A stretch of DNA of 64,000 nucleotides from Bacteroidaceae bacterium. Lineage in GTDB: Bacteria > Bacteroidota > Bacteroidia > Bacteroidales > Bacteroidaceae. A model generated the notes under the pieces. The model did not search any database. It was not told the origin of the DNA and saw only the letters and a program-made list of their open reading frames with translations. The first letter of the stretch is position 1, and each line of letters starts with the position of its first letter. The translations under genes were made by a program, and so were the position numbers. The stretch spans positions 39,448 through 103,447 of the forward strand of contig JAKSLI010000002.1 of NCBI GenBank assembly GCA_024401305.1. Direction: 5' to 3'. This document shows, piece by piece, positions 1-64,000 of this stretch.

Positions 1-26
1 GCTTATCACAAAATGACATCTTAAGT

Positions 27-383
27 ATGAGAAATTTCAGAGAATTCACTTTCTGGAAAGATGCAGTGTTACTTGCGAAAGACATTTGCATTTACACCAG
101 AAGATTCCCCTCAGAGGAACGTTACGCCTTAGGAGATCAACTTAGAAGAGCTTGTATTTCCATTGCTTCTAATATAGCAGAAGGTGCCGGAAGGAGTTCT
201 GATTCTGACTTCGCTCATTTCTTAGATATCGCTTTGGAGTCTTCCTACGAAGTGGAAACTCAAATTTACATAGCCGAACTGCTGAATTATTTCTCAAAAG
301 AAGAACGGCAAGAACTGATAAATCGTGTAAAATCGATACAACGTAGAATATCATCATTTATTATAGGTGTCCGCAAGGGATAG
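27..383 (+). CDS. Four-helix-bundle protein (23S rRNA intervening-sequence protein family)
   Basis: A 118-residue protein that opens MRNFREFTFWKDAVLLAKDI and carries the pattern LRRACISIASNIAEGAGR. This matches the small S23-like four-helix-bundle family, first seen in intervening sequences of 23S rRNA genes and common as single genes in Bacteroidota. Its molecular role is unknown. The sequence is predicted almost entirely helical, with no signal peptide or membrane segment. The ATG at 27 is the first start in the frame and the length is normal for the family. An AAGGCTAAAGG-type repeat with a TCGCGA hairpin follows the stop codon. Confidence 0.8.
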   Translation: MRNFREFTFWKDAVLLAKDICIYTRRFPSEERYALGDQLRRACISIASNIAEGAGRSSDSDFAHFLDIALESSYEVETQIYIAELLNYFSKEERQELINRVKSIQRRISSFIIGVRKG

Positions 384-435
384 GCCTTTAGCCTTTAGCT
401 TTTAGCCTTTACCCTCGCGACACAGTCGCGAACCA
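383..435. repeat. CCTTTAGCCTTTAG intergenic repeat, copy 1, with TCGCGA hairpin
   Basis: This stretch carries the degenerate unit CCTTTAGCCTTTAGCTTTTAG and ends in a short hairpin, TCGCGACACAGTCGCGA, directly before the start codon at 436. The same phrase recurs before 2160, before 2699 and after rlmH near 7.5 kb. Confidence 0.75.
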
Positions 436-1260
436 ATGACTATAGATCTCTCCAACTTCCTCTCTCTTCTATCCACTGGTGCTTTTGATACGCCGTTGGA
501 GGTTCAACCTATGTCGCTTTTCAAGTGGCAGAGGCTTATTCGTTATGCCGAACAGGAGGGCGTTGGAGAGTTCTTGCGTTATGGCATACAGCGAAGCATC
601 TACGGAGAAAATGTGCTCAAGGCTGACGAGCGCATCTCAACAAACCAAATGTACGAATACCGCCATAAGCTCTACGCGAAGTTCGTAAACAAGCCAATGC
701 CGGTAACGAGATTCTCCAATAAACTTCTTCGCACAAAGATAAACAGCATTTTCCATGACGAGGTGCATAGCTACAACACACAGATGCCGAAGCTTGCACT
801 CCTCGACATGATCTCACATTTCTTGAAGGAGGCGTTCACCGGACGCTTCTCCTTCTTGGATATAATACTCATCGGACTATATCTCCGTCAGGAAGGCGAC
901 AAGGTGGATTTCAACGGACTCGACGAAAACATTGCATCGTTGAATATGAAGAAAGCCGCGAACCTCGTCGGCACGATACTCATCCGCGTGTTCGGATTCT
1001 CACCAGACGAGATACAGTTCTGCAACGACATCGATGATGGCTACTATGACCTCATCGCCCATTATTTCAATCTCTCTTTTGAGGAAATGATAGAGAGTCG
1101 TCACAAGGAGATGACCAACAGCATCACTGTTCTCGGTGCCCATGACCACTCTCGCATCTCAGCCAAGCGCGGATGGCATTATGCAAAATACCACCGCCTG
1201 GAAGCAATCTCAAGTTGGTTCTCCAACACCATCAACAGCATAACGATGGTAGAGGAATAG
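436..1260 (+). CDS. Conserved hypothetical protein, 274 aa
   Basis: I do not recognise the family. The protein has 274 residues, no signal peptide and no convincing membrane span. It is mostly predicted alpha helix, with a basic middle part (around residues 70-110) and many aromatic residues. It is followed in the same direction by the GH25 gene, tsaE and the SpmAB-like gene. The spacers are repeat-filled, so co-transcription is uncertain. Codon use matches the neighbours, and a frame of this length is unlikely to be chance. Function is not assigned. Confidence 0.7.
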   Translation: MTIDLSNFLSLLSTGAFDTPLEVQPMSLFKWQRLIRYAEQEGVGEFLRYGIQRSIYGENVLKADERISTNQMYEYRHKLYAKFVNKPMPVTRFSNKLLRTKINSIFHDEVHSYNTQMPKLALLDMISHFLKEAFTGRFSFLDIILIGLYLRQEGDKVDFNGLDENIASLNMKKAANLVGTILIRVFGFSPDEIQFCNDIDDGYYDLIAHYFNLSFEEMIESRHKEMTNSITVLGAHDHSRISAKRGWHYAKYHRLEAISSWFSNTINSITMVEE

Positions 1261-1323
1261 TTCCACAGTGAAGCGTCATAAGCCCCTGTGTCTGAAGCGT
1301 CAGCTTCTGATAAAATAGAAAAC

Positions 1324-2010
1324 ATGAAAAGAATACTACATATATTATTCACTGCATTGCTTTTCAGCATATCGTCCAGCGCGCAGGAATTGTGTGAAGA
1401 CACCTGTACGCATGTTCATGGCATTGACATCAGCCATTACCAGGGAAGCGTGTTCTGGGAGGCAATTGGCGACAACTCAAAGATGGCCTATGTATATATA
1501 AAATGTACGGAAGGCGGCGACAATCAAGACCCAACCTATTATCGCAACATACAGCTTGCGCGTCAGTATGGACTGAAAGTGGGCAGTTACCATTTCTATC
1601 GTCCAAAGACTGACCAGCAGACTCAGCTCCGCAACTTCCTGGCACAATGCAAGCCTGAACAGCAAGACCTCCTTCCGATGATAGACATCGAGAATGCCGG
1701 AGGCTACAATGCAAGCCGCTTCTGCGATTCGCTCTTCAAGTTCATCGATCTTGTGGAGAAGGCTATAAAGCAAAAGCCACTGCTCTACACCTACAAGAAT
1801 TTCTACAACACATACCTCGCTGGCAAGATTGACGGTTATCCACTCATGATAGCCTGCTACACTAAAGAGCCGCCAGTTCTTATGGACGAGAAAGATTACG
1901 CCATGTGGCAATACACACAGAGCGGACGCATCAACGGCATTAAGGGCCATGTTGACAAGTCACGATTCATGGGCAACCATTCGATGCGAGAAATAAGGTT
2001 TAAACATTAG
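1324..2010 (+). CDS. Secreted GH25 family lysozyme-like glycosidase
   Basis: A 228-residue protein. Residues 1-20 (MKRILHILFTALLFSISSSA) form a signal peptide, so the ATG at 1324 is preferred over the upstream in-frame ATG at 1288. The mature part shows GH25 landmarks: GIDISHYQG with the first catalytic Asp, KCTEG in place of the usual K-ATEG, GSYHFYRP, and PMIDIEN with the acidic pair that completes the active site, then AMWQYTQSG near the C-terminus. GH25 enzymes cut the MurNAc-GlcNAc bond of peptidoglycan, so this is probably a periplasmic or surface muramidase. It has one catalytic domain and no cell-wall-binding repeats. Confidence 0.85.
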   Translation: MKRILHILFTALLFSISSSAQELCEDTCTHVHGIDISHYQGSVFWEAIGDNSKMAYVYIKCTEGGDNQDPTYYRNIQLARQYGLKVGSYHFYRPKTDQQTQLRNFLAQCKPEQQDLLPMIDIENAGGYNASRFCDSLFKFIDLVEKAIKQKPLLYTYKNFYNTYLAGKIDGYPLMIACYTKEPPVLMDEKDYAMWQYTQSGRINGIKGHVDKSRFMGNHSMREIRFKH

Positions 2011-2019
2011 GTTCAAGTT

Positions 2020-2159
2020 TTCAAACTTGAGGGTAAAGGCTAAAGGCTTAAAGCTAAAGGTCTTTTCCCACTTAGCCATTCAACGGCTCTAAACCGCGAT
2101 GCAGAAAGCCTTTAGCCTTTAGCTTTTAGCCTTAAGCCTCGCGATAGCGAACAATAACT
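2020..2159. repeat. Intergenic imperfect palindrome of the AAAGGCTAAAGG family, copy 2
   Basis: The left half carries GGTAAAGGCTAAAGGC and the right half carries GCCTTTAGCCTTTAGC, so a transcript can fold back on itself. It ends CCTCGCGATAGCGAACAATAACT directly against the tsaE ATG. A near-identical copy lies at 2556-2698. Confidence 0.8.
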
Positions 2160-2546
2160 ATGCTTGAAATAAAGATTCCATCATTAGATAAAATAAACGA
2201 GGCTGCCCGAGACTTCCTTTCGCGTATAGGCGACCACACCGTCATTGCGCTCTATGGCGATATGGGAGCAGGCAAGACTACCTTCGTAAAGGCAATCTGC
2301 GATGAACTGCAGGTTGCCGACAATGTCACCTCTCCAACATTCGCCATCGTCAACGAATACACATCTGGCGTCACAGGCGAACCGATATTCCACTTCGATT
2401 TCTATCGAATCAAGAATATGGAGGAAGTCTATGACATCGGCTACGAAGAGTACATCGACAGCGGTTACCTCTGCCTTATGGAATGGCCGGAACTCATCGA
2501 ACCGCTCCTTCCTGACGATTGCCTAAAGGTTAGGATATCACATTGA
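2160..2546 (+). CDS. tsaE: tRNA threonylcarbamoyladenosine biosynthesis ATPase TsaE
   Basis: A 128-residue P-loop protein. The Walker A motif GDMGAGKTT lies near residues 33-41, followed by the family signature TSPTF (about 58-62), FHFDFYRI and the C-terminal EWPELIEPLLPDD. TsaE is the ATPase that works with TsaB and TsaD to put threonylcarbamoyl on A37 of ANN-decoding tRNAs. The length is at the short end for the family, with nothing catalytic missing. It is cytoplasmic. The start is the only ATG that leaves the N-terminal strand intact. The upstream spacer is a repeat that ends at the ATG. Confidence 0.92.
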   Translation: MLEIKIPSLDKINEAARDFLSRIGDHTVIALYGDMGAGKTTFVKAICDELQVADNVTSPTFAIVNEYTSGVTGEPIFHFDFYRIKNMEEVYDIGYEEYIDSGYLCLMEWPELIEPLLPDDCLKVRISH

Positions 2547-2555
2547 TTCAAGTTT

Positions 2556-2698
2556 TTTCAAACTTGAGGGTAAAGGCTAAAGGCTTAAAGCTAAAGGCCT
2601 TTTATCCCATAAGCTATACAACAGCTCCAAACCGCGATGCAGAAAGTCTTTAGCCTTTAGCTTTTAGCCTTCAGCCTCGCGATAGCGAACAAAAAACT
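2556..2698. repeat. Intergenic imperfect palindrome of the AAAGGCTAAAGG family, copy 3
   Basis: Nearly the same sequence as 2020-2159, including the inner stretch CCGCGATGCAGAAAG and the terminal CTCGCGATAGCGAACAA. It abuts the ATG at 2699. Two close copies bracketing tsaE suggest recent copying or gene conversion. Confidence 0.8.
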
Positions 2699-3928
2699 AT
2701 GCTCAACTACATCTGGTTTTCCTTCTTCGCGATAGCCTTTATCGCAGCTCTCTGCCAATCCATCTTTGGCGGCGATGCCGATATATGGTCACGCCTGATG
2801 AACTGCACCTTCGAGTCGTCGCAGAAGGCGTTCGAGATTTGCCTCGGACTCACTGGCGTGCTTACCTTCTGGCTGGGACTCATGAAGATTGGTGAGAAGG
2901 CAGGGCTTGTGGCTAAGTTGGGCAAGTGGATCAGTCCACTCTTCTCGCGCATATTTCCCGGCATACCGAAAGGACATCCGGCATCAGGAAGCATCGTTCT
3001 CAATGTATCTGCCAACATCCTCGGACTCGACAATGCCGCAACGCCTATGGGATTGAAGGCAATGAAGGAGTTGCAGGAGCTAAATCCGAAAAAAGATACT
3101 GCCTCCGACGCAATGATCATGATGCTCGTGCTCAATACAAGCGGACTTACCATCATACCGATTTCCGTCATGATGTATCGCGCACAGTATCACGCTGCCA
3201 ATCCGAGCGATGTGTTCATGCCGATACTCCTTGCTACTTTCTGTAGCACTCTTGCCGGACTCATCCTCGTCTGCCTTAAGCAGAAGATAAACCTCTTCGA
3301 CAAGGTTCTTGGCACCATGCTTCTCGGTTCAATCGCCTTCATCGGCGGCATCTGTTGGCTCTTCAGCAGCATGAACCAGGAGCAGATAGCGTTCTATTCT
3401 ACGCTCTTCAGCAATGTACTGCTGTTCTCTGCCATTATGACTTTCATCGGAAGCGGTATGTTGAAGAAAGTGCCTATCTTTGAGACTTTCATTGAAGGCG
3501 CAAAGGAAGGTTTCTCTACGGTGGTAACAATCATTCCGTATCAGATAGCGCTCTTCGTGGGCATCTCGCTCTTCCGCGAATGTGGTGCGATGACATTCAT
3601 CACCAACGGCATCGAGTGGCTTGTCAGTCTCGTATGGTTGCCTACCGATTTCGTGCCGTCGCTGCCATGCGCCATACTGAAACCCCTTTCGGGAGGCGGT
3701 GCCCGTGCTGCCATGCTCGATGTCTTTGAGGCATACGGCGTTGACAGCTTTGCGGGAAAACTCGCATCATGCGTACAAGGAGCAACCGACACTACGATGT
3801 ACATCCTTGCCGTATATTTCGGTAGCGTAGGCATCAAGAAGTTCCGATATGCAGCCACATACGGACTTCTGGCAGACCTCGTTGGAGTTGTAGCAGCCAT
3901 CTTCATGGGCTATATCTTCTTCGCTTGA
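2699..3928 (+). CDS. SpmA/SpmB-like nucleoside-recognition (gate) domain membrane protein
   Basis: A 409-residue polytopic membrane protein in which both halves of the SpmA-SpmB pair are fused. The N-terminal half (about 1-200) has GLTGVLTFWLGLMKIGEKAG and LGLDNAATPMGLKAM. The C-terminal half (about 215-409) has AKEGFSTVVTIIPYQIALFV and CAILKPLSGGGARAAM. Both are typical gate-domain segments. Outside spore formers the role is not settled, and transport of a small solute is the usual guess. Roughly eight or more hydrophobic spans are visible. It starts at an ATG next to a repeat. Confidence 0.85.
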   Translation: MLNYIWFSFFAIAFIAALCQSIFGGDADIWSRLMNCTFESSQKAFEICLGLTGVLTFWLGLMKIGEKAGLVAKLGKWISPLFSRIFPGIPKGHPASGSIVLNVSANILGLDNAATPMGLKAMKELQELNPKKDTASDAMIMMLVLNTSGLTIIPISVMMYRAQYHAANPSDVFMPILLATFCSTLAGLILVCLKQKINLFDKVLGTMLLGSIAFIGGICWLFSSMNQEQIAFYSTLFSNVLLFSAIMTFIGSGMLKKVPIFETFIEGAKEGFSTVVTIIPYQIALFVGISLFRECGAMTFITNGIEWLVSLVWLPTDFVPSLPCAILKPLSGGGARAAMLDVFEAYGVDSFAGKLASCVQGATDTTMYILAVYFGSVGIKKFRYAATYGLLADLVGVVAAIFMGYIFFA

Positions 3929-3942
3929 TGCCAACGCTCATT

Positions 3943-3992
3943 ACTCATTACTCAACGCTCATTACTCATTACTCAAAGATCATTACTCAAAA
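3943..3992. repeat. Degenerate CTCATTACT tandem repeat abutting a start codon
   Basis: About five copies of CTCATTACTCATTACTCAA-like units fill the whole spacer up to the ATG at 3993. The same unit recurs at 5318-5372 after the OmpA-like gene. Confidence 0.8.
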
Positions 3993-4763
3993 ATGAAATA
4001 TTGTCACTATTGCGGAAAGCAAATGCCCGACGACAGCATCTTCTGCCCTGCATGCGGCAAGCGCCTTTACACTCAACAGCAAGGCGAACAACCGGAACAG
4101 CAACCTCAAGAGTTTGAGGAAGAGCCAGAGAAGAAGCAGAGTTCCCTTTGGGGCTTCACCATAGTGGTGCTTATCATCACGCTCATAGCCGCAGCCGTAG
4201 TGTATTTCTACAACACCTTCGCAGGAGAGTCTGCCCTCGCTCCGAAAGACGACATTCAGCAGATAGACACCGCTGTAACGCAGCCACAAGAAGATCCTGA
4301 AGAAGAAATGTCGGAAGAAGACGAGCTCTCACAGGCAGAGTTTGATTTGCGCAAGCGAGTGCAGAAGATGTACAACGACGCCCTGTCCATGGATGGTGAC
4401 GCAAGCTATACAGGCAGATATTGTTCTGCAAGCTTGAGGAATCTCATACTGAAAGCAGATGCCGTCAGCTCAAACTGGCTGGATTGCAATGTGTGGACAT
4501 TCTCAAAGGAAACAGAGCATCCGCAGATAGAGCAGATACAGGTGAAATCCTACAATCCGATGCAGTCCGTCGTAAAGATTGCTGTTCGTCCTAAGGTAAA
4601 TGCAGATATCGTCAACATCGTTACCCTCCGACTCGTAAAGGAAGACGGCGCATGGCTTATCGACGACTTTGAGAAGGACGGTCGCAGCGTACGCAACATG
4701 GCAGAGCACGCACTCGTTGTTGATGAAGTTCGCCGCGAAATATTCGCCGACACGGTTATGTAA
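3993..4763 (+). CDS. Zinc-ribbon membrane protein with DUF3828-like extracytoplasmic domain
   Basis: A 256-residue protein. Residues 1-27 form a zinc ribbon with two knuckles, CHYC and CPAC. A Gln/Glu-rich linker follows, then one membrane span near residues 50-72 (WGFTIVVLIITLIAAAVVYF), a second acidic linker and a folded C-terminal domain from about residue 115 that ends ...GAWLIDDF. That ending resembles DUF3828/NTF2-like domains in Bacteroidota. The ribbon should be cytoplasmic and the C-terminal domain periplasmic. The function is unknown; a link between cytoplasmic sensing and the envelope is only an inference. Confidence 0.75.
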   Translation: MKYCHYCGKQMPDDSIFCPACGKRLYTQQQGEQPEQQPQEFEEEPEKKQSSLWGFTIVVLIITLIAAAVVYFYNTFAGESALAPKDDIQQIDTAVTQPQEDPEEEMSEEDELSQAEFDLRKRVQKMYNDALSMDGDASYTGRYCSASLRNLILKADAVSSNWLDCNVWTFSKETEHPQIEQIQVKSYNPMQSVVKIAVRPKVNADIVNIVTLRLVKEDGAWLIDDFEKDGRSVRNMAEHALVVDEVRREIFADTVM

Positions 4764-4814
4764 CCAAAAACTGAAAACCATAAACCCAAAACCACATAAC
4801 TACAACAAAGAAAT

Positions 4815-5300
4815 ATGAAGAAACTTATTCTATTTACTCTCACACTTATCATCTCATGCCTCTCTGTATCAGCGCAAAGCATTGCAGATCAGGCAGCAGC
4901 AAAAGACCGTGAAATCGCAGCTCTCAAGAAGCAACTTGCAGAGCGAGAGGCTCGTTTGCGCCTCGAACAGCCAGGCAACCTCATGCCAACAGTCTATTTC
5001 CAGCAGAACTCTTCCATTGTGACAAGCCCTAACGACCCTCCTATCGAAATGATTGCAAACTATATCAAGGCTCGTCCAAATGCCATTGTCGAGATTCGCG
5101 GATACGCATCTGTCGATGAATCAAACCCACGCACACTCTGCAAGGCAAGAGTTGACGCCGTTGCCAACGAACTCATGGTGAAATACGGCATCAACCCACA
5201 GCAACTCAGAATCATCGTATATGGAGCAACCAACATCTTCTACAAGACTCCATCATACAACCGCCTCGTAACATTCCACGACAAGAATATGCAGAAATGA
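4815..5300 (+). CDS. Small OmpA-like periplasmic or outer-membrane protein
   Basis: A 161-residue protein with a clear signal peptide (MKKLILFTLTLIISCLSVSA). A short coiled coil follows (about 22-50; AAKDREIAALKKQLAEREAR), then an OmpA-C-like domain with TVYFQQNSSIV, NAIVEIRGYASVDESNP and R-VDAVANELMVKYGI. The usual NxxLSxxRA signature is replaced by NPRTLCKARVDAV. OmpA-type domains bind peptidoglycan, and the coiled coil suggests oligomers. It starts about 50 bp after the zinc-ribbon gene and may share its transcript. Confidence 0.8.
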   Translation: MKKLILFTLTLIISCLSVSAQSIADQAAAKDREIAALKKQLAEREARLRLEQPGNLMPTVYFQQNSSIVTSPNDPPIEMIANYIKARPNAIVEIRGYASVDESNPRTLCKARVDAVANELMVKYGINPQQLRIIVYGATNIFYKTPSYNRLVTFHDKNMQK

Positions 5301-5317
5301 TGACTAATGACGAATGG

Positions 5318-5372
5318 CTAATGACTAATGACTGATGCCCCTCATTACTCAATACTCATTACTCAATACTCC
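5318..5372. repeat. Degenerate TCATTACTCAATACTC tandem repeat
   Basis: Runs of TAATGACTAATGAC followed by CTCATTACTCAATACTC, related to the 3943-3992 repeat and partly in inverse orientation. It lies between the OmpA-like gene and the tRNA promoter. Confidence 0.7.
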
Positions 5373-5452
5373 GAAATTTGATAATTATTAAGAAATGCGC
5401 CATTAGGTGCCGATTATAGGCATTTGATGGCGCACTTTTCATAAAAAAGCAT

Positions 5453-5460
5453 TACCTTTG
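5453..5460 (+). promoter_or_regulatory. -7 box of the tRNA-Glu promoter
   Basis: TACCTTTG fits the Bacteroidota TAnnTTTG element and ends 18 bp before the tRNA 5' end. I see no well-placed -33 TTTG. Confidence 0.55.
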
Positions 5461-5478
5461 CACCCGCAAACAAGCAAT

Positions 5479-5555
5479 GCTGGATTCGTCTAGTGGTCCA
5501 GGACGCCTGCCTCTCACGCAGGAGATCACGGGTTCGACTCCCGTATCCAGTACCA
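5479..5555 (+). tRNA. tRNA-Glu, anticodon CTC, CCA encoded
   Basis: The cloverleaf can be drawn by eye. The acceptor strand GCTGGAT pairs with ATCCAGT, including a G1-U72 wobble. The D arm starts TCGTCTAG. The anticodon stem-loop is CCTGC-CTCTCAC-GCAGG with CTC at 34-36, and the T arm is ACGGG-TTCGACT-CCCGT. Discriminator A73 is followed by genomic CCA. CTC reads GAG, so this is the minor Glu isoacceptor. Confidence 0.93.
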
Positions 5556-5634
5556 GAAAAGGAGAAACCCAAAAGGTTTCTCCTTTTTCTTTGTGCCTAT
5601 TGTGCTTCCTTCTTGTGGAAGCTCCGTTTTTTCA

Positions 5635-5876
5635 TTGATACTATTTTGTCAGAATATCCCTTGGTTTTCAAAACTCTGCGGGATTCAATAAAAAACTCAC
5701 GGTAAAACGACCAAAAACTCATAGAGATATTTTATTTTCTCCGTGAGTTTTTGGTCGTTTTACCGTGAGTTTTTTTACGCTTTTCTAACACATTGATTTT
5801 TAATTTGTTACAAAACTCTTAAAAATCGAGTGAAATAGAAAAGAATATGATCGAAACACTGATACTATTTTGTCAG
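5635..5876. repeat. 242-bp intergenic element, copy A: 16-bp terminal direct repeats around a 31-bp-arm palindrome
   Basis: The element is bounded by GATACTATTTTGTCAG at 5637-5652 and again at 5861-5876, as direct repeats. Inside are two perfect 31-bp inverted arms, 5691-5721 and 5744-5774, starting AAAAACTCACGGTAAAACG, around a 22-bp loop at 5722-5743. A second copy lies at 37128-37366 with the loop inverted. The element sits between the tRNA (+) and uxaB (-), which converge, so the RNA hairpin may end transcription from both sides. Confidence 0.9.
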
Positions 5877-5904
5877 TAAGCAGTTGGAATTTATGCCACG
5901 AACA

Positions 5905-7383
5905 TTAGAGAATAGACTCTACTGTAGCGAGCATACCCTTTGACTGGATGTCATCGAGGAAGCCCTTGATCATGGCAGTGAGACCTGGAATCTCGTTGAG
6001 GTCGCTCTTCCAAACTTCTGTCATAGCGAGAACGCCTTCTGCAACCTTCTGAGTGTCGCCTGTTGCCCAAAGGTCTGTGAGCTTCTGCATGATTGCTGGA
6101 TCGTCGTTTGGAGTGATAGGAGCACCGTCCTCACGAACACCACCCTTGTAGTATGTGATGATTGCAGCGAGACCGAGAACAAGACCCTTAGGAAGTTCGC
6201 CCTTGCGCTCGAGGTAGATCTTGAGACCTGGGAGGTCGCGTGTCTCATACTTAGGGAATGAGTTGAGCATGATAGATGTTACCTGGTGGTCAACGAATGG
6301 GTTGTTGAAGCGCTCGAGTACGTCAGCACCGAACTTCTCAAGTTCTTCCATTGGGAGGTTGAGAGTCTGCATGAGCTCTTCGAACTGTACCTTGTGGATG
6401 TACTTGCCAAGGATAGGGTGGTTGCAAGCGTCGCGAACGATGTTCACGCCTGAGAGGTAAGTGACAGGAGAGAGAACAGTGTGAGGGCCGTTGAGGAGAG
6501 TAACCTTACGCTCGTGGTATGGCTTCTCAGACTCAGCGATGAGTACGTGGAGACCAGCCTTCTCTGCAGGGAATTCCTTGCGGAGGTCTTCGATAGACAT
6601 GTTCTCTGGCTTCTCGATAACCCAGAGGTGGAAGATTTCTGCCTGAACAACGAGGTTGTCGTTGTAAGAGATCTTCTCGCGGATTTCGTTGATCTCGTGG
6701 CGTGGGAAGCCAGGAACGATACGGTCAACGAGAGTAGCACAAACATAGTTGTACTTCTCAACCCACTCCTTGAAGCCTTCGTAGTCAGCACCGAAGTCGT
6801 CCTTCCAGAGCTCGATGTACTGAGCGATGCACTCCTTGAGCTTGTGGCCGTTGAGGAAGATGAGCTCGCAAGGCATGATGATAAGACCCTTCTCAGGATC
6901 GCCAGCGAATGTCTGGTAACGACGATAGAGGAACTGAACGAGCTTGCCTGGGTAAGAAGAAGCAGGAGCGTCAGAAAGCTTGCAAGCAGGATCGAAAGCG
7001 ATACCAGCCTCAGTAGTGTTAGAGATTACGAAGCGGATTTCTGGCTGATCAGCGAGAGCCATGTAAGCCCAGTTCTGTGAGTATGGGTTGATAGCGCGAG
7101 AGATAACGTCGATACGCTCGAGAGTGTTCACTGGTTCGCCGTTCTCACGACCCTGAAGGTTTACGTGATAGAGACAGTCCTGACCGTTGAGCCAGTCAAC
7201 CATACCGCGCTCGATAGGCTGAACAACTACAACAGAGCCGTTGAAGTCTGTCTTCTGGTCCATGTTCCATACAATCCAATCTACGAATGCGCGGAGGAAG
7301 TTACCTTCGCCAAACTGAACGATTTTCTCAGGCATCACGCTCTTAGGAGCGGTGCGCTTGTTGAGTTCTTGAAGTTTTGCCAT
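5905..7383 (-). CDS. uxaB: Tagaturonate reductase (altronate oxidoreductase)
   Basis: A 492-residue protein of the mannitol dehydrogenase/long-chain polyol dehydrogenase superfamily. The N-terminus has IVQFGEGNFLRAF, a dinucleotide-binding strand typical of UxaB. The middle has VISNTTEAGIAF. The catalytic region has KVTLLNGPHT, with the Lys and His of the K-x-x-x-L-N-G-x-H signature, and the C-terminal helical domain has EELMQTLNLPMEEL. UxaB reduces tagaturonate to altronate with NADH in galacturonate breakdown. Length is normal. The other uxa genes are not in the window. It lies 143 bp downstream of rlmH on the same strand, with a strong hairpin between them. Confidence 0.9.
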   Translation of the reverse strand: MAKLQELNKRTAPKSVMPEKIVQFGEGNFLRAFVDWIVWNMDQKTDFNGSVVVVQPIERGMVDWLNGQDCLYHVNLQGRENGEPVNTLERIDVISRAINPYSQNWAYMALADQPEIRFVISNTTEAGIAFDPACKLSDAPASSYPGKLVQFLYRRYQTFAGDPEKGLIIMPCELIFLNGHKLKECIAQYIELWKDDFGADYEGFKEWVEKYNYVCATLVDRIVPGFPRHEINEIREKISYNDNLVVQAEIFHLWVIEKPENMSIEDLRKEFPAEKAGLHVLIAESEKPYHERKVTLLNGPHTVLSPVTYLSGVNIVRDACNHPILGKYIHKVQFEELMQTLNLPMEELEKFGADVLERFNNPFVDHQVTSIMLNSFPKYETRDLPGLKIYLERKGELPKGLVLGLAAIITYYKGGVREDGAPITPNDDPAIMQKLTDLWATGDTQKVAEGVLAMTEVWKSDLNEIPGLTAMIKGFLDDIQSKGMLATVESIL

Positions 7384-7440
7384 TTTTTTGTTAGTTATTA
7401 TAAAAGTTTTTGGTTTTTTGTTTTAGGTTTTTGGTTTGGG

Positions 7441-7462
7441 ACCCAGCGGAAAACCGCTGGGC
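7441..7462. promoter_or_regulatory. Perfect hairpin between rlmH and uxaB
   Basis: CCCAGCGGAAAACCGCTGGG is an 8-bp stem with a four-base loop in the rlmH-uxaB spacer. On the minus strand no U-tract follows, so it may be a stability or attenuation element and not a simple terminator. Confidence 0.5.
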
Positions 7463-7470
7463 ACGGGGGC

Positions 7471-7526
7471 TAATTTTAGCCTTTAGCTTTTAGCCTTTAC
7501 CCTTTAGCCTCGCAGCTAGCTGCGAA
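7471..7526. repeat. AAAGGCTAAAGG family repeat, copy 4
   Basis: TTTTAGCCTTTAGCTTTTAG followed by a CTCGCAGCTAGCTGCGA palindrome at the end of rlmH. It is the same phrase as at 383, 2020 and 2556. Confidence 0.7.
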
Positions 7527-7997
7527 CTACTCATGATGATAAGGTTCACCCTTAATGATTGTGCAGGCGCGGTAGAGTTGCTCTGCGAAGATGAGTCGCA
7601 CCATCTGATGCGAGAATGTCATCTTTGAAAGCGAGATCTTCTCGTTAGCCCGAGCATAGACGTCCTTTGAGAAACCGTAAGGTCCGCCGATGATGAACAC
7701 CAGTCGCTTTGCCGTCTGCTGCTTCTTCTCTATCCACGAAGCATACTCGACGCTGCGGAACTCCTTGCCGTGCTCGTCGAGAAGAACGACGGTGTCGGAA
7801 GTCTGCAGTAGCTTCAGTATCAGTTCACCCTCCTTCTGCTTCTGCTGTTCCTCGGAAAGATTCTTCGAATTCTTGAGGTCTGCTATGACCTGAATGTCAA
7901 ACGGGATGTAGTGGTTTATGCGCGAAACATAGTCTTCTATCGCCGTTTGATACATCTTGTTGTCGGTCTTTCCTATGAGGATAAGGGTGGCTTTCAT
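7527..7997 (-). CDS. rlmH: 23S rRNA (pseudouridine1915-N3) methyltransferase RlmH
   Basis: A 156-residue SPOUT methyltransferase. It shows FIIGGPYGFSKDVYARA (the knotted SAM-binding loop) and the C-terminal signature SLSKMTFSHQMVRLIFAEQLYRA ending YHHE. The start at 7997 gives the family N-terminus MKATLILIGKTD; the upstream in-frame ATG at 8033 would add a basic stretch that overlaps the promoter. RlmH methylates pseudouridine 1915 in helix 69 of 23S rRNA. The -7 box ends only about five bases before the ATG, which suggests a leaderless or very short-leader mRNA. Confidence 0.93.
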   Translation of the reverse strand: MKATLILIGKTDNKMYQTAIEDYVSRINHYIPFDIQVIADLKNSKNLSEEQQKQKEGELILKLLQTSDTVVLLDEHGKEFRSVEYASWIEKKQQTAKRLVFIIGGPYGFSKDVYARANEKISLSKMTFSHQMVRLIFAEQLYRACTIIKGEPYHHE

Positions 7998-8002
7998 AGG
8001 GG

Positions 8003-8034
8003 CAAAGTTACGCTTTTTTCTTCGGTTTTGCAAA
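8003..8034 (-). promoter_or_regulatory. rlmH promoter with near-zero leader
   Basis: On the minus strand TTTG (8031-8034), a 20-bp spacer and TAACTTTG (8003-8010) match the Bacteroidota consensus. The start codon occupies 7995-7997. Confidence 0.7.
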
Positions 8035-8116
8035 ATCTACTTTACAAATAATGGCATCAAAATGCAAAAAAGTGGTTTTTTATCAATTAATTAACAAAGA
8101 TAGCTTTGCTTTTGTT

Positions 8117-8124
8117 TACCTTTG
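8117..8124 (+). promoter_or_regulatory. -7 box of the tamB-like gene
   Basis: TACCTTTG lies 12 bp before the ATG at 8137. It diverges from the rlmH promoter. Confidence 0.5.
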
Positions 8125-8136
8125 CAGTGAAATAAC

Positions 8137-11100
8137 ATGAAGAAGTTCCTAGCTCAACTTTTCAAAATAATCGTCTGGATGGTGGCTTCCATTTACTTTA
8201 TAGCCATCGTTCTGACGCATATCCCTTTTGTCCAAAAACGATTGGGAGAGGAAGTTGCTGCCGTTCTGGCAAAGGAGCTTGACACTTACGTAAGCATAGG
8301 CAGCATCAATCTTGGCTTCCTCAATCATGTTGTCATTGAGGATGTCGAGATTAAGGACAAACAGAAGGAAACACTGCTCAAGGCGGAAACAATAGCTGCC
8401 ACTCCCGACCTCCTTGACATTCTCAAGGGAAAGGTCACACTGAACGCGGCACAGCTCTTCGGCGCAAACATCAGGCTGTACAAAGAGACGGCGGATTCCG
8501 ACCTCAACTGCCAGTTCATCATCGACAAACTCAGCAATCCGGATAGCAAGGAACCTAGCAAACTGCAACTCCGCATAAACACTTGCATCATAAGGAACAC
8601 ATCCGTAACCTACGATCTCCGCTATCTTCCACAAAAGCATGGTGGCATCATCGATACCAACCATATCAAGCTTAGCAATCTCAGCGCAAATGTGGTGCTC
8701 TATGAACTCAAGGAAGGTGATATTGACCTTGCTATCAAGAAGTTGGCGTTCAAGGAAGCGAAAGGACTGGAACTGCAGAACCTGGCTTGCGATTTCTCGA
8801 AACAGAAGAATATCCTGAAGTTGAAGTCTGTTGACATGAGGCTCGCAGATGGCAGTTTACATTCCGACTCCATCACATACAACACCGACCGCAACAAGTT
8901 CCACGGTGATGTTGACGCAACATACAAGGACCTCTCGATAAACGCCCTGCTGTATGGCGGAGAAGAACAGATTGTTGTTGACAAGCTGAACATCAAGAAC
9001 GACGAAAACACCCTTCGTCTCCACGGCAAAGGTGCTGTTGACATTATGTCGCTCAAGGGCATAGAATGGCGAGCAGACATAACCGACTCGCACATAGATG
9101 TCCAGGAACTCAGGAAAACCGTTTACGACATCACGGGAGCAAGCATCGGACAGTTGCCAAAAGCCGTTGAAGACGCTCGATACATTAGTTTCTCTGGCAA
9201 GACAAACGGTTTGCTGGAGAACGGTTTCAAGGACAATCCGCTGGCAAAGATCAACGGAAACATTGACGGCGAACTCAAGTCTGGTTTCGGAGATGCCGTG
9301 CTCAACATCACGAAGACTCCTGAGAACCTGAATGCCAAGATAGACACCGACAACCTTCAGCTCGGCAAGATCCTGAACGATGGCAGATTCAATACTGTCA
9401 GCGCAAATCTGGAAACCTCAATGCCTGTTTCGCTCCTGTCATCACTTGGCAATGGCGTTCAGCTCGAGAACCTCCACGACTTGGCGTTGAAGGGCGAATT
9501 GAAGCACTTTGACTTCGACGGAAAGGCATTCAAGAACATCGTTGCCGACCTCACGCTCAACAACAGCATTCTTGACGGAAAACTGAAGGTCGCTCCACAG
9601 AATATCGCGTCGTTTGATGCCGATATGCACCTGAACATCAGCGGTTTGAAGGACAAGAAACTCATCGGACAGCTCACCCTCAACAATCTTTCGTACGAGA
9701 AATACCATCTCAACCAGGTTCATGCCGACCTGAAGGAGAACATGGCTGAAATCAAAACCGATTTGGCTGAGGCAACCATTACCGGCGACATTGACAAGAA
9801 GAACATAAACTCCGATGTCCATGTTTACGACATGGCAAAGGTTGACAAGATTCTGGGACTTGGCATTGATGCGCAAGGTGCTGTGGATGCCAATATTCAC
9901 CTCCGTGGCGACTCCATCTTCGGCAACATAAACTCACAGGAACTCAATGTCTCTTCATTGAATCTGCACAATGTGAATGCTGATTTCGACATGATTGGCA
10001 AGCGTATCAACTCGCAGATCACTCTCGACAACGGCAGCTATACCAACAATCTTCGCCTTGACTTCAAATCCACAGTCAATCTTCTGGAGAACGCCAATGG
10101 CGGCATTTCCGGTGTAGATGTAAACATCAAGCCTTCACAGGTCTTTGTTCGCGACACGCTCTTCAACATTTCTGACAGTCATGTTCGCTACAACAACAAT
10201 GTCTTGGCAATCCATGACCTTGAGATAAAGCACGGACAGCAGCATGTGATAATCAACGGACGCGCCGACAAGGAGTCGAACGATTCCATCGTTGCCGACA
10301 TCAACGACATTGATGTGCCATACATCCTTAACTTCGTGAAGTTCAGCTCTGTAAGTTTCGAAGGCAAGGCATCGGGCATGGCAGTGGTAAAGAAGCTGTT
10401 CTCTACTCCTGAGGCAAACGCCATGCTCACCGTCGAAGACTTCAAGTTCGAACACGGTCGCATGGGAACTCTCTACGCGAAAGCCTTCTGGAATGACGAG
10501 GATTCACAGATCGACATCGACGCTCTCTGCGACGACGAGGGCAGAACGACCAAGATTGACGGCTATGTATCGCCAAAACGCAACTACATCGACCTCGGCA
10601 TAGAAGCCAATAACACCCGTGGAGAGTTTGTCGGCAACTATTGCAAGAGCTTCCTTTCTAACACGGAGCTTGAGTGCACTGGCAACTGTCGCGTCTGGGG
10701 CGACCTCAGCTATGTGAACCTTACAGGCGTTCTCACCGCAACCGGAAAGATGCATGTGAAGGCGCTTGGCACTGACTACACCCTGAAGAATCAGGTGGTG
10801 GAAATGATCCCGAACGACATTGTCTTCATGAACGACACCATCCGCGACAAGTACGGTCGTATCGGCGTGGTCACTGGCAGTCTTCACCATCAGTATCTTT
10901 CTCGCCTTACCTTCGATGTCAATGTGAAGCCATACAACATGCTATGCTATGACTTCCCAACCTATGGCAACGAGATATTCTTCGGAAAGGCTTTCTGCTC
11001 AGGCGATTGCGACATAATCGGTCGCCCGGGAAGCATAACCTTCAATGTCAATGCGAAGGCTGAGAAGGGTTCGTTCATTGAATACAACGCTTCAAATCCG

Positions 11101-12210
11101 GATGCCATCACTGGCCAGCAGTTCATAAAGTGGAACAACCGCACCATCTACAAGAACGCTTTGCCAAGTTACGATGCCGACGATTTCAACTCCGACATCC
11201 GCCTGAATGTGACCGGAACCGTCGATCCGCAGTCAACTCTCCGCGTGCTCATGGACAGCAAGAGCGGCGACATGATTACGCTTCACGGCAGCGGCGACCT
11301 TCGTGCCACATATTATAATAAAGGAAAGTTCGAACTTTACGGCAACTACGCAGTGGAGTCGGGCACCTATAACATGACCATCCAGAACCTTATCCAGAAG
11401 AAGTTCCAGTTCCAGGATGGCAGTCAGATTGTCTTTGGCGGTGAACCTTACGACGCAGCCCTTTCGCTCAAGGCAAAATATTCGGTCAACGGCGTGCCGC
11501 TCAGCGACCTCCAGATAGGCAACAGCTTCAAGAACAACAATGTGCATGTGGACTGCATCATGGACATTACCGGCACTCCTGACCATCCTGTCGTGGACTT
11601 CGACCTTGACCTTCCTACCGTAAATGCCGACGCGAAGTCCATGATAAATTCGCTTCTGAACTCTGAGCAGGAAAAGAACCAGCAGGTAATCTACCTTCTT
11701 GCCATCGGTCGTTTCTATACGGCTGAGACTGCTGCCGGTGGCGATGCAGAGCGTCAGAGCCAGGCTTCGCTTGCCATGCAGAGTTTCCTGAGTGGAACTA
11801 TCAGTCAGCAGATAAACAATGCCCTCGGTGCTGTCACGAAAAACAACAACTGGAACCTCGGTGCAAACATTGCTCCGGGCGACGAAGGTCTTTACAATGC
11901 GGAATACGAAGGCTTGCTTTCCGGTTCGCTTCTCAACAACCGTCTGCTCATAAACGGCGAGTTTGGCTATCGCGACAACCCTAACTCATCGTCGTCGTTC
12001 ATCGGCGACTTCGATGTGCGCTATCTTCTTGTGCCAAACGGAAACATCGCTGTCCGCGTTTACAACCAGACCAACGACCGCTACTTTACCCGTTCTTCGC
12101 TCAATACGCAGGGTCTCGGTATGATCTTCAAGTACGACTTCCAGCGTATTCTCGCTCGCAAGCGCAGGAACTTCTTCAAGAACCTTTCTCGTGAAAAGGG
12201 TGCGAAATAG
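8137..12210 (+). CDS. TamB-like inter-membrane protein (translocation/assembly module, AsmA-like)
   Basis: A 1357-residue protein. There is an N-terminal signal anchor (about 8-30; FKIIVWMVASIYFIAIVLTH). A very long stretch of short beta-strand repeats follows, with YDTDNLQLGKIL-type alternation expected for the TamB/AsmA beta-groove. The C-terminal 400 residues are of TamB (DUF490) type, including YYNKGKFELYGNYAVESGTYN and FQFQDGSQIVFGGEPYDAAL. TamB-like proteins bridge the inner and outer membranes and are linked to phospholipid transport and outer-membrane protein assembly. The usual TamA/Omp85 partner is not adjacent. Length is normal for Bacteroidota homologues. Confidence 0.88.
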   Translation: MKKFLAQLFKIIVWMVASIYFIAIVLTHIPFVQKRLGEEVAAVLAKELDTYVSIGSINLGFLNHVVIEDVEIKDKQKETLLKAETIAATPDLLDILKGKVTLNAAQLFGANIRLYKETADSDLNCQFIIDKLSNPDSKEPSKLQLRINTCIIRNTSVTYDLRYLPQKHGGIIDTNHIKLSNLSANVVLYELKEGDIDLAIKKLAFKEAKGLELQNLACDFSKQKNILKLKSVDMRLADGSLHSDSITYNTDRNKFHGDVDATYKDLSINALLYGGEEQIVVDKLNIKNDENTLRLHGKGAVDIMSLKGIEWRADITDSHIDVQELRKTVYDITGASIGQLPKAVEDARYISFSGKTNGLLENGFKDNPLAKINGNIDGELKSGFGDAVLNITKTPENLNAKIDTDNLQLGKILNDGRFNTVSANLETSMPVSLLSSLGNGVQLENLHDLALKGELKHFDFDGKAFKNIVADLTLNNSILDGKLKVAPQNIASFDADMHLNISGLKDKKLIGQLTLNNLSYEKYHLNQVHADLKENMAEIKTDLAEATITGDIDKKNINSDVHVYDMAKVDKILGLGIDAQGAVDANIHLRGDSIFGNINSQELNVSSLNLHNVNADFDMIGKRINSQITLDNGSYTNNLRLDFKSTVNLLENANGGISGVDVNIKPSQVFVRDTLFNISDSHVRYNNNVLAIHDLEIKHGQQHVIINGRADKESNDSIVADINDIDVPYILNFVKFSSVSFEGKASGMAVVKKLFSTPEANAMLTVEDFKFEHGRMGTLYAKAFWNDEDSQIDIDALCDDEGRTTKIDGYVSPKRNYIDLGIEANNTRGEFVGNYCKSFLSNTELECTGNCRVWGDLSYVNLTGVLTATGKMHVKALGTDYTLKNQVVEMIPNDIVFMNDTIRDKYGRIGVVTGSLHHQYLSRLTFDVNVKPYNMLCYDFPTYGNEIFFGKAFCSGDCDIIGRPGSITFNVNAKAEKGSFIEYNASNPDAITGQQFIKWNNRTIYKNALPSYDADDFNSDIRLNVTGTVDPQSTLRVLMDSKSGDMITLHGSGDLRATYYNKGKFELYGNYAVESGTYNMTIQNLIQKKFQFQDGSQIVFGGEPYDAALSLKAKYSVNGVPLSDLQIGNSFKNNNVHVDCIMDITGTPDHPVVDFDLDLPTVNADAKSMINSLLNSEQEKNQQVIYLLAIGRFYTAETAAGGDAERQSQASLAMQSFLSGTISQQINNALGAVTKNNNWNLGANIAPGDEGLYNAEYEGLLSGSLLNNRLLINGEFGYRDNPNSSSSFIGDFDVRYLLVPNGNIAVRVYNQTNDRYFTRSSLNTQGLGMIFKYDFQRILARKRRNFFKNLSREKGAK

Positions 12211-12319
12211 TTCGCATCCTTAAGATGCCATTTTGGCACATGGACATTACAAACATCAAGTTTTCAACAACAAAGAAATGATTTGTATGCATTTCATTTT
12301 TTTCTCGTTCTAAAATCCT

Positions 12320-12327
12320 TAACTTTG
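12320..12327 (+). promoter_or_regulatory. -7 box upstream of susC
   Basis: TAACTTTG sits about 155 bp before the susC ATG, leaving a long leader. The leader contains ACGTCGCGAATATCGTGCGT, which may fold. No known riboswitch was recognised. Confidence 0.55.
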
Positions 12328-12481
12328 CGCCATGAAATCAATGACTAACCGTTATTAGACTAACCCTACGACAAAGGAAGAGACGTCGCGAATATCGTGC
12401 GTACATTAATTATAATAACCCTGTGTAATGACCAACAGTTAAGGAAAAATCCACAATAATACATAACCAAATTTATCAACA

Positions 12482-15400
12482 ATGAACTTAAAAAACCAAC
12501 TCAAAAGGGCGTTCATGCTGCTTTGTGTCAGTATGATTGCTTTGGTATCTTACGCTCAGCAGCATGTGTCGGGCGTTGTTAAGGATGCCAATGGTGAGCC
12601 GCTTATTGGTGTTTCAGTGATTATCAAGGGCACTTCTCAAGGTGCTGTCACTGACATCGACGGCAAGTATTCAATTCCTAGCGTCAACAAGAACGATGTG
12701 CTGACATTCTCTTACATCGGCTACACTTCGCAGGAAATCAAGGTTGGCTCTCAGAGCACAATCGACGTTTCGCTTACTGACGACAACAAGGCTCTTGAAG
12801 AGGTTGTAGTTGTCGGTTACGGTACAATGAAGAAGAAGGACCTCACTGGTTCCGTAGCTTCAGTAAAGACCGAAGACCTTGGCAAGGTGGCAGGTGCAAA
12901 CGCTCTCCAGGCTATGCAGGCAAAGGTTCCTGGTGTTGACCTCCAGCAGAGCGATGGTCAGGCAGGTGCTGGCGTAAGCATCAAGCTTCGTGGTAACCGT
13001 TCTATCCTCGCATCAAACAACCCTCTCATCCTCGTTGATGGTGTTGAGTACGGTTCAAATCTTGACATCCCTGCTTCTGAAATCGAGTCTATGGACATCC
13101 TCAAGGACGCTGCTTCTACAGCCATCTACGGTACAAAGGGTGCCAATGGTGTAATCATCATCACTACAAAGCGCGGTCAGGCTGGCAAGACTCGCGTAGG
13201 TTTCAATGCTTACCTCTCTTTCAACAGCCCAACAAATGTTGTCAAGCCAATGTACGGCGACAAGGAAGTTCAGCGCCTCGTAGATGCTGCAAACTACAAG
13301 ACTGCACAGGCTAATGGCTGGGACTTCTCTACTGGCAATGCTACAGCAGAGAGCATTCTCGGTGGTGCTGTTCACTCTTACTCTGGCCTCAACCTCTACA
13401 ACGACATCGTAAAGGATGGTTCTTACACTGACTGGTTCGACTTGATTCTCCAGAACAGCGTTTCACAGAACTACGAGGTTAACGTAAGTGGTGGTACAGA
13501 GAAGACAAACTTCAACATCGCCATGTCTATGATGGACGCAAAGGGTATCATGAAAAACGATGTCTTCAAGCGTTACACTGGCCGTGCAAACATCGACCAC
13601 AAGATCAACAAGATTGTTAAGGTTGGTACTTCACTCTCTTACACTTTCCGCGACAACGACAGACGTAACGGTAGCGTTTATGGTCTTGCACAGAAGATGA
13701 CAACAATCGCTCATCCATACGATGCTGAAGGCAATGTCATCCCAAAGCCAAGCTACTTCTACGATGCTCACGGTAACCCACTCCTCGACGAGGTGGAAGG
13801 TGCTTTCCAGCACAACATCGAGACATCACGCTTCTTCGGTAGCGCTTACATCCAGCTCAACCCAATCAAGGGCTTGAACATCAAGAGCAACCTTACTCTC
13901 GATCGTTCTGCTCAGCGCGATGGTACTTACAACGATATGAACAGCGTAGGTCGTTTCCAGACTCCTACTACTTCATACATCAGCATCTTCAACAACTACA
14001 GCACAAAGTATGTATGGCAGAACACTGCTAACTACAACTTCAATGTAGGTGAGGCTCACGATCTCACAGCTCTCCTCGGTCACGAAATGACTCAGACTGT
14101 AAAGGAGGCTAACGGCATCGAAGGCGACGCAGGTGCAGAGCACTACTATCAGGGTGCATTCTATGATGTATCAAAGATCGCTGCTCCAAAGGTAACATCT
14201 TCATACGTAAAGACAGCCATGATGTCTTACTTCGCTCGTCTCAACTACTCTTACCTTGGCCGCTATCTCCTCCAGGCTTCAGTTCGTGCCGATGGTTCTT
14301 CTGTACTTGCTGGCGGTCACAAGTGGGGTTACTTCCCATCAGTGAGCGCTGGTTGGCGTCTTTCAGAGGAAGAGTGGATGAAGAGCACTAAGTCTTGGCT
14401 CGACAACCTGAAGTTCCGTCTCTCTTGGGGTCTCTCTGGTAACGCTGCCATCGAGGCTTACCAGACTCTCGCTACAATCTCTGCCATCGTGCCAAACTCT
14501 GTGAACAAGGCTCCTATGACTCTTGCCAACACAAACCTCACATGGGAGAAGACTTCTGCATTCAACATTGGTCTTGACTTCGGCTTCCTCAATGGTCGTC
14601 TCGGCGGTAGCATCGACTACTACATGACCAACACTTACGACCTTCTCTACTACATGACAGCTCCTGCTTCATCTGTTTATACTTCTACAATCGGCAATGT
14701 TGGTGAGACTAAGGGTAACGGTCTAGAAATCGCTCTCAACGCAACTCCTGTTCGCACAAAGGATTTCTCTTGGGACATCAATGCTTCTCTCACAATGTCA
14801 AAGGACGAGGTTTCAAAGCTTCGTGACGGCGTTGACGAGGTTATCAGCGGTAGCGACATCCTCAAGGTTGGCGAGCCTGTAAGCGCTTTCTATCAGTATG
14901 AGGCTCAGAACTGTTGGGGTATTGGTGAGTTCGACAAGTATGTTGCCGACAACTACACTTCTCAGGGCAAGACATTCACTAAGCCTTACGACGAGTATGG
15001 CAACCCAGGTACACTCCGCGTTGTTGACCAGAACGCTGATGGCACTATCGACGATATGGATAAGATCATCTACAACCGTTCTCCAAAGGCTATCCTCGGT
15101 ATGACAAACTCATTCTCTTACAAGAACTTCGCTCTCTCTGTACAGATGATGGCTCGTCTCGGTGGATACATGAACTATGGTGGTTACGGTCTCTACACTT
15201 ACGACAACTCTAACTGGGGCGACCTCAGCTACTGGACACCAGAGAACACTAACACTATCATTCCTTCACCAGGTACTTCTTCAAAGGCTGGTGGTGAATA
15301 CCAGTCGGCTGTTCGTATGGTTAGCGCTGACTACTTCAAGATCAAGGACATCACGCTCTCTTACAATTTCGACAAGAAACTCTTGAAGAAGGCATTTATC

Positions 15401-15538
15401 CAGAACGCTAAGGTTTACTGCTCTTTCAAGAACTTCATTACTACAGGTAAGATTAGCGGTTACGACTCAGAGCGTGGCGGTTCTGTAAACTTCCCACTCT
15501 CAAAGCAGGTTGTTGTTGGTCTTAACGTAACATTCTAA
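12482..15538 (+). CDS. SusC-like TonB-dependent outer-membrane transporter
   Basis: A 1018-residue protein with a signal peptide. A carboxypeptidase-D-like barrel domain follows (about 27-105; VSGVVKDANGEPLIGVSV). The SusC signature EEVVVVGYGTMKKKDLTGSV lies near residue 103, then the plug (LRGNRSILASNNPLILVDGV), then a 22-strand barrel ending in Phe (VVVGLNVTF). SusC proteins pull oligosaccharides or peptides through the outer membrane in a TonB-dependent way, with SusD as lid. Codons are much more biased (CTC, TCT, GCT, AAG) than in the preceding gene, as in highly expressed genes. No local sigma/anti-sigma or hybrid two-component regulator was found, and the substrate is unknown. Confidence 0.95.
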   Translation: MNLKNQLKRAFMLLCVSMIALVSYAQQHVSGVVKDANGEPLIGVSVIIKGTSQGAVTDIDGKYSIPSVNKNDVLTFSYIGYTSQEIKVGSQSTIDVSLTDDNKALEEVVVVGYGTMKKKDLTGSVASVKTEDLGKVAGANALQAMQAKVPGVDLQQSDGQAGAGVSIKLRGNRSILASNNPLILVDGVEYGSNLDIPASEIESMDILKDAASTAIYGTKGANGVIIITTKRGQAGKTRVGFNAYLSFNSPTNVVKPMYGDKEVQRLVDAANYKTAQANGWDFSTGNATAESILGGAVHSYSGLNLYNDIVKDGSYTDWFDLILQNSVSQNYEVNVSGGTEKTNFNIAMSMMDAKGIMKNDVFKRYTGRANIDHKINKIVKVGTSLSYTFRDNDRRNGSVYGLAQKMTTIAHPYDAEGNVIPKPSYFYDAHGNPLLDEVEGAFQHNIETSRFFGSAYIQLNPIKGLNIKSNLTLDRSAQRDGTYNDMNSVGRFQTPTTSYISIFNNYSTKYVWQNTANYNFNVGEAHDLTALLGHEMTQTVKEANGIEGDAGAEHYYQGAFYDVSKIAAPKVTSSYVKTAMMSYFARLNYSYLGRYLLQASVRADGSSVLAGGHKWGYFPSVSAGWRLSEEEWMKSTKSWLDNLKFRLSWGLSGNAAIEAYQTLATISAIVPNSVNKAPMTLANTNLTWEKTSAFNIGLDFGFLNGRLGGSIDYYMTNTYDLLYYMTAPASSVYTSTIGNVGETKGNGLEIALNATPVRTKDFSWDINASLTMSKDEVSKLRDGVDEVISGSDILKVGEPVSAFYQYEAQNCWGIGEFDKYVADNYTSQGKTFTKPYDEYGNPGTLRVVDQNADGTIDDMDKIIYNRSPKAILGMTNSFSYKNFALSVQMMARLGGYMNYGGYGLYTYDNSNWGDLSYWTPENTNTIIPSPGTSSKAGGEYQSAVRMVSADYFKIKDITLSYNFDKKLLKKAFIQNAKVYCSFKNFITTGKISGYDSERGGSVNFPLSKQVVVGLNVTF

Positions 15539-15541
15539 AAT

Positions 15542-15548
15542 AAGGAGG
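15542..15548 (+). promoter_or_regulatory. Shine-Dalgarno sequence that decides the susD start
   Basis: AAGGAGG lies 9 bp before the ATG at 15558 and directly against the ATG at 15549. The spacing favours 15558. Such sites are otherwise rare in this window. Confidence 0.6.
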
Positions 15549-15557
15549 ATGATTAAC

Positions 15558-17714
15558 ATGAAAAAATTACTAAGCATATTCTTCGCCGCTACTGCTATGG
15601 TGGGTGGCATGACTTCCTGCTCTGACTTCCTCGAAGAGGACAACAAGACAGGTGAAACAGCAGACCTCGCTTACCAGACCGTTGCAGGTATCGACGGACT
15701 TGTAAACTCTGCTTACGCATACACTCGTGGTTGGTGGGGCAAGGAGCCTTCGCTCGGTCTCGCTGAGATGGGTTCTGACCTCTTCTACTATGGCTACGAC
15801 AACAAGCAGAAGTCTCTCTGCTCTTACGATATCTCTCCAGAGTGCTATGGCTTCGGTTCTACATCAGGTACTAACGCCGTTAACGACAACCACTGTCTCG
15901 ACCAGTACTGGGAGCTCTTCTATGCAGGTATCGACGTATGTAACAACACTATCAAATACGTTCCTGAATGTACAGCGATCACAAAGGAGAAGCAGGATGC
16001 CTACCTTGGTGATGCTTACTTCCTCCGTGCGCTCTACTACTCACAGATGGTAGCTCTCTGGGGACCTATCCCTTACAACTCAGAGGCATTCTCTTCTACT
16101 AACAGCTCTCCTGTACGTGTGCCAGAGGCTCAGGTTTACAAGAACATCCTTGACGACCTCAAGATGGCTATGGACAAGTTCAAGGCTGGTAATGTTACCA
16201 AGGCTGCTCAGGCTACAGGTCTTGGTCGTGCTACATACTACTCTGCAGAAGCTCTCTACGCTCGTGTAGCTCTTTACGCAGCTTCATGGCTTGGCGCTAA
16301 CGCAGTGGAAGGTTATGGCAACCTCTATGAGGAGGCAAAGAAGGCTGCTGCTGATGTTATTGATAACTCTGGTGCTTCTCTCTACGACCGCTATACTGAC
16401 ACTTGGAACCTCAAGAATGAGGAAGCTAACGTGAACAAGGAGAACCTCTTCGCCACTCACTACGGTCAGAACGTAAGCGGTGACACAGAGAACTGTGTTC
16501 CTTATCGTTTCGCTGATAATGGTACTGGTAACTTCAACTCTCTCCTCACTCGTACTGGTTATTCACGCGGTGGATCTGCAATGCTCCTCATGTTCGTTTC
16601 TCTTTGGAACAACGGTGCTGCTGACCTCGGCGGTTCAGGTAACAAGAACACTTGCATCTTCCAGCGTGTTACTACTGCTGCTACAGGCCTTATGCCTTCT
16701 AAGAAGACAGGTGCAAACATCGATTGCGCTAAGTACTATTCTCCATACGGTCGTGGCTTCACTCGCTATGTACCTTCTCTCTATCTCTGGCAGGAGCTTG
16801 ACAAGATCAAGAACACTGACCAGCGTTACAACGGTACAATGCTCTGCGAGTACAACTGCCCTGCAGACCTCGCTGACAACGCTGCAAAGTATCCAAAGAT
16901 GGGTGAGCAGGTTGAGAAGTCATACGATGAGGCATACAAGGAAGACGGCAACTACTTCAATGGTGGTGTTCACGCTATCGTTTATGCTATGATGGACGGT
17001 AACTCAGAAGAAGGTAAGAAACTCCAGGCTGAGGCTAAGGACAAGTATCGTCTCCAGTTCGCTTTCGGTGGTGATATCCCTGTCTATACTTCTGGCGATT
17101 TGGCTACTGCTGTTCCTACAGAGGGTGGCAAGGCTACATCTGACGTATATGGTGACAACCGTTACAGCGATGCTAAGATCGAAGGTCGTCGTTCTTTCCC
17201 TGGTATCAAGAAGTTCCTTGACGATCAGGTTGACGAGACTTACTCAAGCCTTACTTACGACATCTCTCCTCGCGACATCATGGTTCTTCGTCTTGCTGAA
17301 ATGTACCTCATCAAGGCTGAGGCTGAGATGCAGACTAGCGGAAACGCCATGGCTACTCTCAACGAGCTTCGTGCTAAGCGTGCTTACGCTGGTGCCGACA
17401 ACTCTATCCAGACAGTTTACGGCGAGTCAAGCGTAACAATCGAGACTATCCTCCGTGAGCGTGCTCTCGAACTCTGTGGTGAGTTCCAGCGTTGGTTCGA
17501 CCTCAAGCGTACACACAAGCTCATCGACTATGTTAAGGCTCGTAACGCTCAGGCATCTAAGAACATCGCTGTTAAGCACTACTATCGTCCAATCCCTGTT
17601 ACAGAGTTTGAATCAGTACAGAACCGTGGCGATATCTCTGTTCAGCAGGATAATAACGGTGTAATGATGTACAACGAGACTGCCGCTACATTCTGGCAGA
17701 ACCCAGGATATTAA
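15558..17714 (+). CDS. SusD/RagB-like surface nutrient-binding lipoprotein
   Basis: A 718-residue protein. MKKLLSIFFAATAMVGGMTSC ends in a lipobox Cys at about residue 21. SusD features follow: TPR-like helices (DAYFLRALYYSQMVALWG, ALYARVALYAASW), the conserved late motifs MVLRLAEMYLIKAEAEM and LRERALELCGEFQRWFDLKR, and the ending YRPIPVTEFESVQNR. It is anchored in the outer membrane and captures glycans for the SusC partner, whose stop codon lies 19 bp upstream of the chosen start. Codon bias equals that of susC. It is longer than typical SusD (about 550 aa) because of insertions around residues 300-520. A GC-rich hairpin and a terminator follow. Confidence 0.95.
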   Translation: MKKLLSIFFAATAMVGGMTSCSDFLEEDNKTGETADLAYQTVAGIDGLVNSAYAYTRGWWGKEPSLGLAEMGSDLFYYGYDNKQKSLCSYDISPECYGFGSTSGTNAVNDNHCLDQYWELFYAGIDVCNNTIKYVPECTAITKEKQDAYLGDAYFLRALYYSQMVALWGPIPYNSEAFSSTNSSPVRVPEAQVYKNILDDLKMAMDKFKAGNVTKAAQATGLGRATYYSAEALYARVALYAASWLGANAVEGYGNLYEEAKKAAADVIDNSGASLYDRYTDTWNLKNEEANVNKENLFATHYGQNVSGDTENCVPYRFADNGTGNFNSLLTRTGYSRGGSAMLLMFVSLWNNGAADLGGSGNKNTCIFQRVTTAATGLMPSKKTGANIDCAKYYSPYGRGFTRYVPSLYLWQELDKIKNTDQRYNGTMLCEYNCPADLADNAAKYPKMGEQVEKSYDEAYKEDGNYFNGGVHAIVYAMMDGNSEEGKKLQAEAKDKYRLQFAFGGDIPVYTSGDLATAVPTEGGKATSDVYGDNRYSDAKIEGRRSFPGIKKFLDDQVDETYSSLTYDISPRDIMVLRLAEMYLIKAEAEMQTSGNAMATLNELRAKRAYAGADNSIQTVYGESSVTIETILRERALELCGEFQRWFDLKRTHKLIDYVKARNAQASKNIAVKHYYRPIPVTEFESVQNRGDISVQQDNNGVMMYNETAATFWQNPGY

Positions 17715-17761
17715 TCACTATTCATCCGACTCCCCACGTGGGAGTTGGATTGCATAAAAAT

Positions 17762-17803
17762 AGCGCAGACATCTATTTCCTTAGGTGTCTGCGCTTTTCT
17801 TTA
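17762..17803 (+). terminator. Rho-independent terminator of the susCD operon
   Basis: GCGCAGACATCT pairs with AGGTGTCTGCGC around an eight-base loop, followed by TTTTCTTT. A second hairpin (CCGACTCCCCACGTGGGAGTTGG) lies just upstream at about 17729. Confidence 0.85.
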
Positions 17804-17837
17804 TATATTATTCAACTTTTGTCTGTGCTCGTATCCT

Positions 17838-17882
17838 TACAACCTTCCAACCTTATAACCTTATAACCTTAAACCCTCACAA
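17838..17882. repeat. AACCTTATAACC tandem repeat
   Basis: About four degenerate copies of the AACCTTATA unit lie between the susD terminator and the fucP-like stop codon. Confidence 0.7.
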
Positions 17883-17883
17883 C

Positions 17884-19209
17884 CTATCTTTTTATCATCT
17901 TCGCACTATAAATGATGATTACAAGGAAGCAGATGAGTGGCATCACGAACGAAACATTATACGAAGGCATTCCGAAGAGGATGTGCTCACTGCCGCCGGC
18001 ATCCATGATAGCAGCCTGAAGCGGAGGGAGTACGCTACCGCCAAGAATACTCATTATCAAGCCTGCTGCACCGAACTCAGCATCGCGACCAATGTCCTTC
18101 AAGCCTATGCCGTAGATTGTTGGGAACATGAGCGACATGCACGCGCTGACAGCAACAAGGCAGTAGAGACCGTAACCGTTTGTCAAGCCAATGACGCCAC
18201 AAACGAGGCAGAACGCTATGCTGCCGAAGATGAGAAGCATCTTTGCCGGAGAGATGTATTTCATCAGGTATGTGCAAACGAAGCGGAACACGATGAACGA
18301 TGCCATGGCGCAAATGTTGAACAGCTGTGCCTGCTTTGCTGCATCGCCTTCCGACATGCCGTTCTGCATGAGGTAATACTTGCCATACTGGATGATGAAT
18401 GTCCAGCACATGATCTGAACGCCAACATAGAAGAACTGCGCAACAACGCTCCATACATAGCGATTGTTCTTGCCAAGTCGCTTGAGCGATGCTACGATTC
18501 CGTCATTATCGTCATCGACCCTTGTCTGCGTGTTTGGAATCTTGGTGAACCAAAGCACGAGGAACACTGCTGCAATGACCGCTGCTATGATGAGATACGG
18601 ACCAATGAGCACAGAGAGGTCTTGGTCTTTCAGTGCTTCGAAGGCATCCTTCGAGAGGTTGGCACGCTCTTCTGATGTCATGGAACTGAGGTTTGCCTGA
18701 ATGACAAACATTGCCACGAACATACCGCTTATCGAACCAAGCGGATTGAACGACTGTGCCATGTTCAGACGGCGTGTGGCTGTCTCTTCGCCACCCATGG
18801 AAAGGATGAACGGATTTGCCGAAGTCTCAAGGAAAGAGAGACCGCAAGTCAGGATGAAGTATGCCACGAGGAACGGATAGAAAGTGCCTGTCATCTTTGC
18901 CGGATAGAAGAGCAAGGCGCCCGTAGCATACAAGCCCAAACCCATCAGGATGCCTGCCTTGTAACTATGCTTCTTGATGAACATGGCTGCTGGGAATGCC
19001 ATGCAGAAATAGCCACCATAGAAAGCCACCTGGACAAGAGTACCTTCCGTAACGCTCATGTGGAATATGCGCGAGAAAGCCTCCACCATCGGATTGGTGA
19101 TGTCGTTGGCAAAGCCCCAAAGGGCGAAACAAGAGGTGATGAGAATAAACGGAATAAGATAGTTTACACCATCTTTCTTAAAAAGGGATTTTTCGCTATT
19201 GTTTTTCAT
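17884..19209 (-). CDS. FucP-like sugar:H+ symporter (major facilitator superfamily)
   Basis: A 441-residue inner-membrane protein with 12 predicted spans. It opens YLIPFILITSCFALWGFAND, which is the FucP hallmark, followed by NPMVEAF, LFLETSANPFILSMGG-like text in span 5 (SFLETSANPFILSMG) and RRLNMAQSFNPLGS. This family imports L-fucose, glucose, galactose or N-acetylglucosamine by proton symport. The sugar cannot be told from sequence alone. Length is normal. The long open frame on the other strand here is a codon-bias shadow. It diverges from kdsA across about 100 bp. Confidence 0.9.
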   Translation of the reverse strand: MKNNSEKSLFKKDGVNYLIPFILITSCFALWGFANDITNPMVEAFSRIFHMSVTEGTLVQVAFYGGYFCMAFPAAMFIKKHSYKAGILMGLGLYATGALLFYPAKMTGTFYPFLVAYFILTCGLSFLETSANPFILSMGGEETATRRLNMAQSFNPLGSISGMFVAMFVIQANLSSMTSEERANLSKDAFEALKDQDLSVLIGPYLIIAAVIAAVFLVLWFTKIPNTQTRVDDDNDGIVASLKRLGKNNRYVWSVVAQFFYVGVQIMCWTFIIQYGKYYLMQNGMSEGDAAKQAQLFNICAMASFIVFRFVCTYLMKYISPAKMLLIFGSIAFCLVCGVIGLTNGYGLYCLVAVSACMSLMFPTIYGIGLKDIGRDAEFGAAGLIMSILGGSVLPPLQAAIMDAGGSEHILFGMPSYNVSFVMPLICFLVIIIYSAKMIKR

Positions 19210-19299
19210 TTTTCATATAGATTTGCGTGCAAATTTCGCAAAAAAAATCTTTTCTCGCAAAGAAATGAGCAGTTTTTTCCATGATATCAAAAAAAAGTG

Positions 19300-19307
19300 T
19301 AACTTCG
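19300..19307 (+). promoter_or_regulatory. kdsA -7 box with a five-base gap to the ATG
   Basis: TAACTTCG differs from TAnnTTTG by one base, and only CACTC separates it from the ATG at 19313. Transcription should start at or next to the start codon. Confidence 0.5.
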
Positions 19308-19312
19308 CACTC

Positions 19313-20074
19313 ATGAAAACGCCAATATTTATAGCAGGCCCATGCGTTATCGAAAGCATGGAGTGCCTTGAAACCGTTGCCAAGGAACTCGTTCGCATCA
19401 ATGAGGAACTCGGCACGGACATAGTCTTCAAGTCTTCGTTCGACAAGGCAAACCGCACTTCCATCCACTCCTTCCGAGGTCCTGGTCTTGAGAAAGGAAT
19501 GCAGATGCTCGGCGACATAAAGGAGAAATACGGACTCAAGATCCTTACCGACATCCATGAGAGTTGTCAGGCTGAGGCAGCTGCCGAAGTGGCTGACATT
19601 CTTCAGATTCCTGCTTTCCTCTGTCGTCAGACCGACCTTCTCGTGGCAGCGGCAAACACCGGCAGGATTGTCAACATAAAGAAGGCGCAGTTCCTCTCTG
19701 GCGACGATATGCAGTGGCCTGTGCAGAAAGTGCGTGAGTCGGGCAATGACAATGTGTGGCTTACGGAACGCGGCAACATCTACGGTTACAACAACCTCGC
19801 AGTCGATTTCCGCAACATTGCCGACATGAAGAAATATTCCGATGTGGTAATCATGGACTGCACACACTCTGTTCAGCGCCCGGGTGCTGCCGGCGGAAAG
19901 ACTGGTGGCAATCGTGAGTTCGTTCCTGCCATGGCGCTCGCTGCAAAGGCTTTCGGTGCCAACGGCTATTTCTTTGAAGTGCATCCAAATCCGGAAGAAG
20001 CCCTCAGCGACGGACCAAACATGCTCTACCTGAAAGATCTGGAAGAACTTGTGAGAAAATTGATTAAACTATAA
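19313..20074 (+). CDS. kdsA: 3-deoxy-8-phosphooctulonate (Kdo-8-P) synthase
   Basis: A 253-residue TIM-barrel enzyme. Landmarks are FIAGPCVIES at the N-terminus, FKSSFDKANRTS, GPGLEKGMQML, TDIHE, QIPAFLCRQTDLL, TERGNIYGYNNL and DCTHSVQRPG. It condenses arabinose-5-phosphate with phosphoenolpyruvate to Kdo-8-P for lipopolysaccharide. Residue 11 is Cys, the position that binds metal in the metal-dependent class; the E. coli type has Asn there. The start at 19313 fits the family N-terminus, and the longer frame upstream runs through the promoter. kdsD follows 8 bp later. Confidence 0.95.
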   Translation: MKTPIFIAGPCVIESMECLETVAKELVRINEELGTDIVFKSSFDKANRTSIHSFRGPGLEKGMQMLGDIKEKYGLKILTDIHESCQAEAAAEVADILQIPAFLCRQTDLLVAAANTGRIVNIKKAQFLSGDDMQWPVQKVRESGNDNVWLTERGNIYGYNNLAVDFRNIADMKKYSDVVIMDCTHSVQRPGAAGGKTGGNREFVPAMALAAKAFGANGYFFEVHPNPEEALSDGPNMLYLKDLEELVRKLIKL

Positions 20075-20082
20075 ACGCTACA

Positions 20083-21024
20083 ATGCAGACTCTCCAATTC
20101 GCAGAGCGTTGTCTTCGCGACGAAGCCAATGCCATTCTTGACCTCATACCGCTCCTTGACGACAATTTCGACCACGCCATTGACATCATCTGCCGCAGCA
20201 AAGGCAGGTTCATAATCACTGGCGTGGGCAAATCAGGACATATCGGTGCGAAGATAGCAGCCACTCTTGCCAGTACAGGCACGCCATCGTTCTTCGTGAA
20301 TCCGCTCGATGCGTTCCACGGCGACCTTGGCATGTTCACTTCCAACGATGTGGTGATGGCAATATCGAAGAGCGGCTATACCGATGAACTCCTTCGTTTC
20401 ATCCCTCTCCTTCAAGACCGCAACATACCAATCATTGCCATGACAGGCGATCCGAACTCGCTTCTAGCACGCCATGCCGCATGCCATCTCAATGTGCATG
20501 TCGATCGTGAGGCATGTCCGCTCAATCTTGCGCCTACATCATCCACGACAGCCGCGCTAGCAATGGGCGATGCCATAGCATGTGCATTGATGGAGGTGCG
20601 CAAGTTCAAGGCAGAGGATTTCGCGATGTTCCACCCGGGCGGCAGTCTCGGCAAGCGATTGCTCATGAAGGTCAAGGACGTTATGTCGCGCGAGCCATTG
20701 CCTATTGTTTCTCCCGATACGATGCTTTCAGACGCCATTCTTACCATGACCCACGGAAAGAAAGGTCTCGTTGTAGCAATAAGCGAAGGACGCGTTGTCG
20801 GCATAATCACCGATGGCGATCTGCGTCGCGCAATACAGAAATACCAGAAGGAACTCTTCGACCTCCGCGTCGGCGATGTCATGATAAAGTCGCCAAAGAT
20901 GATTTCCGAGGATGCAGGCCTTCAGGAAGCCACCAACATCATGCTTGCCAACAGCATCCACTCTCTCATTGTGCTCAAGGACGGCACTTTCGTCGGCATC
21001 GTCGATTATTTCTCTTGCCTTTAG
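20083..21024 (+). CDS. kdsD: D-arabinose-5-phosphate isomerase (KpsF/GutQ/KdsD family)
   Basis: A 313-residue protein. The SIS domain (about 30-170) has TGVGKSGHIGAKIAATLAST, HGDLGMFTSNDVVMAISKSG and LAPTSSTTAALAMGDA. A CBS pair follows (about 200-313; VKDVMSREPLPIV, GIITDGDLRRA, LIVLKDGTFVGIVDY). It converts ribulose-5-phosphate to arabinose-5-phosphate, the substrate of the upstream kdsA, and the two genes form a tight operon. CBS domains often sense nucleotides or sugar nucleotides. Length and residues are complete. Confidence 0.93.
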   Translation: MQTLQFAERCLRDEANAILDLIPLLDDNFDHAIDIICRSKGRFIITGVGKSGHIGAKIAATLASTGTPSFFVNPLDAFHGDLGMFTSNDVVMAISKSGYTDELLRFIPLLQDRNIPIIAMTGDPNSLLARHAACHLNVHVDREACPLNLAPTSSTTAALAMGDAIACALMEVRKFKAEDFAMFHPGGSLGKRLLMKVKDVMSREPLPIVSPDTMLSDAILTMTHGKKGLVVAISEGRVVGIITDGDLRRAIQKYQKELFDLRVGDVMIKSPKMISEDAGLQEATNIMLANSIHSLIVLKDGTFVGIVDYFSCL

Positions 21025-21046
21025 AAAAGATGCCCGTGCCAAATAA

Positions 21047-21084
21047 AAGGAGAAGACTTCATCGAAGCCTTCTCCTTGTTTTTT
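21047..21084. terminator. Bidirectional terminator after kdsD
   Basis: AAGGAGAAG pairs with CTTCTCCTT, with an inner CTTC/GAAG pairing, followed by GTTTTTT. On the other strand the same stem is followed by TTTTATTT, so it could also serve the minus-strand remnant at 21120-21222. Confidence 0.85.
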
Positions 21085-21119
21085 CCTGCAGTATGTACTA
21101 TGCAGTTTGTTGAATCGGT

Positions 21120-21222
21120 TTATTTCACGTTGCCTTCAGCAATAGGTGCAGACTTTATTCTATCAAGGAAATCCTGGACTCCTTCCTTCATCAGTCCAGC
21201 CTTTCCCCAAACATACTTAATT
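21120..21222 (-). pseudogene. Possible 3' remnant of a truncated minus-strand gene
   Basis: A minus-strand frame ending at the stop codon 21120-21122 reads like a genuine protein tail: YVWGKAGLMKEGVQDF, then LDRIKSAPIAEGNVK. Codon choice matches local genes. Reading upstream, the frame runs into GAAC tetranucleotide repeats at 21226, with no plausible start or homologous body. A terminator lies just beyond its stop. I do not recognise the family. It may be the end of a gene cut off when the island formed. Confidence 0.4.
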
Positions 21223-21225
21223 TGT

Positions 21226-21427
21226 GTTCGTTCGTTTGTTAGTTCGTGTTTGCTGTGGAGCTGTTTTTTTACGAACAAATGAAAGAACGAACGCACGCAC
21301 GAACAGAAATCACATTGTTGTTTTTTGCCTTACACATCTATTATATATATATTAATTAAGGAATAGTGTATTAATAGGAATAGCATATCCCCACACGGTT
21401 TTTGTTCGTTCGTTTGTTAGTTCGTTC
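21226..21427. repeat. GTTC/GAAC tetranucleotide repeat cluster (left side of the accessory island)
   Basis: GTTCGTTCGTTTGTTAGTTCG occurs at 21226-21247. An inverted version (GAACGAACGCACGCACGAAC) lies at about 21286-21305, and a third block at 21404-21427. The first two can form a hairpin. Related blocks in opposite orientation lie at 23340-23367 and 31109-31138. Confidence 0.8.
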
Positions 21428-21851
21428 CCATTAGCTTTCAAATCGTAAGTTGGCGACTCCGCAAGATTTTTCTTCAACTAGAGATCTCACGAAGCTTTAT
21501 TCGTCGTTTTTCGCCCAGAAATAGCATCGGAAATCAAAACCCATAGACTTTTGCATCAAAACCCATAGACTTTTGCTCACTAATCCATAGAGTTTTTACC
21601 CGTAAAGCAGGCGGAAATCAGCCGTATTTCGCATGTTTTTGGAAGGTTTTTCTGGTGTAAGAAAGTTATGTGCTTGAATATCAGTGGTTTATGTATCGTA
21701 CTATACGCACGATTTTTCCGACCAAATACCTTTTCATGGATTTCGCTTCATTCTAGCGGACGAATCAAAAAGCGGATTGTAAGCAAATACGACATTTTGC
21801 TTACAGATTGTTAGAATACATGCAGATAATTCTTTTCGTCTTCGTTTTCGT

Positions 21852-22262
21852 TTACGTCTTCGTTCGAACATCCGTAAAATCTGTGTTCAATATATCTCCG
21901 AGTATAACCTCGTCAGCAGGCAACCAGTTCACGGAGTGCAGCTCATCCTTCGCCAGCCATTTCGCAGCCTCATGTTCGAGTAGCGACAGTTTGCCGGCGA
22001 TCACAGAGCATACGAAGCACTGCATGGAGAGATGGAACTTCGGATAGTCATATTCCACGATGGTAAGCAGTTTCCCCACCTCAATCTCAGTGGCAAGTTC
22101 CTCCTGTATCTCACGCCTCAGCGCATCCTTCGGATCCTCGCCCTCCTCAATCTTTCCGCCGGGAAACTCCCACCAGTCCTTCCATTCGCCATAACCCCTC
22201 TGCGTGGCAAACACCTTACCCTCGCGAACGATTATCGCAGCAACTACATTTATTGTTTTCAT
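21852..22262 (-). CDS. NUDIX hydrolase, MutT-like (8-oxo-dGTP diphosphatase type)
   Basis: A 136-residue protein that opens KTINVVAAIIVREGKVFATQ. The NUDIX box (GGKIEEGEDPKDALRREIQ plus EEL) lies near residues 36-58 with all G, E and REUXEE positions present. EFPGGK and the C-terminal half WLPADEVI also fit MutT. Members hydrolyse oxidised or non-canonical nucleoside triphosphates. The last residues (DVRTKT) come from a low-complexity CGTCTTCGTTTTCGTTTACG tract, so the C-terminus may have been rebuilt by repeat sequence. Confidence 0.88.
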   Translation of the reverse strand: MKTINVVAAIIVREGKVFATQRGYGEWKDWWEFPGGKIEEGEDPKDALRREIQEELATEIEVGKLLTIVEYDYPKFHLSMQCFVCSVIAGKLSLLEHEAAKWLAKDELHSVNWLPADEVILGDILNTDFTDVRTKT

Positions 22263-22307
22263 TTATTTAGGAATAGTGTTTGATCTTCCTCTTGCTTTTT
22301 CTCTGTT

Positions 22308-22628
22308 CTAAGCATATTCCATAGTAGGCACACTTATGATTTCCACCCCAAGTGCACTTTCTATTTTATATATGGTTCTCAGCCCAAGGTTCTCCTTGCC
22401 GCTTAGAATTTTTGTTACCTGTGCAGGTGATACCTCCATTCTATGTGCAAGTTCTGTTTGGCTGATGCCCAATCTACGCAGCGTTGCTCTAATGTTGAGA
22501 GCAATTTTAGCAGAAGCATTAAGCCATTCTGCATTTTCCCTGCGATACTGCCTTCTAGCCTTTTCTTCGTTTGTTGAAGGTCGAGCTATTGATTTGAGTT
22601 TTTCTGCATTGAACTTCATATCCTTCAT
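22308..22628 (-). CDS. XRE-type HTH protein, probable antitoxin
   Basis: A 106-residue protein. A basic N-terminal arm (about 1-40; TNEEKARRQYRRENAEWL) is followed by a Cro/C1-type helix-turn-helix at about 44-98 (LRRLGISQTELAHRMEVSPAQ, KILSGKENLGLRTIYKIESALG). It begins three bases after the stop codon of the upstream 184-residue gene, so the two are translationally linked. The order, unknown first and HTH second, is that of HigBA-type modules. It probably represses the operon through the palindromes at 23191 and 23265. Confidence 0.75.
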   Translation of the reverse strand: MKDMKFNAEKLKSIARPSTNEEKARRQYRRENAEWLNASAKIALNIRATLRRLGISQTELAHRMEVSPAQVTKILSGKENLGLRTIYKIESALGVEIISVPTMEYA

Positions 22629-22631
22629 TTT

Positions 22632-23186
22632 TTAAATATCATCTCTTTCGGTGATGCCTTCTCTTTTTAGAAATGCAAGCACTTTGTCAAGTTTCTGAAT
22701 AACATTATCTTTCAAGTCTGGCGAGTTCTGTATAGTATCTGCCAACTTTATTCCGCCATATACAATCAAGAAGCAATTCTCTTCAAGCCTAATAGCATAA
22801 AGTCTGAGCAGCGATGGCTTAAGAGTGCTATATGCTTTCATGGGAGCCAATTCGCAGACAAACGAATATTTGCCATTCAGGAAATGGAAATGAGCCTCAA
22901 GATCCGGTTTTACCCCATGTTCTGCATTTTCCACAAGTTGTTCAATATAATCTTCCAGTTTCTCAGACTCATCAATCACTCGCTCTGCAGATTTTTCGGG
23001 TTCCGACGGTGATAACCCTATTGATGCCCATATTGGGTTATTCATATATTCAGCATTCGTTGTAAAGAATTCTGTCAGATAGTCAAGGTCATGCCACTTT
23101 TCAATGACCTTGTCATATTCATTCAGGTCGTCCTCATCAAACTGAATGCTGTATATCCAAGGTTCGTATATTTCTACGATTTCCAT
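22632..23186 (-). CDS. Uncharacterised partner of an HTH antitoxin, candidate toxin
   Basis: A 184-residue soluble protein rich in Asp and Glu in its first 110 residues. The C-terminal part (about 118-180) has LKPSLLRLYAIRLEENCFLI, then VYGGIKLADTIQ and KVLAFLKREGI. That part has the look of a small beta-sheet toxin fold such as RelE/ParE (basic/aromatic strand, GG-K, terminal helix), but I cannot confirm it. Gene order and the two operator-like palindromes support a toxin-antitoxin unit. Alternatives are a regulator or a phage-resistance factor. Confidence 0.5.
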   Translation of the reverse strand: MEIVEIYEPWIYSIQFDEDDLNEYDKVIEKWHDLDYLTEFFTTNAEYMNNPIWASIGLSPSEPEKSAERVIDESEKLEDYIEQLVENAEHGVKPDLEAHFHFLNGKYSFVCELAPMKAYSTLKPSLLRLYAIRLEENCFLIVYGGIKLADTIQNSPDLKDNVIQKLDKVLAFLKREGITERDDI

Positions 23187-23190
23187 TTTT

Positions 23191-23280
23191 ACTTATAAGT
23201 TAAAAGATTACGTGTGCAAAGGTAGTATTATAGTTGAGAATTCCCAAATAATTTCGCAATTATTTTAACTTGTAGGTTAA
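23191..23280 (-). promoter_or_regulatory. Promoter with two operator-like palindromes for the HTH operon
   Basis: On the minus strand TTTG (23245-23248 region) and TACCTTTG (23217-23224) are about 20 bp apart. A palindrome related to TTAACTTATAAGT lies at 23191-23204 between the -7 box and the ATG. A second, TTAACTTGTAGGTTAA, lies at 23265-23280 upstream of the -33. Both share TTAACTTrTArGT. Confidence 0.6.
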
Positions 23281-23339
23281 TTTTTAACATTTATTGTTTT
23301 CATAGGAGTTCAAATATATGAGTTTAAGAATCAGAAGAT

Positions 23340-23367
23340 ACGAACGAACAAACAAACGAACGAACAG
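23340..23367. repeat. GAAC/AAAC tetranucleotide repeat
   Basis: The block CGAACGAACAAACAAACGAA continues with CGAACAG. It is almost identical to 31109-31138 and inverse to the 21.2-21.4 kb blocks. The 373-bp gap 23187-23559 otherwise holds the operon promoter, this repeat and a terminator. Confidence 0.8.
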
Positions 23368-23460
23368 AAAATGAAAACATAAGTAGCACATATATAGCGA
23401 TACTTTTTTTCTAGTTATCATAATATGGTGTGATTTACAATATTTTTTTATTTATGTGCA

Positions 23461-23494
23461 CAACAAAAAGAGTCAGGAGAGAAACTCCTGACTC
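23461..23494 (-). terminator. Terminator of the helicase/PUA-like operon
   Basis: GAGTCAGGAG pairs with CTCCTGACTC. On the minus strand the stem is followed by TTTTTGTTG. It is a strong rho-independent terminator about 65 bp after the stop codon at 23560. Confidence 0.9.
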
Positions 23495-23559
23495 ATTATA
23501 TTTATAAATTTCTCCTGAACCTACAGTTCCTGGATACCAATATCGTGTCATTTCGCTTT

Positions 23560-24336
23560 TTATGTCAGAAGATTAACACTCATATCATTTCCATCTTTAC
23601 GATATGTGAAGCGTAATCCGTTTTGAATCTGGTCGATTATACCAACATCAATGGTTCGAGACACTTCATGTCTTACTAGGAAACTTAGTGTATCCGAAGT
23701 AGAACTAACTCTTTTTGCTAAAACCTTCAATGTGCCTTGGGTGTAAGCAAATGAGGGAACTTGCAAAAGTTCGTAATAAACACCATCAGCAAGATTCTTT
23801 AGATAGTATCCCTTTGTACCAGTAACGATTTGATACTTTTTCTGACAGAATGGTGCACTTGCAATACCTTCTTCCAAAGATGTTGTAGTCTTCACTCCTG
23901 ATATTTTCACAGACTTCTTTTCCTGTACAACAGGAGGGTATTTGCTAGCAGCCACAATGCTATCATAAACATCTTTATTGGCAGAACGCACTCCTTGTTG
24001 CCAGAAAGGATTTTCTTCATAATAAGAACCGTCTGCTTTGTGAATATCAACAGGATACTTAAACTTCTTGTAATTCACAATAGTGGCTCTTAAATTACCA
24101 TCCATAGTTGGAACAATATCTCCGATTTCTGCCACTCCGAAATAGTGTGATTCGTCAGACATACGGGTGGGGATATTTGGACTGGTAGCCGTTTTCTTGT
24201 TACGATGATAGACTACTTGAGTGCCAGTACGTAGCTTGGCACTATACATAGGCGGAAATGTGTAAATCTGTCCTTCAACATCGTGGTAGATCTGGTCTTC
24301 GCCTCCGCCATTATCGGTTATTATTGTGTAGATCAT
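23560..24336 (-). CDS. PUA/EVE-like domain protein paired with a DUF2075 helicase
   Basis: A 258-residue protein. The N-terminal 110 residues have TFPPMYSAKLRTGTQVVYHR and HYFGVAEIGDI, a pattern like the PUA/EVE/ASCH fold found next to restriction-type nucleases, where it reads modified bases or RNA. The C-terminal part (about 150-258) is unrecognised: TGTKGYYLKNLADGVYYE, then strand-rich text. Its start overlaps the upstream helicase stop by ATGA, so they are co-translated. The domain call rests on pattern similarity only. A role in a defence module is inferred from context. Confidence 0.55.
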   Translation of the reverse strand: MIYTIITDNGGGEDQIYHDVEGQIYTFPPMYSAKLRTGTQVVYHRNKKTATSPNIPTRMSDESHYFGVAEIGDIVPTMDGNLRATIVNYKKFKYPVDIHKADGSYYEENPFWQQGVRSANKDVYDSIVAASKYPPVVQEKKSVKISGVKTTTSLEEGIASAPFCQKKYQIVTGTKGYYLKNLADGVYYELLQVPSFAYTQGTLKVLAKRVSSTSDTLSFLVRHEVSRTIDVGIIDQIQNGLRFTYRKDGNDMSVNLLT

Positions 24337-26453
24337 AGTTCTTCTATTCCAATAGATTTTAAGTATTCGTATGTGTTTTGATATACTTCCTTTGCTCGTG
24401 ATTTGTCTTTCGAATCACCTTCTGGAACAAATATTATCATGCCTTTACGTGCACGTGTCAAAAGTACTCTGTAGGCATTCTTCATATAAAACTGCTGGAG
24501 TTCATAATTTGATTTTGTATGGTCTATTGGACTCCAGACCTTACCGTTAAACTTATAATAATCCCAATTGTTCGTGTCTGGATTATAGCGGAAATCGCCA
24601 TCCCACATCACAACGTTGAGATCAAGTTCCAGTCCTTGAACACAAAACTCGTCAAGCGCTATTTCAAGGAAATTAGAGGATGATACATACTCGTCAGAAT
24701 CAAGGAACCAACTAGCAACTTTACTGCTACTTTTGTTAGCACCACTTGAGGCATAACCATAAGGACGAAGTCTTTCTGCATTTGACGACATTAGCATTCC
24801 CATTCGTGTCTCGTTTTCATCTCCTTTCATCGGTACGAGTTGGGCATGGCGTTCTCTAAGTTTGTTTTTGGCAACTTCAATGTCGCGAGTTAAATAAATC
24901 TTGTATTTGGATTCCAATTCTGAATAAAGTCTTACAGCATCAGCCTTATTGCATTCAAGTAATTCTTGAACGAAACTAGCCACTTTCTCGCTACGAGGAG
25001 TACGTTGACATGCAGTGAGATGGAGAGATGGATCTACAGTTAAGCGGCCGGTCTTACTGAAATATTCGCGATAGTCTTCAATTGTAAGATTGTCATCGTC
25101 TTTACGATTGTATTCTGCACCTTTTAGTTCATCAGCTAAATAAATATGCCAATCCTTTAATTCTTCGTTATTCTTCAGTGCTTTAAGCCATTCGCAGATT
25201 CCTGCCTCGCCATCATGGATTTCTTGACCACCTCCAACAAGACAGACAAATACCCCCCAATCACGCAGATTCATATCCCAAAGCAGAATGCCTGGTTCTG
25301 AGAAAGGAAACAATTCCTCTTGCCAATACTTTTTTCCTGCTTGTCCTGGCTTAATCATCTTACGTTGTGTCCATGCACGTTGCGCTTCGTCGAAGATAAT
25401 TACATGCTGACTTCCTTTGTCTGCATATTCTTTCAACTTTACCGTACCTTCACCAACGATGTATTCAAGTCGTTTTTCAAAGATTTCTTTTTTGTATCCA
25501 TACGCATCACGGATGATTGCATCTACAGAAACGATATCTTTTAAGGTAGCTTTTTCTCGCTTATATTTCTGATAATCTCTCTTTAATGCAGTTGACATTA
25601 CCGCAACAAGAGGTCCGTTACCCGAAAGCATACTTGCGCCATGCTCCTGCAAGGCTACTGACAGATTTAATCCGACTAATGTTTTTCCTGCACCGGGAAC
25701 TCCTGTCACGAAGCATATTGAGTGACGTTGGCCTTCGGGACGATTCTTGGTTTCTTCTACCACACCTCTGATAAAAGCCTCAGCAGAAAGGCGTGTTGTT
25801 TCATCAGATTCACCTTTCTTGAATCCTTCTACATTGTTTTCACGCCAAACATTCTTGGCTGCATCAATAATGGTTGGACTTGCTTTGTAAATGCCATGTT
25901 CCCATGAGTCCTCCCAAATACGACTTCCTGTGTATGGAATACGCTTGCACACTTCATCAATAATATCCGAAAGAGTCTCTGAATTAGCGGTCAACGTGTT
26001 GAACACCATATCTTCGTCTATTCCATGATAGTCGTTCTCTTGAGCATCTTCACCGGTTGCAACCAAAATAGGAATTATCCAATTGTCGTTACTCGAACTG
26101 TGGCAATACTTCAGTAACAAGGAATATTGTTCAACTTGCCTAATAGCAGATTTAGTTTCTTTGCTGTCGCCTGTCTTGTATTCAATAACAAATATTTTGC
26201 CTTCTAACAAAACAACAACGTCAATCGTCTTGGACAAGCTTGGAATATTGTATTCAAATATAACGCGGCCTTTTCTGCCCCGAAGGCATTGTACCAAATT
26301 GTCATACTCTTCACTCCAGGCAGTACTTTGCGTACCTGCTAGTTCGCTATGGTCAATGTCAAAGAACTTTTTCGTTAGGTCTGCCAGAAACTTATCCTTG
26401 CCTATAGAAAGGAATCTCTCAATGGTATAAGAATTTGTGTTTTCTGCTATCAT
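24333..26453 (-). CDS. DUF2075-type DNA/RNA helicase with N-terminal nuclease-like domain
   Basis: A 706-residue protein. The first 150 residues hold a PD-(D/E)xK-like core: SKTIDVVVLL, then KIFVIEYKTGD with the E-x-K pair. The P-loop domain follows with Walker A VTGVPGAGKTLVG near residue 245 and Walker B VIIFDEAQRAW near 350. Later motifs include VCLVGGGQEIHDGE (a sensor-like Q motif), YASSGANKSSS, FCVQGLELDL and AYRVLLTRARKGM, all typical of superfamily-1 helicases of the DUF2075/Schlafen group. A nuclease fused to a helicase and paired with a PUA-like reader suggests nucleic-acid interference, but activity is unproven. Confidence 0.8.
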   Translation of the reverse strand: MIAENTNSYTIERFLSIGKDKFLADLTKKFFDIDHSELAGTQSTAWSEEYDNLVQCLRGRKGRVIFEYNIPSLSKTIDVVVLLEGKIFVIEYKTGDSKETKSAIRQVEQYSLLLKYCHSSSNDNWIIPILVATGEDAQENDYHGIDEDMVFNTLTANSETLSDIIDEVCKRIPYTGSRIWEDSWEHGIYKASPTIIDAAKNVWRENNVEGFKKGESDETTRLSAEAFIRGVVEETKNRPEGQRHSICFVTGVPGAGKTLVGLNLSVALQEHGASMLSGNGPLVAVMSTALKRDYQKYKREKATLKDIVSVDAIIRDAYGYKKEIFEKRLEYIVGEGTVKLKEYADKGSQHVIIFDEAQRAWTQRKMIKPGQAGKKYWQEELFPFSEPGILLWDMNLRDWGVFVCLVGGGQEIHDGEAGICEWLKALKNNEELKDWHIYLADELKGAEYNRKDDDNLTIEDYREYFSKTGRLTVDPSLHLTACQRTPRSEKVASFVQELLECNKADAVRLYSELESKYKIYLTRDIEVAKNKLRERHAQLVPMKGDENETRMGMLMSSNAERLRPYGYASSGANKSSSKVASWFLDSDEYVSSSNFLEIALDEFCVQGLELDLNVVMWDGDFRYNPDTNNWDYYKFNGKVWSPIDHTKSNYELQQFYMKNAYRVLLTRARKGMIIFVPEGDSKDKSRAKEVYQNTYEYLKSIGIEEL

Positions 26454-26690
26454 TTTTTTATATGGCTATAATAGCGTGGAGGTTACACACAAACAGTTGC
26501 GCTGGTTCTGGACAAACCTTACTCTTATTTATGCAATAGACCTCCACGCTGTGAATTGATAATTTCGGTTCACAACGGGACGTCAATGCATCGTTTCTTG
26601 AGTAATTACTTTTGATTGTCCAGATCAGCGCAACAAGAAAGATGACTTACTATCAGTCGGTTAGTATGTTAAATAGTTCTTTTGTCGTTA
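26454..26690 (-). ncRNA. Highly structured intergenic RNA candidate between the XRE regulator and the helicase
   Basis: Several inverted repeats interlock. AGCGTGGAGGT at 26473-26483 pairs with ACCTCCACGCT at 26540-26550. GTTGCGCTGGTTCTGGACAA at 26496-26515 pairs with TTGTCCAGATCAGCGCAAC at 26616-26634. CATCGTTTCTTG at 26589-26600 pairs with CAAGAAAGATG at 26634-26644. The first two pairings cross, which gives a pseudoknot topology. No coding frame is convincing. The strand is assumed from the flanking genes. Confidence 0.45.
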
Positions 26691-27188
26691 TTAATTTTCA
26701 ATGTCATAAAGGACAATAGGAGTCATCTCACCTGCGTATGGCAAGGCTCTTATCGTGTTGTAGTCAATGAATTCCATTGCCTCTTCTGCATCCATGTTTT
26801 CTGCTGTCATGAGATGCTCAACCATTTTGTCATACGAATAAATCAGGCGACCTTCTTCGCTTATGCCTACGATGGCTGAAAGATAATCCGGTGATTCAAG
26901 GACAACAGTGTCTTCATGGTCGTTCTCGCACAGCCATTCTTTCAGCGAATCAATAGTCAATGCGTCTTTCCCGACATTCTCGGCATAGCGTAAAAGCTCA
27001 CTGACGTCTATTCCGAGTCGTGAAGCTATTCGCTCGATAATGTCAAGGGAAATGTTTCGCTTTCCATTTTCCACATCGCTCATGTAGCGTCTGTCAATGT
27101 CAGCTTCAAGTGCCAGTCGTTCCTGAGAAAGTCCTTGTAACTTTCTTAGTTGTAAAATGGCAATGCCTAAGTTGATTTGTAAAGACAT
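26691..27188 (-). CDS. XRE-family regulator fused to a second conserved domain
   Basis: A 165-residue protein. The helix-turn-helix (about 8-65) reads AILQLRKLQGLSQERLALEA, YMSDVENGKRN, SRLGIDVSELL. The C-terminal 80 residues (about 85-165) form a separate acidic domain with VVLESPDYLSAIVGISEEGR, YSYDKMVEHLM and DYNTIRALPYAG. I recall very similar text as stand-alone small proteins in Firmicutes, so this looks like a domain fusion. It probably controls the nuclease/helicase operon or its own gene. Its promoter is visible at 27215. Confidence 0.75.
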   Translation of the reverse strand: MSLQINLGIAILQLRKLQGLSQERLALEADIDRRYMSDVENGKRNISLDIIERIASRLGIDVSELLRYAENVGKDALTIDSLKEWLCENDHEDTVVLESPDYLSAIVGISEEGRLIYSYDKMVEHLMTAENMDAEEAMEFIDYNTIRALPYAGEMTPIVLYDIEN

Positions 27189-27214
27189 AAGGAATCATTG
27201 TAGATTGATGGCTG

Positions 27215-27245
27215 CAAAATTAACATGTTTCCGACAATTGTGCAA
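27215..27245 (-). promoter_or_regulatory. Promoter of the XRE-fusion gene
   Basis: On the minus strand TTG, a 20-bp spacer and TAATTTTG (27215-27222). The spacer contains ACAATTGT, a perfect 8-bp palindrome that could be an operator. Confidence 0.55.
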
Positions 27246-27320
27246 CGGTCAATAGTGCACATTTGCAGTGACGGAAACGTAAAACAGAGAGAAAACAGCG
27301 AAAATAATCCGAAATAAGAC

Positions 27321-27493
27321 TAATTTAAGATTTAAAGTGTTTTTTAGGGATATATTTCTTCGGAAACAAAAAAAACTCCCTCAGCGTGGGACTGAGAGAG
27401 TTGGTATCTCGGAAATATCTATAACTATCTTTCGCTATCCTTTGTATTTCTCAACGGGCAAACAATCTATTCAAGGATTACCTCCCAGAAGCC
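27321..27493. repeat. About 173-bp direct repeat, copy 1, spanning terminator and 3' end of an AlbA-type gene
   Basis: Starts TAATTTAAGATTTAAAGTGT and ends in the last codons of the gene at 27467 (encoding GFWEVILE). Copy 2 is at 29161-29334, and a partial copy 3 at 30964-31050. Confidence 0.85.
27366..27402 (-). terminator. Terminator of the first AlbA/Schlafen-type gene
   Basis: AACTCTCTCAGTCCCACGCT folds with GAGGGAGTT and is followed by a long T-run on the minus strand. It is part of the direct repeat. Confidence 0.85.
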
Positions 27494-29002
27494 GGACTTG
27501 TCGGAACCCACTCTGCGGATGAGTTTATCGCGCATTACCTCAAGGTTGTTCTTTACCGCAGTACTACTGATGCCTATGGCCTGAGCCATTTCTATTGTAG
27601 TTATTGTCGGGTTTTCGAGAATCATTCGGAGAATCTCAAGACGATTTACAGTCAAGTTTACAGTCAACTTTTCTGCTCTTACAGTCAACTTTTTGAGTTT
27701 AACAACCAACTTTTCGTCGTTATTACCAACCTTTACAGTCAACTTTTTGCCATTTACGACCAACTTTACAGTCAAGTCTTCCTCATTTACAATTAACTTT
27801 TGGTCATTTATTACCAACCCGGAGTCATTCACAGCCAACCCATCAGCGGCTTTTTCTGTTCTCCATACAACAGCCTTGAATTGTCCACCCACACATTCAA
27901 AGTCAATCTTTACGTTTTCTTTCAACGCGCGACGGATGCCACTGCCTAGACCTCTGTATATCATCGTCTTTGCACAGAAATCTGCCAACAGGGGATTGCG
28001 TTGTTTGGATATGCCCATCAGCATCTCGTCTATGGTTAGACCTCCGTACAATCCTCCTGGGTTTATGATTTCTACTCGATTGTCAAAAACGAGGATTCTA
28101 ATGTATGCTGGTACCAGAAGGTCTATATGCACAAGGGCGTTTTGCAATAGTTCCTCTAATACAACCTCTGGTATTTCCAGTATGCCTGGTCGGTTGAAGT
28201 TCTGTCCATTCTGAAGGTGATGTAGGTTTGCTTTGAGAAATGACATTCCATCACGAAACATCTGTGGTATAGTACCAGTAATGTCGCGACTGTCTCTGTA
28301 TTCGCTACCGCTAATCTCATTACCAACGAAGCTTACTGCTTTTATCACGAATGTATGTTCGTATTGTTGAGGCTTCTGACCAAAGAACAGAAGTCCTGCA
28401 CGAGTAACGTTTTCATTGTCACCAAGTATGCTTAGGCTTTGCAGGAGACTTGCAACAGGTTTGCCGAAACTTTCTTTTGACTGACCATACTGACGCTCAA
28501 AAAAGTCATTGATATATGCCATTTCAAGGTCTTTGATGCTAGTGTTCGGGATAGTTTCATTGTCTGCTTTGTAAGCACCTACTCCTTGGAATAGCGACAA
28601 GATCTCGGCATTGTCTGTTATTCTTCGCTTATCCTGTCCTTGCTTTACCCAGATAGAGCCATCATTGGTTTTATATGGTTTTCCCTTACCCTCTTTAATT
28701 TGGCAAACGAGGAAACGCTTTTCTTCTACTTTTACGACTTCCGTCTCGATGTAGATGGCTGGTTTCACTTGCTCGTTAGCCGTATTACCAAGTTCCAAAC
28801 CTGTGTCTTGCAGTTGCTTGAATGTAAGACCAAGCATCTCACCTGTCTTGTCCTGCACACCGAAAAGGATGACTCCACCATGTGTATTGGCGAAAGCCAC
28901 CATCTCTTGGGCTATCTTGGTCTGAGTGGTGAAACACTCTTTATATTGTACTGTAGTTGTCTCACCGCATTTGCAGAGTTCAACAAATTCGTCGCTTGTC
29001 AT
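27467..29002 (-). CDS. AlbA_2/Schlafen-type putative transcriptional regulator or ATP-binding protein, paralogue 1
   Basis: A 511-residue protein. The N-terminal AlbA_2 (Schlafen-core-like) domain, about 10-130, has ETTTVQYKECFTTQTKIAQE, FANTHGGVILFGVQD and VKQGQDKRRI. The middle domain (about 180-380) has QNALVHIDLLVPAYIRILVF and GLYGGLTIDEML, as in RecG-like ATP-binding regulators. A repeat linker of LTV-N/K units follows (about 385-455), then a winged helix (ITTIEMAQAIGISSTAVKNN) ending SGFWEVILE. The AlbA_2 proteins of bacteria are linked to regulation and to anti-phage Schlafen nucleases, and which applies here is unknown. It has its own promoter (29147-29154). Confidence 0.75.
   Translation of the reverse strand: MTSDEFVELCKCGETTTVQYKECFTTQTKIAQEMVAFANTHGGVILFGVQDKTGEMLGLTFKQLQDTGLELGNTANEQVKPAIYIETEVVKVEEKRFLVCQIKEGKGKPYKTNDGSIWVKQGQDKRRITDNAEILSLFQGVGAYKADNETIPNTSIKDLEMAYINDFFERQYGQSKESFGKPVASLLQSLSILGDNENVTRAGLLFFGQKPQQYEHTFVIKAVSFVGNEISGSEYRDSRDITGTIPQMFRDGMSFLKANLHHLQNGQNFNRPGILEIPEVVLEELLQNALVHIDLLVPAYIRILVFDNRVEIINPGGLYGGLTIDEMLMGISKQRNPLLADFCAKTMIYRGLGSGIRRALKENVKIDFECVGGQFKAVVWRTEKAADGLAVNDSGLVINDQKLIVNEEDLTVKLVVNGKKLTVKVGNNDEKLVVKLKKLTVRAEKLTVNLTVNRLEILRMILENPTITTIEMAQAIGISSTAVKNNLEVMRDKLIRRVGSDKSGFWEVILE
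27640..27840. repeat. In-frame variable minisatellite coding for a LTV-N/K repeat linker
   Basis: Irregular units related to ACAGTCAACTTTTT recur roughly every 20-30 bp and code for KLTVK, KLVVK, KLTVR, LTVN in frame. The unit spacing varies, so length changes by slippage are likely. Confidence 0.75.
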
Positions 29003-29039
29003 TTATTACGGTTTATTTTCAAAAGACCTATTTTTACAA

Positions 29040-29120
29040 CGAGGACGTCGATGCATCATCTTCCATGTGTTCTTGAACGGCGAAGAATGATGTCTTACTC
29101 TCAGTCGAGTGTGCTACCTA
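29040..29120 (-). promoter_or_regulatory. Structured leader of paralogue 1, shared with the 26.6 kb region
   Basis: On the minus strand CGACTGAGAGTAAGACATC, a hairpin (CATCATTCTTC with GAAGATGATG) and GCATCGACGTCC. Nearly the same order of blocks (CGACTGATAGTAAGTCATC ... GATGCATTGACGTCC) occurs at 26579-26660. Confidence 0.5.
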
Positions 29121-29146
29121 TAGGGGTAGCTGCCTTGTATTGGGTG

Positions 29147-29154
29147 CAAAGTTA
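29147..29154 (-). promoter_or_regulatory. -7 box of paralogue 1
   Basis: TAACTTTG on the minus strand, followed by CACCCAATAC. The same box in the same context stands before paralogue 2 at 30951-30958. Confidence 0.65.
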
Positions 29155-29160
29155 ATAATA

Positions 29161-29334
29161 AATTTAAGATTTAAAGTGTTTTTATGGAATATATTTCTGC
29201 GGAACATAAAAAAACTCCCTCAGCGTGGGACTGAGAGAGTTGGTATCTCGGAAATATCTATAACTATCTTTCGCTATCCTTTTGTATTTCTCTAACGGAC
29301 AAACAATCTATTCAAGGATTACCTCCCAGAAGCC
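29161..29334. repeat. About 173-bp direct repeat, copy 2
   Basis: Nearly identical to 27321-27493, including the terminator hairpin and the last codons of the gene at 29308. Together with the shared promoter text this marks a duplicated gene module. Confidence 0.85.
29207..29240 (-). terminator. Terminator of paralogue 2
   Basis: ACTCTCTCAGTCCCACGCTG with AGGGAGT and TTTTTTTATG on the minus strand. Same hairpin as 27366-27402. Confidence 0.85.
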
Positions 29335-30834
29335 TCCTTTGTCAGGCCCTACTCGGTTGAGGTATTTGCCTCGAAGAGTTCCGATATTTCTGGCTATTGT
29401 TCGTGAGGTAACATTAAGTGCTTTTGCCAAATCTGCTTGACTGACATATGGATTCTCCAGCATCAATTGTAGGAGCTTGATGTGGGTATCTGTCATAGAA
29501 AAACCGTCATTTTTTGCTTTTTCTATGACATTTTCTATGACATTAGGGACGTTTTCTATGACATCAGACACCTTTTCAGACACCCTATCTGCGTTTTCAG
29601 ACACCTTTTCTGTCAATTTTTCGTTGTTTTCTATGACATCTGGCGTATTTTCTATCAACTTGCCGGTGCTTTTGTTGACAGTAATCTTCAGTATGAAGGC
29701 GTCGAGATGAAGCTTTGGCTCAGAAGTATGGTTGACATTGAGTTCGCGATAGATACGATCCATACCCTCACCAAACTCCTTGACATACTTGTATGCCTTG
29801 AGGTATTGGGCTATCTTTGGATTACGAGAGAAATGAGTATGGCGGATGTTGTCAGGACGAACAAGTCCTGGTAGGTCGCCTGGAGTTTCAAAGACAAGGC
29901 GATCGTCAAACATCTTGATCTGTATCTCGGTTCCCTTGATGTTGTAAGCTCTGTGGCAAACGCTATTGACCACCAACTCTTGTATGACAAACTGGGGGTA
30001 GTCACGGTCAGTGCGGAACAAGCCATCATTACCAAGGTAAGAATGTTCGCGGACTTGTGTTTCAAGGAAACTGACGGTTTGGCGAATCTGACTGAGTATG
30101 GTTCCCTCGAAAGTCACGTCTTTTATGACATTCATCTCTGTACCGACTTTCTCATCAGTTCCTTCATAGCGTATGAAACGTGTTCGAGCGCGTGGAAAGA
30201 AGCGTTGTGGATTTTTTCCGAAAAGAAGAATACAAGCGGTGCTTATCTTTTGCTTGCCCTCAACTTCTGTTACAAAATCGTTGTTTTCGCAGAGGTATTC
30301 CATAGCAGTCTTGGTGTAACCAATAACGTGCAAATAGTCATTTACAAGTGACATGTCAACATCGTTGATGGTGGCACCATATACCTCTTTGTCTTCATAG
30401 TATCGTTCGCCTTTGTCATACATTAGCTGCAGGCGTTCCTCAAAGGTCAGTTTCTTGCTTTTATCACCAATGCGCATGAAACATTCATCTGCTTGGTTAG
30501 TATGCAACTGTCCGCTGGCAGGAATGTGCATGAGTAGGATGCGATTGTCATTCCCCTCACAATCCTTGCATGGAATATACTCACATCGTATTCGCACAGA
30601 AGGATTGCAAAAGTCAAAAGGTACACTTAGCAGGTCGTTGAGTCGTTTCTCGTTTCCGTCAACACCTTCTATTCGGCGTGTTTTGTCGGACACACCAATT
30701 GCAAGTGTGCCTCCATCTGCATTAGCCATCGCCACAATGGGAACAGCCAACGCCTTTGGTTCTATCTGGACACTCTTACAGTCGAACGTTTGTCCTTCTT
30801 TCCGTGTTATTATGTCTTCTACTGTTAACGCCAT
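29308..30834 (-). CDS. AlbA_2/Schlafen-type putative transcriptional regulator or ATP-binding protein, paralogue 2
   Basis: A 508-residue protein from the ATG at 30834, giving MALTVEDIITRKEGQTFDCK. The frame is open further upstream, but that part runs through the leader. AlbA_2 domain: TFDCKSVQIEPKALAVPIVA, MANADGGTLAIGVSDKTRRI. ATP-binding-like middle: VVNSVCHRAYNIKGTEIQIK, FETPGDLPGLV. The linker at about 410-455 is made of DVIENVPNVIENVIEK-like units, different from those of paralogue 1. The C-terminal winged helix (VSQADLAKALNVTSRTIARN) ends GGFWEVILE, as in paralogue 1. It probably arose by tandem duplication. Confidence 0.75.
   Translation of the reverse strand: MALTVEDIITRKEGQTFDCKSVQIEPKALAVPIVAMANADGGTLAIGVSDKTRRIEGVDGNEKRLNDLLSVPFDFCNPSVRIRCEYIPCKDCEGNDNRILLMHIPASGQLHTNQADECFMRIGDKSKKLTFEERLQLMYDKGERYYEDKEVYGATINDVDMSLVNDYLHVIGYTKTAMEYLCENNDFVTEVEGKQKISTACILLFGKNPQRFFPRARTRFIRYEGTDEKVGTEMNVIKDVTFEGTILSQIRQTVSFLETQVREHSYLGNDGLFRTDRDYPQFVIQELVVNSVCHRAYNIKGTEIQIKMFDDRLVFETPGDLPGLVRPDNIRHTHFSRNPKIAQYLKAYKYVKEFGEGMDRIYRELNVNHTSEPKLHLDAFILKITVNKSTGKLIENTPDVIENNEKLTEKVSENADRVSEKVSDVIENVPNVIENVIEKAKNDGFSMTDTHIKLLQLMLENPYVSQADLAKALNVTSRTIARNIGTLRGKYLNRVGPDKGGFWEVILE
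29515..29660. repeat. In-frame minisatellite of TTTTCTATGACAT units
   Basis: TTTTCTATGACAT and TTTTCAGACACC units alternate and code for the VIEN/VSEK linker of paralogue 2. It occupies the same place as the unrelated LTV repeat of paralogue 1. Confidence 0.75.
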
Positions 30835-30950
30835 GATGAGCATCGGGCTTTGTCTTATATATAACGGGCGAATCGCCGTTTTATTGTTTTTGTTTGTTCT
30901 TTCCTTAAGTCGCTTGATGGGGCGACAGTACATTCTTCAAGTATTGGGTG

Positions 30951-30958
30951 CAAAGTTA
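30951..30958 (-). promoter_or_regulatory. -7 box of paralogue 2
   Basis: TAACTTTG on the minus strand in the same context as 29147-29154. The leader to 30834 holds GTCGC...GCGAC and CGGCGATTCGCCCG hairpins. Confidence 0.65.
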
Positions 30959-30963
30959 ATAAT

Positions 30964-31050
30964 AAATTTAAGATTTAAAGTGTTTTTATGGAATATATTT
31001 CTTCGGAACATAAAAAAACTCCCTCAGCCGTGGGACTGAGAGACCGAGTT
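30964..31050. repeat. Partial third copy of the island direct repeat, with terminator remnant
   Basis: AATTTAAGATTTAAAGTGT through CTCCCTCAGCCGTGGGACTG. It diverges after that and is no longer attached to a coding end. It suggests a third gene module was lost here. Confidence 0.8.
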
Positions 31051-31108
31051 GATGAGTAAGATAAAACCACATATGAGATTCTCGTATCTGGTTTTAACTA
31101 CAAGACTG

Positions 31109-31138
31109 AGAGAACGAACAAACAAACGAACGAACAAA
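31109..31138. repeat. GAAC/AAAC tetranucleotide repeat (right side of the accessory island)
   Basis: GAACGAACAAACAAACGAAC plus CGAACAAA. Almost identical to 23340-23367. The 30835-31295 gap otherwise holds the module promoter, the repeat remnant and the ABC promoter. Confidence 0.8.
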
Positions 31139-31230
31139 AACACTAACCACAACTAAAGGTGGGGTACATAAGAATTTTGAATAATTGTTAAAAAGAACAA
31201 AGAGTTTGCGCGAAGAACGAAAACATTTAT

Positions 31231-31238
31231 TATCTTTG
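31231..31238 (+). promoter_or_regulatory. -7 box of the ABC exporter operon
   Basis: TATCTTTG, with TTTG at 31205-31208. Small hairpins (GCGAAAAATTCGC, CGCTCTGCGAGCG) follow in the leader. Confidence 0.6.
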
Positions 31239-31295
31239 CAGCGAAAAATTCGCTCTGCGAGCGAGGCTATAGGTTTATAATATAATTTGAACATA

Positions 31296-32042
31296 ATGGA
31301 CAATTTCCTTACAGCAACGCATATCCACAAGAGTTTCGGCACGCATAAGGTGCTGGACGATGTGAGCATCGAGGTGCCTCGCGGCAAGGTGTTCGGACTT
31401 CTTGGTCCTAATGGTGCGGGCAAATCGACGCTTATAAGAATACTAAACCACATATCGCTCCCGGACAGTGGCGAGGTGATCTTCGACGGTCATCCGCTCA
31501 GCGAGCAGGACATGCTCTCTATCGGTTATCTGCCTGAAGAGCGTGGCCTATACAAGAAGATGAAGGTTGGCGAACAGGCTATCTATCTCGCGCAACTCAA
31601 GGGTCTCTCAAGAAGTGAGGCTGAGAAAAGACTGAAGGTGTGGTTCGAGAAATTTGACATCATGCCTTGGTGGAACAAGAAGCTTGAAACGCTCTCGAAG
31701 GGTATGCAGCAGAAGGTGCAGTTCGTGACAACAGTGCTTCACGAGCCGCCACTGCTAATCTTCGATGAACCGTTCTCTGGCTTCGACCCTGTGAACGCGG
31801 AACTGCTCAAGAACGAGATTCTCCAGCTTCGCGACAAGGGTCACACCATTATCTTCTCAACGCACAACATGGCGTCGGTGGAAGAGGTGTGCGACAAGAT
31901 AGCGCTTGTGAACAACTCCCGCATCGTTCTCCAAGGCACTGTGGAGGAAATCCAGGAGCGATTCCAGGAGGAGAAGCGCATCATAACAAAGGAAGTATTC
32001 CCAACGATGAATGAGATATTCCTGAAGGTGGTAGGTAAATAG
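31296..32042 (+). CDS. ABC transporter ATP-binding protein, NatA-like
   Basis: A 248-residue ATPase. Walker A is GLLGPNGAGKSTLIR near residue 39, the Q-loop region is GYLPEERGLYKKM, the signature LSKGMQQKVQ (a variant of LSGGQ) lies near 131-140, Walker B is PPLLIFDEPFSGFDPVN and the H-loop is IIFSTHNM. The variant signature with the LPEERGLY motif is typical of NatA/YhaQ-type export ATPases. The ATG at 31296 is preferred to the in-frame TTG at 31287. The permease follows 11 bp later in the same operon. Substrate unknown; sodium export is the namesake activity. Confidence 0.9.
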   Translation: MDNFLTATHIHKSFGTHKVLDDVSIEVPRGKVFGLLGPNGAGKSTLIRILNHISLPDSGEVIFDGHPLSEQDMLSIGYLPEERGLYKKMKVGEQAIYLAQLKGLSRSEAEKRLKVWFEKFDIMPWWNKKLETLSKGMQQKVQFVTTVLHEPPLLIFDEPFSGFDPVNAELLKNEILQLRDKGHTIIFSTHNMASVEEVCDKIALVNNSRIVLQGTVEEIQERFQEEKRIITKEVFPTMNEIFLKVVGK

Positions 32043-32053
32043 TAAATGAAAAT

Positions 32054-33385
32054 ATGAATAAGGTTTGGATAATCATACAGCGTGAGTTCATTACGAAGGT
32101 GAAGAAGAAGTCGTTCATTCTTCTCACCCTGCTCATGCCTTTCATAATGGTCGCCATAGTAGCCATCCCTGCCTTGCTGGCAAGCGTGGACAGCGACGAG
32201 AGCTTTACCGTAGGTGTCGTTGACAAGACTGGTATGTATGCCAGTTCTTTCAAGAATACGGACAATGTGAGTTTCGTGACAATAAAGGACGATGCACCGA
32301 TAGACACCATAAGCAATGTACTCAAGACTGAGTCGTCTCCATACACTCAAATCCTCTATATTGCCGACACGCTGACGAATGCTGATGATGCTTCGGCGAT
32401 AATCTATTCTGTTGATGAAACTCCGAATGTTGTTGAGAGTGAGGTGAATAGCGTGCTTCGTGACAAGATTCGCACCGATCGCCTTAACTCGTTCAATCTG
32501 CCTAATGTGGAGGATATCGTGAAGGCTGCCGATGTGCATTTCAATGTAAAGACTTTGCGCAAGACTGACGAAGGCGACAAGGAATCGAGTGCTGAAATAG
32601 CGGCTGTAGTCGGATTGATGCTCTCGCTCTTCATCTACATCTTCATCATCTCTTATGGTTCGATGGTGATGAGCAGTGTCATGGAGGAAAAGACAAACCG
32701 CATCGTAGAGATCATTGTGTCTTCAGTGAAACCTTGGCAACTTATGGCTGGAAAGATAATCGGTTGCGGACTTGTAGGCTTGCTGCAGATGGCAATCTGG
32801 GGCACCATGATAGTGATTGTTTCCACCGTAGCCGGCACTGCTTACGGCATTACTGCAATGCCAGAGATTTCGGAAATGGCGGCTTCTGGTTCTGCAGAGC
32901 AGTTGGCACAGATGCAACAGATGGCAGACAATCCGGTGGCTGAACTGCTGCAGATAATCAACGGCATGAACTTCACAAGCATCTTCATCTTCTTCGTGCT
33001 TTATTTCATTGGCGGCTACCTGCTCTTCGCATCGCTCTTTGCAGCCTTCGGAGCAGCCGTAAACGAGATGCAGGATGCGGGTCAGTTCCAGATGCCTGTG
33101 ATGATGATCTTCGTGTTCGCTCTCTATGCTGCAATGTTCTCAATGGAGAATCCTAACGGTCCGCTTGCAGTGTGGTGCTCTTACATTCCACTGACATCGC
33201 CAATAGTGATGATGGTGCGTATGCCGTTCGATATTCCAATATGGAATGTGCTGATATCCATCGGAATACTCTACGCTACGGCTGTTGTGGTAATACTCCT
33301 CTCTGCGAAGATCTACAGAATAGGCATCTTGATGTACGGACAGAAACCTACAATGAAGGATCTCATAAAATGGCTGAGATATTAA
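32054..33385 (+). CDS. ABC-2 type permease, NatB/YhaP-like
   Basis: A 443-residue membrane protein. One N-terminal span (FILLTLLMPFIMVAIVAIPA) is followed by a periplasmic domain of about 150 residues and then five or six spans. The ABC-2 landmarks are SSVMEEKTNRIVEIIVSSVK and PWQLMAGKIIGCGLVGLLQM. It pairs with the ATPase directly upstream. The long MPEISEMAASGSAEQLAQMQ insert between spans is common in Bacteroidota homologues. Export of an ion, peptide or lipid is possible. Confidence 0.9.
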   Translation: MNKVWIIIQREFITKVKKKSFILLTLLMPFIMVAIVAIPALLASVDSDESFTVGVVDKTGMYASSFKNTDNVSFVTIKDDAPIDTISNVLKTESSPYTQILYIADTLTNADDASAIIYSVDETPNVVESEVNSVLRDKIRTDRLNSFNLPNVEDIVKAADVHFNVKTLRKTDEGDKESSAEIAAVVGLMLSLFIYIFIISYGSMVMSSVMEEKTNRIVEIIVSSVKPWQLMAGKIIGCGLVGLLQMAIWGTMIVIVSTVAGTAYGITAMPEISEMAASGSAEQLAQMQQMADNPVAELLQIINGMNFTSIFIFFVLYFIGGYLLFASLFAAFGAAVNEMQDAGQFQMPVMMIFVFALYAAMFSMENPNGPLAVWCSYIPLTSPIVMMVRMPFDIPIWNVLISIGILYATAVVVILLSAKIYRIGILMYGQKPTMKDLIKWLRY

Positions 33386-33386
33386 T

Positions 33387-33438
33387 AACACTAAACACTA
33401 AGCACTAAACGCTAAATCTAAACACTAACGCTAAACTC
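33387..33438. repeat. CTAAACACTAAGC simple repeat before a GTG start
   Basis: Five to six degenerate copies of ACTAAACACTAA-like units fill the spacer up to the next gene. The same words appear inverted at 40093-40130. Confidence 0.75.
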
Positions 33439-33444
33439 ATCACC

Positions 33445-34188
33445 GTGTTACATAAATCTATATTCATACTCTCGTTCGTGTTCTCTTGTGCGATTGGCTA
33501 CGCGCAGGAGGTTGGGCAGCCTGTGGTTGTGGATCAGGAGAATGTTATGCCTATTACCGTAGAGCATGAGATTGCACAGCCCGACATGGCGGCAGCTCTT
33601 GATGGTGACATGGCATTGCAAGACTCGCTGCATCTGCCTCTGCTGAATGCTCTCGGACAGATGCCTACGCTTGGCTATCGCGGCTACTATAACTATCTCC
33701 CTTTATATGGAGGTATGGGATGGGGCTTTTGGCAGCTTCATGAAGGTCTTAATGTGGGTCTCGGCGCGAGTGTATTCGCTGAATTTGGCAAGAACGCTCG
33801 TCGTGGAGCAGGCTTCTCACAGCAGCTTGCAGTACAGTATGCGCAACCATTGACCGACAAGCTTTCGCTAGCTGTGGGCGGTTATCTGACGAATGTAATC
33901 TGGCAGCACGACAGCTATCGCGATGCAGGACTTTCTGCAGTGCTTGGCTATCGCTTCAACGAGAAATGGGAGGCTTACGTTTATGGACAGAAATCGCTTA
34001 TGCACACAAACAATTACATGCCAATGTCGGTCTATGCCCTTGAGCAAATCGGCGATCGTGTAGGTGCGGCTGTGAAATACAATTTCTCTCCTTCTTTCAG
34101 TGTGCAGCTTGGCTTTGAGGAAACTGTCACACCAAACATCCCAAGAATGCCTGTGCCACCATCACCTCACGACAATCATAGGCGGTAG
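33445..34188 (+). CDS. Secreted outer-membrane beta-barrel-like protein
   Basis: A 247-residue protein with a GTG start and signal peptide LHKSIFILSFVFSCAIGYAQ. After a Pro/Asp-rich stretch (about 25-75), alternating polar/aromatic strands follow: GLGASVFAEFGKNARRG, LSLAVGGYLTNVIWQ, WEAYVYGQKSLM, FSVQLGFEETV. It ends with the tail MPVPPSPHDNHRR. A small 8-strand barrel is plausible. The function is unknown. It lies 59 bp after the ABC operon with a repeat between. No ATG is available near the signal peptide. Confidence 0.7.
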   Translation: MLHKSIFILSFVFSCAIGYAQEVGQPVVVDQENVMPITVEHEIAQPDMAAALDGDMALQDSLHLPLLNALGQMPTLGYRGYYNYLPLYGGMGWGFWQLHEGLNVGLGASVFAEFGKNARRGAGFSQQLAVQYAQPLTDKLSLAVGGYLTNVIWQHDSYRDAGLSAVLGYRFNEKWEAYVYGQKSLMHTNNYMPMSVYALEQIGDRVGAAVKYNFSPSFSVQLGFEETVTPNIPRMPVPPSPHDNHRR

Positions 34189-34199
34189 GTTGTGAGGGG

Positions 34200-35279
34200 T
34201 TAGTCTTCTTCAAGGCGTTGGAGATGGCAGTGCATGAGGTTGCCGTCTTCGTCGTGAAGGTGCATGCCGTTGCCTTCGCAATAGCGGAAAACCTTGCAGT
34301 CGGCACAGATGCCTTTCTTCGCCCAATCGCGGTTGCGATAGTTCTGGTAGCGGTTTTCCCATACGTCCCAGAAGTCGTCCTTGTAGATGTTTCCTTGATA
34401 GAACTTGCTGCGAATGCTGGTACATGCCGACATGCTTCCGTCGATAAGTATCGAAGCAACACTGATGCCTGCATGGCAACGGTATAGGGCATCGCGAACT
34501 TCCGATTCGTAATCGCCAAGGAAACCTTCGCATGCATAGCTGGTATGAATGAGATTCTCCTTGCGACAGTCCTTTATGAAGTCCATGAGATAGCGGAAAT
34601 CCTTATTTGACAATTGGAAATCAGGATACTGCTTTGCCCTGCCTACAGGGAATATTGAGAACAATCGCCACTTGCGAACGCCTGCTTCGTAGAGCGTTTC
34701 CTTCAGTTTTGGCAGGTATTTTATGTTACGACCATTAACGCAAGTAACAACATCCCAGACAACACCGCGCGTTCTAGCCATCAGTTTTATGGCACGCATG
34801 GCATTCTGATAGCTGTTTTCGTGACCACGCATCCAGTTGTGGTCTTCTTCCAAACCGTCGAGGCTGATGGCTACGCTGCTTAGTCCTGCGTCGAGAAGTC
34901 GGCGAAGGCGTTCTTCTGTAAGCAACATACCGTTGGTAACGATAGACCATGGGAACTCGCGCTTCTTGAGTTCCATGCCCACATCCTCAATATCCTTTCG
35001 CATAAGAGGTTCGCCGCCAGAGAAGATTATCATCAGGCGGTGCGGATCGTCTATGTTGGGAAGTATGCTCTTGTCGATGACGCGAAGGAAGTCTTCTGCA
35101 GGCATATCTGGAGTCTCGGCAACAACCTTGCAGTCGCTGCCACAATGCTTGCACTTCAGATTGCAGCGCAGAGTGCACTCCCAGAACAATTGGCGCAACG
35201 GATGAATCTTCTTCTCGTTGTTGCGCATCATTCGGTCTATCTCCAAAGCAACACGCTTCTTGAAAGGTATCTTCGTCAT
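34200..35279 (-). CDS. Radical SAM/SPASM enzyme of the rSAM/lipoprotein system
   Basis: A 359-residue enzyme. The radical-SAM cluster motif CNLKCKHC (C39, C43, C46) lies near the N-terminus, followed by FSGGEPLMRKDIED, VTNGMLLTEE and VAISLDGLEEDHNWMRG. The C-terminal SPASM-type Cys set (CHAGISVASILIDGSMSACT, ICADCKVFRYCEGNGMH, MHCH) binds extra Fe-S clusters, as in peptide-modifying maturases. It starts one base after the stop codon of the small lipoprotein gene. This pairing matches the described 'rSAM/lipoprotein' families of Bacteroidales; the modification made is not known to me. The likely substrate is the neighbour's YGGP motif. Confidence 0.88.
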   Translation of the reverse strand: MTKIPFKKRVALEIDRMMRNNEKKIHPLRQLFWECTLRCNLKCKHCGSDCKVVAETPDMPAEDFLRVIDKSILPNIDDPHRLMIIFSGGEPLMRKDIEDVGMELKKREFPWSIVTNGMLLTEERLRRLLDAGLSSVAISLDGLEEDHNWMRGHENSYQNAMRAIKLMARTRGVVWDVVTCVNGRNIKYLPKLKETLYEAGVRKWRLFSIFPVGRAKQYPDFQLSNKDFRYLMDFIKDCRKENLIHTSYACEGFLGDYESEVRDALYRCHAGISVASILIDGSMSACTSIRSKFYQGNIYKDDFWDVWENRYQNYRNRDWAKKGICADCKVFRYCEGNGMHLHDEDGNLMHCHLQRLEED

Positions 35280-35280
35280 C

Positions 35281-35529
35281 TTATTCAGACTTTTCCTCGA
35301 TGATTACCTTCTCCTGGTCATTGTAACGGCTGTATGGACCGCCATACATAACCCTCATCTTCTGATCCTCATCGACTTTTAGCGTGTCAAGCTTTTCATA
35401 CATATCCGGACCTCCGTACATGCACTCTGGTCCTCTGCCAATCTTGAAGCTATTGCATGCAGAAAAACCAAAGACGGAAAGAACAAAAGCAAGAATGCTG
35501 TTGATTGCGATTAGTATTTTCCTTTTCAT
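35281..35529 (-). CDS. Radical-SAM-associated small lipoprotein, probable modified peptide
   Basis: An 82-residue precursor. Residues 1-24 form a signal peptide with lipobox GFSAC (C25), so the mature part is only 58 residues. That part contains two copies of the motif M-Y-G-G-P: ECMYGGPDMYEK at about 35-46 and RVMYGGPYSRY at about 59-69. A single Cys precedes the first. Families next to this rSAM type typically carry a C-x-Y-G-x-P motif, so these are the probable modification sites. Secretion as a lipoprotein would put the modified part at the envelope. Confidence 0.85.
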   Translation of the reverse strand: MKRKILIAINSILAFVLSVFGFSACNSFKIGRGPECMYGGPDMYEKLDTLKVDEDQKMRVMYGGPYSRYNDQEKVIIEEKSE

Positions 35530-35561
35530 GATTGTTCAGAATTCATAAACATTATATGCCG

Positions 35562-35569
35562 CAAAAGTA
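35562..35569 (-). promoter_or_regulatory. -7 box of the lipoprotein-rSAM operon
   Basis: TACTTTTG on the minus strand, 33 bp before the lipoprotein ATG. Confidence 0.55.
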
Positions 35570-35664
35570 CACAATTATTGAAAAATATTGAGACTTTTTG
35601 CCGTGTTTTTTCATAAATAATTGGATTTTTCCTTGTTTTGCGTGTATAATTGCAATGAATATCT

Positions 35665-35672
35665 TATTTTTG
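35665..35672 (+). promoter_or_regulatory. -7 box of rmuC
   Basis: TATTTTTG, 20 bp before the ATG at 35693. Confidence 0.5.
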
Positions 35673-35692
35673 CAATCATAAAAATGTAAACT

Positions 35693-37090
35693 ATGGAATT
35701 TGTTTATCTTGGAATTGGATTGGTAGTGGGTGCTGTCGTTATGTTTTTCATTGGCAAAAGCAAGCGTGCAGCCGTGGAGGCATTACTCGATGCGGAGAAA
35801 AAAGACCGTGCGGGAGACGAGAAGCGTCTTGAGGAACGAATCGTTGAAGTGAAGAACGAATGCAAGCAACGCATCGCAGAAGTGAAGGCGGAAGCAGCAG
35901 ATGTGCTCGCAAAGCAGAAAGCAGAAGCAGCGGATGTACTTGCAAAGCAGAAGGCAGAGGCTAAGGAAATGCTGGAGTCTGGCAAGAAAGAGGCAGACCA
36001 TCTTCGCATGAAGGAGATTGAGGAACTAAAACAGAGTTACGAGCAGCAGATGAAACTCTTCAAGGAAGAGATGAAGACCGCTACTGATGCTTTGCTGAAA
36101 GAGCGCAGCAGTGCGTTGCAGTCTGCTAATACGGAGCAGATGGAAGTGCTCTTCAAACCGTTGAAGGACAACATAGAGCGCATGGAGAAGTCTATCGTTG
36201 ACAACCGTGAGGCACAGGCTCGTAATACTGCAAGCATTGCCAAGACCATGGAGCAGATGATGCAGCGTACAGCAGACCTTGGCCAGCAGGCGGATAGACT
36301 CAGCAATGCCCTTCAAAGAAAGAACAAGACTGCCGGCAACTGGGGCGAGCTTGTGCTTACCGAACTGCTTGAAAGCCAGGGCTTACAGCAGGGTATTCAC
36401 TTCGATGCGCAGCAGTCGATGAAGGACGAACTCGGACATTCGCTTCGTAATGAGGACAGTGGCTCAAGAATGATTCCTGACGTTGTGCTACATCTTGCCG
36501 ATAATCGCGATGTGATCATTGACTCAAAGATGTCGCTAACAGCCTATGCAGACTATCAGAATGCTGAGACGGAAGAGGAGAAAGCAGAGGCTTCACAGCG
36601 CCATTTGGACTCGGTCCGTGCGCATATCAAGGAACTTATAGCCAAGAATTACAGCGACTATGTGAAGAAACCTCGCGTGAGCAGTGATTTCGTGATAATG
36701 TTCGTGCCTATTGAAGGTGCGTTGCAGTTGGCTTTGAGCAAGGCTCCAGAACTATGGCGTGAAGCTTTCGACAAGAGAGTGTTCCTCGTGGGAGGCCAGA
36801 CTCTCATTGCAGCCCTTCGCATCATTGACCTCACTTGGGTGAATGTGCAGCAGGAGAGGAACACGCAGAAAATCATGGATGAAGCACGCAAACTCGTGGA
36901 TAGGGTAGGGCAGTTCTATGCTAACTTTGAAGAAGTCGGCAAGAAACTCGCAGCAGCCCAGGATGCCTATAAGTCAGTGCAAGACAAAGTCAAGGATGGA
37001 CGCCAAAGCATTCTCGGCGCAGGCCATACACTGGAAGAACTTGGCGTGCGTGGAAAGAAGGCACTGCCAAGGTTGGAGAGCGATAGCTGA
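35693..37090 (+). CDS. rmuC: DNA recombination protein RmuC
   Basis: A 465-residue protein. An N-terminal membrane anchor (FVYLGIGLVVGAVVMFFIG) is followed by a long coiled coil (about 30-215) rich in Ala, Glu and Lys. The RmuC nuclease-like domain has NWGELVLTELLESQGLQQG, IPDVVLHLADNRDVIIDSKM (the D-x-K of a restriction-like fold), FVIMFVPIEGALQLAL and RVFLVGGQTLIAALRIIDL. RmuC limits inverted-repeat recombination. The coil contains the duplicated unit AEAADVLAKQK, read from a tandem 27-30 bp repeat near 35890-35950. Confidence 0.93.
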   Translation: MEFVYLGIGLVVGAVVMFFIGKSKRAAVEALLDAEKKDRAGDEKRLEERIVEVKNECKQRIAEVKAEAADVLAKQKAEAADVLAKQKAEAKEMLESGKKEADHLRMKEIEELKQSYEQQMKLFKEEMKTATDALLKERSSALQSANTEQMEVLFKPLKDNIERMEKSIVDNREAQARNTASIAKTMEQMMQRTADLGQQADRLSNALQRKNKTAGNWGELVLTELLESQGLQQGIHFDAQQSMKDELGHSLRNEDSGSRMIPDVVLHLADNRDVIIDSKMSLTAYADYQNAETEEEKAEASQRHLDSVRAHIKELIAKNYSDYVKKPRVSSDFVIMFVPIEGALQLALSKAPELWREAFDKRVFLVGGQTLIAALRIIDLTWVNVQQERNTQKIMDEARKLVDRVGQFYANFEEVGKKLAAAQDAYKSVQDKVKDGRQSILGAGHTLEELGVRGKKALPRLESDS

Positions 37091-37127
37091 TGGTAGAATA
37101 TGTTAGCAAAATGTTTCGTTTTCTGCT

Positions 37128-37366
37128 GATACTATTTTGTCAGAATGTTCCTTGGTTTTCAAAACTCTGCGGGATTCAATAAAAAACTCACGGTAAAACG
37201 ACCAAAAACTCACGGAGAAAATAAAATATCTCTATGAGTTTTTGGTCGTTTTACCGTGAGTTTTTCAATGCTTTTCTAACAGATTGATTACTAAATGGTT
37301 ATAAAACCGTCAAAATCTGTTGAAATGGCAAGGGTATGTCCCGAAAGTAGTGATACTATTTTGTCA
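37128..37366. repeat. 239-bp intergenic element, copy B, with inverted loop
   Basis: Same element as 5635-5876 in the same orientation. Terminal GATACTATTTTGTCA repeats lie at 37128-37143 and 37352-37366, with 31-bp arms at 37182-37212 and 37235-37265. The 22-bp loop at 37213-37234 is the exact reverse complement of the loop in copy A. The right terminal repeat supplies the stop codon (37356-37358) and last codons of the GH43 gene. Confidence 0.92.
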
Positions 37367-38987
37367 ATCTTTCGTAATCGAAGAAGTCGATGTCGATGTA
37401 ACCGCCAACTTGCTTTGTTGCGTAATTGAAGATTGAGAAGCGGTTGCCCATGAAGTGCTTGAGGTTATAGACCATGTGGAAATCTGTGCCGAGCTGCTTC
37501 CATGTCTTGTTGTCAAGACTGTATGAGAACTGGCAGATGTCAACGGTGTTGCTTGGATGTGCTGGGTCTTGACTGAAGTTGAAGTATGCACGGAGATAAA
37601 CCTTGTTCTTCTTGAGTTCTACGCGAGCCTTCTCTGCGTCGCGATCCTTCATGACAAGGAACTTCTTCTTGCCTTCCTTCTGCACTTGGATGATGCCTGG
37701 CTCTGCGCAGTAAGAAGAGAGACCGCAGATGTCGCCGTCCTTCATGTTCTTTACGTCAATGGCAACAGTGCCGACGCAAGCAGGTCCTTCTGTGCGCTGT
37801 CCGATAGTGTTGCGAGCGTGGAAGAGATCTTCCGTAATCTTGCCAGTCTTGAGACGGAGGTAACCAGGGCGCTCTGTGAGAGACCAGAGGCTGTTGTCTG
37901 GGTTATGATTCCACTGCCATTCCCACTTCAAACCGTTTGGCTGATAGATTGATGGGTCGAGAACGGCTGGGCGAGAAAAATCGTCAGACACAGCGTAAGC
38001 GGCTGTGATAGGAGTGCTGACCTTCGCTGGAGTCTTGAGTTCTGAGAGCATTGGCCATCCGTCAACCCACTTGCAGTCAAGCAGATATGGCATACGACCA
38101 GCAGCACCGTGGTCTTGGAACATTACGCCGTACCAATCGCCTTCGGGAGTGTCAACGATGCAACCTTGTGCGACGCCTGCTCCCGGTTTGCTGATGTCGT
38201 CTTCCATGATAATCTGGTGCTCGTAAGGACCTTCGATCTTGTCGGAACGGAAGCAAACCTCTGTACGCATTCTGCCGTGCTGACCTGGTCTTGCCTGGAA
38301 GTTCCACCAAATCATGAAGATGTAGTACTTGCCATTGATCTTTGTGAGATGAGTGCCTTCAAGCAGACTTGGGTAGCCCATTGCAGGACCGTCGATGACC
38401 TTTACGTCAAGTCCGTCCTTGTCGATGCCTGAAAGGTCGCTCTTGAGCTGCTGAATGCGAACACCACCGCCTGCGCCAGCGATGTAAACCTTGTCGTCAT
38501 CGTCAAAGAAAAGACCTGTGTCGTGGTGCAATTCGTTGAGGTCCATTACCTTATCCCACTTGCCAGCAGGATCTGTGGCAGAGTAGATGTAAGTCTTTTG
38601 CGGACGATTTGTTGCGAAGAAAACATAGAACTTTCCGTTGTGATAGCGTAGAGAAGTAGCCCACTGACCAGCGCCATATACATCGCTTGCCTTGAGGTCT
38701 GGGTCGTAGGTGAGGTCGTAGGCAGGAGAATCCTTTATCTCAGGCACAACGTATGAAATGATCTTCCAGTTCACGAGGTCTGTTGACTTCATGATAGGCA
38801 CGCCCGGGAAGAGGTGCATCGTTGTGCTGACCATATAATAGTCTGAACCGACGCGAATGACATCAATGTCAGGTACATCGGAATAAACGGTTGGAGTCTG
38901 TCTCGCCAATGGGTTCTGCTGTGCATTCACTGGAGTGCAGCAGAGCAATGCAACGAGGAAAAGGATAGAAGAATAAAGGGTTTTCAT
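37356..38987 (-). CDS. Secreted glycoside hydrolase family 43 (beta-xylosidase/arabinofuranosidase type)
   Basis: A 543-residue protein with signal peptide MKTLYSSILFLVALLCCTPV. A five-blade propeller follows (about 30-330). The catalytic base Asp is in SDVPDIDVIRVGSDYYMVS, the pKa-modulating Asp is near LTYDPDLKASDVYGAGQWA, and the acid Glu is in SLLEGTHLTKINGKYYIF. A C-terminal beta-sandwich (about 345-543; GFYLDLR-like strands, LRLKTGKI, ICGLSSYC, TVDICQFSYSL) is of the GH43 accessory type. It probably trims xylan or arabinan side chains. No T9SS C-terminal domain is seen. The stop codon comes from the repeat element. Confidence 0.88.
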   Translation of the reverse strand: MKTLYSSILFLVALLCCTPVNAQQNPLARQTPTVYSDVPDIDVIRVGSDYYMVSTTMHLFPGVPIMKSTDLVNWKIISYVVPEIKDSPAYDLTYDPDLKASDVYGAGQWATSLRYHNGKFYVFFATNRPQKTYIYSATDPAGKWDKVMDLNELHHDTGLFFDDDDKVYIAGAGGGVRIQQLKSDLSGIDKDGLDVKVIDGPAMGYPSLLEGTHLTKINGKYYIFMIWWNFQARPGQHGRMRTEVCFRSDKIEGPYEHQIIMEDDISKPGAGVAQGCIVDTPEGDWYGVMFQDHGAAGRMPYLLDCKWVDGWPMLSELKTPAKVSTPITAAYAVSDDFSRPAVLDPSIYQPNGLKWEWQWNHNPDNSLWSLTERPGYLRLKTGKITEDLFHARNTIGQRTEGPACVGTVAIDVKNMKDGDICGLSSYCAEPGIIQVQKEGKKKFLVMKDRDAEKARVELKKNKVYLRAYFNFSQDPAHPSNTVDICQFSYSLDNKTWKQLGTDFHMVYNLKHFMGNRFSIFNYATKQVGGYIDIDFFDYERLTK

Positions 38988-39010
38988 AGGTTATTGGTTT
39001 GTTTTCGCTG

Positions 39011-39018
39011 CAAAATTA
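39011..39018 (-). promoter_or_regulatory. -7 box of the GH43 gene
   Basis: TAATTTTG on the minus strand, 24 bp before the ATG at 38987. Confidence 0.55.
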
Positions 39019-39106
39019 AAGGATTTCAATGAAAAAAGCAAGTTTTTAGCTGCTTTTCTAAAAACTTGCTTCTATGAAGGATGAAATTTCCATTTATCTC
39101 ATCCTC

Positions 39107-40036
39107 TTATTTACTTCCCAAATAGAGGAAAATCATACCTACGAGAACGAGGAAAAGGTCGAAGGCTTTCGCTTTGAGATTGCGTTCGTGGAATAGCCAT
39201 GCGCCAAAGAGGAAGCTGACGATTACACTGCTTCGGCGAATCATTGACACTACGCTGATCATTGCTTCCGGCAGACTCAATGCGTAGAAATAGACGAAGT
39301 CGGCTATGGAGAGTGTTATGCTCACGATGATTATAGACCAACGCCATTCGAACTTCATGCTTGGAGTGTGCTTACCGTCTGAGGATGAACGGTTTAGAAG
39401 CAATGCAGCAACACCCATCATTAGGCACTGGTAGATGTTGAACCACGACTGGACAAGCATTCTATCGCAACCGACACCGCCTGATTCAGCGGGTGCAAGG
39501 ATGTATTTGTCCCACATTCCGCTGACAGCTCCGAGCATACTTGCCGCAACTGCCGCCCATATCCATTTGTTGTACTTGAAATTGATGCCTTCCTTCTTGC
39601 CGCTGTTCTTCAGCATATAGAATGAAACGACGGCGAAGAACACACCGATCCATTGCATCAGGTTCAGTCGTTCGCCGAAGACAGCGAAGGCTCCGATGAG
39701 TACCATCACAGGGCGAGTGGCGTTGATCGGTCCGACAATGGTCAGCGGAAGATGCTTCATTGCGAAATATCCTAACAGCCAAGAACTCAGCACGATACAG
39801 CTCTTTATCAGTACATAGAAATGCTGGTTCCAACCATCTACTGCGACGTGGAAGATGGAACCGTCGAGTACATTGGTGAATGCCGACAGCAAGATGAATG
39901 GAAGGAAGATGATGGAAGAGAAAAGCGTGTTCAGGAAAAGAACCATAACGACGGAATTGTCTATCAAAGCACGCTTTTTCGCCGTATCATAGCAGCCAAG
40001 GAGTGCTGCGGAAAGGAATGCAAGAATTAGCCACAT
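39107..40036 (-). CDS. EamA/DMT-family transporter
   Basis: A 309-residue inner-membrane protein with about ten spans in two EamA halves: MWLILAFLSAALLGCYDTAK at the start, WLLGYFAMKHLPLTIVGPIN, RPVMVLIGAFAVFGERLNLM, and the second half ending SFLFGAWLFHERNLKAKAFD. DMT proteins export amino acids, metabolites or nucleotide sugars. The start at 40036 gives the canonical N-terminus; a longer frame to 40141 runs through a REP element. It diverges from the ACT-domain gene across a symmetrical promoter region, which may hint at amino-acid export. Confidence 0.85.
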   Translation of the reverse strand: MWLILAFLSAALLGCYDTAKKRALIDNSVVMVLFLNTLFSSIIFLPFILLSAFTNVLDGSIFHVAVDGWNQHFYVLIKSCIVLSSWLLGYFAMKHLPLTIVGPINATRPVMVLIGAFAVFGERLNLMQWIGVFFAVVSFYMLKNSGKKEGINFKYNKWIWAAVAASMLGAVSGMWDKYILAPAESGGVGCDRMLVQSWFNIYQCLMMGVAALLLNRSSSDGKHTPSMKFEWRWSIIIVSITLSIADFVYFYALSLPEAMISVVSMIRRSSVIVSFLFGAWLFHERNLKAKAFDLFLVLVGMIFLYLGSK

Positions 40037-40046
40037 CTTATTAAAT

Positions 40047-40173
40047 CTTAGACCCCTCAAGCTCCCCCAAGGGGAGATGTTAATAGCTTTGTGGGATATT
40101 AAGTGTTTAGTGTTAAGTGTTAGTTTCGGCCTCCAAATCAATTAAAATTCCCCCTTTGGGGGTTAGGGGGTCT
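40047..40173. repeat. Mosaic REP element with inverted GC-rich ends
   Basis: Left end: GACCCCTCAAGCTCCCCCAA. Right end: CCCCCTTTGGGGGTTAGGGG. They are inverse relatives and enclose a TTAAGTGTTTAGTGTTAAG repeat. The right part resembles 42273-42353. It lies in the 5' leader of the DMT gene. Confidence 0.8.
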
Positions 40174-40184
40174 TTATCCGGCTG

Positions 40185-40448
40185 CAAAGTTACGAATAAG
40201 TGAGTGAAAAGCAAAAGAAAGACTCGTTTTTCTTTTGTTTTTCCGAGCGTAAGTAATTTAGACGAAGTCAAAGTAACAAAACTTACGGATTTAAATAAAT
40301 AATGTAAAAGAAAAGAAAATTTGTATATTTCTTTGTTGATTTATTTTTTATTTGTAACTTTGGCAAGCCTAAATTACTCTCGTTCGGAAATAAAAATAAA
40401 AGTTTTTGGACTTTTATTTTGTATTTCTCTCACTTATTTGTAATTTTG
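40185..40448. promoter_or_regulatory. Divergent, nearly mirror-symmetrical promoter region
   Basis: Minus promoter: TTTG (40212-40215), 19 bp, TAACTTTG (40185-40192). Plus promoter: TTTG (40418-40421), 19 bp, TAATTTTG (40441-40448). The two spacers are near copies. A further plus promoter, TTTG-19 bp-TAACTTTG, ends near 40362. Inner arms CCGAGCGTAAGTAATTTAG (40243-40261) and CTAAATTACTCTCGTTCGG (40369-40387) are also inverted. AAAATAAAAGT...ACTTTTATTTT is a hairpin near 40394. Confidence 0.7.
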
Positions 40449-40474
40449 CAACCAATATTTAAACACATTTAACC

Positions 40475-40870
40475 ATGACACTAACACAAGTTTCTGTATT
40501 TATTGAGAACAAGCCTGGCAGAACAGGCGAAGTTATTAAGATTCTCGCTGAGAATAACATCAATGTGTTGGCATTCTCGCAGTCTGATGGTAAGGACTTC
40601 GGTATCTTCCGCCTCATCGTTAATGAGGTGGCTAAGGCTGTTACCGTACTCAAGGACGCAAGTCTTGCTGTAATGACAACAGAGGTTTTCGCCATTGAAT
40701 GTCCTAACACTACAGGTTCTCTCGCAAAGATTCTCACAGACCTTGCTGAGAACGAGATTTCAATCGACTATATGTATGCCTTCCAGTATGAGAACCTCTC
40801 AAAGGCTATCATTCGCGCAAAGCAGATGGACGCTTGCAAGGAAGTACTTAAAAAGTGCGGTTGGGCGTAG
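40475..40870 (+). CDS. Tandem ACT-domain protein
   Basis: A 131-residue protein made of two ACT domains: TQVSVFIENKPGRTGEVIKI (about 4-23) and TTEVFAIECPNTTGSLAKIL (about 69-88), each with the G/N-rich ligand loop. ACT domains bind amino acids. Stand-alone tandem ACT proteins of this type sit beside indolepyruvate oxidoreductase and phenylacetate-CoA ligase genes in Bacteroidota and archaea, as here, and probably sense the aromatic amino acid supply. The start fits the domain boundary. Confidence 0.9.
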   Translation: MTLTQVSVFIENKPGRTGEVIKILAENNINVLAFSQSDGKDFGIFRLIVNEVAKAVTVLKDASLAVMTTEVFAIECPNTTGSLAKILTDLAENEISIDYMYAFQYENLSKAIIRAKQMDACKEVLKKCGWA

Positions 40871-40871
40871 A

Positions 40872-40904
40872 TGTGAATGCGTAATGCGTAATGCGTAATT
40901 CGTA
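40872..40904. repeat. GTAATGC tandem repeat ending in a start codon
   Basis: GAATGCGTAATGCGTAATGC then GTAATTCGTAATG. The ATG of the thioesterase gene is the last ATG of the array. Confidence 0.8.
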
Positions 40905-41345
40905 ATGGAACTGAAAGACTTCTTCAAGAACGACCGCTTTGCCGCTGATGCTGGCTGCGAACTGCAGGAAATATCCGACGGCTATGCGGTGGCTACGATG
41001 ACTGTTGGCAAACAACATCTCAATGCTGGTGGTGTTTGCCAAGGCGGTGCCATGTTCACTCTCGCCGACCTCGCCTTCGCTGCCGCTGTGAACAGTCACG
41101 GACAGCTCACATTCTCCATAAACAGCACGATAAACATCTTCTCATCTGCCATGGAAGGCGATGTGCTGACGGCTATGGCAAAGGAGGAAGTGAACCATCC
41201 GAAGATACCGTTCTGCGAGGTTAAGATAACCAATCAGGACGGCAAACTGATAGCGTCATTCATCGGGCAAGCGTACCGCAAGAATCAAGTAATAGACCCC
41301 TCCCGCCTCCCCACAAGGGAGGAGTCAAAGCCAAATGAGGGATGA
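40905..41345 (+). CDS. PaaI-like hotdog thioesterase with a REP-derived C-terminus
   Basis: A 146-residue protein. The hotdog fold spans about 1-125, with QHLNAGGVCQGGAMFTLADL carrying the HN-GG-x-x-FTLAD signature, then FAAAVNSHGQLTFSINSTIN. PaaI-type enzymes cleave acyl- or aryl-acetyl-CoA esters, which fits the neighbouring aryl-pyruvate cluster. The last about 18 residues (VIDPSRLPTREESKPNEG) are read from a GC-rich REP palindrome (41293-41325), so the native C-terminus was replaced or extended. Confidence 0.87.
   Translation: MELKDFFKNDRFAADAGCELQEISDGYAVATMTVGKQHLNAGGVCQGGAMFTLADLAFAAAVNSHGQLTFSINSTINIFSSAMEGDVLTAMAKEEVNHPKIPFCEVKITNQDGKLIASFIGQAYRKNQVIDPSRLPTREESKPNEG
41293..41325. 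repeat. REP palindrome inside the thioesterase 3' end
   Basis: GACCCCTCCCGCCTCCCCAC with AAGGGAGGAGTC. Same family as 40047, 41412, 41743 and 42273. Confidence 0.8.
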
Positions 41346-41381
41346 TTCCATCCAAGAGCACAAATAATGACTATAAACAAT

Positions 41382-42284
41382 ATGAAAATTTCAGACTCCG
41401 CTCGCAATGAATCCTCCCCCTGTGGGGGAGTTAGAGGGGGTCGTATCTCTCTCCTACAAACTGATATAGTATGGGCTGATCCCGCTGCCAATCAGAAGAT
41501 TGCAGAGGAGATGATGCTCAAAGCAGAAAAGAGCGACATCTATGTGCTGCCGGAGATGTTCTCCACAGGCTTTGCCACTCAGCCTCAGGGCATCGCGGAA
41601 GTGGTTACTGTTCCCGACGCTTCTCCGTCGGGCATACCTACCTGCGGCACTCTGGAATGGATGAAGCGCATGGCGGATAAGCTCGATGCTGCCGTCTGCG
41701 GTTCCGTTGCTGTTTGCGAAGAAAAGCCTTCTTCTATTCTGGACTCCCCTCCTGTGGAGGGGTTGGGGGAGGTCGGTAAATCATTCTTCAACCGTTTCTA
41801 CTTCGTGAAACCTGGTGGCGAGGTCTCAGTCTATAACAAGAAGCACCTCTTCACCTACGGCGGCGAGCACCTCCGCTTCACTGCTGGCGAGGAGCCTCTG
41901 CGCGTGGAATGGCGCGGCCTTATATATAATATATGTATATGCTACGACCTCCGCTTCCCGATTTGGTCGCGCAACACAAAGGAGAATCCTTACGATGTGC
42001 AGATATATGTGGCAAGTTGGCCTGACTCTCGTCGCGCTCCATGGGATGCTCTCCTTCGTGCTCGTGCCATTGAGAACCAGTGCTTCGTGGCTGCCGTGAA
42101 TCGCGTTGGTAGCGATCCTTCATGCCATTACAACGGCGGTTCGTGCCTAATAGATGCTTACGGCAATACAGTGGCAGCGTGCGAAGACAACAAGGCAGAA
42201 GCCGTAACCGTAGAACTGGACATTGAAAGGCTGAGGAAGTTCAGGGAGAAGTTCCCAGTGCTGATGGATGGGGATACCCCCTAG
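41382..42284 (+). CDS. Nitrilase-superfamily amidase (YafV/omega-amidase type) with two in-frame REP insertions
   Basis: About 300 residues. The triad is visible: Glu in VLPEMFSTGF, Lys in VYNKKHLFTYGGE and Cys in ICICYDLRFPIW. This subgroup (YafV-like) hydrolyses omega-amides such as 2-oxoglutaramate or 2-oxosuccinamate made by transaminases. Family members start MKISLLQTD; here MKI is followed by 19 extra residues (SDSARNESSPCGGVRGGR and Ile) before SLLQTDIVW, coded by 57 inserted bases. A second extra block (SILDSPPVEGLGEVG) lies near residue 125 before FNRFYFVKPGGE. Both are REP sequence in an open frame. Start 41382 is chosen from the family; 41367 is also in frame. Confidence 0.85.
   Translation: MKISDSARNESSPCGGVRGGRISLLQTDIVWADPAANQKIAEEMMLKAEKSDIYVLPEMFSTGFATQPQGIAEVVTVPDASPSGIPTCGTLEWMKRMADKLDAAVCGSVAVCEEKPSSILDSPPVEGLGEVGKSFFNRFYFVKPGGEVSVYNKKHLFTYGGEHLRFTAGEEPLRVEWRGLIYNICICYDLRFPIWSRNTKENPYDVQIYVASWPDSRRAPWDALLRARAIENQCFVAAVNRVGSDPSCHYNGGSCLIDAYGNTVAACEDNKAEAVTVELDIERLRKFREKFPVLMDGDTP
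41391..41447. repeat. 57-bp REP insertion in the amidase 5' end
   Basis: Core CCTCCCCCTGTGGGGGAG with flanking GTTAGAGGGGGTCG. The length is a multiple of three, so the frame is kept. Confidence 0.8.
41743..41778. repeat. REP insertion in the middle of the amidase gene
   Basis: GACTCCCCTCCTGTGGAGGG then GTTGGGGGAGGTC, read in frame as DSPPVEGLGEV. Confidence 0.8.
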
Positions 42285-42385
42285 CCCCCCAAGGGGGAAC
42301 TTTTAATTGGTTCTTTCGCTGAGGAATTGAGGCGAACAAATCTTGAGGGGGTCAAAATTGTAAATTGTAAATCCGTAAATTGTAA
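42270..42385. repeat. REP element plus GTAAATT repeat before iorA
   Basis: ACCCCCTAGCCCCCCAAGGG at 42273 begins the element, which ends GAGGGGGTC near 42353. Four GTAAATTGTAAATCCGTAAA-type units follow and end at the iorA ATG (42386). Confidence 0.8.
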
Positions 42386-44029
42386 ATGAAAAAGATATTA
42401 CTATTAGGTGACGAGGCTATTGCCTTGGGAGCTATCAATGCCGGACTCTCTGGCGTTTATGCTTACCCGGGAACGCCTTCTACGGAAGTCACCGAATACA
42501 TCCAGAAGAATCCTGTTGCCAAAGAGCGCCACATCCATTCTCGCTGGAGCACAAACGAGAAGACTGCCATGGAGGCGGCTCTCGGTATGTCGTACATGGG
42601 CAAACGCGCCATGGTGTGCATGAAGCATGTGGGCTTGAATGTCTGCATGGATCCGTTCGTGAACTCAGGAATGACTGGCGTTAACGGCGGCGTGGTAGTG
42701 CTCGTTGCCGACGATCCTTCGATGCACTCCTCTCAGGATGAGCAGGACTCTCGCTATCTCGGTGCGTTCGCAATGATTCCTGTCCTTGAGCCAAGCACAC
42801 AGCAGGAGGCTTACGACATGATGGCTTACGCCTTCGACCTCAGCGAGAAGCAGAAGACGCCTGTCCTTATGCGCGTCGTTACCCGTATGGCACACTCTCG
42901 CGCCGTTGTGGAAGTAGCTGAAGAGGCTCGTCCACAAAACGAGATGAACTTCAATTCAGAGGCGAAAGACTGGGTGCTTCTTCCGGGAAATGCTCGCAGA
43001 AAGAACGATATCCTCTGCGCGAAACAGGCTGATTTTGAGGAAGAAAGCATGTCTGCCGGTTGGAATAAGGTAGAGGCTGGCGGCGTAAATCTCGGCATCG
43101 TCTGCTCGGGCATTGCGTACAACTATGTGAAGGAAGTGCTCGCTGCCGATGAGACTCTTGCCGACCAATGCTATGTATTGAAGATTTCGCAATATCCACT
43201 TCCAAAGGAAACCATCGCTACGATGTGCGGCCATTGCGCCAATGTGCTCGTAATAGAAGACGGTCAGCCGTTCATTGAGGAGAAGATGGTGGGCTTGCTT
43301 CCACAGGCTGAATGGGAAATCTGCGGCCGTTTGACTGGTCATCTGCCACGCACAGGCGAGCTCACTCCGGACTCTGTAGCAGAAGGCATCAAGAGATGTC
43401 TCGCGGAAGTCATGGAACTCGAATACGAGCCAACAGCGCCAGAGACCGTTCCTCAGATCGTTGCCCCTCGTCCACCAGCACTTTGTCAGGGTTGTGGTCA
43501 CCGCAGCGTATATGAAGCGCTGAATCTCGTCATTGCGGAATACGAGAACGCACGCGTGTTCGGCGACATCGGCTGCTACACTCTTGGCTTCCTCCCACCG
43601 TTCCGCACGCTGAGCAGCTGTGTTGATATGGGCGCAAGTATCACGATGGCAAAGGGTGCTGCCGACGCTGGTTTGCATCCATCGGTTGCTGTCATAGGCG
43701 ATTCCACCTTCACTCACAGCGGCATGACCGGTCTCCTTGATGCGATCAACGAGAACGCCAACATCACAGTCGTCATTTCCGACAACCTCACGACAGCCAT
43801 GACAGGCGGTCAGGACTCTGCGGGACTCAACAAATACGAGCAGATATGCATCGGTCTCGGTGCCGATCCAGCCCATGTTCGCGTGGTTGTTCCGCTGCCA
43901 AAGAACATGGATGAGATCACCCAAGTCATCCGTGAGGAGATTGAATACAATGGTGTCAGCATAATCATTCCACGAAGGGAATGTTTGCAGACCCTCGCTC
44001 GTCATCTTAAAGAAAAGAAGAACAAATGA
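42386..44029 (+). CDS. iorA: Indolepyruvate:ferredoxin oxidoreductase, alpha subunit, lacking the ferredoxin domain
   Basis: A 547-residue protein. The N-terminal pyrimidine domain has GAINAGLSGVYAYPGTPSTE and NEKTAMEAALGMSYMGKRAM. The C-terminal TPP domain has PPALCQGCGHRSVYEALN and GDIGCYTLGFLPPF. IorA with IorB oxidises arylpyruvates to aryl-acetyl-CoA with ferredoxin. Archaeal IorA ends in a two-[4Fe-4S] ferredoxin domain. This one stops at RRECLQTLARHLKEKKNK without it, so an external electron carrier is needed. iorB overlaps by ATGA. Confidence 0.93.
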   Translation: MKKILLLGDEAIALGAINAGLSGVYAYPGTPSTEVTEYIQKNPVAKERHIHSRWSTNEKTAMEAALGMSYMGKRAMVCMKHVGLNVCMDPFVNSGMTGVNGGVVVLVADDPSMHSSQDEQDSRYLGAFAMIPVLEPSTQQEAYDMMAYAFDLSEKQKTPVLMRVVTRMAHSRAVVEVAEEARPQNEMNFNSEAKDWVLLPGNARRKNDILCAKQADFEEESMSAGWNKVEAGGVNLGIVCSGIAYNYVKEVLAADETLADQCYVLKISQYPLPKETIATMCGHCANVLVIEDGQPFIEEKMVGLLPQAEWEICGRLTGHLPRTGELTPDSVAEGIKRCLAEVMELEYEPTAPETVPQIVAPRPPALCQGCGHRSVYEALNLVIAEYENARVFGDIGCYTLGFLPPFRTLSSCVDMGASITMAKGAADAGLHPSVAVIGDSTFTHSGMTGLLDAINENANITVVISDNLTTAMTGGQDSAGLNKYEQICIGLGADPAHVRVVVPLPKNMDEITQVIREEIEYNGVSIIIPRRECLQTLARHLKEKKNK

Positions 44030-44598
44030 AACTCGATATAATTCTCGCTGGAGTAGGCGGCCAAGGCATCCTCTCCGTAGCAACGATAATAGGTGAAGCG
44101 GCCATGAACGAAGGTTGGCAGATAAAGCAGGCTGAGGTTCACGGCATGAGTCAGCGTGGTGGTGATGTGCAGAGCAATCTTCGCATCAGTGACCAGACAA
44201 TCCATAGCGACCTCATTCCGTTGGGAAAGGCTGATGTGATCATCTCGCTCGAACCGATGGAAGCCCTCCGCTATCTGCCTTACCTGAACAAGGAAACGGG
44301 CTGGATAATCACCTCTTCCACTCCTTTCGTGAACATCAACAACTATCCTGCCGCCGAACAACTTGATGCGGAATACGAGAAACTCCCTCGCGTGGTGCGC
44401 ATTGATGTCGAGAAGCTTGCCAAGGACAACGGCTCTCCGCGTTCAGCGAATGTTGTCTTGCTCGGTGCGGCGCAGAAGGCGTTAGGCATTGAATACCAGA
44501 AACTTGAGGATGCCGTTCGTCGTGTATTCGCCCGTAAGGGTGAGGCTGTTGTCGAGGCTAATGTTAACGCGCTGAAGGTTGGACTTGAAAATTCATAA
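44026..44598 (+). CDS. iorB: Indolepyruvate:ferredoxin oxidoreductase, beta (gamma-like) subunit
   Basis: A 190-residue protein that opens KLDIILAGVGGQGILSVATI, a glycine-rich motif of the pyruvate-oxidoreductase gamma family. KQAEVHGMSQRGGDVQSNLR follows, then LEPMEALRYLPYL. It forms the catalytic pair with IorA. The start overlaps the iorA stop (ATGA), which implies coupled translation and equal dosage. Length is normal. Confidence 0.93.
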   Translation: MKLDIILAGVGGQGILSVATIIGEAAMNEGWQIKQAEVHGMSQRGGDVQSNLRISDQTIHSDLIPLGKADVIISLEPMEALRYLPYLNKETGWIITSSTPFVNINNYPAAEQLDAEYEKLPRVVRIDVEKLAKDNGSPRSANVVLLGAAQKALGIEYQKLEDAVRRVFARKGEAVVEANVNALKVGLENS

Positions 44599-44601
44599 CA
44601 A

Positions 44602-44766
44602 GCCTCTCCCCCTTTACCCCCTCCCCGATTATGGGGAGGGGGAAGAATTACACTCCAAGGATGAGGCAATAATACCAATAGTAATTAATATAGTGATATA
44701 AATCTCTCCCAACAAAGCATATCACTCCCCCTCCCCTGATTCGGGGAGGGGGCTGGGGGGAGAGGC
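44602..44766. repeat. MITE-like element, copy 1 (upstream of the aminotransferase)
   Basis: Ends GCCTCTCCCCCTTTACCCCC and its inverse CTGGGGGGAGAGGC form terminal inverted repeats. Inside each end is a hairpin, CCCCTCCCCGATTATGGGGA or CCCCTGATTCGGGG. It stops 7 bp before the aminotransferase ATG. Confidence 0.85.
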
Positions 44767-44773
44767 TTTTTCC

Positions 44774-46081
44774 ATGAAAATATTCTCAGAAGAGCTCGTG
44801 GCAAAGACTGCCGAAGAGCTTCATATCACAGACATATCGAACGCTACCATCGGAGAGGTGCTGATACTGGCGCAGACCCTTGAGCAGCGTACGGGCATAC
44901 CGTTCATCCGTATGGACCAAGGTTCGCCGGGCTTGCCTGCCAACATGATCGGTCGTCAGGCGGAGAAAGACGCCATCGACCGTGGCGTAGGGCAGCACTA
45001 CCCAGCCGCTGCGGGCATTCCGGAGCTGAAGAATGCTACGGAGAAGTTCATCAAGGCGTTCCTCAATCTCGACATCCCTGCCGCCTGCTGTCTGCCTACT
45101 ACGGGCAGCGTGGCAGCGTCGTTCGGCTCGTTTGTCATCACTACGCAGCTCGATCCGAAGAAGAACAAGGTGCTCTTCATCGACCCAGGCTTCCCAATCC
45201 AGAAGTCACAGCTCCGCATCATCGGTGCCGACTGGGAGGAGTTCGACATCCATGACCACCGTGGCGACCGTCTTCAGGCTAAGCTTGAGCCTATACTTGC
45301 CAAGGGCGACATCGCTGCTATCGTCTATTCCAACCCAAACAATCCAGCCTGGATTTGCCTGGAGGAAGACGAACTTAAGACCATCGGACAGCTTGCCACC
45401 AAGTATGATGTCATCGTGCTTGAGGACCTTGCCTATTTCTGCATGGACTATCGTCGCCAGCTCGGCCATCCTTTCGAGCCGCCATACCCACCGACAGTTG
45501 CCCGCTACACCGACAACTATATCCTGATGCTCTCGTCATCGAAGATCTTCTCTTACGCCGGACAGCGTGCTGCCGTAGCCTGCGTATCGCCAAAGCTCTT
45601 CGACCGCCAGTACCCAACGCTTGCCGAGCGCTATCACGATGCCGGTCATTTCGGCACGACATTCATCGCCTCTGTCATGTACATGATAACCAGTGGAGTA
45701 ACCCATTCCACACAGTTTGGCATGGCGGCAATGTACGAGGCGGCAGTGAAGGGCGAGATAGACTTCGTGGAGGACACTCGCGAGTATCAGATCCGCGCCA
45801 AGCGAATGCTCGACATCTTCAAGAAGCACGGCTTCACAATGCCATACGATGCCGACCCAACCGAGGGATCCGTGGAAGGCGGCTTCTTCTTCACGCTCAG
45901 CTATCCGGGCATGACCGGCGGCGAACTCATGAAGGAACTGCTCCATTACGGCGTATCAGCAATCTCACTCTCCACCACCGGCTCCGACCAACAGGGCATC
46001 CGCGGCTGCACATCCCGTATGCGTGAGGAGCTTTACCCTATCCTCGACGAGCGCATGAAGGCGTTCAAAAATGACCACTAG
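44774..46081 (+). CDS. PLP-dependent aminotransferase class I/II
   Basis: A 435-residue fold-type I enzyme. IPFIRMDQGSPGLPANM lies near the N-terminus. VYSNPNNPAWICLEEDEL (cofactor Asn region), VLEDLAYFCMDYR (Asp-Tyr contact to PLP) and SSSKIFSYAGQRAAVAC carry the Schiff-base Lys near residue 256. The C-terminal domain has GGFFFTLSYPGMTGGEL and RGCTSRMREELYP. The place between iorB and paaK suggests it makes or consumes arylpyruvate from Phe, Tyr or Trp. Length is normal. The gene is bracketed by two MITE-like copies. Confidence 0.88.
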   Translation: MKIFSEELVAKTAEELHITDISNATIGEVLILAQTLEQRTGIPFIRMDQGSPGLPANMIGRQAEKDAIDRGVGQHYPAAAGIPELKNATEKFIKAFLNLDIPAACCLPTTGSVAASFGSFVITTQLDPKKNKVLFIDPGFPIQKSQLRIIGADWEEFDIHDHRGDRLQAKLEPILAKGDIAAIVYSNPNNPAWICLEEDELKTIGQLATKYDVIVLEDLAYFCMDYRRQLGHPFEPPYPPTVARYTDNYILMLSSSKIFSYAGQRAAVACVSPKLFDRQYPTLAERYHDAGHFGTTFIASVMYMITSGVTHSTQFGMAAMYEAAVKGEIDFVEDTREYQIRAKRMLDIFKKHGFTMPYDADPTEGSVEGGFFFTLSYPGMTGGELMKELLHYGVSAISLSTTGSDQQGIRGCTSRMREELYPILDERMKAFKNDH

Positions 46082-46083
46082 AA

Positions 46084-46274
46084 GCCTCTCCCCCCTTACC
46101 CCCTCCCCGATTATGGGGAGGGGGAGGAATTACACTTGCATGGTGTTCTTACTGGAGAAGAGGTAATTCAATTACATAGAAATCAGTTTTTTAAATACTA
46201 AGTGATATAATTTCCTCCCACAAAACATATCACTCCCCCTCCCCTGATTCGGGGAGGGGGCTGGGGGGAGAGGC
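46084..46274. repeat. MITE-like element, copy 2 (downstream of the aminotransferase)
   Basis: Same ends as 44602-44766 in the same orientation, 191 bp against 165 bp, with a diverged middle. It abuts the paaK ATG by 4 bp. Confidence 0.85.
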
Positions 46275-46278
46275 TTAT

Positions 46279-47577
46279 ATGTATTTCAACGAATCCCGCG
46301 AGTGCATGTCTCGCGAAGCCCTTAAAAAGCTCCAGAGCGAGCAACTCGTAAAGATCGTAAAGCACACTTACGACAATGTGCCTTTCTACCGTGAACGCAT
46401 GGACAAGGCTGGTGTGAAACCTGAGGACATCAAGTCTATCGACGACATCGTGAAGCTACCTTTCACCACAAAGCAGGACCTTCGCGACAACTATCCTGAC
46501 GGACTCTTCGCCGTGCCACGCAAGGAGATCGTGCGCCTCCACGCTTCTTCCGGCACTACAGGAAAGCCTATCGTGGCAGGCTACACTAAGCATGATGTTG
46601 ACAACTGGGCAGAGGGCGTGGCTCGCTGCATGGTTGCCTGGGGCGGTTCTGCCGACGACACCATCCAGGTAAGCTACGGCTACGGACTCTTCACAGGCGG
46701 TCTCGGTGCTCACGACGGCGCATCTCTCCTCGGTGCTACCGTTCTTCCTACGAGTGCCGGAAACACAGCGAAGCAGATCATGCTCATGCAGGACATTCAG
46801 ACTACAGGTCTCTGCTGCACACCTTCCTACGCCCTCTATCTAGCCGAGGAAATCGAGAAGCTCGGCGTTCGCGACAATATCAAGTTGAAGTTCGGCGGCT
46901 TCGGTGCTGAACCATGGACAGAGAACATGCGAAAGGAGCTTGAGGAGAAGCTTGGCATCAAGGCTTACGACCTCTACGGACTCACCGAGATCTCTGGTCC
47001 TGGCGTTGGTGGTGAGTGCGAATACCAGGACGGCACACACCTCTGGGAAGACATGTTCTACCCTGAAATCATCGACCCAGTCACTGGCGAGCAACTTCCA
47101 GAAGGCACGGAAGGCGAACTCGTGTTCACCACTCTCGACAAGTGGGGCATGCCAATGATTCGCTACCGCACACGCGACCTCACCCACCTCAACTACGAGA
47201 AGTGTCGCTGCGGACGTACAGCTGTGCGCATGGGACGAATCCTTGGTCGTACGGACGACATGCTCATCATCCGCGGTGTCAACGTGTTCCCATCACAGGT
47301 TGAGAGCGTGCTCCTTGAGTTCCCAGAGTTCCAGGCACAGTACTTCATCACCGTCGATCGCGTGAACAATGTTGACACCTTCGACATCGACGTAGAGCTC
47401 CGTCCAGAATACTACTCTGACGACATGAACGTCATGCTCCAGTACAAGAGCAAGCTCCGCGACCGACTCCTCAGCGTCATCGGCATCAAACCGTCCATCC
47501 ACATCGCCGAGCCGAACAGCATCGAGCGTTCGCAAGGCAAGGCAAAGCACGTCAACGACAAGCGAAAACTGAAGTAG
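46279..47577 (+). CDS. paaK: Phenylacetate-CoA ligase
   Basis: A 432-residue adenylate-forming enzyme. The phosphate loop LHASSGTTGKPIVAGYT lies near residue 85, YGLTEISGPGVGGEC near 233, the hinge GRTDDMLIIRGVNVFPSQVE near 318, and the C-terminal Lys region is SQGKAKHVNDKR. PaaK joins aryl acetate and CoA with ATP. In fermentative Bacteroidota, where it sits with iorAB, it may run in reverse to conserve energy; that is an inference. Length is normal. Confidence 0.93.
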   Translation: MYFNESRECMSREALKKLQSEQLVKIVKHTYDNVPFYRERMDKAGVKPEDIKSIDDIVKLPFTTKQDLRDNYPDGLFAVPRKEIVRLHASSGTTGKPIVAGYTKHDVDNWAEGVARCMVAWGGSADDTIQVSYGYGLFTGGLGAHDGASLLGATVLPTSAGNTAKQIMLMQDIQTTGLCCTPSYALYLAEEIEKLGVRDNIKLKFGGFGAEPWTENMRKELEEKLGIKAYDLYGLTEISGPGVGGECEYQDGTHLWEDMFYPEIIDPVTGEQLPEGTEGELVFTTLDKWGMPMIRYRTRDLTHLNYEKCRCGRTAVRMGRILGRTDDMLIIRGVNVFPSQVESVLLEFPEFQAQYFITVDRVNNVDTFDIDVELRPEYYSDDMNVMLQYKSKLRDRLLSVIGIKPSIHIAEPNSIERSQGKAKHVNDKRKLK

Positions 47578-47585
47578 ATAAAACG

Positions 47586-47622
47586 AAAAAACCGAAAGCC
47601 AGAAATGACTTTCGGTTTTATT
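47586..47622. terminator. Bidirectional terminator between paaK and rng
   Basis: AACCGAAAG pairs with CTTTCGGTT, with A-runs before and TTTTATTTT after. It serves the convergent ends of both genes. Confidence 0.85.
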
Positions 47623-47646
47623 TTGGTTTCTTTCGGTGTTCAAATC

Positions 47647-49221
47647 TTACAGATTGAACTTGTCGTCCTTTATCTCGATGATCTGTTGTTTTTTGTCGTA
47701 GAACTCATACTGGAGGAAACCGAGCTTCTGCGATGGCACGACCTTCAGACCGAAGCCGTAGCGGAACTTCCACTTCAACTTCTGGCTGTAGATGCCTTGG
47801 TTGATGTACGCATAGACGTATGGGTGGACATGGAGCGAAATCTTCTTCATGCCTGCCTGTTTTACGAGCTTCTCAAGGAGGCGCTCAAGCTGTTCCACGA
47901 AAAGCACACTCGAACGCACGGTTCCCTTGCCCATACATGTAGGGCATGTCTCGTCAACATTCACATCCGTAGCCGGACGGACGCGCTGGCGAGTAATCTG
48001 CATCAAACCGAACTTACTGAGTGGCAAGACGTTATGACGTGCGCGATCCTGCTGCATATTCTTGCACATGCGCTCGTAAAGGAGCTGGCGGTCTTCGGCA
48101 AGCTTCATGTCGATGAAGTCGATGATGATGATGCCGCCCATGTCTCGCAGGCGGAACTGACGCGCAAGTTCATCGGCTGCACCGAGGTTCACTTCCAGTG
48201 CGTTAGCCTCCTGGCCGTTCTCCGAGCGTGTACGGTTTCCGCTGTTCACATCGACGACGTGCATAGCCTCCGTATGTTCTATGATGAGATAGGCTCCGTG
48301 CTTGTAGTTGACGATCTTTCCGAAGCTCGACTTTATCTGCTTCGTGACGTCGTAGGCATCGAATATAGGCAGGTTGCCGGTGTATCTCTTCACGATCTCA
48401 ACCTTCTCTGGGGCAATCATCTGTACGTATTCCCTTACTTCCCCGAGCACCTGGTCGTCGTTGACGAAGATGTTCTCGTAGGATGGGTTGAACAAGTCGC
48501 GAAGCATTCCTACCACGCGGCTCTGCTCCTCGACTACGAGTTCAGGGCGCTGTGTGGATGTACGCACCTTGTTTAGGGCGTCTTCCCAACGCTTCATGAG
48601 TATCTTCAACTCGCTCTCCAGCTCTTCTGCTTCCTTTCCTTCAGCAACTGTACGTATGATGACGCCTACGTTCTTCGGCTTCACGCGGCTGACTATCTGC
48701 TTCAGTCGTGCCTTTTCCTCGCCCTTGCGTATCTTGGCTGATATTGACACCTTCTCTCCGAAAGGCACGAGCACCATATAGCGTCCGGCGAACGATAGCT
48801 CACCGGTGAGGCGCGGACCCTTGGTAGAGATAGGCTCCTTGACGATCTGTACGAGCACTTCCTGTCCCACCTTCAGCACGTTCTGTACGCTTCCGTCCTT
48901 TGGGAGGTCGGGCAATCGCTGGGCGCGCTCGAAAGGATAGAGCTTCTGGCGGTCGCTTTCCACCTGCTTGAGATATTTCTCGAACGAAGCGAACTGCGGA
49001 CCGAGGTCGAGGTAGTGAAGGAAAGCGTCGCGCTCGTAGCCCACATCGACGAAGCACGCGTTGAGCCCAGGCATGATCTTCTTCACCTTTGCCACATAGA
49101 CATTGCCCACGGAGAAGTTCTGTGAGCGAGGCTCCTTCTGGTATTCCACCAGCTTCTTGTCCTCAAGCAGGGCTATGGAGATGTCTTGCGGTTGGGCATC
49201 AATTATTATTTCACTTGTCAT
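47647..49221 (-). CDS. rng: Ribonuclease G/E family endoribonuclease
   Basis: A 524-residue protein. An N-terminal S1-like domain (about 35-125) has GNVYVAKVKKIMPGLNACFV and DVGYERDAFLHYLDLGP. The RNase H-like catalytic part has VDVNSGNRTRSENGQEANA and GGIIIIDFIDM, with the metal-binding Asp residues, and the zinc link is CPTCMGKG near residue 425. It lacks the long C-terminal scaffold of RNase E, so it is the G-type that processes 5S/16S rRNA and mRNA. It is preceded by a hairpin terminator at 49242. Confidence 0.92.
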   Translation of the reverse strand: MTSEIIIDAQPQDISIALLEDKKLVEYQKEPRSQNFSVGNVYVAKVKKIMPGLNACFVDVGYERDAFLHYLDLGPQFASFEKYLKQVESDRQKLYPFERAQRLPDLPKDGSVQNVLKVGQEVLVQIVKEPISTKGPRLTGELSFAGRYMVLVPFGEKVSISAKIRKGEEKARLKQIVSRVKPKNVGVIIRTVAEGKEAEELESELKILMKRWEDALNKVRTSTQRPELVVEEQSRVVGMLRDLFNPSYENIFVNDDQVLGEVREYVQMIAPEKVEIVKRYTGNLPIFDAYDVTKQIKSSFGKIVNYKHGAYLIIEHTEAMHVVDVNSGNRTRSENGQEANALEVNLGAADELARQFRLRDMGGIIIIDFIDMKLAEDRQLLYERMCKNMQQDRARHNVLPLSKFGLMQITRQRVRPATDVNVDETCPTCMGKGTVRSSVLFVEQLERLLEKLVKQAGMKKISLHVHPYVYAYINQGIYSQKLKWKFRYGFGLKVVPSQKLGFLQYEFYDKKQQIIEIKDDKFNL

Positions 49222-49241
49222 ATATTGGTCGTTTGGGAATT

Positions 49242-49293
49242 AAAAAAGGAGCAAAGAGATAGCATAGAATGCTTTTCCTCCTTACTCCTTTTT
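49242..49293 (-). terminator. Hairpin between the small basic protein gene and rng
   Basis: AAAAAGGAG pairs with CTCCTTTTT across about 30 bases. On the minus strand the stem ends in TTTTTT. It may end the HU/small-protein transcript or act as an attenuator for rng. Confidence 0.7.
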
Positions 49294-49314
49294 GATGATT
49301 TAAATGCGCGAGAC

Positions 49315-49407
49315 TTACTTTCTGCTCTTGTGGCGATTCTTGCGAAGTCTCTTCTTGCGCTTGTGAGTAGCCATCTTGTGGCCCTTCTTTTTCTTACCGT
49401 TTGGCAT
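49315..49407 (-). CDS. 30-residue very basic protein, COX24/AURKAIP1-like ribosomal protein candidate
   Basis: The minus-strand frame reads MPNGKKKKGHKMATHKRKKR and continues LRKNRHKSRK before TAA at 49315. Nineteen of 30 residues are Lys, Arg or His. The core H-K-M-x-x-H-K-R-K-K-R-L-R-K resembles the COX24/AURKAIP1 motif of mitochondrial mS38 and the bacterial relatives annotated in Bacteroidota. I recall near-identical small genes beside rng. A ribosomal role is inferred. It is too short for most gene callers. Confidence 0.75.
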   Translation of the reverse strand: MPNGKKKKGHKMATHKRKKRLRKNRHKSRK

Positions 49408-49457
49408 AGTTGTATAGTTTTTAGTTATTGTTTATCTTGAGAATGCAATTGCGGCGA

Positions 49458-49736
49458 TTACTTGTTCATCTGCTCAACAAACGACTTTGCAGGCTTGAAT
49501 GTTGGGAAGTCGTGAGCAGGAATTACCACGCTTGTGTTCTTTGAAATGTTGCGTGCGAGCTTTTCAGCGCGACGCTTTACTACGAAAGTGCCGAAGCCGC
49601 GGAGGAAGATGTCCTCCTTGCCCTCTGACATTGCCTTCTTGATAACAGTCATGAAGGCTTCTACAGAAGCAGTAGCGTCAACTTTTGAGATGCCAGTTTC
49701 AGCTACGATTGCATTAATTACATCAGCTTTTGTCAT
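49458..49736 (-). CDS. HU/IHF-family DNA-binding protein
   Basis: A 92-residue protein: TKADVINAIVAETGISKVDA (helical dimer part), EDIFLRGFGTFVVKRRAEKL and RNISKNTSVVIPAHDFPTFK (beta arms), ending PAKSFVEQMNK. Length and order are those of HU. It bends DNA as a dimer in the nucleoid. TAACTTTG on the minus strand (49804-49811) is its likely -7 box. The 30-residue gene follows 50 bp downstream and may share the transcript. Confidence 0.93.
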   Translation of the reverse strand: MTKADVINAIVAETGISKVDATASVEAFMTVIKKAMSEGKEDIFLRGFGTFVVKRRAEKLARNISKNTSVVIPAHDFPTFKPAKSFVEQMNK

Positions 49737-49803
49737 ATCTTTTATTATTCTTTTATTATTTTTAATATAGGGGAATCTGGCCGTTTTTGGACGAATTCGG
49801 CTG

Positions 49804-49811
49804 CAAAGTTA
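49804..49811 (-). promoter_or_regulatory. -7 box of the HU gene
   Basis: TAACTTTG on the minus strand, 67 bp before the ATG at 49736. Confidence 0.55.
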
Positions 49812-49927
49812 CTATTTTTTAATTAGTTACGAAAATTTTTACCGTGTTTTTTCAACAATTTTCTCAAAAAGTTCAATTTCTTGATTTTGCGCCACATTTA
49901 TATAATACGCGTACAATTTTATATTTT

Positions 49928-49935
49928 TAACTTTG
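49928..49935 (+). promoter_or_regulatory. -7 box of the CstA-family gene
   Basis: TAACTTTG, 31 bp before the GTG at 49967. Confidence 0.55.
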
Positions 49936-49966
49936 CGGTCACTTACAACTATAAAACCAAACTAAA

Positions 49967-51442
49967 GTGTTATCATTTGTTCTTTGTATAGTAGCCTTGG
50001 TATTGGGCTACGTCTTCTACGGTCGCTTCGTTGAGAAGGCGATAGGCATCGACGCCAACAATGCGATGCCTTGTGACACCAAGCGTGACGGCATAGACTT
50101 CGTGCCGATGAACCCTTGGAAGGTTTATCTCATTCAGTTCCTGAACATCGCTGGCACAGGTCCTATCTTCGGTGCCATCATGGGTATTCTCTTCGGTCCG
50201 GCTGCCTACATCTGGATAGTGCTGGGCTGTATCTTTGCCGGTTCGATGCACGACTTCATGAGCGCGATGATCTCTTTGAGAGACGGTGGCGCGAGCTTGC
50301 CGGAACAGATCACGAAGAGTCTCGGCAAGAACGTCGGCATGGTGATGCGCCTCGTGACTATGGTGCTTCTCATCATGGTTGTTGCCGTTTTCGTGAGCAC
50401 ACCTGCGTCTTTGCTCTCAAGTCTCACGAGCGGTTGGGGAATGTTCGAGCAGTTTGCAGCGATGGTTGGTGTTGAAGACCAGGCGGCAGCTTGTGTCCTC
50501 TTCTGGACAATCATCATCTTTGCCTATTATCTCCTCGCCACATTGCTCCCTATCTCAGCCCTCATTGGCAAGATCTACCCGATCTTCGGTGCTGCCTTGC
50601 TCATCATGGCTGTTGGCGTAGGCTTCGGAATATTCTTCCAAAGCGGACTCGAAGGCACTACCTGGATGCCTGAACTTACGGATGCCTTCCAGAACCATCA
50701 TCCAAAGGGCACTCCACTCTTCCCTATGCTCTGTATAACAATAGCTTGCGGTGCAATCAGTGGTTTCCACGCTACTCAGAGCCCGCTCATGATTCGCTGT
50801 ACACAGAACGAGAAGCATGTGCGCCCTGTGTTCTACGGAGCCATGATCACTGAAGGCGTTGTGGCACTCATCTGGGCTGCCGCTGCCATCAAATACACTG
50901 GAAGCTACGAGGGACTTTGGAATGAGATGAACAACAACCCAGCCATCATCGTGAACGCTATCTGTCACGATTGGATGGGACAAGTGGGCGCCGTACTCGC
51001 TATCCTTGGCGTTGTAGCAGCCCCTGTCACAACAGGTGATACTGCACTCCGCAGCGCCCGCCTCATCACGGCAGACTTCCTGAACTACAAGCAGGACAAG
51101 ATCTTCAACCGTCTGGCTATAGCGCTTCCTCTCGCTGCCATCGTGATCTTCCTCATGAACATCGACTTCAGTATCCTCTGGCGCTATTTCGGATGGATCA
51201 ACCAAACCCTCGCCGTGTTTACTTTATGGGGCATAACAGTCTGGATGTCAAAGAATAACCGCAATATCTACATCTCTCTCATTCCGGCTCTGTTCATGAC
51301 TTTCACATGCACAAGCTTCATCTTGGTTTGTCCACAGGCACAAGGCGGTTTCGGCATCCCTGAATGGATCGGACTTTCGGTAGGCGCAGTAGCAAGCATC
51401 GTTTGCGGCGTTTTGTTCTTCAAGAGCCACAATGCCAAATAG
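49967..51442 (+). CDS. CstA-family carbon-starvation/peptide or pyruvate transporter
   Basis: A 491-residue inner-membrane protein with more than ten spans. CstA-type landmarks are the DFVPMNPWKVYLIQFLNIAG text, AGTGPIFGAIMGILFGPAAY, DFMSAMISLRDGGASLPEQI, ISGFHATQSPLMIRCTQNEK and TTGDTALRSARLI. CstA proteins import peptides or pyruvate. It starts at GTG (LSFVLCIVALVLGYVFYG); no ATG fits. It is shorter than E. coli CstA (about 700 aa) but matches the short clade of Bacteroidota. Confidence 0.9.
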   Translation: MLSFVLCIVALVLGYVFYGRFVEKAIGIDANNAMPCDTKRDGIDFVPMNPWKVYLIQFLNIAGTGPIFGAIMGILFGPAAYIWIVLGCIFAGSMHDFMSAMISLRDGGASLPEQITKSLGKNVGMVMRLVTMVLLIMVVAVFVSTPASLLSSLTSGWGMFEQFAAMVGVEDQAAACVLFWTIIIFAYYLLATLLPISALIGKIYPIFGAALLIMAVGVGFGIFFQSGLEGTTWMPELTDAFQNHHPKGTPLFPMLCITIACGAISGFHATQSPLMIRCTQNEKHVRPVFYGAMITEGVVALIWAAAAIKYTGSYEGLWNEMNNNPAIIVNAICHDWMGQVGAVLAILGVVAAPVTTGDTALRSARLITADFLNYKQDKIFNRLAIALPLAAIVIFLMNIDFSILWRYFGWINQTLAVFTLWGITVWMSKNNRNIYISLIPALFMTFTCTSFILVCPQAQGGFGIPEWIGLSVGAVASIVCGVLFFKSHNAK

Positions 51443-51501
51443 TACATAGGGTCTATCAAGGCACCATTTTGTTTCTCTAATCCAAAAAAAGTTGCTGATA
51501 A

Positions 51502-51532
51502 TTTGCTGAATAGAAAGTTTTTAGTAATTTTG
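51502..51532 (+). promoter_or_regulatory. Promoter of the beta-barrel gene
   Basis: TTTG (51502-51505), a 19-bp spacer and TAATTTTG (51525-51532), a full Bacteroidota consensus. Confidence 0.7.
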
Positions 51533-51595
51533 CACCTTGAAAGAAAATGTTTTACACGAGAACTTCCTGGAAGCTTCTCACAAATCTTTATAACG

Positions 51596-52123
51596 ATGAA
51601 AAAGGTATTACTTATTATCGCCATCATGTTCGCAGGCATCAGCTCTGCAATGGCACAGACAGAAAAGGGCGAGATGGGCGCAGGCCTCAATCTCCTTTAT
51701 GGTACAGAAGTGAAGAACCTTGGCGTTGGCGCTAAGTTCCGTTACAGCCTCAGCGACGAACTCCGTGCAGAAGCAGCTGTTGACTACCTCTTCAAGCACA
51801 ACCACTCTTCAATGTACGACGTAAACGTCAACTTCGAGTATCTCCTTCCAGTAGAGAGCGCAGACATCATCACTTACCCAATCCTTGGTGTTGGTTTCGG
51901 TAGCAAGCATTATTGCCATATTAATGCTGTTGAATTGAATAGCGGTAAGCCAGTTCTCTTGGACAAGAAGCAGAACAAGGGCATCGTAGGCATCAACGCA
52001 GGTTGGGGTGCTGAATATGCAATCACAGACAAGGCTTCCATTACTCTTGAGGCTCAGTACCAGTTCTTCAACCAGAACTGCACACAGCTCCTCGTAGGCG
52101 TTGGTCTTGTACACAAGTTCTAA
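51596..52123 (+). CDS. Small outer-membrane beta-barrel protein
   Basis: A 175-residue protein from ATG 51596 with signal peptide MKKVLLIIAIMFAGISSAMA. Amphipathic strands follow: GEMGAGLNLLYGTEVKNLGV, AKFRYSLSDELRAEAAVDYL, YDVNVNFEYLLPV, YPILGVGFG, NAGWGAEYAIT and a final VGVGLVHKF with C-terminal Phe. This is the pattern of an eight-strand barrel of the OmpW/porin-fold type in Bacteroidota. The ligand is unknown. The longer frame from 51503 covers the promoter and is rejected. Confidence 0.82.
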   Translation: MKKVLLIIAIMFAGISSAMAQTEKGEMGAGLNLLYGTEVKNLGVGAKFRYSLSDELRAEAAVDYLFKHNHSSMYDVNVNFEYLLPVESADIITYPILGVGFGSKHYCHINAVELNSGKPVLLDKKQNKGIVGINAGWGAEYAITDKASITLEAQYQFFNQNCTQLLVGVGLVHKF

Positions 52124-52148
52124 TCCTCCGCAAAGATATAGGATAAAT

Positions 52149-52193
52149 AAAAACAGGCTACGGGTTTCACTATAACCCATAGCCTGTTTTTTT
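52149..52193. terminator. Bidirectional terminator between the barrel gene and deoD
   Basis: AAACAGGCTACGGGTT pairs with AACCCATAGCCTGTTT, followed by T-runs on both strands. Confidence 0.88.
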
Positions 52194-52218
52194 GTCATTA
52201 CTCAGTAGTCAAGAGAGA

Positions 52219-52929
52219 CTAATCCAAGATGGCAGCGTCGAGAGCTATCTTCATCATTTCCTTGAAGTTCTTCTGGCGCTCCTCAGGAGTTGTTACGGCA
52301 TCCTCTACGAAAGAGTCAGAGATGGTGAGAAGGCATGCTGCGTTCTTGCCGCAAGTGCGAGCGTTTGCGAAGAGTGCAAAGCTTTCCATTTCCACTGCTA
52401 CACAGCCTTTTGCGTGAATGTCCTCAAGATAATCGTCGCTCTCACGGTAGAATACGTCCGAAGAGTGGATGAGACCCTGCTGGAGAGGTATGCCAAGCTG
52501 CTCTGCAACGCCTACGATCTTGTCGTTAAGAGCGATGGAAGGGTAGGTGATATCCTTTTCGTAACCGCACTGAGTGCGTGCGTATGAACTTTCGCTGTAA
52601 GCGCCGTTGGCAAGAACAACGTCGTAAACGTGGAGATTCTTCACGTATGAACCGGCAGAACCAATTCGGATGATGTTCTCAACGCCATATTCCTTGTAGA
52701 GTTCGTATGAGTAAATGCCGATGGAAGGCATACCCATACCACTTGCCATTACAGAAACAGGCTTACCCTTCCAAGTGCCGGTATAGCCCTGGATGCCACG
52801 AACATTATTTACAAGCTTTGGATTTTCAAGGAAAGTCTCTGCGATAAACTGAGCTCTCAGTGGATCGCCAGGCATAAGAACGGTCTTGGCGATTTCCCCA
52901 ACTTGGGCTTCATTGTGTGGTGTTGCCAT
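52219..52929 (-). CDS. deoD: Purine-nucleoside phosphorylase, DeoD type
   Basis: A 236-residue hexameric-type phosphorylase. TPHNEAQVGEIAKTVLMPGD with the phosphate-binding Gly/Arg (DPLRAQFIA) opens the protein. ASGMGMPSIGIYSYELYKEY, IRIGSAGS, the specificity segment VAVEMESFALFANA and the catalytic Asp in TISDSFV follow. It splits purine nucleosides with phosphate. The start at 52929 gives the family N-terminus; an extra 13 residues from 52968 run through the promoter. Confidence 0.93.
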   Translation of the reverse strand: MATPHNEAQVGEIAKTVLMPGDPLRAQFIAETFLENPKLVNNVRGIQGYTGTWKGKPVSVMASGMGMPSIGIYSYELYKEYGVENIIRIGSAGSYVKNLHVYDVVLANGAYSESSYARTQCGYEKDITYPSIALNDKIVGVAEQLGIPLQQGLIHSSDVFYRESDDYLEDIHAKGCVAVEMESFALFANARTCGKNAACLLTISDSFVEDAVTTPEERQKNFKEMMKIALDAAILD

Positions 52930-52965
52930 AGTAAAATTGTTAGATTTTTTGTCGATAATATGGGG

Positions 52966-52973
52966 CAAAGTTA
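52966..52973 (-). promoter_or_regulatory. -7 box of deoD
   Basis: TAACTTTG on the minus strand, 37 bp before the ATG. Confidence 0.6.
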
Positions 52974-53047
52974 ATATAATAAATTAAAATATCAGCGATA
53001 ATGTGTTAATTTTTTCTATTTTTCTGCTCAAATAACGCATAAAGTGC

Positions 53048-53055
53048 TAACTTTG
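53048..53055 (+). promoter_or_regulatory. -7 box of the Cys-rich secreted protein gene
   Basis: TAACTTTG, 40 bp before the ATG at 53096. Confidence 0.55.
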
Positions 53056-53095
53056 CAGAAAATATCACGTAAGTGTCAATACATTTTAACCTATT

Positions 53096-53650
53096 ATGAA
53101 AAGAATAATTTTATGTTTCTTGATGGCTGCTATCATGCAGACTATCTCAGCACAGGAATGTGCAAAATGTGAAAATTGTAAGAAAGACAATACTGAATGT
53201 TGTGATTCAGTGGTGAAGACTTCAGGTCATGTGGCTTTCTGTGGACTTCAGAAGATTCTCGAACAGAAGACTTCCGACAAGGTGAAAGAACTCCTGAAGA
53301 ACTGGAACTACGAGGTTGTGCTCGGCGGTGCCAATGCTGGTGTCTATAAGTTCGGTAAGGTGAACTACAACGGCAACTGGGCTTTCTTCCCAAACGAGAC
53401 ATGGGCAGGCGTTGAATATACTGTGACAGCCAATGGCGTGACATCAGTGAAGTGGATGTTCTCAAGCAAGGAGTGCTACGAGAAGTTCCTCAAGGACATC
53501 GAGGCTAAGGGATGGGTTAAGGAGAATTCTGGCGACAAAGGTCAGTCTTTCCAGACTACTTTCCGCAACGGCACACGCGAATTCGTAACCGTTGACGCCT
53601 TCTCTTATGGCATCTATTCAATCATATACCAGGTTTACGCATTGCTCTAA
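53096..53650 (+). CDS. Secreted protein with N-terminal Cys cluster, unknown function
   Basis: A 184-residue protein with signal peptide MKRIILCFLMAAIMQTISA, then a Cys-rich segment ECAKCENCKKDNTECCDSVV (six Cys in about 17 residues) and another Cys near position 52. A mixed alpha/beta domain follows (YEVVLGGANAGVYKFGKVNY, KWMFSSKECYEKFLKDIEAK). The CxxCxxC pattern could bind a metal or form disulfides. I do not recognise the family. It has its own promoter and terminator and stands alone. Confidence 0.7.
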   Translation: MKRIILCFLMAAIMQTISAQECAKCENCKKDNTECCDSVVKTSGHVAFCGLQKILEQKTSDKVKELLKNWNYEVVLGGANAGVYKFGKVNYNGNWAFFPNETWAGVEYTVTANGVTSVKWMFSSKECYEKFLKDIEAKGWVKENSGDKGQSFQTTFRNGTREFVTVDAFSYGIYSIIYQVYALL

Positions 53651-53665
53651 CACCTGTAAAAATCA

Positions 53666-53704
53666 AGAGGTTTTGTGGACACATAGCCCGCAAAACCTCT
53701 TTTT
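53666..53704 (+). terminator. Terminator after the Cys-rich protein gene
   Basis: AGAGGTTTTGTGG pairs with CCGCAAAACCTCT, followed by TTTT. Confidence 0.85.
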
Positions 53705-53745
53705 GGTAATACATTCTACAACGATTTAAATGAACAATCCATAAT

Positions 53746-54120
53746 ATGAACGCAATTCATACAGAAAAAGCGCCTGCTGCTATCGGTCCTTACAGCCAGG
53801 CTATCGAAGTAAACGGTTTTGTATATACATCAGGCCAGCTTCCAGTTGACCCTGCTACTGGCGAATTTGCCCCGGGCGGTATCAAGGAGCAGACCCGTCA
53901 GTCGCTCACAAACGTGAAGAACATTCTCGAACAGGCTGGAACTGACATGAGCAAGGTTATCAAGACAACAGTCTTCCTCAACGATATGAACGATTTCGCT
54001 GCAATGAATGAGGTCTATGCAGAGTTCTTCCAGCAGCCTTATCCTGCACGCTCAGCAGTGGCTGTAGAGAAACTTCCAAAGGCTGCACTCGTGGAGATTG
54101 AGGTTGTTGCTGCGAAGTAA
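53746..54120 (+). CDS. RidA family enamine/imine deaminase
   Basis: A 124-residue YjgF/RidA protein: HTEKAPAAIGPYSQAIEVNG, YTSGQLPVDPATGEF, VIKTTVFLNDMNDFAAMNEV, YPARSAVAVEKLPKAALVEI. The conserved Arg of the active site lies in ARSAV near residue 106. RidA removes reactive 2-aminoacrylate formed by PLP enzymes. Length is normal. The fumarylacetoacetase-family gene follows 21 bp later, probably in the same operon. Confidence 0.93.
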   Translation: MNAIHTEKAPAAIGPYSQAIEVNGFVYTSGQLPVDPATGEFAPGGIKEQTRQSLTNVKNILEQAGTDMSKVIKTTVFLNDMNDFAAMNEVYAEFFQQPYPARSAVAVEKLPKAALVEIEVVAAK

Positions 54121-54141
54121 GCTTGAACTAAATAAATCAAA

Positions 54142-54759
54142 ATGAAGATATTTGCAATAGGAATGAACTACCTTCTGCACAATAAAGAGCTGGAAGGTGC
54201 GTTATATAAACCAGAAGAGCCCGTTATTTTCCTGAAAGCGGACTCTTCTCTGCTGATGAACCGCAAGCCGTTTTTCCTGCCTGACCATCTCGGACAGATC
54301 GACTACGAAACGGAAATTGTGGTTCGCATAAATCGTGTTGGCAAGACGATAGCGCAGAAGTTTGCCCATCGTTACTATGATGCAGTGACTGTCGGCATCG
54401 ACTTCACTGCACGCGATTTGCAGAAGAAACTCCGTTCCGAGGGCAAGCCTTGGGATTTATGCAAGGGATTTGATGGCGCTGCTGCCATTGGCGAATGGAT
54501 TCCAAAGGATGAATTTGCCGATATGCAGAACCTGAACTTCCATCTTGACATAAACGGACAGACTGTTCAGCAGGGCAATACGAGCGACATGCTCTACAAG
54601 ATTGACGAGATTATCAGTTACATCAGTCAGTTCTACACCCTCAAAACTGGCGATATCCTCTATACAGGCACACCTGTTGGCGTCGGTCCAGTGCAGATAA
54701 ACGACCATCTTGAAGGATACTTGGAAGACCGAAAGGTGATGGATTTCAAGGTGAAATAG
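54142..54759 (+). CDS. Fumarylacetoacetate hydrolase family protein
   Basis: A 205-residue protein. PVIFLKADSSLLMNRKPFFL is followed by the metal-binding IDYETEIVVRINRVGK (E-x-E), VGIDFTARDLQKKLRSEGKP, WDLCKGFDGAAAIGEWIP and GDILYTGTPVGVGPV. Members hydrolyse or decarboxylate 2-oxo acids such as oxaloacetate or acylpyruvates with Mg2+. Length is that of the short, YcgM-like subgroup. It follows ridA closely and is separated from porU by a GTAAATT repeat. Confidence 0.9.
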   Translation: MKIFAIGMNYLLHNKELEGALYKPEEPVIFLKADSSLLMNRKPFFLPDHLGQIDYETEIVVRINRVGKTIAQKFAHRYYDAVTVGIDFTARDLQKKLRSEGKPWDLCKGFDGAAAIGEWIPKDEFADMQNLNFHLDINGQTVQQGNTSDMLYKIDEIISYISQFYTLKTGDILYTGTPVGVGPVQINDHLEGYLEDRKVMDFKVK

Positions 54760-54767
54760 CTGCGCAA

Positions 54768-54797
54768 AATAGTAAATTGTAAATCATAAATCTGTAA
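54768..54797. repeat. GTAAATTGTAAATC repeat ending at the porU start
   Basis: AGTAAATTGTAAATCATAAA then TCTGTAAATG. The final ATG is the porU start. Same unit as before iorA. Confidence 0.8.
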
Positions 54798-57700
54798 ATG
54801 AACAGGCTATTGCACATATTATTGCTTCTCGCACTCGCAATTTCTGTGAGTGCTGGGGATAATATTGTGTATCAGCAGTTCTTCAATTTGGGCAAATCGG
54901 AGTTGAAGGTTGACTCTGTTTTGCCTGAATTTACGCATATCATTGACCTTCCGGGCAATTTCAATGACTCTGTTTACACCGTACAACTTGTTTATCCTGA
55001 GTTTTCGGAGATGAGCAAGCGTGAGAGAGAAGAGTGCAAGAGAATAATGGGTTCTTCCGATTTCAGCATGGCTGAGCAGGTGGAATTCATTCCAAAACAG
55101 TCGGGATATACACTTCTTTCCGGTCTAGTACATCAGGTTGTGGTGGATAGGAAGAAGGGCAAACTGGAGGTGATGTTCGCTCCAGTAGTCACCGACGGCA
55201 AGACTTTCAAGTCGCTTTCGGACTTCATGCTCAGGGTGAAGTCAGAACCTCGCAAGTCAACGCTTCGCAAATCTGCTTCAAGAAGTGGAGCAGGGGAGGG
55301 CGTTTATGCTGACCATTCTGTTCTTTCTTCTGGAAAATGGGCGAAGATTTCGGTGAAAGAGACTGGTATTCATGCTATTACGCCTGAAGTGATAAAGAAA
55401 GCTGGCTTCTCTGACATAAGCAAAGTGAGGCTCTATGGCTATGGCGGAAACTGTCAGCCAGAGGCGCTTTCCACAGACTATCTTCGCAAGACGGACGATT
55501 TGAAGGAAGTGGCCACTTGCCTCTATAACGGAAAACTCTATTTCCATGCTCGTGGTCCTGTGCATTACAGTGATGTCTCTGCGACCCGAATCCGTAATCC
55601 ATATTCTGACTATGGCTATTACTTCATTACGGACAAGAGTGAAAGTGGAAGTGAATCGCTCTGCTTCAATGATACCACGGAGTTCCTGAACCATGACAAG
55701 GCAATCCGTTCCGAGGCTGAAACCTATCATGTGTTGCATGAGAAGGATGAGTATGCTTGGTTCTGGGGTGGCAGGAACTTGTTCGAGAATACCCCGGTGG
55801 AAACGGGAAAATCACAGACTTACAGCTTCAAACTTGCCGATTATTTCAAGGAAACTGTAGGAAAGAAGTATTCTGCAAGAGTAGTTCTGACGGCCGGTAG
55901 TAAGTCTTCTTATGAGGTATTGCTCAACGATTCTGTTGTTGGAAAAGGCATTATCACTTTGGGAACATACGACGAGGGCAACTCAGCAACCGTGAATTTC
56001 ACATTCACTACCGATAATCCCCGCATTGCTATCAAAGCAGTCTCAGGCGGTCCGCTCAGACTTGATTACATCGATATCTGGACTTCATCGCAGAGAATCA
56101 CTCCGAGCATAGCTGGCAATAAGGTTCCGGAAGCGCAGTATGTGTATAACATAACGAACCAAGACCTTCATGCTGACCGCGATTTCGACATGGTAATCAT
56201 CATTCCTACATCGCAGAAATATCGTGCTCAGGCTGATAGGTTGAAGCAGTTCCATGAACAGCATGACGGACTGAAGGTAAGGGTGGTTCCTGCCGACGAA
56301 ATCTTCAATGAGTTCGGTAGCGGTACTCCGGACGCAAACGCCTATCGCCGCTACATGAAGATGCTTTACGACCGTGCGGAAAGCGCTGACAAGATGCCTA
56401 AATATCTGCTTCTTTTCGGCAATGGAGCTTTCGACAACCGTATGCTTTCAACAGAGTGGAGAACAGCAAATCCTGATGATTATCTCCTTTGTTTCGAAAG
56501 CGAAAACTCGTTTAGCGAGGTAAGATCATACGCTAACGACGGCTTCTTCTGTCTTTTGGACGAAGGAGAAGGCGCAAGGCAAACCTCTGCTGACCGTGAG
56601 GATATTGGTGTCGGTAGATTGCCTGTCACTTCTGCTGCGGAGGCAAAGATTGTTGTTGACAAGATCATTTCGTATGCAGAAAACAGGAACGCTGGCAGTT
56701 GGCAGAACAATGTCGTTATTCTTGGTGACGATGGCGATAAGAACAGGCACATGGCTGATGCCGAATCAGTGGCACAAGCCTTGGAAGATGTCACTTCGGA
56801 TGTCTATTTAAAGCGCGTGATGTGGGACACTTTCAAGCGCGAATCCTCATCTACGGGCAATACTTATCCCGAGATAGAGAAGATCGTTAAAGAGCAACAG
56901 GAGTCGGGCGCACTCATCATAAACTATAGTGGACATGGACGTGATGACATGCTTTCGCACGAATCTGTAATCCTCCTCAAGGACTTTGAAAACTATCGCA
57001 ACGAGAATCTTTCGTTCTGGATTACGGCGGCTTGTGGCGTTACTCCTTTCGACCATCGCATAAACCATTTCGGAAATGTCTCTCTCCTGAATGAACATGG
57101 CGGTTGCATTGGCTTCTATGGAACGAAAAATTCCGTTTATCCAACAGAGAACCGTGCGATAAACTCCGCTTTCATGCAAGCACTCTTTACTAGGGTCAAC
57201 GGCGAATATGTTACTCTTGGTGAGGCTCAGAGATTGGCAAAGAACAAACTCGTGTCGCAGAACAAGGACCTTACGGAGAATAAACTGCAATATGTGCTCC
57301 TTGGCGACCCGGCATTGAAACTGAATATACCTGAGCAGAAGGTCGTCATAGATAGCATAAACGGCAAGAGCCTTGCTAACACCGATGCTCTTATCAACAT
57401 GAAGGCGGCAAGTATTGCTACTGTCAGTGGTCATGTCGAGAACAATGGCGCTAAGGACGAGGCGTTCTCTGGAATAGCTACAATCGTTGTTCGCGATGCT
57501 GTGAAGAAGATTGTTTGCCGAATGAATGACGAGGCTTCTGCGGATACGGCTTTCGTTTATTACGATCGCCCTTCCGTCATATATAAAGGAAACACTTCGG
57601 TAAAGAACGGAAAGTTCTCTTTCGTGTTTGCGGTTCCAAAGGATATCGAATACTCTGGAGCGTCAGGACTGATTAATGTTGTTGCTGTTGACAACACCAC

Positions 57701-58427
57701 TTTCAAGGCGGCTCATGGACATAGCTATCAGTTCGAGGCCTCGGAAACGGAAGATGTTTATACGGATTCCATTGGTCCTTCGCTATATTGCTATCTCAAT
57801 TCGCCTTCTTTCCAGAATGGCGGTACTGTGAATCCAACGCCTTTCTTCTATGCGGAGATCAGTGACAAGGACGGAATAAACACCTCGGGAGGTTCGTATG
57901 GTCATGACATGCAACTCGTCATAGACGATGATGTTAATAAGACTTTCGTTCTGAACGACAATTTCACTTTTGAGCTCGGCGATTACACAAAGGGAACTAC
58001 ATACTATTCTCTGCCTACATTGGCACCAGGCAAGCATACACTTCGTTTCCGTGCGTGGGATATCCTTAACAATTCCTCAACTACGACGCTGACTTTCAAT
58101 GTTACGAACGCCATAAAACCTGATCTGCAAGACATCTATTGCACTAAGAACCCTGCTCGCGACAATACTTCGTTCATAATCACTCATGACAGAAAAGGCT
58201 CTGATGTGAATGCAGAAATCGAGGTTATGACAATGGCAGGCAGACCTCTTTGGCGCAAGACTGTCAGAGGTTCTTCCACATCGTCGGGTTCTTTCGTCAT
58301 AGATTGGGACTTGACAACCGATGGAGGCGGCAAACTCCAGACGGGTGTTTATCTCTACCGTGTTCGACTCTCAAGCGATGGTAGCGACAGCGTTTCAAAA
58401 GCAAAGAAACTCATCATCATAAATTAG
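54798..58427 (+). CDS. porU: Type IX secretion system sortase PorU
   Basis: A 1209-residue protein with signal peptide MNRLLHILLLLALAISVSA. The C25 (gingipain-type) peptidase domain lies at about 430-860: DMVIIIPTSQKYRAQADRLK, YLLLFGNGAFDNR, IGVGRLPVTSAAEAKIVVDK, the catalytic His in INYSGHGRDDML (near 713) and the catalytic Cys in WITAACGVTPFDH (near 746), then LGDPALKL. The C-terminus ends GVYLYRVRLSS...KKLIIIN and resembles a T9SS sorting domain. PorU removes the C-terminal signal of cargo and links it to A-LPS at the surface. porV follows. Confidence 0.93.
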   Translation: MNRLLHILLLLALAISVSAGDNIVYQQFFNLGKSELKVDSVLPEFTHIIDLPGNFNDSVYTVQLVYPEFSEMSKREREECKRIMGSSDFSMAEQVEFIPKQSGYTLLSGLVHQVVVDRKKGKLEVMFAPVVTDGKTFKSLSDFMLRVKSEPRKSTLRKSASRSGAGEGVYADHSVLSSGKWAKISVKETGIHAITPEVIKKAGFSDISKVRLYGYGGNCQPEALSTDYLRKTDDLKEVATCLYNGKLYFHARGPVHYSDVSATRIRNPYSDYGYYFITDKSESGSESLCFNDTTEFLNHDKAIRSEAETYHVLHEKDEYAWFWGGRNLFENTPVETGKSQTYSFKLADYFKETVGKKYSARVVLTAGSKSSYEVLLNDSVVGKGIITLGTYDEGNSATVNFTFTTDNPRIAIKAVSGGPLRLDYIDIWTSSQRITPSIAGNKVPEAQYVYNITNQDLHADRDFDMVIIIPTSQKYRAQADRLKQFHEQHDGLKVRVVPADEIFNEFGSGTPDANAYRRYMKMLYDRAESADKMPKYLLLFGNGAFDNRMLSTEWRTANPDDYLLCFESENSFSEVRSYANDGFFCLLDEGEGARQTSADREDIGVGRLPVTSAAEAKIVVDKIISYAENRNAGSWQNNVVILGDDGDKNRHMADAESVAQALEDVTSDVYLKRVMWDTFKRESSSTGNTYPEIEKIVKEQQESGALIINYSGHGRDDMLSHESVILLKDFENYRNENLSFWITAACGVTPFDHRINHFGNVSLLNEHGGCIGFYGTKNSVYPTENRAINSAFMQALFTRVNGEYVTLGEAQRLAKNKLVSQNKDLTENKLQYVLLGDPALKLNIPEQKVVIDSINGKSLANTDALINMKAASIATVSGHVENNGAKDEAFSGIATIVVRDAVKKIVCRMNDEASADTAFVYYDRPSVIYKGNTSVKNGKFSFVFAVPKDIEYSGASGLINVVAVDNTTFKAAHGHSYQFEASETEDVYTDSIGPSLYCYLNSPSFQNGGTVNPTPFFYAEISDKDGINTSGGSYGHDMQLVIDDDVNKTFVLNDNFTFELGDYTKGTTYYSLPTLAPGKHTLRFRAWDILNNSSTTTLTFNVTNAIKPDLQDIYCTKNPARDNTSFIITHDRKGSDVNAEIEVMTMAGRPLWRKTVRGSSTSSGSFVIDWDLTTDGGGKLQTGVYLYRVRLSSDGSDSVSKAKKLIIIN

Positions 58428-58536
58428 CCACCGTTCCCGGCGTTTTTCCGCCGGTTTCCAATAACCACCGTTCCCGGCGCTTTTCCGCCGGTTTCCAATA
58501 ACCACCGTTCCCGAGGTGTTCGCCTCGGGCCTCAAT
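58428..58536. repeat. Three tandem 37-bp hairpin units between porU and porV
   Basis: Units at 58428, 58465 and 58502 each begin CCACCGTTCCC and end TTTCCAATAA or CTCAATA. Each carries a hairpin: CCGGCG/CGCCGG in units 1 and 2, and CCCGAGG/CCTCGGG in unit 3, where both arms changed together. Confidence 0.88.
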
Positions 58537-58545
58537 ACAGAAACA

Positions 58546-59760
58546 ATGAAAAAGAAACTCTCTCTCCATTACGCATTGCGCATAATGCTTTCTGCTTTCT
58601 GCGTTTTGCATTCTGCATTCGTTTCAGCTCAAGATAGCAAGACTGACATCTTTAATCCGGTAAACACTTCCGTAACATCGCAGACCATCGCCCCTGACGC
58701 TCGTGCTGCTGGTATGGGTGATGTCGGTGCTGCTACCGACCCGGATGTGAACTCTCAGTTCTGGAATCCAGCGAAGTATCCGTTTGCTATCAGCAAGGCA
58801 GGCGTTGCTCTCAACTACACTCCTTGGCTCCGTCAGCTTGTTAGTGACATGGACTTGGCAACCGTTGCTGGTTACTATCGTATTGGCGATTACAGCGCTG
58901 TATCAGGTTCTCTTCGCTATTTCTCTCTCGGTGAAGTGATGACTTCTGAGGATGAAGGCGCTTATACTATCAAACCTTACGAAATGTCGCTTGACGCTTC
59001 GTACTCTTTGATGCTTAGCGAAACTTTCTCTCTCGGTGCTGGCGTGCGTTGGATATATTCTGACCTCACTTACGCCTATACTGACGACACAACTCCTGGT
59101 AGTGCGTTTGCCGCAGATCTTTCAATGTATTACAATAACTACTTTGATCTTGGTAGTCGCGAATGTCAGCTTGGTCTTGGTTTGAACATCTCGAACATTG
59201 GTAGCAAGATTAATTTCGGCGGTTCTGACTATAGTGAGTTCATCCCAACGAACCTGCGTCTTGGTTTCAATCTCATGATTCCTGTGGACGAATACAACCG
59301 CTTCTCTATTGCAGCAGATGCAAACAAACTCCTTGTTCCAACATGTCCTACTGACGACCAGTGCCGTGAGGCTCTTGGTTTGATGGAAGATGAACCTGTA
59401 ACTTGGTACAACGATTATCGTCTTGAAAACTACTACAACCTCTCTTCTATATCTGGTATCTTCAAGAGCTTCAGCGATGCTCCTGGCGGTGCGAAGGAGG
59501 AACTTCAGGAGATAAACTGGAGCATTGGTGGTGAGTATGTTTATAATGACCGCTTCACGCTGCGTGCAGGTTATCATCATGAGTCGGAGAACAAGGGTAA
59601 CCGTAAGTATTTCACGGTGGGTGCTGGCTTTAGAATGAGTTCTTTCACGCTTGACTGCGGTTATCTCATTGCTACGGCAAAGTCAAACCCTCTTGACCAA
59701 ACCCTCCGCTTCACTCTCGGTTTCGATCTCGACGGATTGAAAGATCTCTTCAAGAGATAA
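58546..59760 (+). CDS. porV: Type IX secretion system outer-membrane shuttle PorV
   Basis: A 404-residue 14-strand FadL-like barrel. The mature part begins around QDSKTDIFNPVN, with the conserved PDARAAGMGDVGAATDPDVN and SQFWNPAKYPFA near the N-terminus, FLGEVMTSEDEGAYTIKPYE-like loops (LGEVMTSEDEG), and LGLGLNISNIGSKINFGG. It ends RFTLGFDLDGLKDLFKR. PorV carries cargo from the Sov translocon to the PorU complex. The signal-peptide core LHYALRIMLSAFCVLHSAF is read from a simple repeat (58560-58620). Start 58546 follows the hairpin array. Confidence 0.93.
   Translation: MKKKLSLHYALRIMLSAFCVLHSAFVSAQDSKTDIFNPVNTSVTSQTIAPDARAAGMGDVGAATDPDVNSQFWNPAKYPFAISKAGVALNYTPWLRQLVSDMDLATVAGYYRIGDYSAVSGSLRYFSLGEVMTSEDEGAYTIKPYEMSLDASYSLMLSETFSLGAGVRWIYSDLTYAYTDDTTPGSAFAADLSMYYNNYFDLGSRECQLGLGLNISNIGSKINFGGSDYSEFIPTNLRLGFNLMIPVDEYNRFSIAADANKLLVPTCPTDDQCREALGLMEDEPVTWYNDYRLENYYNLSSISGIFKSFSDAPGGAKEELQEINWSIGGEYVYNDRFTLRAGYHHESENKGNRKYFTVGAGFRMSSFTLDCGYLIATAKSNPLDQTLRFTLGFDLDGLKDLFKR
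58560..58620. repeat. TGC(A/T)TTCTGC simple repeat coding for the PorV signal-peptide core
   Basis: CATTACGCATTGCGCATAAT then GCTTTCTGCTTTCTGCG and TTTTGCATTCTGCATTC. The first words match the intergenic GTAATGC array at 40872 read on the other strand. Confidence 0.75.
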
Positions 59761-59775
59761 CACCCTCCCCCTACT

Positions 59776-59836
59776 CGGCGCCAATTGGCGCCGTTCCCTC
59801 ATTTCCCTTCCCCATATTCGGCGCCAATTGGCGCCG
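59776..59836. repeat. Two identical 18-bp perfect palindromes
   Basis: CGGCGCCAATTGGCGCCG at 59776-59793 and again at 59819-59836, in a C-rich spacer between porV and the peptidase gene. Confidence 0.9.
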
Positions 59837-59853
59837 CTTTCATTATTAATCTT

Positions 59854-60876
59854 ATGAAAACATTCTTCTCCCTCGTCCTCCTTTCCCTCCTTTTCTCTTG
59901 CTCAATGCCTTCCAAGCAGCAACATTCTCCCTCACAGGAAAGGGTGGGGAAGAGTTACGTTATAGAGGCACGTTGCCCGATAACGCCTGTGAAGAATCAG
60001 GGAACAAGTTCTTCTTGCTGGATATATGCAATGCTTGCCACGATAGAAAGCAATCGCATTGCTATGGGAGATAGCGTGAACCTTTCTGCTGCTTTCTACG
60101 AGCGTATGCTTCTTGCAGAGCAGGCTGAGGCTCTTTTCATGAATCAAGGTAAAGGCGAGATAAAGGTTCGCGGCATGATACCGCACCTTATGACTTTGAT
60201 TGATCGCCATGGCGCATTGATGGAAAATACTTATCATCATCATAACGAAAACCTGAACTATAAGGTGCTCGTTCGTGAGATTCAACTTATGGCAAGGAAT
60301 TTTGCAAGTGGCAATAAGGGACTGGATGCTTTTAAAACGGAATTGAATTCCCTTCTTGACCGTGAGATTTCTTTCCTCCCGAAAAGACAATTTTTGCTTG
60401 GCGCCGACTACTCTCTTGAAGAGTTCGGACACAGTGTGGCTCTCTTTGGAGATTATGAGTTTCTTGGTGCCGATTATGCCTTCCCGGATCGCCGTGAAAG
60501 CGATGTTGTTAAAAGCGTTGAACCGGATTCTCTTTTGAAGATAACGGAGAAATCAATCCGTGAAGGAAAGGCCGTTTGCTGGGAAGGTGATACGTCGGAA
60601 CCCGGCTACAATTGGGCTATGGGTGTTGCTGACATCAATCTTGATAGAAATACCATACTAAAGAACTACCACAAAGACATTCAGTCTTTCAAGACAACCG
60701 ACGACCATTGTCTTGAAATATGTGGCATTGCTCACAACAAGGCAGGCAGAAAATTCTTTATCTGCAAGAATTCTTGGGGCAAAACGAATAAATATGATGG
60801 TTTGATGTTAATGAGTTTTGAATATTTTCTCGCTAAAACTATCCTTATAGGAAAGTTGAAGCATAAAAACTCATAG
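59854..60876 (+). CDS. Lipoprotein papain-fold (C1/aminopeptidase C-like) cysteine peptidase
   Basis: About 340 residues. MKTFFSLVLLSLLFSC is a lipoprotein signal with Cys at 16. The papain fold shows PVKNQGTSSSCWIYAMLATI (catalytic Cys near 55, oxyanion Gln in KNQG), DDHCLEICGIA (His near 285) and ICKNSWGKTNKYDGLMLMS (Asn near 306). The insert after the Cys helix (AFYERMLLAEQAEALFM) resembles bleomycin hydrolase/PepC, but the protein is shorter than PepC (about 450 aa) and membrane-anchored. The last codons (KHKNS) lie in a palindrome. It follows porV and may be co-transcribed. Confidence 0.85.
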   Translation: MKTFFSLVLLSLLFSCSMPSKQQHSPSQERVGKSYVIEARCPITPVKNQGTSSSCWIYAMLATIESNRIAMGDSVNLSAAFYERMLLAEQAEALFMNQGKGEIKVRGMIPHLMTLIDRHGALMENTYHHHNENLNYKVLVREIQLMARNFASGNKGLDAFKTELNSLLDREISFLPKRQFLLGADYSLEEFGHSVALFGDYEFLGADYAFPDRRESDVVKSVEPDSLLKITEKSIREGKAVCWEGDTSEPGYNWAMGVADINLDRNTILKNYHKDIQSFKTTDDHCLEICGIAHNKAGRKFFICKNSWGKTNKYDGLMLMSFEYFLAKTILIGKLKHKNS

Positions 60877-60926
60877 GAAAACATTTTAAAAAATGCATTT
60901 TTTCAATCGTTTCCTCGTGAGTTTTT
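60865..60926. terminator. Palindrome shared by the ends of two convergent genes
   Basis: AAAAACTCATAGGAAAAC and GTTTCCTCGTGAGTTTTT are imperfect inverse copies around a T-rich loop. Both arms are coding: the left arm ends the peptidase (KNS, stop) and the right arm lies in the last codons of the alkyltransferase (KNSRGND). The outer AAAAACTCA matches the arms of the 5.7 and 37.2 kb elements. Confidence 0.8.
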
Positions 60927-61232
60927 ATCGAAGACTCCCTCTTCCCTAAGCAATCTTTGCTTCTTTTCTATCATTTCTCCCGCGCGTTGTCCATGAAAAC
61001 CGCCGATGTTGCCATTAGAATTTATTACTCTATGGCAAGGCACATCAGGTGCAAACGGATTGCGCTTCAGTGCTTGGCCAATAGCTTGAGCACTTTTACA
61101 CCCAATTTTTTCTCCGAGTTCCTTATACGAGATAGTCGTACCACGAGGAACATCCAGCAGCGCAAGATATACTTTGCGCTGGAATTCCGTGATACGACTA
61201 TCTGCCATTACTATTTTACGAATGTCTGTCAA
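60903..61232 (-). CDS. Methylated-DNA alkyltransferase-type protein (Ogt/ATL C-terminal domain)
   Basis: A 109-residue protein. FQRKVYLALLDVPRGTTISY, KELGEKIGCKSAQAIGQALK (winged helix) and the active-site motif VPCHRVI with Cys66, then GGFHGQRAGEMIEKKQRLL. Only the DNA-binding catalytic domain is present, without the N-terminal domain of Ogt. The intact Cys suggests a real O6-methylguanine methyltransferase and not an ATL. The ATG at 61232 overlaps the GH3 stop by ATGA, which points to coupled translation. Confidence 0.9.
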   Translation of the reverse strand: MTDIRKIVMADSRITEFQRKVYLALLDVPRGTTISYKELGEKIGCKSAQAIGQALKRNPFAPDVPCHRVINSNGNIGGFHGQRAGEMIEKKQRLLREEGVFDKNSRGND

Positions 61233-63589
61233 TTTCTTGTAAGTCGCTTGATAGGCTTCTGAGGGGCAAGGGCGTTTGTGGTCTTCTCCGTCATGCCGTC
61301 AATACGGAGACCAACGCGATGGCGAATGTCGGCTGAAGATGCTGCGATGAGGAAATCGTAGTTTCCTGCATCAACAACCCATGCACTTTCGTCTTCATCG
61401 AATGAAGCAAGTTCGCGACGCTGCATTGTCATGGTGAGCGTCTGGCTTTCGCCCGGATTAAGTTCGCGTGTCTTTCCGAAAGCCTTGAGTTCTTTTGATG
61501 GCTTCTCAAGCTTGCCTTCCGGTGCAACGGCATAAACCTGAACAACTTCCTTGCCGGCAACCTTACCGCTGTTCTTCACTGTTACGCTAACCTCGATTGT
61601 CTCGCCCTTACGAGTAACCTTTGGCTTGCTATATTCGAATGTGGTGAACGAAAGACCATAGCCGAAAGGATAGCTCACCTCGCGGTTGAAGCTGTCGAAG
61701 TAGCGATAGCCAACATAGATGTCTTCCTCGTGATTTGTGTATTCATAGCCAGACACGCCGTCGCTACCTCTTGAAGAGTGGTAAGTGTAGAGGTCCATGC
61801 CTGTTGGGAAGTTGGCTGTAGATGGATGGTCAGTAGCATTGTTAGGCCATGTCATTGTGAGCTTTCCTGAAGGAGAAGTCTTGCCTGTAAGGATGTCTGC
61901 CACACTGTTTCCACCTTCCATGCCAGGTTGCCATGCCACGAGGATAGCATCAACATTCTGCTTCCATGAAGCTGTCTCGATGACAGAACCAGAGTTGATG
62001 ACCACAACGACAGGCTTGTTCTTTGAATGGAAATATTCGCTCACGCGGTTTATGAGCTGGTGTTCCTGCTCAGTGAGGTTGAATTCTGTGGCGATGTCGC
62101 GGTCAATGCCCTCACCAGCCTGACGACCGATAGTAATGATTGCTGCGTCGGCATCGGCGTAACCCTTGCTGAAAGCGTATGAAGAGATGTCAATCTCGTC
62201 GTATTTCTGTTGTCCCATGTGAGGAGCTGCGAACCACTTTGCCGGATGACGGTCCATCTCGAACTTAAGCTGGGCGTAGTCGATGTATTTCTTATAAACC
62301 TCCGTGAGCTTGTCGGCAGTCTTGATGCCAGCATTGTTGAGACCTTCCACCATGTCAACAACGTATGGAGGGTGAACGCAACCAGAACCAACGCCACCAG
62401 AAAGGAACTCGTATGAGTTTACACCGAAGAGTGCAATTGTCTTCACGTCTGAAGAAAGAGGCAGAGTTGCATTCTTGTTCTCAAGAAGTACCATGCCTTC
62501 GTTTGCTGCACGGCGAGTTATCACGGCGTGTGCTTTGAGGTCTGGAGCGTCTGTTGCAGGGTATTTGTTGAAGGTAGGAGTCTTTACGACATACTCAAGG
62601 ATGCGACGCACGTTGATGTCAACATCCTTGATGTCGAGTTCGCCACTCTTCACCTTATCCAATATTTCCTGTACCTGCTGTGGCTGTCCAGGCTCCATGA
62701 CGTCGTTGCCGGCATGAACTTGGGCAGCTGTGTTGCGCTTGCCAATCCAGTCGGTCATCACCATACCCTTGTAGCCCCAGTCTGTGCGGAGAATGTCTGT
62801 GAGTAGGTCGCGGCTTTCTTGGGTGAGAGTGCCGTTTACCTTATTGTATGAAGCCATCACTGTCCATGGGCTACTTTCGCGTACAACAATTTCAAAACCG
62901 CGAAGATATATCTCACGAAGTGCACGCTGGGAAACGCGCTCGTCAACACTCATGCGCTCTGTCTCCTGTGAGTTTACTGCAAAGTGCTTGACGCTGGTTC
63001 CTGCACCTTCGCTCTGTACACCACGGACATAAGCGGCTGCAATTTTACCTGTGAGCAGCGGATCTTCAGAATAGTATTCGAAGTTACGACCGCAAAGTGG
63101 GTTGCGGTGGAGGTTCATTCCGGGACCAAGGATTACGTCACACTTGTATTCCTTTGTCTCATTACCGATAGCCTTGCCGATTTCCTCTACAAGTTCCGTG
63201 TTCCAAGTGGAAGCGAGAGATGTGCCGATAGGGAAAGCTGTGGCGTAATAGGTGCGAGTGTCGTTCTGGCGAGTAGGGAAGATGCGCACACCGGCAGGAC
63301 CGTCAGTGAGAACTGTAGCAGGAATGCCGAGGCGCTTGATCTCTGCTGTACTACCTGCGGCACCTGGAACTGTTGCCGAAGAACCGCCTACGGTAGCGCC
63401 GCCTTCAAAGAAATCGTAGGAACCTCCTACTAGGATTCTTGCCTTCTCTTCAAGTGTCATTGCCTTAAGCACTTCGTCGATGTTGTCCGCCCTAAGCTTA
63501 GGCGCAACTTGTGCTGTCATCGTTACACTAGATAAAAGCGCAGCTACAGCTATGAGGCTTCTAAAATGATTTTTGGTCTTCTTTTTCAT
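61229..63589 (-). CDS. Secreted glycoside hydrolase family 3 beta-glucosidase
   Basis: A 786-residue enzyme with signal peptide (RSLIAVAALLSSVTMTAQ). The GH3 N-terminal barrel has ARILVGGSYDFFEGG, VLTDGPAGVRIFP and LGPGMNLHRNPLCGRNFEYY. VKHFAVNSQETERMSVDERV and the nucleophile Asp in GMVMTDWIGKRN lie near residue 279. The second domain has GEGIDRDIATEFNL and PVVVVINSGSVIE. The C-terminal fibronectin-III-like domain begins VSVTVKNSGKVAGKEVVQVY. It probably releases glucose or xylose from oligosaccharides in the periplasm. Length is normal. Confidence 0.93.
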   Translation of the reverse strand: MKKKTKNHFRSLIAVAALLSSVTMTAQVAPKLRADNIDEVLKAMTLEEKARILVGGSYDFFEGGATVGGSSATVPGAAGSTAEIKRLGIPATVLTDGPAGVRIFPTRQNDTRTYYATAFPIGTSLASTWNTELVEEIGKAIGNETKEYKCDVILGPGMNLHRNPLCGRNFEYYSEDPLLTGKIAAAYVRGVQSEGAGTSVKHFAVNSQETERMSVDERVSQRALREIYLRGFEIVVRESSPWTVMASYNKVNGTLTQESRDLLTDILRTDWGYKGMVMTDWIGKRNTAAQVHAGNDVMEPGQPQQVQEILDKVKSGELDIKDVDINVRRILEYVVKTPTFNKYPATDAPDLKAHAVITRRAANEGMVLLENKNATLPLSSDVKTIALFGVNSYEFLSGGVGSGCVHPPYVVDMVEGLNNAGIKTADKLTEVYKKYIDYAQLKFEMDRHPAKWFAAPHMGQQKYDEIDISSYAFSKGYADADAAIITIGRQAGEGIDRDIATEFNLTEQEHQLINRVSEYFHSKNKPVVVVINSGSVIETASWKQNVDAILVAWQPGMEGGNSVADILTGKTSPSGKLTMTWPNNATDHPSTANFPTGMDLYTYHSSRGSDGVSGYEYTNHEEDIYVGYRYFDSFNREVSYPFGYGLSFTTFEYSKPKVTRKGETIEVSVTVKNSGKVAGKEVVQVYAVAPEGKLEKPSKELKAFGKTRELNPGESQTLTMTMQRRELASFDEDESAWVVDAGNYDFLIAASSADIRHRVGLRIDGMTEKTTNALAPQKPIKRLTRN

Positions 63590-63623
63590 TAGGATTATTG
63601 GTTAATAGGTGTTTTTGGTGTTG

Positions 63624-63631
63624 CAAAAGTA
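63624..63631 (-). promoter_or_regulatory. -7 box of the GH3-alkyltransferase operon
   Basis: TACTTTTG on the minus strand, 34 bp before the GH3 ATG. Confidence 0.55.
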
Positions 63632-63881
63632 CTAATATTATATAATGTATACAAATATAAAAAGACTTTTCTCGCAAATCAACACAAAAAAAACGTTTTC
63701 TGGAGAAATTACTTCTGGATAGCGTAGGCTGGTTTAGAATGGTCGTGATCTCAGTGATCATGGTGTGAAGCGACAAATAGACAAATCGCAGTCAAATCCA
63801 TCTTTTTGATAGAAACTCTATGGGTGATGGTTGATAATTCTCAATTAAATATCAGTTTTGGCAACTTTTCTGGGCAAATCC

Positions 63882-63912
63882 TTGCGGGATTAGGAAAAAA
63901 GTCGTTCCTTTG
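63882..63912 (+). promoter_or_regulatory. Probable rRNA operon promoter
   Basis: TTG (63882-63884), a 20-bp spacer and TTCCTTTG (63905-63912). The region 63590-63880 shows no gene. Confidence 0.45.
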
Positions 63913-63934
63913 CACTCGCTCCCAACGAAAAAGG

Positions 63935-64000
63935 GGGCAATCTTAAAGCGATCTTTGAAAGATTTACATAGACAGAAAGTAGTACAAGAAGCAAAGGAAA
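63935..64000 (+). other. Probable leader of a ribosomal RNA operon, cut by the window edge
   Basis: AAAGCGATCTTTGAAAGATT, then GACAGAAAGTAGTACAAGAA, resembles the antitermination and processing leader that precedes 16S rRNA in Bacteroidales. The 16S gene itself is not in the window. Confidence 0.45.

Follow-up and report, generated by a model that had tools for sequence, protein, structure and literature searches.

The splicease PlpX excises tyramine from Xaa-Tyr-Gly (XYG) sites, and beta-amino acid ketoamides are described both as a moiety for protease inhibition and as a bioorthogonal handle (PMC11002830). For the PlpXY pair, MYG and LYG are the natural sites. The pair also takes some tags that end in PGYGLPI, and an Affibody with GGPIRPGYGLPI at its end is reported to be spliced (PMC10533398). 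Of 16 tagged FtsZ constructs, PlpXY took only 2, each built on a GYGLPI core; neither of the LYG tags (GGPIRPLYGLPI and GPIRPLYGLPI) was accepted (PMC10533398, Table 1), so that a YGLP sequence alone is no guarantee of splicing. Citing Scott 2022, the same paper credits its group with 27 further splicease systems that were characterized and 939 that were predicted (PMC10533398). In the Nostoc sp. C057 cluster, a TIGR04103 enzyme (853 bits, cut-off 725) is accompanied by a 71-aa protein, taken as PlpY by its place and size, and by a Nif11 precursor that ends in GGRGSIALYGLPPELF, with ALYGLPPELF as its last residues. PlpX falls under IPR026482, which we take to be TIGR04103.

A radical SAM enzyme of family TIGR04133 adjoining a TIGR04134 lipoprotein is likewise an already known pair, listed in NCBIfam as a 'hypothetical equivalog' with no function given. 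A text search of the literature, with the primary splicease papers outside its scope, returned no mention of TIGR04133 or TIGR04134, no link between spliceases or spliceotides and lipoproteins, and no reaction reported for a member of TIGR04133. The text available from a Bacteroidales RiPP survey (PMC10352776) and from a review of radical SAM RiPP enzymes (PMC8326336) makes no such assignment, and the word 'lipoprotein' occurs there 0 times. Prior recognition of TIGR04133 as a splicease is possible, because the 939 predicted systems may include it.

Here we analyse such a pair in a 64,000-nucleotide stretch of a Bacteroidaceae genome (the window; contig JAKSLI010000002.1). Its YGGP sites resemble those of protein-splicing enzymes, suggesting that Bacteroidales may cut tyrosines from the backbones of envelope lipoproteins. 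The new elements proposed are a specific tyramine-excision chemistry for TIGR04133, a compact substrate and a second one encoded far off in the same genome. On the strength of sequence comparison, we think it fairly probable that TIGR04133 enzymes are lipoprotein spliceases that excise tyramine, with C8H9NO (135.07 Da) lost per site.

The lipoprotein precursor and its adjoining enzyme

The minus strand of the window encodes an 82-aa lipoprotein precursor, the proposed splicease substrate (35281..35529), and, one base beyond its stop at 35281, a 359-aa radical SAM/SPASM enzyme whose ORF starts at 35279 (34200..35279). The precursor reads MKRKILIAINSILAFVLSVFGFSAC followed by NSFKIGRGPECMYGGPDMYEKLDTLKVDEDQKMRVMYGGPYSRYNDQEKVIIEEKSE. 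Its signal peptide and lipobox (35455..35529, minus strand) close with SVFGFSAC, an [LFM]G[FLYI]-type end that we propose as a recognition aid; with the lipobox Cys at residue 25, the mature part comes to 58 residues. Two MYGGP motifs start at residues 37 (35407..35421, minus strand; context ECMYGGPDMY) and 61 (35335..35349, minus strand; context RVMYGGPYSRY). The original prediction had described exactly this arrangement, a lipoprotein of 82 residues one base from a radical SAM gene with two MYGGP motifs in a 58-residue mature part, and the coordinates agree. When the mature part was shuffled 200,000 times, at least one YGxP arose at a frequency of 0.026 and at least two at 0.00013.

The enzyme is a TIGR04133 member, scoring 583.2 bits (cut-off 425) over model positions 1–350 of 350, and its Pfam Radical_SAM and SPASM matches are both above cut-off. 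Its CX3CX2C [4Fe-4S]/SAM motif (C39, C43 and C46; 35142..35165, minus strand), followed by an HCGS signature, is conserved in 53/53 rows of an alignment of TIGR04133 enzymes and in 13/13 of a smaller set. The locus thus resembles the described TIGR04133/TIGR04134 pair in its enzyme, in the adjoining lipoprotein and in the YGxP near the anchor. It differs in that the lipoprotein carries two sites, lacks any Pfam match and scores 26.7 bits against TIGR04134, under the cut-off of 39.8, with a match (residues 5–43) that spans the signal peptide and first motif only. On our own reading, the TIGR04134 family consists of lipobox-bearing precursors with YGxP that adjoin a TIGR04133 enzyme. The 82-aa protein fits this description and is a short relative of the family.

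On one side of the pair lies a divergent gene at 35693, rmuC-like by eye; on the other, at 33445, is a convergent gene whose Pfam matches are all sub-cut-off. Neither suggests that the operon extends beyond the pair. Read by eye, TACTTTTG stands at window positions 35562–35569 (minus strand), about 33 bases ahead of the lipoprotein start, and matches the Bacteroidetes −7 element TAnnTTTG.

Acidic residues after the lipid-bearing Cys are a surface-export signal. Of the 108 substrates collected across the family (described below), 37 have at least two of them at positions +2 to +6, as do 4 of the 25 short ones; surface display of the 82-aa lipoprotein is not supported, because it has no acidic residue at these positions. 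The original prediction had the YGGP sites modified and displayed at the envelope. Family membership, co-localisation and motif conservation support both the pairing of enzyme and lipoprotein and the idea that these are the sites of modification, although modification and envelope display both remain putative.

Kinship with XYG-linked enzymes

Sequence comparison sets TIGR04133 alongside TIGR04103/TIGR03913-type enzymes and apart from the remaining SPASM proteins. Against the TIGR04133 profile, the XYG group scored 124.6–187.4 bits and the enzymes of L035, L123 and L162 scored 171–176, versus at most 118.0 for each of 15 outgroups. Three trees, in which the Nostoc TIGR04103 enzyme stands in for PlpX and between which long, odd or redundant outgroup rows were removed, place TIGR04133, the XYG group and L035/L123/L162 on one side, with support of 100/98 (17 outgroup rows), 98/97 (9 outgroup rows, L117 omitted) and 98/96 (15 outgroups, including MftC, PqqE, NirJ, TIGR04053, a NirJ2/AhbD-like SPASM protein and others). 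The trees leave the branching order within this clade unsettled, and the TIGR04133 stem is long, at 1.73 changes per column in the 15-outgroup tree. Three residues mark TIGR04133 and the XYG group against the outgroups: G47 of HCGS (23/23 versus 0/15), W204 (23/23 versus 2/15) and G252 (22/23 versus 1/15). E34 was weakened as a clade signature once the outgroup set was enlarged, with 5/15 outgroups carrying it. L035, L123 and L162, from the window's phylum, form a third supported subgroup in which HCAS replaces HCGS; for two of them, L035 and L123, no XYG partner was seen in the flanks.

Direct scoring places the families further apart. The window enzyme reaches 109.7 bits against TIGR04103, far under the cut-off of 725, and in its NCBIfam ranking TIGR04103 comes seventh after its own model, behind AhbD, TIGR04053, NirJ2, NirJ, AhbC and TIGR04347. 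AhbD, NirJ2, NirJ and AhbC are heme-synthesis models. For the L009 enzyme TIGR04103 ranks first after self, and for that of L026 it is not listed at E 1e-25.

An XYG precursor lies alongside 7 of the 10 XYG enzymes (L116, L029, L135, L119, L118, L032 and L034), and none was found in the flanks examined for L031, L033 and L117. XYG proteins adjoining the related enzymes carry LYGTPP (L032), MYGTG (L118) and PYG, AYG or LYG (L029, L030, L119 and L135). TIGR03913 ('GDL motif', DUF1843) belongs to the same clade as TIGR04133 and has precursors with PYG, AYG or LYG near the N terminus; unlike the TIGR04133 substrates, these are small peptides with no lipobox seen. In L034 (G297:C3), from a genome of the window's own family, a TIGR04103/TIGR03913-like radical SAM gene (1468–2919) is followed by a 214-aa protein (2955–3599) with six KYGYPxC-type repeats, making this locus a candidate multi-site splicease. 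On a plasmid of Agathobacter rectalis (L118, 3755–5197), the radical SAM enzyme with the top score of all non-TIGR04133 rows against the TIGR04133 profile has, upstream of it, a small ORF whose product ends in FGPVMYGTGVRM.

The window pair shares with PlpA/PlpX/PlpY an XYG substrate motif, with YGLP occurring in PlpA-derived tags and in the Nostoc precursor, and a related enzyme with HCGS, W204 and G252 in common. It departs from that system in having a lipoprotein signal peptide instead of a Nif11/NHLP leader, in its altered SPASM cysteines, in falling short of the TIGR04103 cut-off and in that no PlpY-like gene was found at TIGR04133 loci (a one-sequence search of 100 loci with the Nostoc 71-aa protein, of weak sensitivity).

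Spliceases have a seven-Cys SPASM pattern, CX9-15GX4C...CX2CX5CX3C...C. TIGR04133 matches six of the seven, and the SPASM region of the window enzyme (34227..34478, minus strand) reads C268-C286-C325-C328-C334-C351 with Gly at the missing position, 338. This position is Cys in 10/10 XYG enzymes, Gly, Ser or Ala in 13/13 TIGR04133 enzymes and Gly in 53/53 rows of the larger TIGR04133 alignment. Cysteines 50, 180 and 250 are conserved instead in 13/13 TIGR04133 enzymes, with C50 and C250 present in 2/10 XYG rows and C180 in 0/10. As the Cys at 338 is gone and these three are conserved in its stead, the auxiliary cluster of TIGR04133 probably differs from that of the XYG enzymes, and C250 could be a substitute cluster ligand. 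C35, found in 12/13 enzymes of the small set, was dropped as a conserved residue because only 39/53 of the larger set carry it.

SPASM enzymes as a class catalyse many reactions, and TIGR04133, with its long stem and altered SPASM cysteines, could have a new one at the same recognition site. The enzyme might accordingly alter the Tyr or Gly of YGxP and keep the backbone atoms, through epimerisation, hydroxylation, oxidation or a cross-link to a nearby residue. We consider this unlikely: the closest enzymes in the trees are the XYG-linked ones, and the TIGR04133 site is itself X-Y-G, with LYGLP recurring in a TIGR04103 precursor.

Sites and substrates across TIGR04133 loci

The window's own locus and 19 from related genomes, some sharing one genome, made up a first set of 20, to which the best 80 among the matches listed were added as named loci of a genome collection. 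L045 and L113, whose enzyme ORF was not recognised by the pattern, were excluded from the counts, leaving 98 loci; L113, though excluded, has a YGMP neighbour. The 98 are partly non-independent, with shared genomes or near-identical pairs kept (for example, L016 and L101). A neighbour was called as a substrate if it lay on the same strand within 1.5 kb and had a lipobox and YGxP, and the resulting 108 distinct substrates are mutually related, hence not 108 independent cases. Their 145 sites were chosen by YGxP, so that Y, G and P are given in advance, and it is the number of loci that serves as an independent measure.

The original prediction treated the duplicated motif as a special feature. 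Duplication is ordinary in this family, because proteins carry up to four motifs: 77 of the 108 substrates have one, 27 have two, 2 have three and 2 have four, giving at least two in 31/108. The maximum is reached in L074 and L084, by lipoproteins of 92–95 aa with four YGxP each. The mature part is short, at 25–79 residues, in 25/108 substrates, and many others carry a TIGR04134-type domain. Short substrates with two or more YG sites also occur in near relatives (L037, L038 and L039, the last with one YGAP and one YGVAP).

The residue preceding Tyr varies (M in 47, E in 44, K in 23, L in 13, V in 13, C in 4 and A in 1 of the 145 sites), as expected if X is freely homologated. The X-Y-G-x-P of the Nostoc precursor recurs in the lipoproteins, as in ALYGGPNMRF (L016) and ECVYGPPPEFY (L019). 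At −2, Cys is the commonest residue, in 31/145 sites, and ECMYG appears both in window site 1 and in the second substrate of the window's genome (L166, below). A thioether or other bond from this Cys to the Tyr or Gly of C-x-Y-G-x-P could account for such sites, and yet we hold a Cys-centred reaction to be improbable, with Cys absent from −2 in 114/145 sites, among them window site 2 and those of three of the four lipoproteins that L019 encodes in tandem. Of the C-x-Y-G-x-P motif cited in the original prediction, the YGxP part is thus retained and the Cys is not general.

The gap between the lipobox Cys and the first Tyr is 7–14 residues in 67/108 substrates, which puts the motif between the anchor and the remainder of the protein. 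Were the chain broken at Tyr, the motif would be a site of peptide release, not of splicing. We find this a shade less credible again, given that known relatives of TIGR04133 rejoin the chain (PMC11002830) and that proteins with three or four sites would end as fragments.

Two further features lie outside the motif core. An aromatic residue at +7 is found in 98/145 sites overall, and F or Y in 12/44 sites of short substrates; strong overall and weak in short substrates, it was not kept as part of the motif and may be largely a trace of where the TIGR04134 domain begins. [LFM]G[FLYI] just ahead of the lipobox Cys occurs in 87/108 substrates versus 2/46 other lipoproteins, and in 17/25 short substrates, suggesting, for a set of mutually related sequences, that the signal peptide doubles as a recognition leader.

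A same-strand YGxP neighbour is present at 93/98 enzyme loci, the window's own included, and at 90/98 it also has a lipobox; the three that fail the lipobox test are L021 (with a membrane anchor), L051 and L087. L041 and L078 have no lipobox-YGxP neighbour, but these loci begin at contig ends. In L012 the neighbouring lipoprotein carries the variant YGPRP, and in L172, from a genome sharing only the phylum with the window's, the neighbour carries EYGVREP. L036, whose enzyme is the closest to the window's among the matches listed (78% identical), has no YGxP neighbour, and a full-length EYGSP lipoprotein is encoded elsewhere in its genome. Whole-genome TIGR04134 searches at E 1, a threshold that gives sub-cut-off matches in 9/14 control genomes and that short substrates could escape, returned one above-cut-off match for L036's genome, two for L078's and weak domain matches only for those of L041 and L012. 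Among other predicted lipoproteins of the same loci and the window, YGxP occurs in 1/46, the L043 neighbour substrate, with a loosely called lipobox. Given the rarity in shuffles, the 93/98 loci and the 1/46 other lipoproteins, the YGxP motif is beyond chance.

Homologues keeping the enzyme without the motif had been named as evidence against modification. In the loci examined, which answer this in part, 93/98 keep the motif; the departures include the variants of L012 and L172, L036 with its EYGSP lipoprotein elsewhere, and L065, where none was found. That the lipoprotein is no substrate and the genes are linked for another reason, as L065 might suggest with an enzyme, no YGxP neighbour and 0 TIGR04134 matches in its 1.2-Mb genome, is very improbable when the YGxP neighbour persists at nearly all loci though the rest of these proteins diverges widely, and when L036 has its YGxP lipoprotein elsewhere.

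A profile search finds one TIGR04133 enzyme in the window's genome, and a second full-length TIGR04134 lipoprotein, of 146 aa and including LGFQSCDEVIPGGGMECMYGTPSAHF, is encoded on another contig (L166; G000:C22, 3195–3635), with no TIGR04133 enzyme among the ORFs of the surrounding 7 kb. Its site context, ECMYGTP, resembles the ECMYGGP of window site 1. With one enzyme and a second lipoprotein bearing a similar site, the window's enzyme probably serves at least two lipoproteins. Several substrates per cluster are also seen elsewhere, with four in L019 and three in L016. Three ORFs stand upstream of the L166 substrate (names by eye), one ECF-sigma-like, one outer-membrane-like and one for a further lipoprotein. 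The L166 lipoprotein may be expressed with an envelope regulon. An EC-x-YG-x-P DNA pattern gave 3 matches in the genome versus 1 for a reversed-pattern control; the third match (contig C2, ECGYGMP) fell outside any listed ORF of at least 60 aa and was discarded.

The TIGR04133 family is patchily distributed. Its enzyme is present in 18/60 related genomes and, counting the window's own, in 3/395 genomes of a draw from the whole phylum, and a profile search of 21 genomes around G304 gave 0 matches. Above-cut-off TIGR04134 lipoproteins occur in 8/60 related genomes, all 8 within the 18 enzyme carriers. One culturable strain with the pair is Bacteroides clarus YIT 12056 (L042). Sub-cut-off TIGR04134 matches at E 0.001 occur in 34/60, many without the enzyme; because these mostly cover the domain part only, in frames of at least 650 aa, they probably represent different proteins that contain a similar domain.

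Proposed tyramine excision and the lipoproteins of the envelope

Likeness of the substrate motif, kinship of the enzymes, rare shared residues, a variable X and the co-occurrence of enzyme and TIGR04134 together suggest that TIGR04133 enzymes are spliceases. Counting against this are the low TIGR04103 score, the long stem, the change at position 338, the choosiness of PlpXY, the failure to find a PlpY-like protein, the scarcity of aromatic +7 in short substrates, the 3/10 XYG rows without a precursor and the TIGR04134 matches without an enzyme.

From the genes, their family membership, the conserved motif and the kinship with XYG-linked enzymes, all read from sequence, we infer a reaction, an order of events, a recognition role for the signal peptide and a biological role. 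In the cytoplasm, ahead of Sec export, the TIGR04133 enzyme would bind the prelipoprotein, with the LGF-type signal peptide as recognition leader in place of a Nif11/NHLP leader and PlpY, and would excise tyramine at both YGGP sites. Export, lipidation at Cys25 and anchoring would follow, leaving two electrophilic ketoamides near the membrane, where they might inhibit proteases or react with amines in the envelope. For the family at large, we see an even chance that TIGR04133 spliceases make one to four ketoamides per lipoprotein, use the signal peptide as leader, serve several lipoproteins with one enzyme and rely on changed SPASM ligands.

Tyramine excision by TIGR04133 would give a gene family now labelled 'radical SAM with lipoprotein' a precise and cheap prediction, a loss of 135.07 Da per YGxP. 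The 58-residue, two-site substrate yields two well-sized tryptic peptides, VMYGGPYSR and GPECMYGGPDMYEK, which makes it a handy test case and its enzyme perhaps a PlpY-free tool. If the prediction is true, beta-amino acid ketoamides sit on envelope lipoproteins of Bacteroidales, and backbone splicing would be, beyond the making of small peptides, a modification of envelope proteins in this order.
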